A stretch of 44,913 nt of DNA, taken from Planctomycetota bacterium (lineage in GTDB: Bacteria > Planctomycetota > Phycisphaerae > WQYP01). Both the position numbers and the translations under genes were made by a program. The notes beneath the pieces were generated by a model. The model was not told the origin of the DNA. It saw only the letters and a program-made list of their open reading frames with translations, and did no database searches. This document shows, piece after piece, positions 1-44,913 of this stretch; the stretch's first letter is position 1, and each line of letters begins with the position of its first letter. The stretch lies in NCBI GenBank assembly GCA_021831565.1, contig JAKBMM010000020.1, positions 1 to 44,913 on the forward strand, written 5' to 3'.

Positions 1-162
1 TACGAGGTTGTAAACCAGCACGTAAGCAAGGATTTCCGTTTCCACCATTTTCGGGCTTTTGCCATGTAGTACTTCCATTTTCAATGTGGTCTTGAGATGC
101 CGGAAGTTTAATTCCACCTGCCACCGAAGTTCGTAAAGTTCTGCCAGTTCCATAGTGGACGC
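1..162 (-). pseudogene. IS4-type DDE transposase, C-terminal fragment
   Basis: On the minus strand this reads ELAELYELRWQVELNFRHLK, then KTTLKMEVLHGKSP and AYVLVYNL, running off the window edge. The Y-x2-RW-x-VE-x2-FR-x-LK pattern is the conserved segment around the catalytic glutamate of IS4-family DDE transposases, which cut and join DNA during transposition. The coding frame meets a short palindrome at 163, so everything upstream (the N-terminal part) is missing here. I infer that insertion of the neighbouring palindrome cassette truncated it. Whether the C-terminus is intact cannot be seen. The family call is reasonably sure from the motif; the exact subgroup is not. Confidence 0.7.
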
Positions 163-185
163 GAAAAGGTGACATCCACCTTTTC
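163..185. repeat. Intact palindrome, left end of RAYT cassette copy 1
   Basis: Perfect inverted repeat: GAAAAGGTG, a five-base loop ACATC, then CACCTTTTC. The same palindrome returns inverted at 454 and 2643, and is split by an intron at 1315/2368. Short hairpin repeats next to Y1-type transposase genes are the REP elements those transposases act on. This uninterrupted copy gives the empty-site reference for the intron insertion in copy 2. Confidence 0.8.
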
Positions 186-187
186 CA

Positions 188-415
188 TCATGCCGCCAAG
201 TGCCCATCCCCTTGGGGACGAAGCAGTAAATGCCAATGGTTGGGCATCAGGCAAAATGCAAATACCTCCACCGTGGCACGCTCTTAGGCCGCCACCAGCA
301 GGTTGGTGAACGCCAGGTAGTCCCCCGCCTTGCGAAAAACGCGTCTGAGCCCATTCCCGCGGTTGAGCACATGATACACCGCGCCGCCCGAAGCGGTCCG
401 TGCGGTTCTCGGCTT
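188..415 (-). pseudogene. RAYT (REP-associated tyrosine transposase) 5' fragment, copy 1
   Basis: This is a near-identical duplicate of the minus-strand sequence at 2377-2604, offset by 2,189 bases with no insertions or deletions. It encodes the front of a Y1-type transposase, with the conserved YHV-NRGN and CLMPxHWHLLL segments; the second carries the HxH metal-binding motif of the HUH/Y1 fold. Here the expected start codon ATG reads AAG, and the frame hits TGA just after the DGDL-like motif (DGHL in this copy), so the catalytic tyrosine region is absent. It is not functional as a protein. Its interest is as part of a palindrome-bounded cassette. Confidence 0.75.
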
Positions 416-453
416 AGGCCCAAAGCCTATTTCCAGCCTCTACAAATTTCAAT

Positions 454-472
454 AAAGGTGGATGTCACCTTT
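454..472. repeat. Palindrome, right end of RAYT cassette copy 1
   Basis: AAAGGTG, loop GATGT, CACCTTT. This is the same palindrome as at 163-185 in opposite orientation, so the RAYT fragment lies between inverted copies. It is one base pair shorter or mismatched at the outer end compared with the left copy. Confidence 0.75.
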
Positions 473-603
473 TCGTGTTCCGACCAAAGCGGCTAAAAGA
501 AGAAGCAGCGGCGCCAGCCAGGCGGTGTGGCGGGAAGATAAGAACTGCCGGTCGATGTCACGCATCACTGAAATCCTGCTTGTCCAACCGCAACTTCAAC
601 TTC

Positions 604-780
604 TCATTCGCCTCGACTGCCGCCGGAGGTTTCAAACCCGATCACGCGGGTTTTATACTTTGATTCCACCCGCTTGGCCCAGCGAAACATCCGGTGCTTG
701 TCCCCACCGCAGCGTTTAACGATCCGCCGCCGCGAGGCGCGAACCCGTTCCACCACCGCGTCATCTTTGAATTCAGTCAT
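604..780 (-). CDS. Small partner protein of PIN-domain toxin (probable antitoxin)
   Basis: This 58-residue protein starts MTEFKDDAVVERVRASRRRI. Its ATG overlaps the last eight bases of the upstream PIN-domain gene, so the two are almost certainly translated together. Small charged proteins with a KDD-x-VVE-x-VR start sit directly after PIN genes of this subtype in many genomes and are taken to be the partner antitoxin; that is recollection of gene neighbourhoods, not a search. No DNA-binding fold can be assigned by eye. The order, toxin first, is the reverse of classical vapBC. The longer open frame reaching back to 879 lies inside the toxin gene, and I rejected it because of the coupled ATG. 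Confidence 0.6.
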   Translation of the reverse strand: MTEFKDDAVVERVRASRRRIVKRCGGDKHRMFRWAKRVESKYKTRVIGFETSGGSRGE

Positions 781-1246
781 GGTAGGTCTCCGTGAGCAAA
801 AGGTCCGGTGTTGTAACGATTGGCGCCGCCAGGCCAAGTTCGGTGTTGACAAGTTGCAAATGCCGGACTTTATTGGCATTGGCCAGGTGCCGGCAGTTCC
901 AAGTCAGTACGAAGTGCATCCCGTAATAAGATGCCATGGCCAAGTGATACGCGTCCCCCAGCGGTATGAGTTTTCGTCGCAAGTAAACGGATACGATTTC
1001 CTCAACCGCGGGGACAATTTCCAAAAGCGGCATGGACTCGGCCATAGCCAGTGCTTCAGGCCGCCCCGGATATTCGCCCTCCTGAAGCTCACCAATGACG
1101 AACGCCGAAGTATGCAGGGTGTAATGTGGGCGCTCCTCGCGCCACCAACGTCGCGTGCTCTCCCGCCGGGCGATCATCTCCGGCTCGTGTCGAACCTCAT
1201 AATAAAAGCTCGGAATCGTGGTCTCAATGTAAACCGATCGCTTCAT
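773..1246 (-). CDS. PIN-domain toxin (VapC-like ribonuclease)
   Basis: This 157-residue protein starts MKRSVYIETTIPSFYYEVRH. The first acidic site is in the YIET segment. The middle has a conserved ELQEGEYPG segment and the C-terminal half has GDAYHLAMASYYGMHFVLTW followed by NCRHLANANK. These are the landmarks of a PIN-domain subfamily of metal-dependent ribonucleases found as type II toxins. Acidic residues in YIET, GEL and GDAxH would form the active site. The gene overlaps a 58-codon partner by eight bases. No Shine-Dalgarno is visible; a TAGAAT hexamer lies nine bases before the ATG. The module sits among mobile-element fragments, consistent with horizontal arrival. Confidence 0.8.
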   Translation of the reverse strand: MKRSVYIETTIPSFYYEVRHEPEMIARRESTRRWWREERPHYTLHTSAFVIGELQEGEYPGRPEALAMAESMPLLEIVPAVEEIVSVYLRRKLIPLGDAYHLAMASYYGMHFVLTWNCRHLANANKVRHLQLVNTELGLAAPIVTTPDLLLTETYHD

Positions 1247-1314
1247 ACGATGGCCATTCTACCACATCCGCGACAACCCCGGCTGGCGTGAGTTGCCGTG
1301 GGCCAGAAGCACGC

Positions 1315-1330
1315 GAAAAGGTGACATCCA
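1315..1330. repeat. Left half of the palindrome interrupted by the group II intron
   Basis: The sequence GAAAAGGTGACATCCA matches positions 163-178 exactly, and the rest of the palindrome (CCTTTTCC) resumes at about 2368 after the intron. Its last six bases, CATCCA, are the proposed IBS1 of the intron. Confidence 0.75.
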
Positions 1331-1676
1331 GTGTGAAAAGGAAAATCTGTGTTCAAGATGAGAGTAGGTCTCTCGCAATCGGGTCGCAGAACCGGGTTGC
1401 AAATCAGTTCGAGCTGCGACGGTCAAGAGCCGTGGTGGTGAACGTCGAACCAAAAGGCGCGGCACTATCGCGTCAGATGAGGTCCGCAAAGGCGAACGCA
1501 AGTGAACCGCTGATGAAGGGTCGAAACACCTACCAGACGAGGTCAAAACCGGGGGTATGGATGGGCTCCGGGAACAGTGGCGGAGGGGTTCTGCAGACTG
1601 CCGCCACGGCCTCCGGCCTAGAGGCGGCGCGAGTGCGGATCAGGCTTGAACACGGAACCTGTGAACCTGTCGTCCC

Positions 1677-2273
1677 GCGGAATACCCCGGCTGTCCGTTC
1701 GAGCGTTATGCGGATGATATCGTGATCCATTGTCGGACCATGGAGGAGGCGCAGAAGGTCCGGACGGCGGTGGAGGAACGTCTGCGGCGCTGCAAACTGG
1801 AGGCGCACCCGACCAAGACACGCATAGTGTATTGTCGGGATTCGAACCGTCGCCAGGACCATGAGCACACCCAGTTCAACTTCATGAGCTACAGCTTTCA
1901 ACCCCGGATGGCGAAGAACCGCTGGGGCAAGCTGTTCACCAGCTTCCTACCGGCCATCAGCCGGAAGGCTGGCCAAGCAGTCGTGCGTGAGATTCGCGAC
2001 TGGGGCCTGCACCGGAAGAGTGATTTGGGACTGGAAGATTTGGCGCGAATGATCAACCCGATCCTCCGTGGCTGGATCACTTACTATGGCCGCTACTATC
2101 CGACGGCCCTCCAGCGTGTCTTCCGCCATCTCAATGCGCGGTTGGTGCGTTGGGCGCAACGGAAATACAAGCGATTCCTCACCCACGAGCTGCGGGCTTG
2201 GCACTGGTTACGCCGTGTGGCGCAAGGTCGGCCGAGCCTGTTTGCACACTGGGCGGAAGGGTTTGTGCCGTGA
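1677..2273 (+). pseudogene. Group II intron reverse transcriptase/maturase, C-terminal fragment
   Basis: In frame from about 1677 it reads AEYPGCPFERYADDIVIHC, with the YADD polymerase motif at 1707-1718. It continues through HPTKTRIVYC and a FxFMSYSFQPR segment to the maturase region GWITYYGRYYPTALQRVF and ARLVRWAQRKYKRF, ending at 2273. That is the palm and the thumb/maturase domain X of LtrA-type proteins. Fingers and the front of the palm (RT blocks 0-4, about 200 residues) are missing: upstream the frame meets a stop in what is still intron RNA sequence. It cannot be an active polymerase. Some ORF callers would start it at 1722, which cuts through the YADD motif. Confidence 0.85.
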
Positions 2274-2293
2274 ATACAGCGATGGGATGATGG

Positions 2294-2327
2294 GAGCCGG
2301 ATGAATGGAGACATTCACGTCCGGTTC
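2294..2327 (+). ncRNA. Group II intron domain V (catalytic hairpin)
   Basis: A 34-nt hairpin starts GAGCCGGATGA and ends TCACGTCCGGTTC, with GGAGACA between. The lower stem pairs GAGCCGGA with TCCGGTTC (G-U allowed), and the conserved AGC triad is present near the 5' side. Size and sequence match domain V of bacterial group II introns. A domain VI-like stem follows at once. Confidence 0.85.
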
Positions 2328-2376
2328 TGCGAGAGCGTGGGGGTGAAACTCCCCCGCGCCACTCACCCCTTTTCCA

Positions 2377-2604
2377 TCATGCCGCCAAGTCCCCATCCCC
2401 TTCGGGACGAAGCAGTAAATGCCAATGCTTGGGCATCAGGCAAAATGCAAATACCTCCACCGCGGCACGCTCTTGGGCCGCCACCAGCAGGTTGGTGAAC
2501 GCCAGGTAGTCCCCCGGCTTGCGGAAAACGCGCCTGAGCCCATTCCCGCGGTTGAGCACATGATACACCGCGCCGCCCGAAGCGGTCCGTGCGGTTCTCG
2601 GCAT
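2377..2604 (-). pseudogene. RAYT (REP-associated tyrosine transposase) 5' fragment, copy 2
   Basis: From ATG at 2604 it reads MPRTARTASGGAVYHVLNRG, then RRVFRKPGDYLAFTNLL and CLMPKHWHLLLRPEGDGDL, stopping at TGA after 75 residues. Full RAYTs are roughly 150-230 residues; the part after DGDL, with the tyrosine nucleophile, is missing. The sequence that follows the stop, if shifted by one base, could continue as a methionine-rich start of the next helix, so a frameshift plus truncation is likely. HWH supplies the HUH-type metal ligands. The fragment is bounded on the right by a palindrome at 2643 and on the left by the half-palindrome after the intron. Confidence 0.8.
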
Positions 2605-2642
2605 AGACCAAAAGCCTATTTCCAGCCTCGCCAAATGTCAAT

Positions 2643-2662
2643 AAAGGTGGATGTCACCTTTT
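2643..2662. repeat. Palindrome, right end of RAYT cassette copy 2
   Basis: AAAGGTG, loop GATGT, CACCTTTT, the same as at 454. A second partial copy follows directly (CCCACCTTTTCGTGTTC, to about 2687), so the repeat has begun to tandemise here. It ends next to the stop codon of the GH140-like gene. Confidence 0.75.
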
Positions 2663-2687
2663 CGTGTGCCCACCTTTTCGTGTTCTC

Positions 2688-4415
2688 TTAATTCATCCGC
2701 GTCAACAGAAGAACCCAGTCGTAGTCGTCGGGACGTTTGGGAAGCGAACAAATACCATACGTGGCCGGCAGTGTTTGAACGGGAAACGCATGTTTTCCCG
2801 TGCGCGGGTTGAACCATTGGGCATGGTAATGGAATTGACGTTGGTTATTCATAAGTATCAACGTTGCCGCCGCTTTGGCATCACTGCCCTCCGGGAACCA
2901 GATGATGTAGAGGGTGTCGCCATCGGATCGGGCCAACGGCTGAAAGGAATCGCCCAGAAATGGATAGGATGGCCGATGCCCTTGCAACTCGGAGCGGGCC
3001 AGCGGTGTGAGGGAATCGCCAAGAGGGATAGCCATTTCCACAGCCCCGGGACGAGGCTGAGTTTTCCACCAGTCAACTGATTCATAGAAGGTTTTCATAT
3101 ATGCCATCTGCTGCGCACCGACGTAATTCATCGCCACCCACCACGGCTGCGATTTTCCCCAATCTTTCCAAAATTTCGTGTCGGAAGGCCCCTGCGTTGG
3201 ATACCATAATCCGTTGGCACCATACGTATATCCGCAGCATCCCGCCTGCATGGCGTGCCAGGCGGCGCGGCGTGTATCGCTGGTCTTAAACCATCGGATA
3301 AATTCGTAGCGAGCTTCGCCCTCAATGACCGGTTTGCCGTAATTCCACCCCTGAGTATAAATATAGGTTGGCGGTACCGTTCCGGGACTGTTTCCGTGGG
3401 CACCTTGGTACATGATGAAATCATACCATGGCTGGCTCCACGCCTGATGTTTGTCGCGGGCGTAAAACCAAGGGTGTACGGACATCGCCCGTTTGTAAGG
3501 ATCGTTCGCCTTGATGTAGGCCCCCAAGGCAAGCACTTTGGCAACGGGTGCGTGGGGAGTGTTGTATTCGCCGCAGACCAGCCAAGTGACGGCGTTGGCA
3601 CCATAGCGGGCGATAAAGTAGCGCCAGAGAAATTTCCACTGCTCCAGAGTATAGGTTGGTAACTTGGGCCAATTAAAATCCAGGATGACCGCCGGGATTA
3701 TTCCGGCATTGTTGGCGTATTGGATATACGCATCAACTTTCCGCCAATAAACCATATCGAATTTACCACCCTTGAGCAGATCCATGAACGCTCCCAAAGG
3801 TCCTGGTGTATACCCTGAGCCGAGGAACCCCATCTGGGCAATCGTGAACCCCTGCGCTTGGCGTTTGTTAATGAGGGCCTTGTACATGGATGGGATGCCC
3901 GGATGGTCGCAATGATTAAACGGAACCAGATTCGAAGGACAAAACCACCAGGTATCGCCCAGCCAGAAGAAAGGCGTTCCATCCGAATATGTCAGATAGT
4001 GATGATCGGGAGAGACGCGTAGAAAACCGCCATGGCGATATAACGGATTTCCGTCCGTGGCGGGTAGAACGTTAAATGTTCCAGCACGGGTTTGCAATCC
4101 TGCGTCATGCACATTGCACGTCACCCGATACGACCATGCGCCCGACGCAGTCGGAGAAAAACGGACCGCCCACACATCGCCGCCATCCCAAAATCCATGT
4201 ACATGGAATGTCTGCCCGTTTGGCCCAACGAAATCAGCGGATAAATTGACCTGCGACCATGGCTGATCGTAGTGATGAACAGCCTTGAATCGAAACTCCG
4301 CCGGTTGCCATTGATGTGCTGGTGCAAGGGAGGATTTTTCCGCCTTGGCCTCGGCCGGCAACAATAGGCCCGTCACCGCGCTCCCGGTGAGCTTCATAAA
4401 TTCCCGTCGATCCAT
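2688..4415 (-). CDS. Tat-exported glycoside hydrolase, GH140/apiosidase-like (DUF5060-DUF4038)
   Basis: This 575-residue protein starts MDRREFMKLTG, a twin-arginine-type signal, so it should be exported folded. An Ig-like DUF5060 domain (about 40-125, with FxVHGFWDGG) precedes a TIM-barrel DUF4038 domain (about 140-450, with FFWLGDTWW). LVCGEYNTP holds the likely acid/base glutamate and VIEGEARYEF the likely nucleophile. The C-terminal 90 residues resemble the beta-sandwich that closes this family. Members attack side chains of plant pectin such as apiose on rhamnogalacturonan II; the actual substrate here is unknown. GGAG lies eight bases before the ATG. It is monocistronic and abuts the mobile-element nest on its 3' side. 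Confidence 0.75.
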   Translation of the reverse strand: MDRREFMKLTGSAVTGLLLPAEAKAEKSSLAPAHQWQPAEFRFKAVHHYDQPWSQVNLSADFVGPNGQTFHVHGFWDGGDVWAVRFSPTASGAWSYRVTCNVHDAGLQTRAGTFNVLPATDGNPLYRHGGFLRVSPDHHYLTYSDGTPFFWLGDTWWFCPSNLVPFNHCDHPGIPSMYKALINKRQAQGFTIAQMGFLGSGYTPGPLGAFMDLLKGGKFDMVYWRKVDAYIQYANNAGIIPAVILDFNWPKLPTYTLEQWKFLWRYFIARYGANAVTWLVCGEYNTPHAPVAKVLALGAYIKANDPYKRAMSVHPWFYARDKHQAWSQPWYDFIMYQGAHGNSPGTVPPTYIYTQGWNYGKPVIEGEARYEFIRWFKTSDTRRAAWHAMQAGCCGYTYGANGLWYPTQGPSDTKFWKDWGKSQPWWVAMNYVGAQQMAYMKTFYESVDWWKTQPRPGAVEMAIPLGDSLTPLARSELQGHRPSYPFLGDSFQPLARSDGDTLYIIWFPEGSDAKAAATLILMNNQRQFHYHAQWFNPRTGKHAFPVQTLPATYGICSLPKRPDDYDWVLLLTRMN

Positions 4416-4632
4416 AGGTATTCTCCATAAACATTATTAATTTCGGAGGGAATATTTCCATCGCCTATGAGCTTAACATCGTAAGGCCCGCGCTCCCAAG
4501 GCGCCGGCCCTACATGCCGCCGCGGCGACCACGCGGACAGGCCAGCCCTGTCTGCCGCGACGCGCGAAGTTCCCTGTGTTTTGCCGTATTTTCCCGTGAA
4601 CGGTTACCCATCTTCTTCAGCGCCCCAAAAGT

Positions 4633-4662
4633 TTTACAATCTCGTGCTCTTCGCTGTATGAT
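4633..4662 (+). promoter_or_regulatory. Candidate promoter of purF
   Basis: TTTACA and TATGAT are separated by 18 bases, 45 bases before the purF start. This is a good sigma-70-like match by eye in the 291-base gap between the divergent GH140-like gene and purF. Nothing else was recognised in that gap. Confidence 0.5.
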
Positions 4663-4706
4663 AAAGAGGCAGGGTGTTTGTCGGCTGTGAATACGGAGGC
4701 GGATGA

Positions 4707-6233
4707 ATGGCGGGAACTGATTCCGATTCCAATCAACGGCGCGAAGGTCCGGACGTTTCCCTCGCGCCGGCGCCTGCGGCGCCGGTCCGTAGGGAGAGTG
4801 CAATTCACCAGGATTACGAAAAAAAGGAAAAATGCGGTATTTTTGGCGTCGCCGGTCCGGCTGACGCGGTGGAACGTTGTTATTACGGCCTTTATGCCCT
4901 GCAACACCGGGGACAGGAATCAGCCGGTATCGCCACCACCGATGGTCAGACGATCAGCTCTTATACCGGCTTGGGATTGGTCGCCGACGTGTTCAATCGC
5001 CATGTACTGCGCGATATGACGGGTGGCGCTGCCATTGGCCACGTGCGCTATTCCACCGCCGGTTCCAATCGCAAGTGCAACGCCCAGCCGATTCTAGAGG
5101 AATATATCAATGGCCAGGTTGCCGTCGCGCACAACGGCAATCTGATCAACGCCGCCCGCCTGCGCGCCGAATATCAGAAATTCGGCCACATTTTCCATTC
5201 CACCAGCGATACGGAAATCGTGATCCACATGCTCGCCAAACCCACGCACCAGGACAAGAACGACCCCCTGGTGCATGTATTGCGGCATCTCCAGGGAGCA
5301 TTCAGTTTTCTGTTTCTATTCAAGGATCGTATCGAGGCGTGCCGTGATCCATGGGGCTTCCGCCCCCTGGTAATCGGAAAAACCAAGGACGGCTTCTACT
5401 GCGTGGCGTCGGAAACCTGCGCCTTGGCGAGCATTCAGGCTACTTTCGTCCGCGAGGTGGAACCGGGGGAAATCGTCACCATTTCCCTGGATGGGACCGA
5501 ACTTTCCAGCCGCTTCTTTACGGACAAGCGCGAGCTTCCGGCTCATTGCGCGTTTGAACATGTCTATTTCGCCAGCCCTTCCAGCACGATATTCAACGAC
5601 ACGGTGATGATGGTCCGGCAGCGTCTGGGCCGGCAATTGGCGATTGAAAGTCCCGCCGCCGCCGACATTGTCATTCCGATCCCGGACAGCGGCCGCTCCG
5701 CCGCCTTGGGTTACAGCAGGCAAAGCGGCATCCCCTTCGAGGAGGGGATCGTACCGAATCGTTATGTCGGCAGGTCTTTCATCCAGCCGTCCCAGCAAAT
5801 GCGCGACTTGGCCGTGCAGATGAAGTTGATCGTGATACCGGAAGTGATCCGCGGCAAGCGCGTGGTGGTGGTGGAGGATTCCATTGTCCGCGGCACGACC
5901 ACGCGCGGAAAAATGCTGGCTCTCCGCCGCGCCGGCGCCCGGGAAATTCACATGCGGGTAAGCTGCCCGCCCATCCGTCATCCCTGTTTCTTCGGCATCG
6001 ACTTTCCCACGCCCACCGAGTTGATCGCCCATGGCCGCTCGGTGGACGATATCCGGGACTTTATCGAAGTGGATTCGCTGGCCTATCTCTCGCTGGAGGG
6101 AATGCTCGCCTGTCTAAGCCTGCCGGCGAACCATTACTGCACCGCCTGCTGGTCCGGGTGCTATCCGATCCCGGTGGACGAAAGCGTGAGCAAATTCGGA
6201 TTCGAACGCCATCAAATGAAAATGTTTGAATAG
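4707..6233 (+). CDS. purF: Amidophosphoribosyltransferase
   Basis: It catalyses the first committed step of purine synthesis: glutamine plus PRPP to 5-phosphoribosylamine. The protein has 508 residues. The N-terminal nucleophile glutaminase starts at Cys43 in KKEKCGIFGV and continues with YALQHRGQESAG and VAHNGN. The PRPP loop is VVVVEDSIVRGTTTR. Four cysteines (in PAHCAF, HPCFFGID and HYCTACWSGC) match the [4Fe-4S] ligands of the Bacillus-type enzyme. The 42 residues before Cys43 must be removed to expose the nucleophile, and this propeptide is longer than the Bacillus one (11 residues). GGAGG seven bases before the ATG at 4707 fixes the start, and no later in-frame methionine precedes Cys43. 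Confidence 0.96.
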   Translation: MAGTDSDSNQRREGPDVSLAPAPAAPVRRESAIHQDYEKKEKCGIFGVAGPADAVERCYYGLYALQHRGQESAGIATTDGQTISSYTGLGLVADVFNRHVLRDMTGGAAIGHVRYSTAGSNRKCNAQPILEEYINGQVAVAHNGNLINAARLRAEYQKFGHIFHSTSDTEIVIHMLAKPTHQDKNDPLVHVLRHLQGAFSFLFLFKDRIEACRDPWGFRPLVIGKTKDGFYCVASETCALASIQATFVREVEPGEIVTISLDGTELSSRFFTDKRELPAHCAFEHVYFASPSSTIFNDTVMMVRQRLGRQLAIESPAAADIVIPIPDSGRSAALGYSRQSGIPFEEGIVPNRYVGRSFIQPSQQMRDLAVQMKLIVIPEVIRGKRVVVVEDSIVRGTTTRGKMLALRRAGAREIHMRVSCPPIRHPCFFGIDFPTPTELIAHGRSVDDIRDFIEVDSLAYLSLEGMLACLSLPANHYCTACWSGCYPIPVDESVSKFGFERHQMKMFE

Positions 6234-6356
6234 AAGCGGCTAAAAGGTCTTTCCGCACGGCCGGATCATCGAAGTGAACTGCAACCGACTCGCCACGGAA
6301 GGCGGCCTGTTGAACTGCGCGACCTGGGCTGTCATGATATAATGATAATGTCATGA

Positions 6357-6566
6357 GTGATGGAAGAGGCACTCGACCGGTGTCCCTCGTGGATGACCAC
6401 TGTCAATTATTGCGAAGTTCTCGGCAAACTCTGTGAAAAAGGAATGCCTGCCGAGCAGGCCCGGGTGGCGGTCCAAGACCTGGGGTTGGTTATCATTCCG
6501 GACAATAACTGTCCGCGGCGGCGGGTATCGGGTATGGCATGGAAGGAATGTAATTCAGTTCTATAG
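6357..6566 (+). pseudogene. PIN-domain (VapC-like) remnant
   Basis: A readable stretch, MTTVNYCEVLGKLCEKGMPA followed by RVAVQDLGLVIIPD, is the middle of a VapC-type PIN domain, with the conserved N-Y-x-EV second acidic motif. The N-terminal strand with the first aspartate is missing and the C-terminal third is replaced by an unrelated PRRRVSG tail. The 6,240-6,350 stretch between purF and this fragment has no recognisable gene, although one minus-strand frame (VAVHFDDPAVRKDLLAAS) looks protein-like. A dead toxin gene is the simplest reading. Confidence 0.6.
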
Positions 6567-7388
6567 GCTTACCGGCAGCCGCTCCAGAAACGGCGCGATG
6601 GATTCAATGTCCCGGCGACTCGAGAGATCCAGAACCGGATCGTCGCAGCGCACCACTTCGAACCGCACGCCAATTTCATGGATCGCCAACCGCACCGCGT
6701 CCGGGATTTCCAGTTCGCCGCGGGGCGACGGGCCGATGCGCTCGCAGGCCGTGAAAATCCGCCTGTCGAAAAGCCAGCAGTTCATGCTCAGCCACACCCG
6801 CGGCCCAAGGGTTCGGAGAGTTTCCGGCGAGGGTTTTTCCAGTACATCCTCCAGCAGGTCGCCAGGCGCCACCTTGACCGCGGCGAATCCACTGATCCGT
6901 TCCGGCTGGATATTGCCGCGGTTGAGCATGGCGTCGCGCTCGAAAGCGATGATGCCGGGCCCGCGCATCTTCCGGGCGGCGCGGCAGGCGGATACGGGGT
7001 AATAGTTGTCCGAATTGATCATCAGGAAAAGTTCTCCGTCCGTGAACTTTTCCGCAACCCGTACCGCATCCGCCGTACCGCGCGGTTGCGATTGGACTGC
7101 AAAAGATATTTTCACGCGCTGCGGGGGACATACCCGCGTGTAATAATCACGGATTTGCTGATGTTGCGGTCCAATGACCAGGCACACTTGGCGGAAGCCG
7201 GCGTCGGCCAGGGTGCTCAGGGAATAGTCGAGAAAAGGCCGGGCGAAGGGAATAAGGGCCTTTACTCCCGTATCGGCCGCGGCGGCCTGAACGGCAGCGA
7301 GCCGGGCGTCGCCGGCCGGCTGGCGCATGCGTTTTCCCAGACCCGCGGCGAGAATAACAACCTTACGAACATCCGCTGCGTCGGACAT
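6561..7388 (-). CDS. Sugar-1-phosphate nucleotidylyltransferase family protein
   Basis: This 275-residue protein runs from the ATG at 7388 (MSDAADVRKVVILAAGLGKRM). The LAAGLGKRM signature and later MINSDNYYPV place it with NTP_transferase enzymes, which join NTP and a sugar 1-phosphate to give an NDP-sugar plus pyrophosphate. The aspartate in NSDNYY would bind the metal. An insertion of about 20 alanine-rich residues separates the signature from the usual PxLxKPL-like segment, which reads KALIPFARPFLDY. There is no C-terminal left-handed beta-helix, unlike GlmU. The sugar cannot be assigned. AGGA lies nine bases before the ATG at 7388; a GTG at 7415 gives a longer alternative. It is convergent with the PIN remnant, overlapping its frame by six bases. 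Confidence 0.75.
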   Translation of the reverse strand: MSDAADVRKVVILAAGLGKRMRQPAGDARLAAVQAAAADTGVKALIPFARPFLDYSLSTLADAGFRQVCLVIGPQHQQIRDYYTRVCPPQRVKISFAVQSQPRGTADAVRVAEKFTDGELFLMINSDNYYPVSACRAARKMRGPGIIAFERDAMLNRGNIQPERISGFAAVKVAPGDLLEDVLEKPSPETLRTLGPRVWLSMNCWLFDRRIFTACERIGPSPRGELEIPDAVRLAIHEIGVRFEVVRCDDPVLDLSSRRDIESIAPFLERLPVSL

Positions 7389-7503
7389 GGCGCCAAATCC
7401 TTTCACCCGTTTCACCGGTGGAGTCGCCCCGCCGGGGTTGCATCATCCAGGCAACGCAACCAAGTGTAACATGGCGCCGGTGCGCGGCAATAAAACAATC
7501 CAC

Positions 7504-7530
7504 GATGGGATCGATCAGATGGGATCGATC
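7504..7530. repeat. Tandem 13-mer upstream of pheA promoter
   Basis: GATGGGATCGATC occurs twice, one base apart (period 14), ending four bases before the candidate -35 of pheA. Each unit contains the palindrome GATCGATC. This position would suit an activator or DNA-bending site; function is inference. Confidence 0.5.
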
Positions 7531-7533
7531 GGA

Positions 7534-7562
7534 TTGCCGGAGTGTTTGATAGCGGATAGGAT
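7534..7562 (+). promoter_or_regulatory. Candidate promoter of pheA
   Basis: TTGCCG and TAGGAT lie 17 bases apart, 41 bases before the pheA ATG. The match is moderate. It is the best sigma-70-like pair in the intergenic space between the divergent nucleotidyltransferase gene and pheA. Confidence 0.4.
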
Positions 7563-7603
7563 AAGCGGCGCGTGCATCCATTCGATAAAGGCAGAGGCGC
7601 GGC

Positions 7604-8698
7604 ATGTCTCAACAAGTCTCCCTGGCGGCGTTTCGCAGCCAAATTGACCAGCTCGACGAGCAAATCGTGGAACTGCTCAATACCCGCGCCCGTATAGTGG
7701 TAGAAATCGGCAAGATCAAGCGGGCGTCCAACTCGCCCATTTATGCTCCGGATCGCGAAAAAATGGTGCTGGAGAAGATCCGGCAGGCCAACCGCAAGAT
7801 AGGGGGGCCATTGTCCGACGCCTGCCTGGAGGCGATTTATCGCGAGCTGATGTCGGGCAGTTTCGCGCTGGAAAAGCCGCTGCACATCGCCTTTCTGGGA
7901 CCGGAGGGAAGTTTTTCACACCTGGCGTCGGTGAAAAAATTCGGGTCCTCCGTGGCGTATGTGTCGGTGGTCGATATCGCCACGGTGTTCGACGAAGTAA
8001 GCCGCGGACACGTTGATATGGGTTTAACGCCGATGGAAAATTCCACCATCGGCGGTATTGTCGAAACCATGGATGCGTTCCTTGAGCATCCACACGTACG
8101 CATCGTGGCCGAGGTGCTTATCGCCGTGCACCACCATCTTCTGGCGATTTGCCAATCCGCCGAAGTGCGCACGATTTACAGCAAACCAGAAGTGTTGAAC
8201 CAGTGCCGCAAATGGCTCAGTACAACCATGCCGGAAGCGCGGCGCGTGCCGGTAGGCTCCAGCAGCAAGGCGGCGGAACTGGCCGCCCGGGAAAAGAACG
8301 CGGCCGCCATAGGTTCCTCGCTGGCGGCCCAGGTCTACTCGCTGAAAACTCTCTTCGCCAACATCGAGGACAATCCCAATAACGTTACCCGGTTTCTGGT
8401 AATCGGCCGTCATCCGGCGCAACGCACCGGTGATGATAAAACTTCAATTATTTTCACCACCGCCCACAAAAGCGGGGCGTTGGTGGATGTTCTGGATGTG
8501 TTCCGGCGGCGCCAGATCAATTTGACGAACATCGACACCCGGCCGAGCCAGAAGCGTAATTTTGAATATTACTTCTTCACGGATCTGCTCGGCCACAGCG
8601 AAGACGAGAATGTCAAAACGGCTCTGGAGGAGGCCCGCCGCCACTGCCTGCAACTGGTCGTGCTGGGCAGCTTTCCCCGGGCTTCGGAAACGCTCTGA
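7604..8698 (+). CDS. pheA: Bifunctional chorismate mutase/prephenate dehydratase
   Basis: It makes phenylpyruvate from chorismate, on the route to phenylalanine. Of its 364 residues, the AroQ-type mutase helices span about 8-88 (LDEQIVELLNTRARIVVEIG, with DREKMVLEKI following). The dehydratase domain runs from about 93 (IAFLGPEGSFSHLA) to 270 and includes the catalytic-loop region around NSTIGGIVETMDAF and NVTRFLVIGR. The C-terminal ACT domain (about 280-360, with KSGALVDVLDVF and NLTNIDTRPS) senses phenylalanine for feedback inhibition. Length and domain order are normal for a P-protein. It stands alone; a hairpin lies 75 bases downstream. Confidence 0.95.
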   Translation: MSQQVSLAAFRSQIDQLDEQIVELLNTRARIVVEIGKIKRASNSPIYAPDREKMVLEKIRQANRKIGGPLSDACLEAIYRELMSGSFALEKPLHIAFLGPEGSFSHLASVKKFGSSVAYVSVVDIATVFDEVSRGHVDMGLTPMENSTIGGIVETMDAFLEHPHVRIVAEVLIAVHHHLLAICQSAEVRTIYSKPEVLNQCRKWLSTTMPEARRVPVGSSSKAAELAAREKNAAAIGSSLAAQVYSLKTLFANIEDNPNNVTRFLVIGRHPAQRTGDDKTSIIFTTAHKSGALVDVLDVFRRRQINLTNIDTRPSQKRNFEYYFFTDLLGHSEDENVKTALEEARRHCLQLVVLGSFPRASETL

Positions 8699-8773
8699 CA
8701 CGCCGCGCGGGTGGGGCGGCGGGACGCAGCGCTTGCTTTACTTTTGTCGCCGGCCCCGCGACGCGGAGTATCG

Positions 8774-8791
8774 TCCCGGCGGGCGCCGGGA
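8774..8791. terminator. Hairpin between convergent pheA and the thioredoxin-like gene
   Basis: TCCCGGCG, loop GG, CGCCGGGA: a perfect eight-base stem, extended by partly pairing flanks. It has no T-run on either side, so it could act as a weak bidirectional terminator or simply be a GC-rich inverted repeat. It lies in the 140-base space between two converging genes. Confidence 0.4.
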
Positions 8792-8840
8792 TGATGTTGA
8801 TCCGCCGCCGCGCGCCACAAGCCGGGCAACCGCGGCGGAG

Positions 8841-9437
8841 TTAAATCTCCCCATGCAGCCGCAGCAAGCGTGGGCTGGTCTGTAGCATGAGCTGGACGCG
8901 TTCGAAATGTGTGAGCCATTCGGCCACATTGGCGGAAAACAGATCGGCGGGCGGCGCGATCAGCCCCGTGGGACACGAAGGACCCTGCAGCGACGCCGCC
9001 TTGTTGCGGTAAAAAGCCAGGGTCCGTTCGCCGAAACGTTCGCATTCGCACCAATCTTCGGAAAGAAACACCAGCATGGGCACACGCGGACCGCCGCAAA
9101 TGGAAAGCTCCTTGGCCAAGGCTGTGGCCGGATCGCCGACGGCGGGATCGAACCGCTGGGGCCGATGAACAAAGCGAAGGTCGATGGCGGGCGCCGCCTC
9201 GGCGAAACGCTCAAAGATCGGGCAGGCGTTGACGCAATCACCGCACCAGGTCCCGGCCAGACAAAGCACGTTCATTTTGCGCCGGAACCCGGCCAGCAAT
9301 GTCCGCTGGGCGTCGGTCAGGCAAACCGAGTCATAAATATTCTTCCAGCGCGCCTGCTCTTCGAGCGAGCCGTGGATCGCAAGATATTCACGGTATGGCG
9401 CCGCCGTTGAGAAAATCGTTTGAAAATCATAAGGCAT
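8841..9437 (-). CDS. Thioredoxin-like family protein
   Basis: This 198-residue protein carries LCLAGTWCGDCVNACPIFE (about 58-76), a thioredoxin-fold active site with WCGDC in place of WCGPC, plus an extra cysteine three residues on. GGPRVPMLVFLSED corresponds to the cis-proline strand (VPM). No signal peptide is seen, so it is probably cytoplasmic and acts as a reductant or redox partner. It starts nine bases after the rplI stop with AGGT upstream, so it is the last gene of the rpsF-ssb-rplI operon. A C-terminal stretch of about 60 residues has no clear homology by eye. The partner protein is unknown. Confidence 0.75.
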   Translation of the reverse strand: MPYDFQTIFSTAAPYREYLAIHGSLEEQARWKNIYDSVCLTDAQRTLLAGFRRKMNVLCLAGTWCGDCVNACPIFERFAEAAPAIDLRFVHRPQRFDPAVGDPATALAKELSICGGPRVPMLVFLSEDWCECERFGERTLAFYRNKAASLQGPSCPTGLIAPPADLFSANVAEWLTHFERVQLMLQTSPRLLRLHGEI

Positions 9438-9446
9438 CGGGATTAC

Positions 9447-9977
9447 CTAATCAGCGGGGGTTGGTTCCGCCGGCGCGGCAACGACATCTGCGGCCGTGGC
9501 GGGCGGGATCGACGATGGATTCTCCGCGGCGGTCTTCTCCCGCACCACCCACACCTTGATCTGCGTTTTCAAATCCGCGGCAAGCTGAATGGGAACCATG
9601 AAGGTATCGATTCGCCGCAACGGATCATCAAGGAGCACGTCGTCCGCCTCCACGGCGTGTCCGGCCTTGCGCAGTTCTTCGGCGATGTCGCGGCGCGACA
9701 CGGAACCGAAAAGATGCCCTTCCTCGTTGCTGGCGCGAACCACGGTAATTTCCACACCGGCCAGAGCCGCGCAGAGTTGTTCTTTCTGCTGGCGCAACAG
9801 TTTTATCTTCGCTTCATATTCCTTGCGGGCCGTCTCGAGCCGTTTCATATTGCCCGCGGTCGGCGCCACAGCCAGCCGGCGGGGCAGCAGATAATTGCGG
9901 GCGAAACCATCACGCACATCGATCACATCGCCCACCACGCCGATCTTTTCGATTGTATCAGTCAGAAGAACTTTCAT
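9447..9977 (-). CDS. rplI: 50S ribosomal protein L9
   Basis: This 176-residue protein starts MKVLLTDTIEKIGVVGDVID, then VRDGFARNYLLPRRLAV, the classic N-terminal rRNA-binding domain. A long connecting helix (about 45-80) leads to the C-terminal domain with EGHLFGSVSRRDIAEEL. About 25 residues of alanine- and proline-rich tail go beyond the usual 148-150. It binds 23S rRNA near the L1 stalk and helps keep reading frame. GAGGTG lies just upstream of the ATG. It sits directly after ssb with no rpsR gene between, where many bacteria have one. Confidence 0.95.
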   Translation of the reverse strand: MKVLLTDTIEKIGVVGDVIDVRDGFARNYLLPRRLAVAPTAGNMKRLETARKEYEAKIKLLRQQKEQLCAALAGVEITVVRASNEEGHLFGSVSRRDIAEELRKAGHAVEADDVLLDDPLRRIDTFMVPIQLAADLKTQIKVWVVREKTAAENPSSIPPATAADVVAAPAEPTPAD

Positions 9978-10053
9978 CGTACACCTCGCGTATTTACAAA
10001 ACGTATTTCAGAGGACCGCCGCGCCATCCCGGTGCGGCGGAACCCATTCGCAT

Positions 10054-10593
10054 TTAGAATGGTATGTCATCATCCTTGAGGGGTGGCGCATCAGTCGCCA
10101 GAGGCTCCGGCGTCTCGTGGACGGCGGGCGGTTGCGCCGGGCCACTCCCGACTTGAGTCGAAGCGGGCCGGCCGGCGGCGCGCGGCGCCGGTCGGGACGT
10201 ACCATCGTGTTCGGCCTCGGCTCCTTCGCCGGCGGGACCCGGTCCCGCCGCGCCGGGACCGCCGCGCGAATCAATGAACTGGAAATTTTCTATCACCACG
10301 CGCATGCGACTGCGTTTGGAACCGTCCTGCGCCTCCCACTGATCAAGCTTCAAGCGGCCTTCCAGGAAAACGGGCCGGCCTTTGCGCAGATATTTGCTGA
10401 GTGTTTCCGCCGGCCGGCCGTAGGCGACACAATCAACGAACGTTACTTCCTCTTTGGGCTGGCCGTCGGGCGAATGCCAACGGCGGTTAACCGCCAGGCC
10501 CATTTCACACACCGGCGTCTGGCTGGGCAGATAGCTCAGTTGGGGGTCCCGGGTCAGGTTGCCCATCAGAAATACTTTGTTCAGGTTGGCCAT
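10054..10593 (-). CDS. ssb: Single-stranded DNA-binding protein
   Basis: This 179-residue protein runs from ATG at 10593 (MANLNKVFLMGNLTRDPQL), chosen because GAGG lies seven bases upstream; the longer frame back to 10749 has no such site. An OB-fold (about 1-108) carries RRWHSPDGQPKEEVTFVDCV and YLRKGRPVFLEGRLK. A disordered Gly/Pro/Ala linker follows, then the acidic tip DDDIPF, which recruits replication and repair proteins. It coats single-stranded DNA at forks and in repair. It lies between rpsF and rplI, a conserved arrangement that couples SSB supply to ribosomal protein expression. Confidence 0.96.
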   Translation of the reverse strand: MANLNKVFLMGNLTRDPQLSYLPSQTPVCEMGLAVNRRWHSPDGQPKEEVTFVDCVAYGRPAETLSKYLRKGRPVFLEGRLKLDQWEAQDGSKRSRMRVVIENFQFIDSRGGPGAAGPGPAGEGAEAEHDGTSRPAPRAAGRPASTQVGSGPAQPPAVHETPEPLATDAPPLKDDDIPF

Positions 10594-10748
10594 GAGATTT
10601 CCTCGATCCAATCCGCATCCCGGCACGGCACATCCCCTGTGCCGATACATATATGGCACATTTAATAAGGCGCCGGCTAATACGTCGGCGACGCGGTCCG
10701 TCGCAACGGCCCGGCTTGGTGCGACGGGCGTTTCACCGGCGCGGCACA

Positions 10749-11246
10749 TTAAAGTGCCGGCAAAGATTCGCCGGCTTCCGCAACCGGCTGGGGTGCGGAT
10801 ACGGCAGCGGGGGCGGTGGCCGGCGCCCCCGCGGGTGGCCGCGGCGCTCGCCTGTGTCCACCCCGTCGACCGGAAAAGCCTGAATGATAATCGTGCTCGT
10901 CCACGATCGGCTGCTGCGGCGTCATGTTTTCCACATCTTTGAGAGCCAGGTGGTCGGCCCGCAGAACCAGCACGCGGAGAATGTTTTCCGAAAGCTGCAC
11001 GTCGCGCTCGATACCGGCGGTTTTGGAACTATCCCCGCGGAAAAACGCCAGCACGTATACGCCGCGTTTGTTGCCCTTGATCGGGTAAGCCAGCCGTCGT
11101 TCATCCCACTTGCGTAAATGAAGAATTTCGGCGTTGGCGCGATGCAGGATATGTTCCACCTCCGCCTTGGCCGCGTCCCAGCTTCCGCTGGCGTAGCCGG
11201 CATTGAGTAGGAACATGGCTTCGTACTGCCAAGTATGGGTTGCCAT
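10749..11246 (-). CDS. rpsF: 30S ribosomal protein S6
   Basis: This 165-residue protein starts at ATG 11246 (MATHTWQYEAMFLLNAG), with GGAG five bases upstream. The ferredoxin-like S6 fold covers about 1-105 (VEHILHRANAEILHLRKWDE, then RRLAYPIKGNKRGVYVL). The remaining 60 residues are a low-complexity Arg/Pro/Ala tail not present in E. coli S6 in this form. S6 binds the 30S platform as a heterodimer with S18; the S18 gene is not in this cluster. The frame extending back to 11360 is not needed. Confidence 0.94.
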   Translation of the reverse strand: MATHTWQYEAMFLLNAGYASGSWDAAKAEVEHILHRANAEILHLRKWDERRLAYPIKGNKRGVYVLAFFRGDSSKTAGIERDVQLSENILRVLVLRADHLALKDVENMTPQQPIVDEHDYHSGFSGRRGGHRRAPRPPAGAPATAPAAVSAPQPVAEAGESLPAL

Positions 11247-11302
11247 TGGCGCTCCAGAGACATCCGCACAGCGAGCGACGCGACTCACGTCACCATGTTT
11301 AT

Positions 11303-11905
11303 TCACTGCCGGGAATTGTAACGATTCATGGCCTGGGTAATACCAAGGCTTACCCAGCATTCTACCGCCTCGGCGGCCCGGAGCAAAGCCGGTTCAAGCA
11401 GACGCCGCTGCGCGACGGAAAAATTCTGGAGAACATAAGTTTCCAGCGGCGTCGCCCTGGGGTCGCCGATGCCGATGCGTAAGCGGGCATAATCCCGACC
11501 CGTTTTGCCTTCCCTGGCGGCCAGGTTCGCCAACGCGTGTTCGATGTCGCCCAAACCGTTGTGTCCACCGCTGGAACCCCCCGCCCGCAGCCGGACGGAG
11601 CCGCATGGCAGCGCGGCGTCATCAACCACCACCAGCAGATTCTCCAGTGGCAAATGGTGGAACCGCATGGCGGCGAGAACCGCCTGGCCACTCCGGTTCA
11701 TATACGTCATCGGTCGCAGCAGCAGCACGCTCTGGGTCCCCAGCGTCAGGGTGCGAATCAGTCCCTTGTGGGCGGATTTCCAACGCCCTTCACCCTCCGG
11801 GAGAGGTCCCGAAAGATATCGGGATTCCAGAAGCATGAATCCGGCGTTGTGTCGCGTGGCGGAGTATTGCGAACCGGGATTTCCCAATCCGACGACCAAT
11901 TTCAT
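11303..11905 (-). CDS. pth: Peptidyl-tRNA hydrolase
   Basis: It frees tRNA from stalled peptidyl-tRNA. The protein has 200 residues from ATG at 11905 (MKLVVGLGNPGSQYSATRHN), with a GTG two codons earlier as alternative. TRHNAGF holds the catalytic His, RPMTYMNRSG the product-binding Asn, and VVVDDAALPCG and GGSSGGHNGLGDI complete the family signature. Between strands 1 and 2 the variable loop reads SGPLPEGEGRWKSAHKG; its DNA resembles a dispersed GC-rich palindromic repeat and may be an in-frame insertion. It lies ten bases after the rplY stop, in the prs-rplY-pth operon. Confidence 0.95.
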   Translation of the reverse strand: MKLVVGLGNPGSQYSATRHNAGFMLLESRYLSGPLPEGEGRWKSAHKGLIRTLTLGTQSVLLLRPMTYMNRSGQAVLAAMRFHHLPLENLLVVVDDAALPCGSVRLRAGGSSGGHNGLGDIEHALANLAAREGKTGRDYARLRIGIGDPRATPLETYVLQNFSVAQRRLLEPALLRAAEAVECWVSLGITQAMNRYNSRQ

Positions 11906-11914
11906 GCCCACACG

Positions 11915-12652
11915 TTACTTCTTGGCGGGGGCGGCCTGTTTGCCCGCGGGGGCGGCAGCCTGTTTGCCGGCGGCGGCCTGTTTTCCGGAGGGAGCGGCGG
12001 CCTGCCCTTCGATTTCTTCTTCGGCCGGTTTCCTGCCGATCACTTCCGGTTCAGTCGGACCGGCTTCCGCTTCCGCTACGGGGATCTCTTCCTTGACGGT
12101 ACGAACCTGACAAACAATTTGCTCGGGTGGATTGAGCAAGCGGGAGCCCGCCGGCAGTGGAATTTCTTTTGCATGCAGGATGCCGTGGAGTTCCAGGTGT
12201 TCCACATTGATGCGGATCACATCCGGAATTTCCAGCGGCAGCGTTTCAACATCCACTTCCGCGATCTGTTTTTCCAGGATACCGCCTTCCTTGGTTCCCT
12301 TGGGCGTGCCGCGAAAATCGAGCGGAACCTTCACTTTTACCTTGTGGCTCGGATCGATCCGTAGAAAATCGACATGCTCAATGAACGCCTGGAGAAAATC
12401 GTACTGCACTTGCTGGATGAGCACGTGTTCGACCTTGCCGTCGATCTTCAGGTCCACCAGGTGCGAGCCGCTGTGCACGATGTGCTCGGCGTGGGCGGCG
12501 CTGAACTCGATGGGAACGCTCGCTCCGGCCAGGCCGTACACGACGCCCGGCAACTTGCCGGCGCGGCGGAGAGTCTGGACGTGGCGGCCGCCGGTTTGCC
12601 GGCGAACCTGCGCCTCGAGCGTAAGCCGGGACGCGTGTGTAGTTGTGGTCAT
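11915..12652 (-). CDS. rplY: 50S ribosomal protein L25 (CTC/TL5 form)
   Basis: This 245-residue protein has the 5S-rRNA-binding L25 domain in about 1-95 (GKLPGVVYGLAGASVPIEF) and the long C-terminal TL5/CTC beta domain in about 96-190 (KVKVKVPLDFRGTPKGTKEG). The last 50 residues are a Lys/Ala-rich tail with GKQAAA repeated several times, probably disordered and RNA-binding. The general stress name ctc is used for this form in Bacillus. It follows prs by 18 bases and precedes pth, a conserved gene order. Confidence 0.93.
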   Translation of the reverse strand: MTTTTHASRLTLEAQVRRQTGGRHVQTLRRAGKLPGVVYGLAGASVPIEFSAAHAEHIVHSGSHLVDLKIDGKVEHVLIQQVQYDFLQAFIEHVDFLRIDPSHKVKVKVPLDFRGTPKGTKEGGILEKQIAEVDVETLPLEIPDVIRINVEHLELHGILHAKEIPLPAGSRLLNPPEQIVCQVRTVKEEIPVAEAEAGPTEPEVIGRKPAEEEIEGQAAAPSGKQAAAGKQAAAPAGKQAAPAKK

Positions 12653-12670
12653 TGCTTTACTCCTTCATCT

Positions 12671-13657
12671 TTATCTTTTACCGCCATTGCCGTTTTTCTC
12701 AAAAAGGATCGAAACGGATTGGTTCAGGTGAATGCGCTTGATGGCTTCGCCAAGCAGGTCCGCGACGCTGAGCACCACCAACCGATCCCGCAGCGGATCC
12801 AGCCGGTTATCCGTCGGAACCGTATCGGTGATGACAATTTTGCTGATCGGACTTTTGGCCAGGCGCTCCACCGCCGCCGCGCCGGCGAAAACGCCGTGCG
12901 TCGCGGCGGTGTGCACGGCCAAGGCGCCGTGGTCCATCAAAATCCGGCTGGCTTCGGCGACGGTGCCGCCCGTGGTGACCATGTCGTCGAACATCAGCAC
13001 GGTCTTGCCTTCCACGTCGCCGACGATGGTGGACATGGCCACCTGCGTGCCGGATTGGCGGCGCTTGTCAATGAACGCCAGGTCGCCGCCGAGCATGTCC
13101 GCATAATAACTGGCGGCCTTGAGGTTGCCGGGGTCCGGCGACACAATGGCGATGCGGCCAAGCTGCGGCAACTGACCCTTGTACCAATTGAGGAATACCG
13201 GCGAAGCCAGCAGATGATCGACCGGAAGGTCGAAAAACCCCTGCACCTGCGCCGCGTGCAGGTCCATGGCGATCACGCGATCCACCCCCGCGGCGGTAAT
13301 AATGTTGGCCACCATCTTGGCGGTGATCGGCGTGCGTCCCTCGCTCTTGCGATCCTGGCGGGCATAGCCGAAATAGGGAATCACGGCGGTGATGCGCATG
13401 GCCGAAGCCCGCATCAGGCAATCCACCCAGATCAGCAGTTCCAGGAGATGATCATTGACGGGCGGACAGGTGGGCTGAACGATGAAACAGTCGCGGCCGC
13501 GTACGTCTTCATCCAGCTTGACAATTATTTCGCCGTCCGGAAAACCCTCGATCCGGGCCTTTCCCGGCGGGATGCCGATATGCGCGCAAATACGCTGCGC
13601 CAAGGTCGGATTGGCCCGCCCGGAAAATATTTTCAACTCTTTGCCGACAGCGCTCAT
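12671..13657 (-). CDS. prs: Ribose-phosphate pyrophosphokinase (PRPP synthetase)
   Basis: It makes PRPP from ribose 5-phosphate and ATP, feeding purF (8 kb away), nadC and other pathways in this window. Of 328 residues, the start region has KIFSGRANPTLAQRI and the conserved VQPTCPPVNDHLLELLIWVD. A dimetal/ATP segment with YFGYARQDRKSEGRTPITAK follows, and the PRPP-type loop is VLMFDDMVTTGGTV. All expected class I motifs are present. It is first gene of the leftward operon with rplY and pth. The 108-base divergent gap to rsmD must hold its promoter, but I see no clear consensus there. Confidence 0.96.
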   Translation of the reverse strand: MSAVGKELKIFSGRANPTLAQRICAHIGIPPGKARIEGFPDGEIIVKLDEDVRGRDCFIVQPTCPPVNDHLLELLIWVDCLMRASAMRITAVIPYFGYARQDRKSEGRTPITAKMVANIITAAGVDRVIAMDLHAAQVQGFFDLPVDHLLASPVFLNWYKGQLPQLGRIAIVSPDPGNLKAASYYADMLGGDLAFIDKRRQSGTQVAMSTIVGDVEGKTVLMFDDMVTTGGTVAEASRILMDHGALAVHTAATHGVFAGAAAVERLAKSPISKIVITDTVPTDNRLDPLRDRLVVLSVADLLGEAIKRIHLNQSVSILFEKNGNGGKR

Positions 13658-13753
13658 CCGACCATCATCCGCGTCTCGAATAGAGTATCTTGCCCGAGAA
13701 GAGCGCCGAATTCAACCCGCGCGGGACAGGCCGATTTTTTTCGGCATCATCGG

Positions 13754-13759
13754 TATCAT
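13754..13759 (+). promoter_or_regulatory. Possible -10 element for a leaderless rsmD transcript
   Basis: TATCAT ends six bases before the rsmD ATG, and no Shine-Dalgarno sequence is present. If it is the -10 box, transcription would begin at or next to the start codon. No convincing -35 is seen. Confidence 0.3.
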
Positions 13760-13765
13760 ACGGCG

Positions 13766-14365
13766 ATGCGAATAATCGCCGGCGAATTTCGGGGCCGGCA
13801 TCTTATCGGCCCGCCCACGAGCATCACCCGCCCCATCACCGATCGGGCCAAGCAATCGCTTTTTGACGCCCTTGCCGTGGCCATGGAACTGCGCGGTGCG
13901 GCAACCCTGGATTGCTTCGCCGGCGCCGGCAGCATGGGGCTGGAAGCTCTTTCGCGCGGGGCGGCGCACGTGGTCTTTGTGGAACGCGACCGCGGCGCCC
14001 GGAAGGCATTGTGCGCCAATATCGACCGGTTGGGTGTGTCAACATGCTGCGAAGTGCTGGCCATCGACGCCTACCAATTCCCGGCCCGGCGCCGGGCCGG
14101 CCAGACGCGGCGGTTCCGCGTGGCGTTTATTGACCCGCCGTATGCGCACGTGGAAAATCCGCGGCGGCGCGTCCACTTGACCGCGCTGATCGCGGCGGTG
14201 GCGCGGGATATGCTCGAACCCGGCGGATTGATTATTTTCCGTCATCCGGCCGGCGTCATTCCGGACGATTGGCCCTTGGGCGCGACGATTCTCCGGCGGT
14301 TCCAATACGGATCGATGGGCGTTGCCTGGCTCCAGAGTGAAATCGGTGGGAAAAACCAGACATGA
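13766..14365 (+). CDS. rsmD: 16S rRNA (guanine(966)-N(2))-methyltransferase
   Basis: This 199-residue protein starts MRIIAGEFRGRHLIGP, the family start, and goes on with TRPITDRAKQSLFDALA. LDCFAGAGSMGLEALSRGA is the SAM-binding motif I and FIDPPYA the DPPY catalytic motif for exocyclic amino methylation. It modifies G966 in the 30S P-site region. A much longer open frame reaches back to 12374, but that part is antisense to prs and rplY, so I start at the conserved MRIIAG. The next methyltransferase gene overlaps its end by four bases (ATGA). Confidence 0.93.
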   Translation: MRIIAGEFRGRHLIGPPTSITRPITDRAKQSLFDALAVAMELRGAATLDCFAGAGSMGLEALSRGAAHVVFVERDRGARKALCANIDRLGVSTCCEVLAIDAYQFPARRRAGQTRRFRVAFIDPPYAHVENPRRRVHLTALIAAVARDMLEPGGLIIFRHPAGVIPDDWPLGATILRRFQYGSMGVAWLQSEIGGKNQT

Positions 14366-15174
14366 AAAAAAAACCGCCCATTGCCCCGCCCTCGCCACCC
14401 CCCTCCGACTGGGATCACGTCGGTCCCTGGTACGACCAGCATGTGGGTGAGAAGGGTTCCTTACACTATCGGAAAGTGATTATTCCCGGCGTGCTGCGCC
14501 TGTTGGAATTACGGGCCGGGGACAAAGTGCTGGATGTCGCCTGCGGTCAGGGAGCTTTGTGCCGGGCGCTGGCCCAGCGCGGTGTTTACGCCGCCGGCGT
14601 GGACCTGGCTCCATCGTTGATCGAAGCGGCGCGGCGCCGCCAGGGCAGTCCCACGCATGAACGGTATGATCTCGGCGACGCGCGCCGGTTGCGGGAATGC
14701 GTTTTTTTAACACCGGCGAGTTTTGACGCCGTGCTGTGCGTTCTGGCCATCCAGAACATGACGCCGCTTTCACCGGTATGGGAGGGATGCCGGTACATGC
14801 TCAAGGCCGGCGGGCGGCTGGTGGTGGTGATGACCCATCCCTGCCTGCGGGTTCCCCGTAAAAGTTCGTGGGGGTGGGATGAGAAAAACACCTGTCAATA
14901 CCGCAGAGTGGATGCGTATTTGACCTCGGAAAAAATTCCCATCGTCATGCATCCGGGGAGTAATCCGGATCAGATCACCTGGACTTTTCACCGCCCGCTG
15001 CAGGCCTATATCAACACGCTGGGCTCCGCCGGATTTGGGGTGGACCGTATCGAGGAATGGATCAGTCACAAGCGGCCGCCGGAAGGCCGGCGATGGGAGG
15101 CACTTGACAAAATTCGGCGCGAAATTCCCCTCTTTATGGCGATTCGCGCCCGCCCGGCTGGGGCGGCGCGGTGA
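14362..15174 (+). CDS. Class I SAM-dependent methyltransferase
   Basis: This 270-residue protein is coupled to rsmD by an ATGA overlap. After a proline-rich start comes WDHVGPWYDQHVGEKGS, then KVLDVACGQGALCRALAQRG (motif I, about 53-72) and GVDLAPSLIEAA (motif II). DAVLCVLAIQNM and LKAGGRLVVVMTHPCLR correspond to motifs III and IV of the Methyltransf_11 group. The C-terminal part with WISHKRPPEGRRWEAL may shape the substrate pocket. Substrate unknown: relatives act on small molecules, quinones or tRNA. The pairing with rsmD makes an RNA or translation role possible but unproven. Confidence 0.8.
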   Translation: MKKKPPIAPPSPPPSDWDHVGPWYDQHVGEKGSLHYRKVIIPGVLRLLELRAGDKVLDVACGQGALCRALAQRGVYAAGVDLAPSLIEAARRRQGSPTHERYDLGDARRLRECVFLTPASFDAVLCVLAIQNMTPLSPVWEGCRYMLKAGGRLVVVMTHPCLRVPRKSSWGWDEKNTCQYRRVDAYLTSEKIPIVMHPGSNPDQITWTFHRPLQAYINTLGSAGFGVDRIEEWISHKRPPEGRRWEALDKIRREIPLFMAIRARPAGAAR

Positions 15175-15258
15175 TTGGCGGTCCCGGCACACCGGGAAAA
15201 CCCTCGCCCGTCGGGACATACGCGAAAAACACCCGGGGCGTGAACGGTTATGGCCGGT

Positions 15259-16143
15259 TCACGGCGGAAAATAACGTTCCCATAAAGGCGCAAGCTTTTG
15301 CCGGGCGGGATCGGATATTTTCGACTTGTCCGACCAGATCGCCAGTTCCAGGGCCTGATGGGGCGGAAATTCCTCGTTCCGCGCCGCCCATAGTCGCGGC
15401 AAGGCGGCGCGAATGAGGGCCAGGGCGTTTTCCGTGGCGCCGGCGAGATGGTCGACGATTTCCCGCATCAGTTCCCGCCGCGGTTGACCGGGCGGATGCG
15501 GCTTCCAGGAATCGTAGTCCGTAACCAGCGCGATGGAAGCGTAGCTGATCTGGGCCTCGCGGGCGAGTTTGGCCTCCGGCAGCAGGGTCATGCCGACCAC
15601 ATCGGCTCCCCAGCGGCGGTGCAACAGCGATTCGGCGCGGGTGGAAAACGCCGGCCCCTCCATACACACATAAGTTCCACGCGGATGGACCGGCACGGAA
15701 CCAGCCAGATCGGCGCGGCTCGCATAGATAATTTCCCGAAGCTTCTCGCATACCGGCTGGGCGAAATCGACGTGTACCGCGGCATCATCGAAAAAGGTGC
15801 CGGGGCGATGCGCCGTTCGATCAATCGCCTGGTCGATCAGCACAAGGTCGCGGGGGGCGAAGGTTTCGTTCAGGCTGCCCACCGCGCCGCCGGCGAGAAT
15901 CCACCGGCAGCCGAGAAGCTTAAGCGCAAATATATTCGCGCGGTATGGAACCTGCGTGGGGTTGTACACGTGGCCGTCGCCGTGCCGGGCCAGAACGGCC
16001 AGGGGGATTCCCTCCCAGTCGGCGAGGATGGGCGGCGCCGCCGGCGGCCCGAAGGGGGTCGCCAGAGCAACCGCCCGACCCTGGCCGGGCGAAAGCAACC
16101 GCGGGCCAAGACCGGAACCGCCTATAATTCCAATTCGTTCCAC
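15259..16143 (-). CDS. mtnP: S-methyl-5'-thioadenosine phosphorylase
   Basis: It splits methylthioadenosine with phosphate into adenine and methylthioribose 1-phosphate, recycling the by-product of polyamine and other SAM-using reactions. This 294-residue protein starts at GTG 16143 (MERIGIIGGSGLGPRLL). Phosphate-site residues lie in LARHGDGHVYNPTQVPYRAN, the signature is GTYVCMEGPAFSTRAES, and GMTLLPEAKLAREA contacts the ribose. TDYDSW keeps the two aspartates that favour adenine over guanine or hypoxanthine, which is why I choose MTA phosphorylase over purine nucleoside phosphorylase. A TATAAT lies 26 bases upstream. No Shine-Dalgarno is obvious. Confidence 0.87.
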   Translation of the reverse strand: MERIGIIGGSGLGPRLLSPGQGRAVALATPFGPPAAPPILADWEGIPLAVLARHGDGHVYNPTQVPYRANIFALKLLGCRWILAGGAVGSLNETFAPRDLVLIDQAIDRTAHRPGTFFDDAAVHVDFAQPVCEKLREIIYASRADLAGSVPVHPRGTYVCMEGPAFSTRAESLLHRRWGADVVGMTLLPEAKLAREAQISYASIALVTDYDSWKPHPPGQPRRELMREIVDHLAGATENALALIRAALPRLWAARNEEFPPHQALELAIWSDKSKISDPARQKLAPLWERYFPP

Positions 16144-16291
16144 TGCGCTGATCCGATGAAATCAAAGAAATTATACCATGAAAGAAATACGGGAGCGCGG
16201 CTGTCCTCAGCCGCAACGGTCCTATAATCCCGCCATTATCCGCGGTGGGCGCACGGGGGATTTGATCCATTCAAAAATTTTTACATTTTAC

Positions 16292-16319
16292 TTGACATTT
16301 CCAATAATCCGCCTATAAT
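16292..16319 (+). promoter_or_regulatory. Consensus sigma-70-type promoter of the repeat protein gene
   Basis: TTGACA and TATAAT, both perfect, are separated by 16 bases. The promoter is 51 bases before the ATG of the large PEP-CTERM protein and inside an AT-rich stretch, unlike the surrounding DNA. It is the strongest promoter match in the window and suggests high expression. Confidence 0.8.
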
Positions 16320-16369
16320 GAATACACTTGTTTAATTTTAATACAGCGGTTTTTATGGGGGAAACAAAA

Positions 16370-19300
16370 ATGAGTAATACAACGAGTTCTACCTTCGCGC
16401 GCGCGGAGCCTTGGACACTCTTATGGCTGCGGTCCGGCCTGGCCACGCGCTGCACACGGGCGGGCGGGGCGCTTCGACGGTGGAAGCTCTCGGCCGCCCT
16501 GCTGGTCTGCGCCGCCGCGTGCGGCGCCGCTTACGGCACTCCCACCACGGCCACGTGGAACGGCAGCACCGCCAACTGGAGTACGGGCGCCGATTGGTCC
16601 ACCAGTCCCTATTACCCCCAGGCGGATAATCCCACCGGCGTCTACTATGTAGCGCAAATCAATCAATCCGGCGCCGGGCCGTACACGCTCACGCTGGACA
16701 GCAGCTTCAATTCCAGCACGCCTTTGTATGTCGATGGCATTACAATCAATAACGCCAACGCCACCTTCGACCAGCCCGGCGGCACTTTCGCCGATCTGTC
16801 GCAGTTGGATGTCAGCGGCACTCCCCCCGGCGCGTTGAACGTGCAGGCCGGGACATACGAACTTGCCGGCGGAACGCTGGCCGACGCCGTGCTTACCGTC
16901 GGCGGCACGGGCGTTTTCAATCTGACCAGCGGCACATTCCAGAACGTGACGCTGGGCAGCGCAATCACCCTCAACAACAGCAGCTCCTACTTGTATATCG
17001 CCAACACCGCGGCCAATCCCACCGGCCTGATCGCTAATGGCAATGGTATAACTTTGTCCGGCAATAGCAGCTTATTGGATTTTCAGGATGCCTACAGTTC
17101 CGGATACATTGGCCAGACGATCGACAACACCGCGATCAACCTCACCGGCAACGGGGCGTATGTTGAAGGCGGCTCCGGCACGCTGACGATCGGGGCCCAC
17201 GCGACGATCGCGGGTCTGGCCGCCAACTCCAGCAATATCCTTGGGGGAAGCGACATCGTCAACAACGGCGTCATCGACGCGAGCACTAGCGCCAATGGGG
17301 AGACCCTCTATCTCGATCCCAGCAGCTTTACCAACAACGGAACGATCTCTGTTGATGCCAACCTGCAACTCTCGGCAACCACCTGGTCCAACACCAACAC
17401 CGGCCTTATCAGGGTCAGCAGTGGTGGCGTGGCAGACTTCTTCGGAACTTGGAGCAACACCGGCACGATTCAGGGCGCCTCCGGCGCCACGTTCAATCTG
17501 GATGGAACTTTTCATCCGGCCGATGTGGGCCTGGCCAGTTCGGGAACCAACGGTACATTTACACCCAACGGCTCGACGGTGAACCTGACCGGCACGCTGG
17601 ATAACACCAGCAACACGCTGACCTTCGGCAGCGGCAGCGGAGTGTGGAATCTTACCAATAACGGTACCATCCAGAACGGCACTCTCATCGTGAACAACCA
17701 GACCAATGGTCAACCGTACCTGGAGATCCAAAACGGCACATTCCAGAACGTGACGCTGGGCAGCAACCTCACCCTCAACAACAACAGCGCCTTCTTATCT
17801 CTCGCCAACACCGTGGCCAATCCCAACGGCCTGACCACGAATAACTATGGCGTAACCTTGTCCGGCAACAGCAGCAGCTTGGATTTTCAGGAGGCCTACA
17901 GTTCCGGATACGTTGGCCAGACAATCGACAACACCGCGATCAACCTCACCGGCGCCTATGCGTACGTCGAGGGCGGCTCCGGCACGCTGACGATCGGGGC
18001 CCACGCGACGATCGCGGGTCTGGCCGCCAACTCCAACAATACTCTCGGCGGAAGCGACATCGTCAACAACGGCGTCATCGATGCGAGCACTAGCGCCAAT
18101 GGGGAGACCCTCTATCTCAATCCCAGCAGCTTTACCAACAACAACTTGATTTCCGTGTCCGCCAACCTGCAACTGGATGCGACCAACTGGTCCAACACCA
18201 GCACGGGCCTTATCACTGTCAGCAGCGGCGTGGCAACCTTTTCCGGAAACTGGAGCAATACCGGCGCGATTCAGGGTTTCGGCGCCACGTTCAATCTGGA
18301 CGGAACTTTTCATCCGGCCGATGTGGGCCTGGCCAGTTCGGGAACCAACGGTACATTTACACCCAACGGCTCGACGGTGAACCTGACCGGCATACTGGAT
18401 AACACCAGCAACACGCTGACCTTCGGCAGCGGCAGCGGGGTATGGAATCTCAAGGGCGGCACGATCCAGAACGGCACGGTTGTCGTGAACAACCAGACCA
18501 ATGGTCAACCGTACCTGGAGATCCAAAACGGCACATTCCAGAACGTGACGCTGGGCGGCAACCTCACGCTCAACAACAGCAACGCCAGCTTGAACATCAC
18601 CAATACCGTGGCCAATCCCACCGGTCTGACCCCCAATAACTATGGCGTAACCTTGTCCGGCGCCAACAGCAACTTGTATTTTACGGATGCCTACAACTCC
18701 GGCACATCGCAATACGTTGGCCAGACAATCGACAACACCGCGATCAACCTCACCGGCGCCGGGGCGTATGTTGAGGGCGGCAGCGGTACGCTGACGATCG
18801 GGGCCCACGCGACGATCGCGGGTCTAGCCGCCAACTCCAGCAATACTCTCGGCGGAAGCGACATCGTCAACAACGGCGTCATCGATGCGAGCACTAGCGC
18901 CAATGGGGAGACCCTCTATCTCAATCCCAGCAGCTTGACCAACAACAACCTGATTTCCGTGTCCGCCAACCTGCAACTGGACGCGGCCAACTGGTCCAAC
19001 ACCAGCACGGGCCTTATCACTGTCAGCAGCGGCGTGGCAACCTTTTCCGGAAACTGGAGCAATACCGGCACGATTCAGGGTTTTGGCGCCACGTTCAATC
19101 TGGGCGGAACTTTTCATCCAGCCGATGTGGGCCTGGCCAGTTCGGGAACCAATGGTACATTTACACCCAACGGCTCGACGGTGAACCTGACCGGCATACT
19201 GGATAACACCAGCAACACGCTGACCTTCGGCAGCGGCAGCGGGGTGTGGAATCTCAAGGGCGGTACGATTCAGAACGGCACGGTTGTCGTGAACAACCAG

Positions 19301-20473
19301 ACCAATGGTCAACCGTACCTGGAGATCCAAAACGGCACATTCCAGAACGTGACGCTGGGTAGCAACCTCACGCTCAACAACAGCAGCGCCTCCTTATCAA
19401 TCGCCAACACCGTGGCCAACCCCAACGGCCTGATCACCAATGGCAATGGTATAACTTTGTCAGGCAGCTTGTTTTTTACGGATGCCTACAGCTCCGGATA
19501 CGTTGGCCAGACGATCGACAACACCACGATCAACCTCACCGGCGCCGGGGCGTATGTTAACGGCGGCTCCGGCACGCTGACGATCGGGACCAACGCGACG
19601 ATCGCGGGTCTGGCCGCCAACTCCAGAAATACTCTCGGCGGAAGCGACATCGTCAACAACGGCGTCATCAACTCGGGTGCCAATGGAGAGAGTATCTATC
19701 TCGATCCCACCACTTTCTCCAATAACGGCGTCCTTGAAGCCACCAATGGCGGATCATTGAGTGTATCCGTTGGCTTTACCAATACCGGCACGGTTGATGT
19801 CGGCGGGGCGAGTACTTTGACGATTGAAGGCAACTACACCCAAGTATCCCCCGGGACAACGACCGTCAACGGTTCGCTGGTGTTGGACTACGGAGGTTCG
19901 CTCAGCATCGCCACCGGCACCACGGTGGATATTTCCAACACCAGCGCTTCCACCGTCAACGCCAATGTGCTCATCAACTACGGATCCGCCGGGAGTCCCA
20001 ACAGTGCCATCCGCAACTATCTGATCAGCGGTTACAACGCGGGCGCCTGGAACGGTCCGGGCATCAGCAGCACCGCGGCCTCCGCCTCCCGTGGCGTATA
20101 CAGCCTGGGCTATGCCGATGGAGCCGATGGCGTGGCCTACTTGAACTCGACGACCAAACTGGCCACCGACCAGGAAAAGATCATGTATACCCTGGGCGGC
20201 GACGCCAATTTGGACGGCACGGTTACTTTGTCTGATTTTGCGATACTCCGCAGCAATTTTGGCAAGACCGGAATGCAATGGGATCAAGGCGACTTCAATT
20301 ACGATGGAACGGTTAGTCTGTCAGATTTTGCGATTTTACGAAGCAACTTCGGCAAGACGCTTGGCCCGGCGGCGGCGATCTCTTCAACCCCCGAACCGGC
20401 CACACTGGGTTTGCTGGCCATGGGCGGCCTGGGACTGCTGGTACGCAGAATGCGCGGGAGAGTAAAAAGTTGA
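16370..20473 (+). CDS. Large repeat-built secreted protein with dockerin-like and PEP-CTERM signals
   Basis: This 1,367-residue protein runs from ATG 16370 (MSNTTSSTFARAEPWTL). A long basic N-region leads to the hydrophobic WKLSAALLVCAAACGAAYG signal, so it is exported. The body is beta-rich, Asn/Gly/Thr/Ser-rich sequence in four repeats (see 16931-19690), in the style of autotransporter passengers. Near 1276-1328 two copies of a D-x-N-x-DGTVSLSDFAILRSNFG-type motif form a dockerin-like calcium-binding pair. From about 1340, TPEPATLGLLAMGGLGLL followed by VRRMRGR is a PEP-CTERM sorting tag, cut by an exosortase that is not encoded here. A surface or matrix scaffold role is inferred. GGGG lies upstream of the ATG. 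Starts at 16328 or 16355 are possible but less likely. Confidence 0.87.
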   Translation: MSNTTSSTFARAEPWTLLWLRSGLATRCTRAGGALRRWKLSAALLVCAAACGAAYGTPTTATWNGSTANWSTGADWSTSPYYPQADNPTGVYYVAQINQSGAGPYTLTLDSSFNSSTPLYVDGITINNANATFDQPGGTFADLSQLDVSGTPPGALNVQAGTYELAGGTLADAVLTVGGTGVFNLTSGTFQNVTLGSAITLNNSSSYLYIANTAANPTGLIANGNGITLSGNSSLLDFQDAYSSGYIGQTIDNTAINLTGNGAYVEGGSGTLTIGAHATIAGLAANSSNILGGSDIVNNGVIDASTSANGETLYLDPSSFTNNGTISVDANLQLSATTWSNTNTGLIRVSSGGVADFFGTWSNTGTIQGASGATFNLDGTFHPADVGLASSGTNGTFTPNGSTVNLTGTLDNTSNTLTFGSGSGVWNLTNNGTIQNGTLIVNNQTNGQPYLEIQNGTFQNVTLGSNLTLNNNSAFLSLANTVANPNGLTTNNYGVTLSGNSSSLDFQEAYSSGYVGQTIDNTAINLTGAYAYVEGGSGTLTIGAHATIAGLAANSNNTLGGSDIVNNGVIDASTSANGETLYLNPSSFTNNNLISVSANLQLDATNWSNTSTGLITVSSGVATFSGNWSNTGAIQGFGATFNLDGTFHPADVGLASSGTNGTFTPNGSTVNLTGILDNTSNTLTFGSGSGVWNLKGGTIQNGTVVVNNQTNGQPYLEIQNGTFQNVTLGGNLTLNNSNASLNITNTVANPTGLTPNNYGVTLSGANSNLYFTDAYNSGTSQYVGQTIDNTAINLTGAGAYVEGGSGTLTIGAHATIAGLAANSSNTLGGSDIVNNGVIDASTSANGETLYLNPSSLTNNNLISVSANLQLDAANWSNTSTGLITVSSGVATFSGNWSNTGTIQGFGATFNLGGTFHPADVGLASSGTNGTFTPNGSTVNLTGILDNTSNTLTFGSGSGVWNLKGGTIQNGTVVVNNQTNGQPYLEIQNGTFQNVTLGSNLTLNNSSASLSIANTVANPNGLITNGNGITLSGSLFFTDAYSSGYVGQTIDNTTINLTGAGAYVNGGSGTLTIGTNATIAGLAANSRNTLGGSDIVNNGVINSGANGESIYLDPTTFSNNGVLEATNGGSLSVSVGFTNTGTVDVGGASTLTIEGNYTQVSPGTTTVNGSLVLDYGGSLSIATGTTVDISNTSASTVNANVLINYGSAGSPNSAIRNYLISGYNAGAWNGPGISSTAASASRGVYSLGYADGADGVAYLNSTTKLATDQEKIMYTLGGDANLDGTVTLSDFAILRSNFGKTGMQWDQGDFNYDGTVSLSDFAILRSNFGKTLGPAAAISSTPEPATLGLLAMGGLGLLVRRMRGRVKS
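16931..19690 (+). repeat. Four in-frame ~800-bp coding repeats (last one truncated)
   Basis: Each unit begins at GGCACATTCCAGAACGTGAC: 16931, 17735, 18530 and 19334, giving periods of 804, 795 and 804 bases (268, 265, 268 residues). Units share long identical blocks such as GGSGTLTIGAHATIAGLAA and GTFHPADVGLASSGTNG. The fourth unit stops near 19690 and passes into unique sequence. Small differences are confined to short patches, as expected when copies exchange by gene conversion. Confidence 0.9.
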
Positions 20474-20563
20474 CAGTAGAACTGCCGCTGCGCAACGCGC
20501 TAAGCCGGCCAGCCTGCTGGCTGGCCCTGAAGTAGAAAGTTGAAAGCACAACTGCGACTGCGC
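20462..20563 (+). repeat. Imperfect direct repeat of 32 bp around a hairpin
   Basis: Two related 32-base stretches at 20462-20493 and 20532-20563 share GTTGA, AACTGC and CTGCGC cores, with about six differences. They flank the hairpin at 20507-20526. The first overlaps the last codons of the PEP-CTERM gene. The rest of the gap to 20856 is GC-rich with no gene I can support. Confidence 0.45.
20507..20526. terminator. Hairpin downstream of the repeat protein gene
   Basis: GGCCAGCC, loop TGCT, GGCTGGCC: a perfect eight-base stem 34 bases after the stop codon at 20473. No run of T follows, so it is a possible terminator or mRNA 3'-end protector rather than a standard intrinsic terminator. Confidence 0.45.
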
Positions 20564-20856
20564 TGTGGGCGGTGCGGGGCGGCTGGTTCGGCGGTCCCGC
20601 CGGACATACCGGTCCGCGTGATTGGGGACTTATCCAAATCGCCACCTTCCCAAACCGGCTCTGAGGATCAGGACCATGGCGGCCTGGAAGGCCGCCCCCC
20701 ACGGGGCGGTCCGGCCCGCCGCATCCCTGATCTCAATTCCGGGGTGTGCGGTATATTGCCCGTGGCGCCATCTCCCACTTAACGAGACCGGGAATTTCGG
20801 TTAACCTGTTATTATGGCGGCGGGAAATGGCCGGGCAATAATGAAAGGATTCCGTC

Positions 20857-21588
20857 ATGGTTTTGAAACGAGGCGGTGGAACGGGGCCGGAGTCGGCGAT
20901 GCGGACTTGGGCGGTATTGTTCGTAATGGCGGCGCTGATTCTTCCGGCGGGTTGCAGCAGCAAGGGAAAGTTTTCCAATCCCTTTGCGCGGAAATTCACG
21001 CCCACACGGTATCCGTCCGACTTCGCCATCGTGATTGATCGCAACACCGACACCTACTTTTCGCGGGTGCACGTGCGGCAGGTTATCAAGGCGTCGGACA
21101 TGATGAGCCGCACCACTTACACCACATTGAGCGACTATCACAACACGGTGGCCGCCCGATATACCACCCGCACACCGCTGAGCCGCGCTCAGTTGCAGGC
21201 GATGTGGAACGCGGTCCGCAAGCATTATCTGCTGCAAGGGGCATTTACCTGGACTTATTGGTATAGCCCGATCGATCGTTTCCAGAGAAACTCCATGACG
21301 CTGCAGATCCGGGCCAACGGCGTGGAAAAAGTGTATCACCAGCTTAATCACTGGGACAACAACAAGCTGCCGCTGATTCTGCTGTGCGAATCCGTGAGCC
21401 TGCCGATCGGCCAGCAGGTCAAGCCGGTCGAACCGACAACAATCCCGGCCGCCGGTGGGACCGGCCCGAGCAGCACCAGGCCGGCGGCAAGTTCCGCCGC
21501 CGCGCGCAAGCCGGCAATTGTTACGCCGGCAAATAGACCGGCGGCGAAAAATTCATCGCCGATCATGCCGGCGGCCACCAAGCCTTAA
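20857..21588 (+). CDS. Lipoprotein of unknown function
   Basis: This 243-residue protein has AAAGGA seven bases before its ATG. After a short charged start come MRTWAVLFVMAALILPAGC, with a good lipobox (LPAGC), so the mature protein should begin at that cysteine and be membrane-anchored. The middle (about 45-190) is a compact domain with no family I recognise; TYWYSPIDRFQRNSMTLQIR is its most distinctive stretch. The tail is Ala/Pro/Thr-rich and disordered. It ends 132 bases before the DUF1638 gene but need not be in the same operon. Confidence 0.7.
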   Translation: MVLKRGGGTGPESAMRTWAVLFVMAALILPAGCSSKGKFSNPFARKFTPTRYPSDFAIVIDRNTDTYFSRVHVRQVIKASDMMSRTTYTTLSDYHNTVAARYTTRTPLSRAQLQAMWNAVRKHYLLQGAFTWTYWYSPIDRFQRNSMTLQIRANGVEKVYHQLNHWDNNKLPLILLCESVSLPIGQQVKPVEPTTIPAAGGTGPSSTRPAASSAAARKPAIVTPANRPAAKNSSPIMPAATKP

Positions 21589-21719
21589 TGTGGGGTCCAA
21601 GCCACGTCGGACCATCTGGATCTGGAGTCGTTTTCGAAAGTTTCGCCTGCGGCGCTACACCGGACGTTATAATAAACAAGAGCGGTGAAAATTCCGTCCG
21701 CCACGGAGAATACACCTAT

Positions 21720-22565
21720 ATGGATACCCCCAGCGACGGCGCACAGACTCAACCCCCACCGCCCGTCGCGGTCATTACCTGCGCGGTTCTGGAAACCGAG
21801 GTGGAGCACTTTGTGCGCGGTTGCCCCAATGTGCGACATGTCGAGAAGATACGCCAGGGTCTTCATAATGACCCGCCACAGCTTCGCCGCGAACTGCAGG
21901 AAGCGGTGGAGCGGGTTGAAAAACAGGTTCTGGAAGCCCAGGTGATCGTTCTTGGTTACGGCTTGTGCAGTCGTGGAACGGAAGAGGTAAGTACGAAACG
22001 TTGCCGGATGGTGATACCCCGCGCCCACGATTGCATCACCCTGCTGCTGGGCGATCGGCGTCGCTATGGCGATTATGTCCGACAAAATCCCGGCACCTAC
22101 TGGTATAGCCCGGGATGGAACCGCCACCACGTGCCGCCCGGTCCGCAGCGGTATGACATTCTCTACCAGGAATATCGCCGGCGCTACGGGGAAGACAACG
22201 CCGAATACCTTATGTCCACAGAGCAGCATTGGTTCAACACCTATAACCGGGCTACTTATGTGGACCTCGGTGTGGGTGTTACGGATAACGATCTGGCCTA
22301 CACCCGGCACTGCGCCGACTGGTTGCATTGGCAATTTGAACGCCAGAATGGGGATCCTGAATTGTTGCGGACGCTGCTGACGGGACCGTGGGATGACCAG
22401 CGATTCCTGGTGTTGTCGCCGGGGGAGAGCCTGACCGTAACCGCTGATCCCGACCGCATTATCCGAGTCGTAAGCGGTACTGGTCCCGATGGTGATCGGG
22501 ATTGCCGCCGTTGCGCCGGGGCGGAGACTTGTGGGCAGGCAACGGCGAAAGAGCGCAACTCATGA
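21720..22565 (+). CDS. DUF1638 family protein
   Basis: This 281-residue protein starts at ATG 21720 (MDTPSDG), with GGAG 11 bases upstream; the open frame to 21588 overlaps the previous gene's end and is unlikely. Core features are VAVITCAVLETEVEHFV near the start, VIVLGYGLCSRGTEEV, a conserved RAHDCITLLLGDRRRY and a cysteine-containing C-terminal tail. DUF1638 proteins are repeatedly encoded next to corrinoid-dependent methyltransferases and their reductive activators; their biochemical role is not known to me. Here the stop overlaps the start of such an activator gene by four bases (ATGA), so the two products are made together and probably work together. Confidence 0.85.
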   Translation: MDTPSDGAQTQPPPPVAVITCAVLETEVEHFVRGCPNVRHVEKIRQGLHNDPPQLRRELQEAVERVEKQVLEAQVIVLGYGLCSRGTEEVSTKRCRMVIPRAHDCITLLLGDRRRYGDYVRQNPGTYWYSPGWNRHHVPPGPQRYDILYQEYRRRYGEDNAEYLMSTEQHWFNTYNRATYVDLGVGVTDNDLAYTRHCADWLHWQFERQNGDPELLRTLLTGPWDDQRFLVLSPGESLTVTADPDRIIRVVSGTGPDGDRDCRRCAGAETCGQATAKERNS

Positions 22566-24403
22566 CCGTCCGCCCCGTTCTTTTGGAAGTGCAAACCGCC
22601 GCGGGATCGCGTCGTGTCCTGTACCGCTCCAGGAAAGGCGCCGCATCGCTTCTGACAGAAATTCTGCGCCGCCAAGGGCTGCCGCTTAACACGCGCTGCG
22701 GACAGCGCGGCTTGTGTCAAGCCTGTCAAATAGAGTTGATTTCCGGGAGCCTTATTCATAGCACCACCGGCCGACCATTGACCATACAGGGCCAAGCCGT
22801 GGTGGTTCAGGCGTGCCAATACCGGCCGCCCGATGCCGGCGAAGTGGTGGTGCGGATTCCGCCCCGCGCGTTGCTGGCCTACGAGCCGCAGGTGGTCAGC
22901 GATTTTCGAATTAACGTTCCCCAAGCGCATGATCCACTGTGGCAGCAGACCCGGTTGGAGAACGTCCGCTGGTCCAATCCCGCCGAACTGGCCGCCCTGA
23001 CGGCGGCGCGATTGGACAAAATCCGGCCTGTGCGGGTGGCGCCGCATCTGGCCGCGCGCACCGGCCAGGGAATCACGCTATGGGTTACGCTGTGCTTTCG
23101 GGGCGATCATTGGTTGCTTACCGAGATAACCGAGCAGCCGGCGCCGCGGCCCCTGGGCGTGGCCCTTGATGTCGGCACCACCACGATCGCCGTTTTGCTG
23201 GTGGACTTGCGCGATGGGCGCGTACTCGCCCGCGCCACGGATTTTAACCGCCAGATGCACCTCGGCGACGACGTGGTCACGCGGATCACCCTTTGTAAAA
23301 ATGATCCCGCCATGGTGGAGCAACTGCAGCGGGCGGTGGCGGCCGAAACGATTAATCCGTTAATTTCATCGTTATGCGCGCAGGCCGGCGCGCCGGAGAC
23401 CGGCGTGGTTGCTCTGAGCATTGCGGGCAACACCACGATGCTGCACTTACTGGCCGGCGTGGATCCGACGTCGCTGGGAACGGCCCCTTTCACGCCGCAA
23501 TTTCTGGAGCATCGGTATATAGCGTCGGAGAAAATCGGGCTGATTCCGCCCGCCGCCACGGCGCACCTGCTGGCCGGCGCCGCGGCCTATATCGGTGCGG
23601 ACCTGACCGCGGGCATTCTTGCCAGCGGCCTGCTTTACGATGACGGTCCGAGCCTCCTGGTGGACGTGGGCACCAATGGCGAGATCATCCTTAAACATGG
23701 CGCCCGATTGCTGGGCTGCGCCACCGCGGCCGGACCGGCCTTTGAAGGCGCCCGCCTGCTTTCCGGCATGCGCGCCGGAGAGGGTGCGATCAGCCATCTG
23801 CGGTTTGAGACGGAACCCGCCTTCGCCATCCGGCGGGAGGTGATCGGCGGCGGCCGGCCGGTCGGTCTGTGCGGCTCGGCGTATATCGACATACTCGGTC
23901 AAGGTCGGCGCGTCGGCTTGTTCAACGCCGCCGGCCGCTTTGCTGCCGAGCGCCTCTCCGGCGCCGGCGAGCTGATCTCCAGCGGCGACGGTTACGGCCG
24001 GGCTTTGCGCATCGGCTACGCCCATGGTAAGCGGCCATTACTGATCAGCGAGAGCGATGTCGCCTCGCTATTGCAGGCCAAGGCCGCCATTGCCGCGGGC
24101 ATCACCATTCTGATGCGCCGGATCGGCCTGCAAGCGGCGGACATCCGCACGCTCTATTTGGCCGGCGGGTTCGGCATGCATGTGGATGTACCCAACGCCA
24201 TCGCCGCCGGACTATTACCCGGTTTTGTTCCCCGGCAGGTGCAGGTGGTGGGGAACACGTCGTTGGGCGGCGCTTATCTTTCGCTTCTGGAAGCCGGCGT
24301 CGCGACGGAGGTCGCCCGGGCCGCCAAAGAACTCGAGGTGGTTGAACTGAACCTCGATCCGGACTTCGAATCCTGTTATATCGATCAGCTTGGCCTGCCG
24401 TAG
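22562..24403 (+). CDS. Corrinoid protein reductive activator (RACE/RamA-like, 2Fe-2S plus ASKHA)
   Basis: These enzymes spend ATP to return accidentally oxidised cob(II)alamin on methyltransfer corrinoid proteins to cob(I)alamin. This 613-residue protein is translationally coupled to DUF1638. An N-terminal 2Fe-2S domain has cysteines spaced C-x5-C-x2-C (RCGQRGLCQAC, about 45-54) and a fourth at about 84. From about 200 the actin-like ATPase (DUF4445) region shows GVALDVGTTTIAVLLVDL, LSIAGNTTMLHLLAG, LVDVGTNGEI and LAGGFGMHVDV. Both halves are complete. No corrinoid protein or methyltransferase lies in the window, so its client is elsewhere. The frame starting at 22502 is a longer alternative without support. 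Confidence 0.88.
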   Translation: MTVRPVLLEVQTAAGSRRVLYRSRKGAASLLTEILRRQGLPLNTRCGQRGLCQACQIELISGSLIHSTTGRPLTIQGQAVVVQACQYRPPDAGEVVVRIPPRALLAYEPQVVSDFRINVPQAHDPLWQQTRLENVRWSNPAELAALTAARLDKIRPVRVAPHLAARTGQGITLWVTLCFRGDHWLLTEITEQPAPRPLGVALDVGTTTIAVLLVDLRDGRVLARATDFNRQMHLGDDVVTRITLCKNDPAMVEQLQRAVAAETINPLISSLCAQAGAPETGVVALSIAGNTTMLHLLAGVDPTSLGTAPFTPQFLEHRYIASEKIGLIPPAATAHLLAGAAAYIGADLTAGILASGLLYDDGPSLLVDVGTNGEIILKHGARLLGCATAAGPAFEGARLLSGMRAGEGAISHLRFETEPAFAIRREVIGGGRPVGLCGSAYIDILGQGRRVGLFNAAGRFAAERLSGAGELISSGDGYGRALRIGYAHGKRPLLISESDVASLLQAKAAIAAGITILMRRIGLQAADIRTLYLAGGFGMHVDVPNAIAAGLLPGFVPRQVQVVGNTSLGGAYLSLLEAGVATEVARAAKELEVVELNLDPDFESCYIDQLGLP

Positions 24404-24425
24404 GCCGCAAGATTTTCGATCGTAT

Positions 24426-24454
24426 GTTTGAGTCTTGGGTGCGGCCGGTATAAT
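24426..24454 (+). promoter_or_regulatory. Candidate promoter of the Fur-family gene, leaderless geometry
   Basis: A perfect TATAAT (24449-24454) ends seven bases before the ATG at 24462. TTGAGT lies 15 bases upstream of it (TTTGAG at 16). No Shine-Dalgarno fits between, so the mRNA may start at the initiation codon. Confidence 0.5.
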
Positions 24455-24461
24455 TCGCATC

Positions 24462-24893
24462 ATGCAGTCCGCACAGAGCGCTTTTCGGAACTTCCTTCGC
24501 AGCCGGCGTCTTAAATTCACACCCGAGCGGCAAGTCATTGTCCAAACCGTCGAAAAATTCAGCCGCCCGTTCGAGGCCGAGGAATTGCTGCTCCAGCTTC
24601 GTCAGTTCAACCATCGCATCAGCAAGGCCACGGTTTATCGTACGCTTAAGCATCTGGTCGACGCCCGCCTTCTCAATCCGGTGTTTTTCGGCGCCGGCCG
24701 GCAATCCTACTACGATTTTCGCGGCGGTGGGCGGGAGCACGACCATCTGGTGGACGTGGAAACAGGAATGATCCTTCCCTTTGAAAACGCGCAAATCGAC
24801 GCCTTATGCGACCAGATCGCCGCCCGCCTCGGCTACCACGCGATAAGTCACCGGTTTCAAATTATCGGTCGGCGGATGAATCCACCACGCTGA
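24462..24893 (+). CDS. Fur family transcriptional regulator
   Basis: This 143-residue protein starts MQSAQSAFRNFLRSRRLKFT. The winged helix spans about 10-85, with FTPERQVIVQTVEKFSRPFE and ISKATVYRTLKHLVDARLL, the Fur recognition helix. The dimerisation domain has GGREHDHLVDVETGMILPF: the H-x-H-LVD metal site is kept, but the CxxC structural-zinc cysteines of many Fur and Zur proteins are absent, as in alphaproteobacterial Fur. It could sense iron, zinc or manganese; I cannot decide which. Its promoter sits 46 bases after the RACE gene, so it is probably its own transcript. Confidence 0.88.
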   Translation: MQSAQSAFRNFLRSRRLKFTPERQVIVQTVEKFSRPFEAEELLLQLRQFNHRISKATVYRTLKHLVDARLLNPVFFGAGRQSYYDFRGGGREHDHLVDVETGMILPFENAQIDALCDQIAARLGYHAISHRFQIIGRRMNPPR

Positions 24894-24944
24894 CGCCCGG
24901 CGTGGAAAATGCCGTGCCCCAGGCGAGGCTCTTATAAAAACCGC

Positions 24945-24962
24945 ATCCCGGTTCGCCGGGAT
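24945..24962. terminator. Hairpin with TTCG tetraloop after the Fur-family gene
   Basis: ATCCCGG, TTCG, CCGGGAT: a perfect seven-base stem closed by the very stable UUCG tetraloop, 52 bases after the fur stop. There is no T-run directly after it. It is a likely transcript-end structure. Between it and the next gene the only other signal seen is the promoter at 25013; the 357-base gap holds no gene I can support. Confidence 0.5.
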
Positions 24963-25012
24963 CGGCCTATATGCGATGTCCGGGAAAAAAAATTGCGGGA
25001 ACCATTTTTTTC

Positions 25013-25041
25013 TTGACCAAACCTGTTTTTTGGCTTAGAAT
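25013..25041 (+). promoter_or_regulatory. Promoter of the small PEP-CTERM gene
   Basis: TTGACC and TAGAAT are spaced exactly 17 bases, in an AT-rich patch 210 bases before the start codon. The implied leader of about 200 bases is long and may carry regulation. No known riboswitch is recognised in it. Confidence 0.65.
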
Positions 25042-25250
25042 GTGGATAGAAAAGATGAGTGTCAGGTTTAAAGTTTTAAAGTCTTTTCCCACAAGATGCA
25101 GCCGGCGAGCAGCGGATTTTTTGCGGATAAACATGGGAGCCGGCGATTCGCTCCGGATCTGATTGCTGCGGGGTGAATAAGAAATACGAGACGATGAGGT
25201 TGCCCGGCCGGGGCGCCGCGCCAACCGCACCGCTCGACAAGGAGAGTATT

Positions 25251-25886
25251 ATGTGGACGAATTGGACGCGAAAGCGCGGTGTGTTGCGCACAATCACGGC
25301 GGCGCTGATCAGTGTTGCGGCTTGCGGCGGATTGGCGTACGGCTCAACCATCACAGTGGTCAGTTTTTCCAGCGATGGACCCGCCGGGTTATTTAATTCC
25401 GGAACCACGCCGCTGACATACTGGCAATTGGCAGGAGGCGATACGTCGTCCTCCCACTTTTCGACACCTGGTAATTGGACCTACTCCGCGGCTACGGGCG
25501 GCGAGATTTCGCCAGCCGAGGTAAACGTTGCCAATCAACACCTTTCCGTTTTCGTCCTCGACCAGCAGATGGTAAGCAAATCCAATGTGGTGGGCGGAGA
25601 GCTGGTGCAACTGGGCGACAACCAGCAATATATCGCCGCGATTCTCGACAGCGGATTAACCAGCGGGCCGGCGCTGACATCATTTGCCCCTTCCGGGAAC
25701 ACGAGCGAGCGAAGCTTCATCGCGGGGCCGCCCCCGTATATTCAGCAAGGTTTCAGCGAGAAGGGGAATTCTCCTCCCACCCGTCCCGTGCCCGAACCGG
25801 CCACGTTGGAAATCCTGGCCGCCGGCGCCGCGGGACTTTTGCTTACGACTCGGCGGCGGCGAATTTCCGCCGGCCGAGCCCTGTGA
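25251..25886 (+). CDS. Small PEP-CTERM sorted exported protein
   Basis: This 211-residue protein starts at ATG 25251 (MWTNWTRKRGVLRTITAAL), with AAGGAG six bases upstream; the longer frame from 25173 was rejected for this reason. Signal: RTITAALISVAACGGLAYG. The mature part is short, Gly/Ser/Thr-rich and beta-like, with no known domain. PVPEPATLEILAAGAAGLLL followed by TTRRRR is a PEP-CTERM sorting tag like that of the large repeat protein, so both should be handled by the same exosortase. It lies 19 bases before the alpha-galactosidase gene and is probably cotranscribed with it. Confidence 0.85.
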   Translation: MWTNWTRKRGVLRTITAALISVAACGGLAYGSTITVVSFSSDGPAGLFNSGTTPLTYWQLAGGDTSSSHFSTPGNWTYSAATGGEISPAEVNVANQHLSVFVLDQQMVSKSNVVGGELVQLGDNQQYIAAILDSGLTSGPALTSFAPSGNTSERSFIAGPPPYIQQGFSEKGNSPPTRPVPEPATLEILAAGAAGLLLTTRRRRISAGRAL

Positions 25887-25905
25887 GCGATTCTGTCAAG
25901 GTACT

Positions 25906-28026
25906 ATGAAAAAATATCACATTGGCATAATACTCCCGTTGGGGTTGGTTTTTCTGTGCGCCGCGGCTGGCGCCGTGCGGGCGGGTTCTCCGCCGTCTTT
26001 GCGGCCTTCGCCTGTAAGCCGGTGGGCCTTATCCGGCAACGGGCGGAACCTGTTCGCCCACCCCGCGGAATTGGCGCAGGTTCGTCACTGGGTGCAAGCG
26101 AAGTTTGAAAACAAGGTGGGGACCGGACCATACACGACCACCCCGCCGTTTTCGTTCAATTATGCCGGCCGTTCCTCCCGCGAACAGTTGAAAAAATGGC
26201 TGGTGACGCGAACATCGCGCCGTCTCCCCGCCCGGCGCACCCGGTATGTCGTCACTTACAGGGATCCGCGGACCGACCTTGTGGTCCGCTGCACGGCTAC
26301 GGCCTATTGGGACTTTCCCCTCGTGTGCTGGACGCTTTCCTTCCAGAATGCCGGGGCGCGAAATACGCCGATTATTTCGGACATTCAGGTGATCCATACG
26401 AGTCTGCAACGCCACGGCGCCGGCGGGTTTGTGCTGCATTACAACCGCGGCAGCTATGACTCGCCGCTGGATTTTGAACCCTTGCGAACCGTGCTTTTCC
26501 CCGGAACAAAAATGAATTTTGCGCCGTCGGGCGGAAGACCCACCAATCACGCTTTTCCCTATTATAATGTACACTGGTCCAACCATGGATGCATCGTTGT
26601 TGTCGGCTGGCCGGGGCAATGGGCGTCCCGGTTTCAATCCCGGCGCGCCGCAAACGGCGGGAGTCTGCGCATCGAAGCCGGCCAGCAATTGACGCACTTT
26701 ATCCTGCGCCCCGGCGAAAAGGTTGCCAGTCCGCGGATCGCGTTGGAATTTTATCAGGGCGACTGGATACGCGGTCAGAACATCTGGCGGCGCTGGATGA
26801 TGGGCTGCCTGCTGCCTCGTCCCGGCGGCAGGCTTCCTCCGCCGCTGATCGCCGCCACCGCCTCGGGCGCGTATCAATACATGCAACATGCCACCACGTC
26901 CAACCAGATTGCGTGGATACGCCGCTATCAGCGGGAAAACCTTAAAATAAACGCTTTCTGGATGGACGCCGGATGGTACCCCGACCGCGGCCAATGGTGG
27001 CTGGACTCGGGCCGGTGGAATCCCGATCCCCGGCGCTTTCCCCAGGGGATCAGGCCCATCTCAAATTATGCGCATGCCCGGGGCATCAAGACCATCTTGT
27101 GGTTTGAACCGGAGCGCGTCGTACCCGGGCGGTGGTTGGCGAAGAAACATCCGCAGTGGCTGCTGACAGCGCCAAAACAGCCGAACGAACTTTTCAATCT
27201 GGGTGATCCGGTGGCGCGCCGGTGGATGACGCAGCACATCTACAAGGTCATTCAGACACAGGGAATTGATATCTACCGGCAGGATTTTAACATGAATCCA
27301 CTGGTTTTCTGGAGCGATCATGATTCTCCGAACCGCCGGGGAATCACGCAGATCCGATACGTGGAGGGTCTCCTGGCCTTCTGGGACGCTCTGCGCCGCG
27401 CCAAACCCGACCTGTTCATTGACACTTGCGCCAGCGGCGGGCGCCGGCTCGACCTGGATACGCTCCACCGCGCGGTCCCCTTATGGCGCAGCGACGATTC
27501 GGGCAATCCGCTGGTCGAGCAGGATCACACGTATGGAATCGCCCTGTGGATTCCATATTATGGAACGGCAATCACCGGGCAACGGCCTTACACTTTCCGC
27601 AGTCAGATGACGCCCGCCCTGTCGCTATGCTGGGATGTGCGGCAAAAGAATTTGAATTACGCTCTCCTGCGGAAAATGCTGGCGCAATGGAACCAGATCA
27701 AGGAAGACTACTTTGGAGATTATTATCCGCTGACTCCGTACAGCACCGGTAAGAACGCCCGGATGGCCTGGGAATTCAATCGACCGGACCTGGGCCGGGG
27801 AATGGTGCAGGTTTTTCGCCGGCAGGATTGTCCGTATCAAGCAATTCGCATTCGTCTGCATGGGCTGGCGCCAAAAGCGGACTATCTGGTAACGAACGTG
27901 GACGTTCCGGGTTCCACCGAGTTGACCGGCCGCGCGTTGATGCGAAAGGGGATGGTGATTGACCTGCCCCGCCGGCCGACTTCGGCTCTGATTGAGTACC
28001 AGCGGGTCGGAAAAAAACTTCCATGA
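25906..28026 (+). CDS. Exported GH36-type alpha-galactosidase
   Basis: It hydrolyses terminal alpha-galactose from oligo- or polysaccharides. This 706-residue protein starts MKKYHIGIILPLGLVFLCAA, a Sec signal, so it acts outside the cytoplasm. The N-terminal beta-sandwich (about 100-300) precedes the TIM barrel with INAFWMDAGWYPDRG, TILWFEPERVVPG and DIYRQDFNMNPLVFW. The Asp in RQDFN is the nucleophile and the one in LWRSDDSGNP the acid/base. DTCASGGRRLDLDTL is the GH36 cysteine loop. AAGG lies four bases before the ATG. The frame open back to 25684 overlaps the PEP-CTERM gene and is not used. Exact substrate unknown. Confidence 0.88.
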   Translation: MKKYHIGIILPLGLVFLCAAAGAVRAGSPPSLRPSPVSRWALSGNGRNLFAHPAELAQVRHWVQAKFENKVGTGPYTTTPPFSFNYAGRSSREQLKKWLVTRTSRRLPARRTRYVVTYRDPRTDLVVRCTATAYWDFPLVCWTLSFQNAGARNTPIISDIQVIHTSLQRHGAGGFVLHYNRGSYDSPLDFEPLRTVLFPGTKMNFAPSGGRPTNHAFPYYNVHWSNHGCIVVVGWPGQWASRFQSRRAANGGSLRIEAGQQLTHFILRPGEKVASPRIALEFYQGDWIRGQNIWRRWMMGCLLPRPGGRLPPPLIAATASGAYQYMQHATTSNQIAWIRRYQRENLKINAFWMDAGWYPDRGQWWLDSGRWNPDPRRFPQGIRPISNYAHARGIKTILWFEPERVVPGRWLAKKHPQWLLTAPKQPNELFNLGDPVARRWMTQHIYKVIQTQGIDIYRQDFNMNPLVFWSDHDSPNRRGITQIRYVEGLLAFWDALRRAKPDLFIDTCASGGRRLDLDTLHRAVPLWRSDDSGNPLVEQDHTYGIALWIPYYGTAITGQRPYTFRSQMTPALSLCWDVRQKNLNYALLRKMLAQWNQIKEDYFGDYYPLTPYSTGKNARMAWEFNRPDLGRGMVQVFRRQDCPYQAIRIRLHGLAPKADYLVTNVDVPGSTELTGRALMRKGMVIDLPRRPTSALIEYQRVGKKLP

Positions 28027-28074
28027 GGCGGGTGCGTGCCGTTGAGAGAAAGTTCCGGAAACGATTGCAAGCCG

Positions 28075-28080
28075 CTATAA
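28075..28080 (+). promoter_or_regulatory. -10 element upstream of mqnE
   Basis: TATAAT, 45 bases before the proposed start codon, in the gap after the alpha-galactosidase gene. No clear -35 partner is seen at 16-18 bases. Confidence 0.4.
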
Positions 28081-28125
28081 TTTCCGATCAACGAAACGAC
28101 GGTTGGCCCGGTTACGGAGTTTGTG

Positions 28126-29361
28126 ATGATGCGGGTCGATGCGGATATTCCAATCACCACGGTCCCAGGTTCTCGCGGCGCCAATGGCGATAAGCCCGAC
28201 CGGAGCGCCGATCCCGCCGCTTACCTGGATATGAGTTCCATCAGCGACTTGGCACTGCGGCCTATTGCTGAAAAAATCGCCGCCCGGGAAGATTTGAATT
28301 TCAATGACGGCATGGCCCTCTGGAATTCGCGTGATATTTTTGCCATCGGCCACCTCGCCAACGCCATCCGCGAGGCGCGGCATGGTCGCGTGGCCTATTA
28401 CAACATCAATCGCCACATCAATTACACCAACATCTGCGCCCTATCCTGCAAATTTTGCGAATTTCACCGTAAACGCGGCGAGAATGGGGCCTATGAATAT
28501 GACCTGGAAGAAATTTATCGCCAGGCTTCCTGGGCCGATCAGGCCGGGGCCACGGAGATTCATATTGTCGGCGGCCTGCATCCCTGGTTGCCGTTCGAAT
28601 GGTACCTGGAAATGCTTTCCGGTTTGCGGCAGCGCTATCCGCGCCTGCATCTGAAATGCTTCACCGCCATCGAAATCGATCATTTCAGCCGGATTTCGCA
28701 TCTGTCCATTCGCGAAGTGCTTCTGGCTCTCCGGGAGCACGGACTCGGTTCGCTGCCCGGCGGGGGCGCGGAGGTTTTCGATGACCGCGTGCATGATGAA
28801 GTGTTCCAGGGCAAGCTCCGCGGTGACGGTTGGATGCGGGTGCATCGCCTCGCCCACGAACTGGGAATCGCCACCAACGCCACCATTTTGTATGGTCATG
28901 TGGAAACACGGGCCGAACGCATCAACCACTTGCTCAAGTTGCGCCAGCTCCAGAATGAAGCGCCGGGTTTTCAGACCATTATTCCGCTTTCGTTTATTCC
29001 CGACGGCAGCGAGCTGGGGCATTTACCCGGTCCGACCGGCCTGGAAGACCTGAAGATGCTGGCCATTTCGCGGCTGATGCTCTCCAATTTCGCCCACGTC
29101 AAGGCGTTCTGGATCATGCAAAGCATGAAACTTTCCCAGGTGAGCTTGCATTTCGGAGTCGATGACCTGGACGGAACCGTGGTCTGGTACGACATCACCA
29201 AACGTGAGAGCGGCCGCGGCAACCCGCACCAGGAGCAAACGGTTCAGGATATCCGCCGGATTATTGCCCAAGCCGGTTTTATTCCCCTGGAACGCGACAC
29301 CCTTTACCGCCGGGTCATTCGGCAAGGCGTTCAATGGCGCGTGGAAAACGACGCGGCGTAA
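28126..29361 (+). CDS. mqnE: Aminofutalosine synthase (radical SAM)
   Basis: It joins SAM and 3-[(1-carboxyvinyl)oxy]benzoate into aminofutalosine, an early step of the futalosine route to menaquinone. This protein of 411 residues from ATG 28126 has YYNINRHINYTNICALSCKF, with the CxxxCxxC cluster ligands (CALSCKFC) at about 104-111. HIVGGLHPWLPFEWYLEML, LPGGGAEVFDDRVHDEVF and NATILYGHVETRAER are further family segments. MqnC is similar, but the NINRHINYTNIC block fits MqnE better. GGAG lies six bases before this ATG; GTG 28123 and ATG 28129 are neighbours. Other mqn genes are not in the window. Confidence 0.88.
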   Translation: MMRVDADIPITTVPGSRGANGDKPDRSADPAAYLDMSSISDLALRPIAEKIAAREDLNFNDGMALWNSRDIFAIGHLANAIREARHGRVAYYNINRHINYTNICALSCKFCEFHRKRGENGAYEYDLEEIYRQASWADQAGATEIHIVGGLHPWLPFEWYLEMLSGLRQRYPRLHLKCFTAIEIDHFSRISHLSIREVLLALREHGLGSLPGGGAEVFDDRVHDEVFQGKLRGDGWMRVHRLAHELGIATNATILYGHVETRAERINHLLKLRQLQNEAPGFQTIIPLSFIPDGSELGHLPGPTGLEDLKMLAISRLMLSNFAHVKAFWIMQSMKLSQVSLHFGVDDLDGTVVWYDITKRESGRGNPHQEQTVQDIRRIIAQAGFIPLERDTLYRRVIRQGVQWRVENDAA

Positions 29362-29511
29362 TTCGCGCCGACGCGCCACGCCGCATATTATCCGCCCGGC
29401 CATCGCCCGCCCGGCCTTCCCGCCGTCCCGAACTGTCCTGATCCCGATAGCCATCTGGATCGATTTCGCACCCTCGCGCTATTTCTATCCCGTGAATGTT
29501 TACTTATTACG

Positions 29512-31329
29512 TTCCAACTGCTCGATCTCCAGAATTTTGGTCTGTCCGATGATCTTTATATCAAGATGAATGCGCGGGGGAAGCCGCTAACGGCTTTTGA
29601 GGCTTTCAAATCCAGGTTGGAGCAACACCTTGATACGCTGTTCCCAAACGAGAAGCGCATGTTGAACGAAAAACAAGTTTCAGTAAAAGACTATTTTAGT
29701 CATCAGATTGACAATGCGTGGGCGGATGTTTTCTGGCATTATCGTGACACGAATACGCATCTTTTTGACGACAGGCTGATGCACCTGATAAGAGCTTTGG
29801 CAATCGTAACCCGCGCCCCAGATGACCCAGATAGCGAGGGCCTTAACAAAACCCTTGAAGCTTTGAGAAATGAAAACGTTTTGTTCTCATTCCCGAAATA
29901 TCAGGAGCACAAGTGCATTGATCGGCCTCTCATTGAAACCTTGAGTCGTCTTCTTGACAGTTGGTGCGGCGACTCAAACGGGATTCGGACCTATCTCTCT
30001 GATTCCATCTACTATGATGAAAAAGAGGCATTCAGGCGCGTAATCAGAGACGACAAGAACAGTACCAAGATGCCGAGTTATTCTGAGCTTATCCAATTCT
30101 GTGCCTACAGCGCCTTTATTCGAGAATACCGCGACAACCTTGAACCGCTGGAACCGTTTGGCGAGTGGATGCGGGTAATTGGCAATCTGGCACGGAACAC
30201 AGACTACGACTCGCTCGATGATTTTAAGCGGAGCTTGCGATCTATCAAGGAATTGTTGGGCAAATCAAAGGACATACTTGCCTACCTCGCCGAAAAAGGC
30301 GGCGAAGTTAGCGGATTCAATGGACAGCAAATCCGCGAGGAGAGGCTCAAGGCCCAGTTAATTCGCAAGAATGATCGATGGAAGTCTGCCATTCTAAAGG
30401 CGGAGCGGCATGGTTATTTCCAAGGCCAGATTGAATTTCTGCTCAAGTTCTCTGGGGTCCTCGACGCTTGGCTGAAGAATGAATCATGTACTTGGAGCGA
30501 ATCTGACGACGTCAAGTATCTAAAGAATTTTCAGGATTACCTCGAAAAGGCCTCCGCCGTATTCGCTGAAAAAGGCCTGAAGAATTTCGGTGAGAGCCGC
30601 TGGGAACGTGCTCTGTTGGCGATTGGAGATTACCTGCTTCACACTCGCTGCAACTTAAGCTTCCTCGATGACCATGGTCGCGACACAAGCTGGAAGAGGC
30701 TTCTCCGCGGGAGCCCTGATGTCCCTGCTGCTGAGGCAAAGAGGGGTTACGTCAAAGCTTTGCTTGATCGAATAAATTTGGAAACCGATGTTAAGGAGTC
30801 GCTGAATGCCGTAATTCAAAGTGTGCGTCCAAACGAAGAGTGGCGACGTTTGATAGTCGAAAGCCCGGATGTGATAAAGTACTGCGAAGGTCGAATGATC
30901 CGATGGAAGTCCGAGCAATGCGTGTATCTCCTCAAAAAAATTCGAATGAACGGTGAACACAGGGAGCTTTTTAGCTACCATCTGATGACTGGTCTTTTGT
31001 CGGATAAGTATGAAAAGGGAAATCTGGCTCCTTTCGCTAAACCGAATTATTGCCCTGTGCATACCGACTCTTCGGAGCCTTATGTTCGATTGGAGTGCGA
31101 GTATGATGGCAAAATCATTGACTTGAATATATCCAACGAAGGCGGCTCTTACAGACTGAAGTTATCGGAGCAAAAAAGTGGGATGTTACCTGATAAACTG
31201 AAGGCGGGTATCAGGGGTAATCCGGCGTGCAAAGACGAAGTCTTGACGGTCGACAGGAAGAGGATCGAATCGACAGTCGATGAGATCGTCAGGTTGGTAA
31301 GCGAGTTCGCCAAGGGCACCGCTTCATGA
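29512..31329 (+). pseudogene. DUF262 (GmrSD-like) protein, 5'-truncated
   Basis: Homology begins at FQLLDLQNFGLSDDLYIKMN, before the first ATG (29566), and continues ARGKPLTAFEAFKSRLEQHL, the centre of DUF262 proteins. The missing N-terminal ~200 residues would hold the ParB/Srx-like nuclease-type domain with its DGQQR motif. The remaining ~590 residues are mostly helical with no family I can name. DUF262 proteins act in modification-dependent restriction and other phage defence. Codon use is plainly different from the neighbours (AT-rich third positions, many Lys/Asp/Ser), suggesting transfer. The 5' joint with local sequence lies around 29490-29512. The stop overlaps the next start by ATGA, as in an original operon. 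Translation from 29566 is possible but would give a partial protein. Confidence 0.7.
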
Positions 31330-31433
31330 ACCGCAAAGGCCGCGGCGGACCAGAACGGGAAACGCAAAACAGAGTGGTCGACCTTTGCGGTGCACCCGGT
31401 CACCGGTCAACCGTGCGCAAAACAGCCCAATAA
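31326..31433 (+). pseudogene. Start of a restriction-subunit gene (probable hsdR), cut after ~20 codons
   Basis: ATGA overlap with the DUF262 stop opens a frame beginning MNRKGRGGPERETQNRVVDL. PExETQNRVVxLF is how many type I restriction (R subunit) and related helicase-nuclease proteins begin. After residue 20 or 21 the similarity stops, and an unrelated CGAPGH tail runs to a stop at 31433. I infer a deletion joint at about 31388. The identification rests on one short motif, so it is tentative. Confidence 0.5.
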
Positions 31434-31569
31434 GGTAGATCCGCTCCATGCAAAAGGTAAACCCGCAGCGAGCCCGAAGGGCGAACGGAGTGGCTGCCTT
31501 TTTGCCCGCCGCTGGGTGTCGGCGATGAACGATTTGGCCAAGTGTTTCCTGGCTCGCGCGCAGAATTCG

Positions 31570-31850
31570 TCAAGTATCTTGAAACAATCGTCCATTCACG
31601 CTTGGCCTTCGCCTGGTATTCTCCATGGGGTCGTAGTTCGTCCAGAGTGCCTCGGTCCGTTTATCCTTCGTGGAGTGGTTCGTCCTGGCAGGGAAGACGG
31701 TCTTGAGCCATTTGCCGGGGGGGGGGTACAGCGCGTCCATGAGGGGGCAGGGTAATTGGATAGGGCGAGTTTGCCCTTGGCCTTGTTCAATATCGTAGCG
31801 AGTTGGCGGTGCTGGTTCGTCGGTGATCTCGTGGCCCCCGATCGCAATGG
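31570..31850 (-). pseudogene. D12-class DNA adenine methylase, C-terminal remnant with frameshifts
   Basis: Combining two minus-strand frames gives GGHEITDE, then HRQLATILNKAKGKLALSNY, then LMDALYPPPGKWLKTVFPA and RTNHSTKDKRTEALWTNYDP. The KGKLALSNY and HSTKDKRxExLWTNYDP segments are the C-terminal part of phage- and RM-type D12 N6-adenine methyltransferases. At least two frameshifts (near 31740 and 31825) break it, and the front with the SAM-binding DPPY motif is missing. It faces the DUF262 remnant. The 31434-31569 and 31851-31990 stretches show nothing I can name. Confidence 0.6.
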
Positions 31851-31992
31851 GTGAACCACGGCGTTGAACTGTGTCAAGACGCTACACCGTCAACTCCGAT
31901 AAACACGTTTGCGCCGGCATTGGAATCGGATGCCGCCGGACGCTACCATCAACGGCGGTGAGAAATTAAGCTTTCTCAGGTAACCGGCGGAC

Positions 31993-34050
31993 ATGTTAAA
32001 ACGGCGTTTGATTTTTTTGTTGATTCTGCTGATTCTGGCGATGGGAATCATCGCGGCGCGTCTGGCGGTGCTGCAGATTGTCCGGGCGAAATTCTGGAAG
32101 GACCAGGCGCAAAGTTTCAATTATCGACATTTTATTATTCCAACGCGGCGCGGTTCGATTGTGGACCGGCGGGGTCGCTACCTGGCCGCGGAGGCGCCCT
32201 GTTACAACCTGGCCATTGAGTACCAGGCGATGAACATGGACGATCCCTGGATCACGCGCCAGGCGGTTCGGCGGCTCAAAATACGCTACCACACACGTGC
32301 GGCGATTCTGGCCCATCTGCCGGCCCAGCGGCGCCGCATTGCCCGCGAACTTCGCCGGGAGCCGGCGGCGGTGGCCCGACACTGTGGCCGGCCGTTGGCC
32401 CGTGTGCTCGAACGCTTTGACGTGATCCGCGCCCGCATGCAATTGCTGCGGGAGGATGTTTGGACGATGCGTTACAGCCGGCACAACGCGGTAGGGGCGG
32501 ATGAATCGCCGCGGAGCATCGACGTGCGGCTCGGACTGGCCAACCCCGTGGACCTGGCCGAGGCCCACGAGGCGCACACGATTATCCCGAATATTCCTCC
32601 CGCGGTGGCCTTCTATTTCAAAAAACACGCGGATCGCTACCCGGGATTGGTTGTGGAGGCGGGAACGCATCGCGTGTATCCCTACGGAAATGTCGCGGCA
32701 CAAGTGGTCGGGGTCCTGCGCCAGGTAACGCCGGCGGTGCTGGCCAAAGACCCATTTATTATGCCCCGCTTGATTCCGGGCGCCTTGCGGGACACAAAGG
32801 GAAATCTCAAGGGATACCTGCCCGGCGATTCGATGGGGGCCTCGGGTGTGGAATTGGCGGCTGAGAACCTGCTTCGCGGCGTGCGGGGCGTGAAGTTGGT
32901 GAACCTCGACGGGCGAGAGATCATGAGGGATCGCCGCGCTCCCATTCCCGGCAAGACCATTCACCTGACATTGGACATCAAATTGCAGCAGGCCCTCCAG
33001 AAGGCGCTGCTGGATCCGGCCCGCCATCTGCTGAATTTCAAGGGCCGGATGCATAATGCCGCCGTGGTTGTGCTTTCCGTCAAGCATAACCGGGTGCTGC
33101 TGATGCTTTCTGAACCGGGTTACAACGCCAATACTTTTCACCGGAAGTTCGAACAACTGGTTCATGATCCGCATCTGCCGCTGGTCAACCGTGCGGTGGC
33201 GGCGGTGTATCCGCCGGGCAGCGTTGTCAAACCCATTGAGGCCTCATTCGCCATGACCGATGGCGTGCTTACTCCGCACACCGTTATCAACTGCGGGGCC
33301 TATCTGTTTCCCGGCCATCCGGGAATATTTCATAACTGGACTTTTCCTTATGCGCCCGGGCCGTTGACGCTCGTTGGCGCCCTGGAGCAGTCCTGTGACA
33401 CGTATTTTTACCAGGTTGGAATGCGGTTGGGATTCAAGCGGCTGGTCGCCGGCTACCGGGAATTCGGACTGGACAGGCCGACGGGAGTAGGGCTTCCGGA
33501 GGACAGTGGCGGGAGCTTGCCGCACATTCATGGCAAGGGGACCAGTCTGGCGGACCAGACGAACGCCATATTCCTGGGCATCGGCCAGGGACCGATCACG
33601 CTTACGCCGTTGCAGTTGGCCAACGCCTACACCGCGCTGTTAAGGGGCGGAATATGGATGGCGCCGCAGTTGATCGAGGGGTTTCCCCGTCCGCCTCCCC
33701 GCCGGATCAAACTTGCCACGGCGGACCTGGGGTATATCTGGCGCGGTATGTACCAGGTGGTGCATGGCGCCAAGGGAACCGCGCCGGTGCTGCGCATGAA
33801 CATACCGGTGGAGGGAAAGACCGGAACCGCCCAGACGCGCCGGCTTGTGCGTAAGAACGGCAAAATGACCGTGGTAAAGGGAGATGATGCATGGTTTGTC
33901 GGCGCGGTGCCGGCGAACCATCCGAAATATGTGATTGCCGCCGTGGTGCCGATGGGCGGAGACGGCGGGCGCCGCGCCGGGCCGATCGTGCGGCAGTGCA
34001 TTCTGGACATGGAGCAAAATGGTTACCTGCCCAAGCTGGATACGCCTTGA
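31993..34050 (+). CDS. mrdA: Penicillin-binding protein 2 (elongation transpeptidase)
   Basis: It cross-links peptidoglycan during cell elongation, working with RodA, whose gene follows and overlaps by about four bases. This 685-residue protein has one N-terminal membrane helix (LIFLLILLILAMGIIAARLA) and then the dimerisation domain starting RRGSIVDRRGRYLAAEAP. The transpeptidase motifs are complete: PPGSVVKP (SxxK), EQSCDTYFY (SxD/N) and EGKTGTAQT (KTG). Length is normal. No strong Shine-Dalgarno is seen (AGG at -18). Upstream lies the decayed restriction island, so the usual mreBCD partners are not adjacent. Confidence 0.93.
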   Translation: MLKRRLIFLLILLILAMGIIAARLAVLQIVRAKFWKDQAQSFNYRHFIIPTRRGSIVDRRGRYLAAEAPCYNLAIEYQAMNMDDPWITRQAVRRLKIRYHTRAAILAHLPAQRRRIARELRREPAAVARHCGRPLARVLERFDVIRARMQLLREDVWTMRYSRHNAVGADESPRSIDVRLGLANPVDLAEAHEAHTIIPNIPPAVAFYFKKHADRYPGLVVEAGTHRVYPYGNVAAQVVGVLRQVTPAVLAKDPFIMPRLIPGALRDTKGNLKGYLPGDSMGASGVELAAENLLRGVRGVKLVNLDGREIMRDRRAPIPGKTIHLTLDIKLQQALQKALLDPARHLLNFKGRMHNAAVVVLSVKHNRVLLMLSEPGYNANTFHRKFEQLVHDPHLPLVNRAVAAVYPPGSVVKPIEASFAMTDGVLTPHTVINCGAYLFPGHPGIFHNWTFPYAPGPLTLVGALEQSCDTYFYQVGMRLGFKRLVAGYREFGLDRPTGVGLPEDSGGSLPHIHGKGTSLADQTNAIFLGIGQGPITLTPLQLANAYTALLRGGIWMAPQLIEGFPRPPPRRIKLATADLGYIWRGMYQVVHGAKGTAPVLRMNIPVEGKTGTAQTRRLVRKNGKMTVVKGDDAWFVGAVPANHPKYVIAAVVPMGGDGGRRAGPIVRQCILDMEQNGYLPKLDTP

Positions 34051-35261
34051 AAAATGAGACTCCATCCTTGCTTTCTCCCCCGCCGGCCGGGCGGGGAAAT
34101 CACCGGCTCGAATCGCGATCGCGCCGGGGTGGGGGCGATTCGCTCACACGGCGGCTGTGGCGTCAGATCGTTCCGCAACTCATCGCCACGCGTATCGCCT
34201 GGCTGATGTTGCTGACTATTCTGCTGCTATGCGCCGCGAGCCTGGCGGCGGTGCGCATCTGCGGCCCGCTGCGTCTGCCGCGACAGGAAATTCACCTCGT
34301 CATCGGCGCGGTATTTCTGCTGCTCGCCCTGATTCCAGCCTACCCGCGCCTGGGGCGCGTCGCTTACCTCTTTTACGCCTTCACCTGTGTGCTGCTGATC
34401 GGCGTACTTTTGGCGCCGGCGATCAAAGGAAGCCACCGTTGGTTCCTGCTGCCGGGCGGGGCGGACTTCCAACCCAGCGAACTGGCGAAAATATCATTTG
34501 TCATGGCGGTGGCGTGGTCTCTGCGGTGGCACCGCGATTGCCGCGATTTATCCAAGCTCATCGTTCCTTTTCTATTGATGCTCGTCCCGATGGGACTGAT
34601 CCTGGTGGAGTCGGACCTGGGCACCGCGCTGCTGTTTCCACCGGTGCTCTACGCCATGCTGATCGCGGCGGGGGCGCGGTTCCGGTATCTCATCGCCATA
34701 GCCCTGATCGCGTTGGCGGTGGCGCCGGGATGTTATCCACTCCTGCGCGGCTATCAGAAGCAGCGAATTGTGGCGCTGTTCGCCAGCGGCAAACCGTCCC
34801 CGGCCCAGCTATCCGGTAATTTGTATCAACGGCGGCAGAGCGAAATAGCCCTGGGCAGCGGCGGCCTTCTGGGCCGCGGATTGCGGGGCGCGGACCAGAT
34901 TCGCCACGATCTGCTTCCGGAGGCGGCCAACGACTTCATCTTTTCCGTGGTGGGCAGCCAGTGGGGATTCGCCGGGTGCATGACGATTCTTGCGCTTTAT
35001 GGAGTTTTCTTCGCGGCGTGCATGGAAATCGCGGGTAATTGCGCCGATTCGTTCGGCCGGCTGATGGTGGTCGGGCTTTCCTCGATGATGGTTCTCCAGG
35101 CGACCATCAACATGGCCATGACGACGGGCCTGATTCCGGTGGTGGGCATTACGTTGCCATTCATGTCCTATGGCGGTAGCGCCCTGGTGGCGGATATGTT
35201 GGCGACGTCGTTGATCCTCAACGTGGCGATGCGCCAGCGACACCATTCCGGCCCGCCGTGA
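34047..35261 (+). CDS. rodA: RodA, SEDS-family peptidoglycan glycosyltransferase
   Basis: It polymerises glycan strands for elongation as partner of PBP2. Multiple membrane segments begin at IAWLMLLTILLLCAASLAA and continue through VESDLGTALLFPPVLYAML. GSHRWFLLPGG-DFQPSELAK is the conserved SEDS loop region, LPEAANDFIFSVVGSQWGF holds the key acidic site region, and the end has ITLPFMSYGGSALV. The start is uncertain: no ATG lies in frame before the first helix, so I choose TTG at 34047 overlapping the mrdA stop (TTGA). About 50 residues of Pro/Gly/Arg-rich sequence then precede helix 1. TTG near 34068 is another option. Confidence 0.88.
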   Translation: MKNETPSLLSPPPAGRGNHRLESRSRRGGGDSLTRRLWRQIVPQLIATRIAWLMLLTILLLCAASLAAVRICGPLRLPRQEIHLVIGAVFLLLALIPAYPRLGRVAYLFYAFTCVLLIGVLLAPAIKGSHRWFLLPGGADFQPSELAKISFVMAVAWSLRWHRDCRDLSKLIVPFLLMLVPMGLILVESDLGTALLFPPVLYAMLIAAGARFRYLIAIALIALAVAPGCYPLLRGYQKQRIVALFASGKPSPAQLSGNLYQRRQSEIALGSGGLLGRGLRGADQIRHDLLPEAANDFIFSVVGSQWGFAGCMTILALYGVFFAACMEIAGNCADSFGRLMVVGLSSMMVLQATINMAMTTGLIPVVGITLPFMSYGGSALVADMLATSLILNVAMRQRHHSGPP

Positions 35262-35323
35262 GCCGACCGGGTGACAAGGTCCGCCGGCACGTATACCATG
35301 CGGTAAACGGCAGGAGTCTATGG

Positions 35324-38005
35324 ATGAGGCAACAACCAATGTCCAACGCCGAACAGCAGCGTCTGGCCGATGAGAAAATCGCCGCGGCATGGCGTCAATG
35401 GGGTCCCTATCTGGCGGATCGGGCGTGGGGCACGGTGCGCGAGGATTACTCGCCCACCGGCGACGCCTGGAACTATTTCCCCCACGACATGGCCCGCAGC
35501 CGGGCCTACCGCTGGAGCGAAGACGGCATCGGTGGAATATGCGACCAGCGGCAGATTCTCTGTTTGGCGCCGACGTTCTGGAACGGCCGGGATCCGATTC
35601 TCAAGGAACGGTTTTTTGGTCTGAACAATCAGGAGGGCAACCATGGAGAAGATGTCAAAGAATACTATTTTTACCTGGATAACACGCCTTCCCATTCATA
35701 TATGAAAATGGTATACCGCTATCCCCATGCCGAATTTCCCTATCGCCAGCTCGTTGAGATCAACCGCCATCGGGGACCGGACCAGCCGGAATACGAGTTG
35801 GTGGACACGAACGTGTTCGCCGCCAACGCTTTTTTCGACATCACCCTGGAGTACGCCAAGGCGGATCCGGGACGTATTCTTTTCCGCTGTACGGTGCGCA
35901 ACTGCGGCAAGAACCTGGCGATGCTGCACGTGCTGCCCACGTTGTGGTTCCGCAACACCTGGTCCTGGGGCGCCCAGCCGGGTCCGCAGCCCGTCATTCG
36001 GATGCAAGGTCCGCACGATCCGGACCGTATCACGCTGCGGACGGACCATCCGGAATTGGCCCCGTACCGGCTCTACGCGCACGGCGGTGTGTTGGAAACG
36101 CTATTTACGTTTAACGAGACGAACCGCCAGCGGCTTTTTGGCGTTCCCAACAGCCATCCGGCGGTCAAGGACGCTTTTCACGAATACCTGGTGCAGAACC
36201 GCCCTGCCGCCGTGCACCAGCATCCTTGGGGAACCAAGGCGGCGCTGCACTACCAGTGCTCGCTCTCCGGCGGGGCCGCGCAGACGGTGCAACTGGTGCT
36301 GGCGGAACGGGAACTTGCGGACCCCTTCGCGGACTTTACGGAGATTTTCCAGCAACGGTTGGCGGAAGCGGATGAATTTTACGCGGCCCTGCTGCCGGCG
36401 ACCTGTCCCGCGGCGCTGCGCCGCACGCAGCGGCAGGCCCTGTCCGGTCTGCTCTGGAGCAAGCAATTTTACCACTACGACGTGCGCACGTGGCTGCGGG
36501 GCGACGAGAATTTCTCCGCCCCCGCGCCGCGCCAACAGGGGCGGAACGCCGACTGGCGGCGGCTGGCCGCCCGGGACGTCATCGTCATGCCGGACAAATG
36601 GGAATATCCCTGGTTCGGCGCCTGGGACTGGGCCTTTCACTGCCTTACACTCAGCTATGTTGATATTCAAATGGCAAAGGCGCAGCTCGAACTCATCACC
36701 TCCGAGCGCTACCAGAATCTTTCCGGACAGTTGCCCGCCTATGAATGGTCGTTCAACGACGCCAATCCCCCGCTGCAGGCGCTGGCCGTATGGCGCGTCT
36801 ACAACATGGAAAAAAGGCGGCGCGGCGGCGCGGGAGACCGCGCCTTCCTGGAACGCCTGTATCACAAGTTGCTGCTGAATTTTATCTGGTGGGTCAACCG
36901 CAAGGATAACCGCGGCCACAACGTCTTTGAGGGCGGGTTCCTGGGGCTGGATAACATTTCGGTGTTCGACCGCAGCCAGCCGCTGCCCAACAACCGGATG
37001 CTTGAACAGGCGGACGCCACGGGCTGGATGGGCCTTTTCTGTCTGAACATGATGACCATCGGCCTGGAACTGGCGCAGGAGGATCCCGTCTACAGCCACC
37101 TGGCCCTGAAATTTCTGGATCATTTCATCGCCATTTCCCGGGCGATCAATACGCCCGCGACCGGCGATGTGGGGTTGTGGGATTCGCAGGACGGTTTTTA
37201 CTACGACAAGATCATCTGCCCGCGGCGGGGATTCGCTATTCCCCTGCGCGTGCGATCCAGCGTGGGATTGATTCCGCTTTACGCGGTGCAAGTTCTGGAG
37301 AAAAGCTGGTTTGAAAATCTGCCGGCTTTCCGGGAACGCTGGGAGTCGAAAAATATACAGGAAAGCATTCAGCAGGAAAGCATAGGCTGTACCTGGTCGC
37401 CGGACGGACGGCGCTGCCTGTTGAGCATCGCCAATCAACACCGGCTCCAACGCGTGCTGAGTCGCGTGGCGGATGAAAATGAATTTTTGTCGCCCTTCGG
37501 TCTGCGGTCCCTTTCGCGTTATCATCTGGAGCACCCGTACCATATCGGCTTTGACCAGCGCGACTGGGTGGTGCGTTACGAACCGGCCGAATCGCAGACG
37601 CGCCTTTTCGGCGGAAATTCCAACTGGCGCGGCCCCATCTGGTTCCCCACGGCCTATCTGCTTATTACCTCCCTGCGCAGTTACCATCGGTTTTATGGAA
37701 ACGACGTTACCGTGGCGTGGCCGGGGCGGACGGGAAAATCCATGAATCTTCTGCAACTTTCGGAGGAGTTGGCGCGGCGGATGGTTTCGATATTTCTGCC
37801 CGACAAAGATGGTCGCCGCCCGGTTTTCGGCGGCCAAAGCATGTTTCAGGAGAATCCGCTCTGGAAGGATTTACCTCTCTTCTATGAATATTTTCATGGC
37901 GATAATGGCGCGGGCATCGGCGCCTCGCATCAAACCGGCTGGACCGCCCTGGTGGTGCAGTTGATCGACTATATCACCCGGGGCTATCAACAGTCGGGTG
38001 GATAG
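35324..38005 (+). CDS. GH63-like glucosidase (MGH1-type)
   Basis: This 893-residue protein starts at ATG 35324 (MRQQPMSNAEQQRLADEKI), chosen for AGGAG seven bases upstream over the GTG at 35258 that overlaps rodA. It has no signal peptide, so it is cytoplasmic. WGTVREDYSPTGDAWNYFPH and LKERFFGLNNQEGNHGEDVK are signatures of the large bacterial glucosidase group; the (alpha/alpha)6 barrel shows WEYPWFGAWDWAFHCL, QADATGWMGLFCLNM and RGPIWFPTAYLLI, around the catalytic acidic residues. Relatives act on glucosylglycerate, mannosylglycerate or oligosaccharides. Substrate here unknown. Role together with mrdA-rodA is not evident; position may be chance. Confidence 0.82.
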   Translation: MRQQPMSNAEQQRLADEKIAAAWRQWGPYLADRAWGTVREDYSPTGDAWNYFPHDMARSRAYRWSEDGIGGICDQRQILCLAPTFWNGRDPILKERFFGLNNQEGNHGEDVKEYYFYLDNTPSHSYMKMVYRYPHAEFPYRQLVEINRHRGPDQPEYELVDTNVFAANAFFDITLEYAKADPGRILFRCTVRNCGKNLAMLHVLPTLWFRNTWSWGAQPGPQPVIRMQGPHDPDRITLRTDHPELAPYRLYAHGGVLETLFTFNETNRQRLFGVPNSHPAVKDAFHEYLVQNRPAAVHQHPWGTKAALHYQCSLSGGAAQTVQLVLAERELADPFADFTEIFQQRLAEADEFYAALLPATCPAALRRTQRQALSGLLWSKQFYHYDVRTWLRGDENFSAPAPRQQGRNADWRRLAARDVIVMPDKWEYPWFGAWDWAFHCLTLSYVDIQMAKAQLELITSERYQNLSGQLPAYEWSFNDANPPLQALAVWRVYNMEKRRRGGAGDRAFLERLYHKLLLNFIWWVNRKDNRGHNVFEGGFLGLDNISVFDRSQPLPNNRMLEQADATGWMGLFCLNMMTIGLELAQEDPVYSHLALKFLDHFIAISRAINTPATGDVGLWDSQDGFYYDKIICPRRGFAIPLRVRSSVGLIPLYAVQVLEKSWFENLPAFRERWESKNIQESIQQESIGCTWSPDGRRCLLSIANQHRLQRVLSRVADENEFLSPFGLRSLSRYHLEHPYHIGFDQRDWVVRYEPAESQTRLFGGNSNWRGPIWFPTAYLLITSLRSYHRFYGNDVTVAWPGRTGKSMNLLQLSEELARRMVSIFLPDKDGRRPVFGGQSMFQENPLWKDLPLFYEYFHGDNGAGIGASHQTGWTALVVQLIDYITRGYQQSGG

Positions 38006-38033
38006 CCCGGCGGGCGCTTTGAAAAGCAAGCTT

Positions 38034-38936
38034 TCAGCACGCCGCCAGCCGCACCAGCACGCAGCGCTCCCGGCCGGCGTCGTCGCGGATAATCCGGGAC
38101 GAATCATAATGGCCGGCGGCCAGGAGTATCGCTTCCACGGCCACGGCCTGATCAAACGCGGTTTCCACCAGCAATGCGCCGGCGGGTCGCAGCAGGCCGG
38201 GGGCGCTCGTGGCGATGCGCCGGTAAAACGCCAGTCCATCGGGACCGGCTTCCAAGGCCAGGCGTGGTTCATGGCGGCTGACCTCGGGCATCAGCGCATC
38301 GACCTGATCGGCGGGAATATACGGTGGATTCGAGACGATTAAATGAAAACGCACCGGTGGAGAAAGCGATTGCACCGGCTCGCAGAGATCACCCTCAAGC
38401 CAGCGCACGCGATCGCGCACGCCCAGCATTTGAGCATTTTTCCGGGCGATGTCCAACGCGCTGGAACTGATATCGACGGCCACGATGCGGGCGCCGGGCA
38501 AATTTTTGGCCAGGGCGATGGCAATGCACCCACTGCCGGTTCCCAGGTCAAGAATCTCCGGCGCTTCCCAACCGGTGGTGTTACGGACCAGACGAATCGC
38601 CTGCTCCACGAGCGTTTCCGTCTCCGGGCGGGGAATCAGAACGGCGGGGGAAACGTCCAATTCCAGCGAAAAGAACCATGCTTTGCCGATGAGATAAGCA
38701 ACGGGCACGCGCTCTTTGCGCCGCTGCACCAGTTCGCGAAACGCCGCGACTTGTCGGGGCGAGGGAATCCGCTCGAAGCGGGTATACAATGCCAGGCGCG
38801 AACAATCCAAGACGTGGCCCAGCAGCAGTTCCGCGGACAGGCGCGGTTCCTCCACGCCATGACGCGAAAAAAAGTCGGTGGTCCACTGGAGCAACTCGCC
38901 GATCGACCAGGCTGGGCAAGAAGCCGGTGCATTCAT
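38034..38936 (-). CDS. prmC: Release factor glutamine methyltransferase
   Basis: It methylates the GGQ glutamine of RF1 and RF2. This 300-residue protein starts at ATG 38936 (MNAPASCPAWSIGELLQW). An N-terminal helical domain (about 1-80, with LSAELLLGHVLDCSRLALYT) binds the release factor. IPRPETETLVEQA, ILDLGTGSGCIAIALAKNLP and IVSNPPYIPADQV, the NPPY motif, are all present. The extended frame to 39014 lacks family similarity. No Shine-Dalgarno is seen, so a short or absent leader is possible. It converges on the glucosidase gene with 28 bases between. Confidence 0.93.
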   Translation of the reverse strand: MNAPASCPAWSIGELLQWTTDFFSRHGVEEPRLSAELLLGHVLDCSRLALYTRFERIPSPRQVAAFRELVQRRKERVPVAYLIGKAWFFSLELDVSPAVLIPRPETETLVEQAIRLVRNTTGWEAPEILDLGTGSGCIAIALAKNLPGARIVAVDISSSALDIARKNAQMLGVRDRVRWLEGDLCEPVQSLSPPVRFHLIVSNPPYIPADQVDALMPEVSRHEPRLALEAGPDGLAFYRRIATSAPGLLRPAGALLVETAFDQAVAVEAILLAAGHYDSSRIIRDDAGRERCVLVRLAAC

Positions 38937-39139
38937 AATTGCTTTTGTATCATGCGGGGTTAGAATAAGAAAGGCTGGAAGCTTTTTCGAAGCTCCTGTC
39001 GTCCATTTGTGCAAAAGTCCGGGAGTATTTCCGGTCGTGTCGGATTGCGGGAACTTCTTGATGGGGAAATCCGCAAACGCCCCGTGCTTTGCCGAAGCGC
39101 TATTCTCTTGCCCTCTTGAAGAAAAGGAGCGCCGTCGTC

Positions 39140-39640
39140 ATGACATCCTGTTCCTCCACCGGCCCAGCGCGGGAAAATTTGGGTTTGGCGCCAAGTCTGG
39201 GGGTGTTGCTGGTGCGTTTGGTTCTCGGCTGCATCTTCATTTACTATGGCGGACAGCACGGTTTCGGCTTATTTGGCGGGCATGGCATCCATCTCTTCGC
39301 CGATACTTACAAGTTCAACCATTTTCCGGTTCTGCCCGCACTCGTATGGGCCTGGATGTCGGCCGGGGTGGAATTTTTCGGCGGTATGTTGCTGATCATC
39401 GGAGCGCTCTCGCGGCTGATATGTATTCCCCTGCTTATCGACATGTTCGTAGCTCTATGGCTGCAGCGCGCCGGCGGATTCGGCTCGTACGACTTCAACC
39501 TGGCGTTGCTCGCGATGCTCTCCCTGGTGTTGCTGGCTGGACCGGGGATGATTGCGGTTGACGCGCTGCTGTTTCGCCGGTGTCTCTGGTCGTGCGGTCC
39601 GCAGCCGATCCAAAAGAGTCAGAACTCTTCAGGGCGATAA
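39140..39640 (+). CDS. DoxX family membrane protein
   Basis: This 166-residue protein starts at ATG 39140 (MTSCSSTGPARENLGLAP), with AAGGAG ten bases upstream; the frame back to 39089 is not favoured. Four membrane helices are visible: LGVLLVRLVLGCIFIYYGGQ, FFGGMLLIIGALSRLICIPL, a third around IDMFVALWLQRA, and LALLAMLSLVLLAGPGMIAV. The HGFGLFGG-HG segment between helices is DoxX-like. The family includes small membrane proteins tied to redox and stress responses, but no reaction is certain. Its 3' end overlaps birA on the other strand by 12 bases. Confidence 0.8.
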   Translation: MTSCSSTGPARENLGLAPSLGVLLVRLVLGCIFIYYGGQHGFGLFGGHGIHLFADTYKFNHFPVLPALVWAWMSAGVEFFGGMLLIIGALSRLICIPLLIDMFVALWLQRAGGFGSYDFNLALLAMLSLVLLAGPGMIAVDALLFRRCLWSCGPQPIQKSQNSSGR

Positions 39641-40648
39641 GACGGTTGTTTCCCGCGCTTTGCACAGATGAACAGCGCCGGTTTCGTCGCGCAAAACCAG
39701 ACCTTCCAGCGGATCAATATCCGCAACGCGCCCGACGATCTCCATTCCACCGCAATGCACGCGAATCGGTTGGCCAAGCATGGCGCAGCGGGCTTTCCAC
39801 GCTGCGATCAGTGGCGCCGGCGCCGGTGGATGCAGACAGTTTCTTTCCAACTGCTCCAGTAAGGCTTCGAGTACGCGCAGGCGATTCCAGGGGTGGTGCG
39901 AAATCATCGCCAGCGAAGCGGCGCGATCCGCCAGCGGCGCCGGAAAATCGGCGCTTTGCTGGCCGACGTTCAGCCCGATGCCCAGCGCGTGGTCGAGGGC
40001 CGTTGGAGAGTCCATCTCCTGGGGATTGGCCCAGCGGGTCTCAATCAGAATCCCCGCAATTTTTTTCCCATCCACCAGTACGTCGTTGGGCCATTTCACC
40101 ACGGTGCTTACGCCGACAAGTGTTTCTATGGTTTGGGCGACGGCCAGCCCTGCCGTCAGCGTCAAAGTTTCCGCGTTGCGCCGGGCCGCCGGCAATAGAA
40201 TCGACAGCAATAGCGACTGGCCCGGTTTAGACTCCCAGCGCCGGCCGCGCCGGCCGCGGCCGCGGGTTTGAACATCCGCCAGCACCACCAGGGGTCGTTC
40301 GTCCGCCTGGCGGGCGGCCTGCCAACAGACGTCGTTGGTGCTCGTCGTCTGATCGAACACCAGTACGTGTCGGCCCAGCATGCGTCCGGCGGCGCCGCTG
40401 CGATCTTCGAGTATCGCTCTCCACCACGGCCAGGATATGTCGTCCAATTGAACGCCCGCCGGGGTTGTTTCGATCCCGCAACCGCTTTTCCGGAGAAATT
40501 CCAACAGTCGGTGAATATCCGCCGGCGGCCGCGAAAGCCGTCGACTAAGCGCCTCCACCGTTGCGGTTTGATTTTCGTAAAGCTCCATCAGCAGACACTC
40601 GCAGCGCCGGCGTTCAATCGAAGAGCCTGGACTCAGATCGTCAGTCAT
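39629..40648 (-). CDS. birA: Biotin--[acetyl-CoA-carboxylase] ligase
   Basis: It makes biotinyl-AMP and attaches biotin to carboxylase carrier domains. This 339-residue protein has an N-terminal winged-helix segment (about 15-75, with ATVEALSRRLSRPPADIHRL), so it may also repress biotin genes like E. coli BirA. FDQTTSTNDVCWQAA, TRGRGRRGRRWESKPGQ (the GRGRxGR biotinyl-AMP loop) and VKWPNDVLVDGKKIAGILIE are the catalytic signatures, and the C-terminal SH3-like domain ends in LVLRDETGAVHLCKARETT. It overlaps nadC by eight bases and is the last gene of the yebC-Gfo-nadC-birA operon. Confidence 0.93.
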   Translation of the reverse strand: MTDDLSPGSSIERRRCECLLMELYENQTATVEALSRRLSRPPADIHRLLEFLRKSGCGIETTPAGVQLDDISWPWWRAILEDRSGAAGRMLGRHVLVFDQTTSTNDVCWQAARQADERPLVVLADVQTRGRGRRGRRWESKPGQSLLLSILLPAARRNAETLTLTAGLAVAQTIETLVGVSTVVKWPNDVLVDGKKIAGILIETRWANPQEMDSPTALDHALGIGLNVGQQSADFPAPLADRAASLAMISHHPWNRLRVLEALLEQLERNCLHPPAPAPLIAAWKARCAMLGQPIRVHCGGMEIVGRVADIDPLEGLVLRDETGAVHLCKARETTVLSP

Positions 40649-41573
40649 GCGGCGAAACTTCCAGAGCCAGGTCCAGACTCGGCGCCGCGTGGGTCAGCGC
40701 CCCGCTGCTGATGCGGTCCACGCCGGTTCGGGCTACGTCGACCACGTTGGCCAGCGTGATACCGCCCGATGCCTCCAGCCGCGGCCGGCTTGTGGATTCT
40801 TGCGCGTTACGCAGCGCCACGGCTTGGCGGATTTGGGCGGGCGTCATGTTATCGAGCAGAATAATGTCGGCGCCGCCGCCGGGCAGCGCTTCGGCAAGCT
40901 GTTCCAACGAATCCACCTCCAGCCAAAGCGTAATATTCTTCGCCAGGGTGGAACGGACATGGGCGGTCAAGTTGGCCAGTGTCTTGCCGGGCCCCAGCCT
41001 GGCGCGCAACGCCGCCAGATGGTTGTCCTTGAGCATCACGCCGTCGTATAGGCCCATCCGATGATTCCTGCCGCCGCCGCAGCGTACCGCGTATTTTTCC
41101 AATGCCCGCCAGCCGGGGGTGGTCTTTCGCGTATCGCATATCACCGGTTTGGGCCGGTCCGCCGGCGTCGCGTTTTCCACTTTCTGAACATAACGGCGGG
41201 TCAGCGTGGCGATGCCGGAAAGCCGGCCGAGAAAATTCAACGTCACGCGTTCGGCGGAAAGAATCGCGCCCGCCGCCCCCGTGATGCTCGCCACGCGCCT
41301 GCCGCGAACAATGTGTTCGCCATCATGGTTGTAGGTTCTCAGAGTGAGCGCCGGATCATAATGCCGCAATATATCCGGAACCAGAAACAGACCGCAGATC
41401 ACCCCGTCCAGGCGGGCGAGAATGTCGCCGCGGCATTGCAGCGAAGAAGGAATCGTTGCGGCCACGGTCCGGTCTATCGCTCCCGGCTCGCCGGGCAATC
41501 CCCCTAAGTCTTCGGATACCGCCAGGCGGATCAATTGCCGGATGGTTGTGTCTATGTCGGGCGGTTGCAACAT
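40641..41573 (-). CDS. nadC: Nicotinate-nucleotide pyrophosphorylase (carboxylating)
   Basis: Quinolinate plus PRPP gives nicotinate mononucleotide, a step of NAD synthesis. This 310-residue protein has AVSEDLGGLPGEPGAIDRTV near the start, AERVTLNFLGRLSGIATLT, the substrate-binding ICDTRKTTPGWRALEKYAVR and GGGRNHRMGLYDGVMLKDNH. LWLEVDSLEQL, IILLDNM and LEASGGITLANV close the barrel. All family motifs are there. Shine-Dalgarno is weak. It sits 44 bases after the Gfo/Idh gene and overlaps birA, so nadC-birA expression is coupled. Confidence 0.95.
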   Translation of the reverse strand: MLQPPDIDTTIRQLIRLAVSEDLGGLPGEPGAIDRTVAATIPSSLQCRGDILARLDGVICGLFLVPDILRHYDPALTLRTYNHDGEHIVRGRRVASITGAAGAILSAERVTLNFLGRLSGIATLTRRYVQKVENATPADRPKPVICDTRKTTPGWRALEKYAVRCGGGRNHRMGLYDGVMLKDNHLAALRARLGPGKTLANLTAHVRSTLAKNITLWLEVDSLEQLAEALPGGGADIILLDNMTPAQIRQAVALRNAQESTSRPRLEASGGITLANVVDVARTGVDRISSGALTHAAPSLDLALEVSPHD

Positions 41574-41617
41574 ACCTGCGTTCTTTTCCTGTGGCTCGGC
41601 GAAATGTCAGAACGCGA

Positions 41618-42805
41618 TCACACTTCCTTGATGGCGACCCACCCGCGCCGGCGGTGGCTGGCCAGCACCGCTTCGAGCACCTCCTGGCAGCGCAGGCCGT
41701 CCTCGAAGTCGGCGTGAAATTCCCGCGTTTTACCGGCCAGCCGGTTGACAATGTCGGCCACCGTGTTGATGAAGGTGTGTTCATAGCCGATGACATGTCC
41801 CGCCGGCCAATAATGGCCGCTGTAGGGATCTTGCCCCGTCGTCACGCTGATTCTGCGCCAGCCTTTTTCGGAGGCCGGCAGGGTGTCATCAAAGAAATCA
41901 AGATAGCTGAAATCTTCGAAGTGAAACCGCAACGCCCCCTTCGCGCCGTTGATTTCGAGGCTGTTGCCATTGTGATGGCCGGTGGCGAAGCGTGTGGCCT
42001 CAAAAGTGCCGATGGCGCCGCTCTTGAGCCGTGCCAGGAAAAACACCGCATCATCCACGGTTACTCGGGCGCGGTGCGTTTTGCGCCCTCCCGGGGCGCG
42101 GGCGGTAAGCCCTTCGACCATTTCACCCACCGGCCGTTCCTTGATGAAGGTGTGCGCCAATCCGCACACTTCGTTGAATTCATCGCCGGTAAGGTAGCGA
42201 ATCAGGTCGATGCTGTGCGCTCCCAGGTCGCCCAGCGGGCCGGATCCCGCCTCCTTTTCGGAAAGCCGCCATATCAGCGGCATATTCGGATCCTTGAGCC
42301 AACTCTGCAGATACAGCGCCCGCACGTGATACACCTTGCCGATGCGCCCCTGCTCAATAAGCCGGCGGGCCAGCGCCAGCGCCGGCACGCGGCGATAATT
42401 GAACCACACAAAGTTGGGCACGCGGGCCTTTTTTACCGCCGCCGCCATCTGGCGCGCTTCGCCAAGCGTCCGCGCCAGCGGCTTTTCACAGGCAATAGCC
42501 TTGCCGGCCTCGGCGGCGGCGAGGGCCTGTTCCCAGTGCGCGTGGTTCGGCGTGGAGATATCAATCAGATCAATCTCCGGGTTGGCCGTCACTTCGCGAT
42601 AATCAGTGACGGCGTGTTTCCAACCCCAGCGGTCCGCGACCTCCCGTGTTTTCTCCGCCGAACGGCCGCAGATGGTGTGCAATACCGGAAGCGCCGGCAG
42701 ATCGAAAAAGTGCGGCGCCTGGAGCCAGGCGTTGCTGTGCGCCTTGCCCATGAATCGATAGCCGATCAAACCGACTTGAATGGTTTTCCCGGGTTTTTCG
42801 GTCAC
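41618..42805 (-). CDS. Gfo/Idh/MocA family oxidoreductase
   Basis: This 395-residue protein starts at GTG 42805 (VTEKPGKTIQVGLIGYRFMG), chosen for AGGAG seven bases upstream. A Rossmann fold binds NAD(P) (QVGLIGYRFMGKAHSNAW); DLIDISTPNHAHWEQALAA and ACEKPLARTLGEAR carry the EKP motif with the catalytic lysine. GPLGDLGAHSIDLIRYLTG has the conserved D-x-G-x-H. Members oxidise or reduce sugars such as inositol and glucose derivatives, often in carbohydrate breakdown. The sugar cannot be predicted. It lies between yebC and nadC in one leftward operon; a metabolic link is not evident. Confidence 0.87.
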   Translation of the reverse strand: MTEKPGKTIQVGLIGYRFMGKAHSNAWLQAPHFFDLPALPVLHTICGRSAEKTREVADRWGWKHAVTDYREVTANPEIDLIDISTPNHAHWEQALAAAEAGKAIACEKPLARTLGEARQMAAAVKKARVPNFVWFNYRRVPALALARRLIEQGRIGKVYHVRALYLQSWLKDPNMPLIWRLSEKEAGSGPLGDLGAHSIDLIRYLTGDEFNEVCGLAHTFIKERPVGEMVEGLTARAPGGRKTHRARVTVDDAVFFLARLKSGAIGTFEATRFATGHHNGNSLEINGAKGALRFHFEDFSYLDFFDDTLPASEKGWRRISVTTGQDPYSGHYWPAGHVIGYEHTFINTVADIVNRLAGKTREFHADFEDGLRCQEVLEAVLASHRRRGWVAIKEV

Positions 42806-42834
42806 GCTGTTTCTCCTGAAAAAGCTCTGAATTT

Positions 42835-43557
42835 TTAATCTTCCCATTCGGCGTTGGAGTAGACGCTCTGAATATCGTCGTTTTCCTCCAGGGCGTCAAT
42901 CAGCGCCCGTATCCGGCGGCCTGTTTCACCGTTTACGTTTACGCTCTGGCTGGGGATCATCGTCAACTCCGCCGACACGAGCGGCACTTGGGCGGCCAGA
43001 AAGGCCTTTCGCACTTTTTCAAAATCGGCCGCGGTGGTCTCAACGGTGTAACCCTCCGGGGCGGTTTGCACATCGGCGGCGCCGGCTTCGAGCGCCAGTT
43101 CCAGCAGGCGATCTTCATCGAGACTGGAACGTTCCACGGCCAGAAGCCCCCGGGGGCTGAACATCCAGCCGACCGAATTGGCCGCTCCGAGCGATCCGCC
43201 ATGGCGATCAAAAATGACGCGAATTTCACTGGCCGTCCGGTTGCGGTTATCGGTAAGCGCATCAACCAGGATGGCCACGCCCCCCGGGCCGTAGCCTTCG
43301 TACAGCACACTTTCAAAATTTTCCACGCCCTGGGCGCCGGCTCCTTTTTTGACGGCCTTGTCAATGGTGTCATTGGGCATGTTGGCGGCGCGGGCTTTTT
43401 CCATGGCGTAGCGAAGAGCCAGGTTGTCGTCGGGATTGGAACCCCGTTTGGCCGCGATAATAATCAGGCGGGCCAGCTTGCTCCAAACCTTGCCGCGCCG
43501 GGCGTCCACCACGGCTTTTTTATGCTTGATTGATTTCCAATGGGAATGACCCGCCAT
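42835..43557 (-). CDS. yebC: YebC/PmpR family regulator
   Basis: This 240-residue protein starts MAGHSHWKSIKHKKAVVDAR, the invariant family start. It goes on with KLARLIIIAAKRGSNPDDN, NMPNDTIDKAVKKGAG and YEGYGPGGVAILVDALTDNR. The long frame reaching 44742 is antisense to the lipoprotein gene and is rejected. Members are DNA-binding regulators or, as more recent work indicates, factors that help ribosomes through proline stretches. It is first in the operon with the Gfo/Idh, nadC and birA genes. It appears leaderless: a TTGACG/GAATAT promoter ends six bases before the ATG. Confidence 0.94.
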   Translation of the reverse strand: MAGHSHWKSIKHKKAVVDARRGKVWSKLARLIIIAAKRGSNPDDNLALRYAMEKARAANMPNDTIDKAVKKGAGAQGVENFESVLYEGYGPGGVAILVDALTDNRNRTASEIRVIFDRHGGSLGAANSVGWMFSPRGLLAVERSSLDEDRLLELALEAGAADVQTAPEGYTVETTAADFEKVRKAFLAAQVPLVSAELTMIPSQSVNVNGETGRRIRALIDALEENDDIQSVYSNAEWED

Positions 43558-43563
43558 GCCGCC

Positions 43564-43592
43564 ATATTCTCCCGCCTGCCGACAAACGTCAA
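43564..43592 (-). promoter_or_regulatory. Promoter of yebC with leaderless geometry
   Basis: On the minus strand TTGACG and GAATAT are spaced 17 bases, and only six bases separate the -10 from the yebC ATG. With a normal start 6-8 bases after the -10, the transcript begins at the A of ATG. No Shine-Dalgarno could fit. Confidence 0.6.
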
Positions 43593-43628
43593 GGTAAAGC
43601 CGTATAATGAAAACACCGGCGAGAGGGG

Positions 43629-43634
43629 TATAAT
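43629..43634 (+). promoter_or_regulatory. -10 element of the rightward lipoprotein gene
   Basis: TATAAT, 43 bases before the start codon. Another TATAAT is at 43603-43608. Neither has a strong -35. They lie in the divergent gap with yebC. Confidence 0.4.
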
Positions 43635-43677
43635 GATCGTTTGATTCGGCCAAGCCTCCGAACAAAAGGAGTGAATG

Positions 43678-44769
43678 ATGAAACGCATGATTTCTCTGAT
43701 CGCGGGAATGGCGCTGGCTCTCCTTGGCGGCTGCGCCCAGCCGGTGCGGAACGTTGCCATACCCGGGCCGCAGGATCGGGCGGCCTACCAGCCGCAACCC
43801 TACCAGAAGCCGCTGCCGCCGAATGCCTACGGGTCGCCGATGGGCGCCAACCCCTACGGCACGCACGTGCCGCTGCCCGATGAGGCCGCGTATGTGCGGG
43901 CCTACCAGGCGCAGCGCCAGCCGCGAATGATGGTGGTGGTTCTGGCCCCGAAACACGCGAAAACCTACGCCGCCATCCACGCCAACAAGAATGACTTCGA
44001 CGCCCTGGGCCTGTCCATGATCGAATATCTCAACGCCAACGGCCAGATCGACATCCAGAATCCCGCCATGGCCAAGAAGGTGCTCAAACGCGAAGAATTT
44101 CTGCGTTTGCAGAACGGCGATCCGGCGGTGTTGCCGCTGCTCAAGGCGCAACTCAATACCGATGTGCTGGTGGAAATCCAGGCGTCGCCGACGGCCCAAA
44201 CCAGTTCCGGCCTTCCCAGCGTGCGCCTCTTGGCGCAGGCGGTAAGCACCACCGACGCGCGCATTCTCGGGGCCGTCTATGTGGACATGCCGCTGCCGAT
44301 GAGTAAAACCCATATTAACATCTACACCGGATACCTGGCCGACAAGATCATGCAGAGCCTGGCCAATGTGTGGGGCGGCGGGGGACGGGCGATCAATCCC
44401 CTGACGGTGCGCATCTACAACGCCGCCGGTGTGAATGACGTGCTCAAGATCAAGCATTTGATCCAGAAGGTTCCGGGCGTGAGACTGGTGGTGGACCGCG
44501 GCATAACCGGCTCCCGCACGACGGCCTACGGCCAGCTTTCGGTGCAGTACAACGGCGCTCCGGATGATTTTTACGGCGCGCTCCAGCAGGAGTTGGGCGT
44601 ATCGACGGGTCTCAAGGCGGTGGATTTGCAGAACAACACGATCGACCTGGAGATCACCGGACCGATGGTGCTCAAAACCACCACCATCAAGACCACGACC
44701 CGGATCCGCACCGAAACGCACACCACGGTAAAAACGGTCCACCAGAACCCGATTATGCCGGCCAAATAA
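43678..44769 (+). CDS. Lipoprotein of unknown function
   Basis: This 363-residue protein starts at the second ATG (43678), which is six bases after AAGGAG; the first ATG at 43675 is too close. MKRMISLIAGMALALLGGCA gives a signal with lipobox LGGC. A Pro/Tyr/Asn-rich spacer (about 20-75) leads to a globular region with MMVVVLAPKHAKTYAAIHAN, LKAQLNTDVLVEIQASP and DARILGAVYVDMPLP, an alternating pattern somewhat like outer-membrane assembly lipoproteins of the CsgG/LpoB style, but I cannot assign a family. The C-terminus is Thr/Lys-rich. It is transcribed away from yebC. Confidence 0.7.
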   Translation: MKRMISLIAGMALALLGGCAQPVRNVAIPGPQDRAAYQPQPYQKPLPPNAYGSPMGANPYGTHVPLPDEAAYVRAYQAQRQPRMMVVVLAPKHAKTYAAIHANKNDFDALGLSMIEYLNANGQIDIQNPAMAKKVLKREEFLRLQNGDPAVLPLLKAQLNTDVLVEIQASPTAQTSSGLPSVRLLAQAVSTTDARILGAVYVDMPLPMSKTHINIYTGYLADKIMQSLANVWGGGGRAINPLTVRIYNAAGVNDVLKIKHLIQKVPGVRLVVDRGITGSRTTAYGQLSVQYNGAPDDFYGALQQELGVSTGLKAVDLQNNTIDLEITGPMVLKTTTIKTTTRIRTETHTTVKTVHQNPIMPAK

Positions 44770-44804
44770 ACGTGTGGCGGCGGGCTATTTTGAGCGATCG
44801 GCGT

Positions 44805-44913
44805 CTAGTGCTCTGTCACAGCTACAAATTGGGGTTGATTGGCCGGAAACGGGCCAGATGCAAGGAGTCAGCGGCGAAAACCGGGTCCGTAGACCCATTG
44901 AGCCGTTGCGACG
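44805..44913. other. Possible insertion-sequence terminus at window edge
   Basis: After the lipoprotein stop the sequence changes at CTAGTGCTCTGTCACAGCTA and continues to the edge without a recognisable open frame. It looks like a terminal inverted repeat of an insertion sequence to me, but the other end and any transposase lie outside the window, so this is a weak call. Confidence 0.25.

Follow-up and report, generated by a model that had tools for sequence, protein, structure and literature searches.

A group II intron within the terminal palindrome of a RAYT element from Planctomycetota, and evidence that its target is read by EBS/IBS pairing

Introduction

Bacterial group II introns were assigned three types of target in a 2015 review, being homing sites, terminators and attC sites (PMC4424553). 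RmInt1 of Sinorhizobium meliloti (IIB3/class D), which is associated with ISRm2011-2 and thus has a multicopy mobile element as its home, lacks an endonuclease, recognizes its target by EBS/IBS pairing from -13 to +1 and prefers single-stranded DNA at replication forks (PMC8914252). Group IIC (class C) introns, including those of the IIC-attC type, have many-copy short inverted repeats as homes (PMC4424553, PMC7923331); their domain V carries a CGC triad, their EBS1 pairing comprises 3-4 bp, and a hairpin replaces IBS2, with no IBS2-EBS2 pairing reported (PMC7923331). Class E and CL1 group IIB introns with truncated IEPs are located beside the attC sites of halophiles, which are also palindromic recombination sites; neither a conserved exon nor an EBS matching a dispersed repeat has been reported in their case (PMC7923331). 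In Pseudomonas putida KT2440, two of the nine copies (22%) of a group II intron are located within REP sequences, no mechanism being given, and REP palindromes also serve as landing sites for the mobile elements ISPpu9 and ISPpu10, which employ DNA transposases (PMC1525189).

The window analyzed in the current work, by which we mean the whole stretch of 44,913 nucleotides, constitutes contig C73 in the assembly of a Planctomycetota bacterium (2.8 Mb, 86 contigs), and a RAYT element within it has a terminal palindrome that is interrupted by a group II intron. This intron resembles RmInt1 in belonging to an endonuclease-less IIB-type lineage with a multicopy mobile element as home, yet RmInt1 targets an insertion sequence whereas the window intron targets the short palindrome that terminates a RAYT element and is dispersed by the RAYT transposase. 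It shares short inverted repeats of many copies with group IIC introns, from which it differs by an AGC triad, a 6 bp EBS1 and the presence of an EBS2, while the hairpin is not needed in its relatives. In contrast to the class E and CL1 introns, the match of its lineage to a dispersed repeat is exact and recurrent, and in contrast to the P. putida KT2440 intron this lineage displays EBS1/EBS2-palindrome pairing which recurs with different palindromes. Unlike ISPpu9 and ISPpu10, it is a retroelement reading its site by RNA-DNA pairing. A literature search covering mainly non-subscription papers found no study on group II introns in combination with RAYTs or REPINs, and none on EBS matching to RAYT palindromes. 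The new part is that the usual pairing rules are here applied to a short palindrome which an unrelated transposase has dispersed, apparently more than once.

Results

Anatomy and boundaries of the intron

The coordinates of the features are collected in Table 1. An Rfam search returned RF00029 and RF01999 at the intron with scores that both exceed the gathering scores, and a GUGYG-type 5' end (GTGTG) is present at position 1331. The order at the locus is exon ...AAAAGGTGACATCCA, intron GTGTG...ACTCACC and CCTTTTCC..., the palindrome GAAAAGGTGACATCCACCTTTTC being broken by the intron after GACATCCA. When the flanks are rejoined (AAAAGGTGACATCCA+CCTTTTCCATCATGCCGCC), they equal the empty cassette beginning at position 164, and both intron ends are thereby fixed. 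The preliminary description, made from the sequence alone, was correct in placing a group II intron inside the palindrome of a RAYT-type cassette and in regarding the second cassette as an empty-site control.

The empty-site comparison places the 3' end at 2367 (ACTCACC), with which the corresponding comparison in G069, a genome described below, agrees. An end at 2366 (...CTCAC) was considered and rejected, since the empty/filled comparison in the two genomes assigns the extra C to the intron. RAY is the usual 3' end consensus of group II introns. The window intron instead ends in ACC, as do nearly all close relatives (ACTCACC, with a C after ACTCAC), whereas the Bradyrhizobium relatives have ACTCGAC ahead of an IS3-type exon; the ACC ending is a variation on the consensus and no ground for exclusion from the group II family. 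With the 3' end at 2367, domain VI, read by eye, has its unpaired A at -7, the usual place of the branch point. The domain V triad is AGC according to the Rfam alignment.

Table 1. Features of the intron, its host palindrome and the RAYT cassettes (positions within the window)
Feature	Position	Strand	Evidence
Cassette 1: RAYT remnant with an empty palindrome at both ends; empty-site control	164..473	unassigned	
Interrupted palindrome, 5' part AAAAGGTGACATCCA (IBS2 AGGTG and IBS1 CATCCA)	1316..1330	+	Identical to 17 empty copies
Group II intron, 1,037 nt, GTGTG...ACTCACC, non-autonomous	1331..2367	+	Rfam matches; empty-site comparison; ends common to relatives
5' part of domain I, RF01999 (group-II-D1D4-2)	1360..1477	+	97.7 bits, E 6e-19
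EBS2 CACCT, pairing with exon AGGTG at -12 to -8	1527..1531	+	Covariation with IBS2 in relatives
EBS1 TGGATG, 6/6 pairing with exon CATCCA, domain I hairpin loop	1558..1563	+	Covariation in 25 relatives; folds
Junction of the ~816-nt internal deletion (5' part of RT gene)	1677..1686	+	BLAST against full-length G017 relative
Remnant of intron-encoded RT/maturase: C-terminal RT, thumb, X (GIIM)	1722..2273	+	TIGR04416 positions 217-352 of 353; PF08388
Domains V and VI, including the 3' splice site	2292..2367	+	RF00029, 57.2 bits
Interrupted palindrome, 3' part CCTTTTC (IBS3 = C2368)	2368..2374	+	Rejoins to empty site
N-terminal RAYT (Y1 transposase) remnant, 85 aa	2377..2634	-	NF047646 E 8e-5; PF01797 E 2e-4
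Cassette 2 right-end palindrome, intact	2643..2662	-	

Host palindrome and RAYT cassettes

Exact copies of AAAAGGTGACATCCA number 18 in the 2.8 Mb genome (0 for a reversed-pattern control), with 17 of them being empty and a single one carrying the intron; within the window, the 20-mer AAAAGGTGACATCCACCTTT has three matches compared to 0 in 100 shuffles. The RAYT of both window cassettes is an N-terminal remnant of a protein encoded on contig C65 of the same genome, where an intact 225-aa Y1 (HUH) transposase lies between both palindromes, this being the organization of a RAYT element. This protein attains 58 bits with PF01797 (cut-off 23) and 67 bits with NF047646, under the cut-off of 80 for the latter, and the remnant next to the intron shares 87% identity with it over 75 aa. 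The feet of the palindrome are ACGCG or ACACG, and inspection by eye revealed no classical GTAG/GGAG-type tetranucleotide. An assembly artefact at the window junction is unlikely, since the pattern was found again in a single-contig genome (G069).

Between the two cassettes a small PIN-domain protein is encoded (773-1246, minus strand; PF01850 just under its cut-off), followed by a 58-aa ORF, and the pair (604-1246, minus strand) looks like a VapC-type toxin-antitoxin system. An ordinary apiosidase-like glycoside hydrolase (PF13204 and DUF5060; 2688-4415, minus strand) adjoins the second cassette.

Loss of the RT gene and class of the intron

A full-length relative from G017 measures 1,853 nt versus 1,037 nt for the window intron, and BLAST aligned the latter to it in two pieces (query 1-347 and 356-1037), from which the position of the deletion was taken. 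Approximately 816 nt are missing and therefore only the C-terminal part of the RT/maturase, from YADD onward, is left of what would be a complete gene. Because of this loss the window intron cannot move by itself, and since the only other GIIM match in its genome is a 5'-truncated copy on contig C2, it is non-autonomous within its assembly.

The IEP of the G017 relative contains RVT_1 and GIIM and no endonuclease domain, as is a feature of classes C, D, E and F, the window copy itself being truncated. Recognition of the target is of the IIB type, as both IBS1-EBS1 and IBS2-EBS2 pairings are present according to their covariation with the exons (see below). A reading as a class C intron beside a terminator hairpin was ruled out by the AGC triad, where group IIC has CGC, by the EBS2 and by sites of relatives that do not fold; the 6-bp EBS1 pairing is likewise not a group IIC feature.

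Recognition of the target by EBS/IBS pairing

Domain I sequences of 25 relatives were aligned and compared with the 5' exon belonging to each one of them, with a G-U pair counted as half in the EBS1/IBS1 score. Own pairs reached a mean of 5.4 out of 6, versus 3.6 for the exons of other introns. The EBS1/IBS1 total was attained by 0 of 20,000 permutations, and the same was true of the EBS2/IBS2 total, these values not being exact probabilities because the sequences are related. Individually matched EBS1/IBS1 cases are GGTGCG/CGCACC, AAAGGG/CCCTTT, GTTTCA/TGAAAC, AGTCGT/ACGACT and TTTCGT/ACGAAA. The early proposal that TGGATG constitutes the EBS1 complementing CATCCA is thus upheld by covariation with the exons, and the fold by which it was to be verified gave the expected outcome, in that a consensus fold with compensatory changes and a single-sequence fold agree on a hairpin loop of domain I. 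As EBS2 pairs with the palindrome too, every recognized base lies within the palindrome.

Recurrence in a genome of another family

G069 is a complete, single-contig genome of 7.2 Mb from another family of the same class. A census with its own intron yielded two identical full-length IEP-less copies of 717 nt, a 5' fragment of 91 nt and an internal piece of 97 nt. All three intron 5' ends abut AAAGAGTGATGTCCCCTT(T/A), a palindrome with 16 occurrences at up to three mismatches (0 in the control), so that 3 of 16 carry an intron or its 5' fragment. The EBS1 of these introns, AAAGGG, differs from that of the window intron and matches the CCCTTT of the palindrome exactly, and the RAYT genes between G069 palindromes share 44-46% identity with the RAYT of the window's genome. 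The two full copies, 3.2 kb apart and in opposite orientation, have unlike sequence outside the palindrome, including the 3' side; since they are identical and this close together, one may stem from the other by recombination rather than homing. The reverse complement of the G069 palindrome, AAAGGGGACATCACTCTTT, is evidently related to AAAGGTGACATCCACCTTT. Compared with the window, the G069 intron occupies the other strand and another position and has another EBS1, and we infer that the two insertions are separate adaptations. The 91-nt fragment (L234 2121-2255, corresponding to G069 C1:4159620-4159754) is flanked by palindromes that face each other and belong to two adjacent full-length RAYT elements.

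The suggestion that the intron targets a multicopy home is supported in G069, where the occupied palindromes match the EBS1 of the local intron. In the window's genome it is not shown, because just one of 18 palindromes is occupied and because another 5' intron fragment, on contig C16, lies at an unrelated exon, ..GACTGAGG. Copies at unrelated sites had been named beforehand as evidence against such targeting, and this fragment is in part a case of that kind.

Sites of other relatives

The exon of the G023 intron is identical at 21 of 22 positions to a second dispersed repeat, GGCGTGGCAATTTTTCCGGGCA (type-B, REPIN-like), the copies of which frequently form inverted pairs of some 100-200 bp. 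When up to three mismatches were allowed, the window's genome contained 42 matches to the 18-nt core of this repeat (control 9), whereas 67 were counted in G023 (control 3) and 141 in a same-genus genome (control 5). The G023 exon is the only one with a close match; a weaker resemblance, from 15/22 down to 9/22 positions, is seen for the exons of G025, G017 (two) and G027 (two), and about 87 bp from one of the G017 sites there is an inverted partner. Both 5' junctions of G027 have GCGCCTGAAAAATTGGC in common, and their being a high-copy repeat was not confirmed in the 375 kb sampled. No transposase was seen near the type-B repeat. The repeat is of high copy number and its units, which have GGCGTGGCAATTTTTCCGGGCA ends and variable interiors, are widespread in the family of the window's genome and also present in G069 (L138, L139, L025, L141, L159-L188). 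In the same-genus genome G001 (contig C17; L025/L027), an intron with an internal deletion is fused to the type-B repeat family, the intron letters near position 320 directly abutting a copy of GTGGCAATTTTTCCGGGC.

Judged by eye from the sequence, the homes of the G348 copy and of the Bradyrhizobium group are apparent transposase genes, of the ISL3 type for the former and the IS3 type for the latter. REP targeting is therefore not universal; RAYT/REP palindromes are prominent among the homes of the lineage in Planctomycetota, and palindromes and transposase genes taken together mean that the lineage favours mobile-element homes. The distant class-level matches L127-L132 added no 5' junction at which both exon and EBS1 could be used.

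Hairpin or sequence

As DNA, the left-end window palindrome forms a hairpin of 9 bp with -8 kcal/mol (z -4.3), while the single-stranded DNA of the G069 and type-B sites has values of -1 and 0 kcal/mol, respectively. The insertion point also differs, being inside the 3' arm in the window versus the palindrome end in G069. As there is hardly any folding at the G069 and type-B sites, the choice of target seems to follow ordinary EBS/IBS pairing, i.e. recognition by sequence and not by hairpin. Base pairing accounts for all sites with a known EBS1, the hairpin for only one, and the hairpin angle of the preliminary description, in which the insertion was compared with those of class C introns, is not supported.

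Discussion

Considering the anatomy, the empty sites, the EBS/IBS covariation, the RAYT nature of the elements and the recurrence in a genome of another family, all of which are observed, it appears likely that a RAYT element was invaded at its terminal palindrome, through retrohoming, by a group II intron of an endonuclease-less lineage with IIB-type recognition. The intron RNA would recognize AGGTG-A-CATCCA/C, wholly inside the palindrome, with EBS2 (CACCT) and EBS1 (TGGATG) pairing with an exposed DNA strand into which the intron would then reverse-splice. Each copy of the palindrome would represent a ready target because the RAYT system would have scattered it over the genome. By analogy with RmInt1, insertion may proceed through single-stranded DNA at the replication fork, and the window copy would have moved either before its RT gene was lost or in trans. 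The same lineage would have homed more than once, to different palindromes, through changes in EBS1 and EBS2, and the multicopy nature of the palindrome may be what favours it.

A more far-reaching and more tentative proposal, for which the case is not quite even, is that an endonuclease-less IIB-type lineage of Planctomycetota is specialized in RAYT/REP and REPIN-like palindromes, follows successive families of these by EBS1/EBS2 changes and so parasitizes the dispersal of another element. Insertion could instead be opportunistic, by homing or ectopic retrotransposition at any EBS1/EBS2 match, with palindromes occupied as intergenic, multicopy and harmless positions and no specialization involved. 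The single occupied copy in the window's genome, the relatives in transposase genes and the one unrelated exon are consistent with this, and a neutral intergenic position would be retained too; nevertheless, we regard it as rather unlikely, given that all three 5' ends in G069 share the same exact position within a repeat of 16 copies, for which random choice of sites would give a probability of roughly 1e-6 per insertion, and that two different palindrome families contain introns with an individually matched EBS1.

It is improbable that the introns were carried as cargo of the REP system, by RAYT activity or inter-palindrome recombination, instead of homing. The 91-nt fragment between palindromes of two neighbouring RAYT elements and the two identical, closely spaced and oppositely oriented full copies in G069 would fit such hitchhiking, yet the intron ends are complete and lie at a single exact point, the 3'-side sequences of the two full copies are unlike, and an exact EBS/IBS match is found in each lineage. 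Guidance by the palindrome as a stem-loop, as practised by class C and attC introns (PMC4424553, PMC7923331) and as the stable fold of the window palindrome would permit, is most improbable, since the G069 and type-B sites do not fold, EBS2 is present and covarying, unlike in class C (PMC7923331), the triad is AGC rather than CGC, and the insertion point is not constant.

If the proposed specialization of the lineage is true, it would add a further kind of multicopy home to terminators, attC sites and IS genes. An intron reading RAYT palindromes would obtain a renewable supply of mostly harmless sites, because these palindromes are dispersed by their own transposase. The system lends itself to direct testing, given a short palindrome, a known set of EBS letters and the occurrence of natural variants that have different palindromes. 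Single-stranded DNA at the replication fork is the presumed substrate of both IS200/RAYT-like transposases and endonuclease-less introns, and the system may for this reason bear on how endonuclease-less introns find their targets.

Two MAGs of different genera, G022 and G000, share stretches of 1.6-2.7 kb with 99.9-100% identity and the same RAYT palindromes (L110/L122, L113/L123 and L115/L011), which probably represents cross-contamination of bins. In a more distant relative, from a Peptococcaceae MAG (L052), the 5' exon reads YYIRYADD, and this intron may sit inside another reverse transcriptase gene, i.e. as nested introns.
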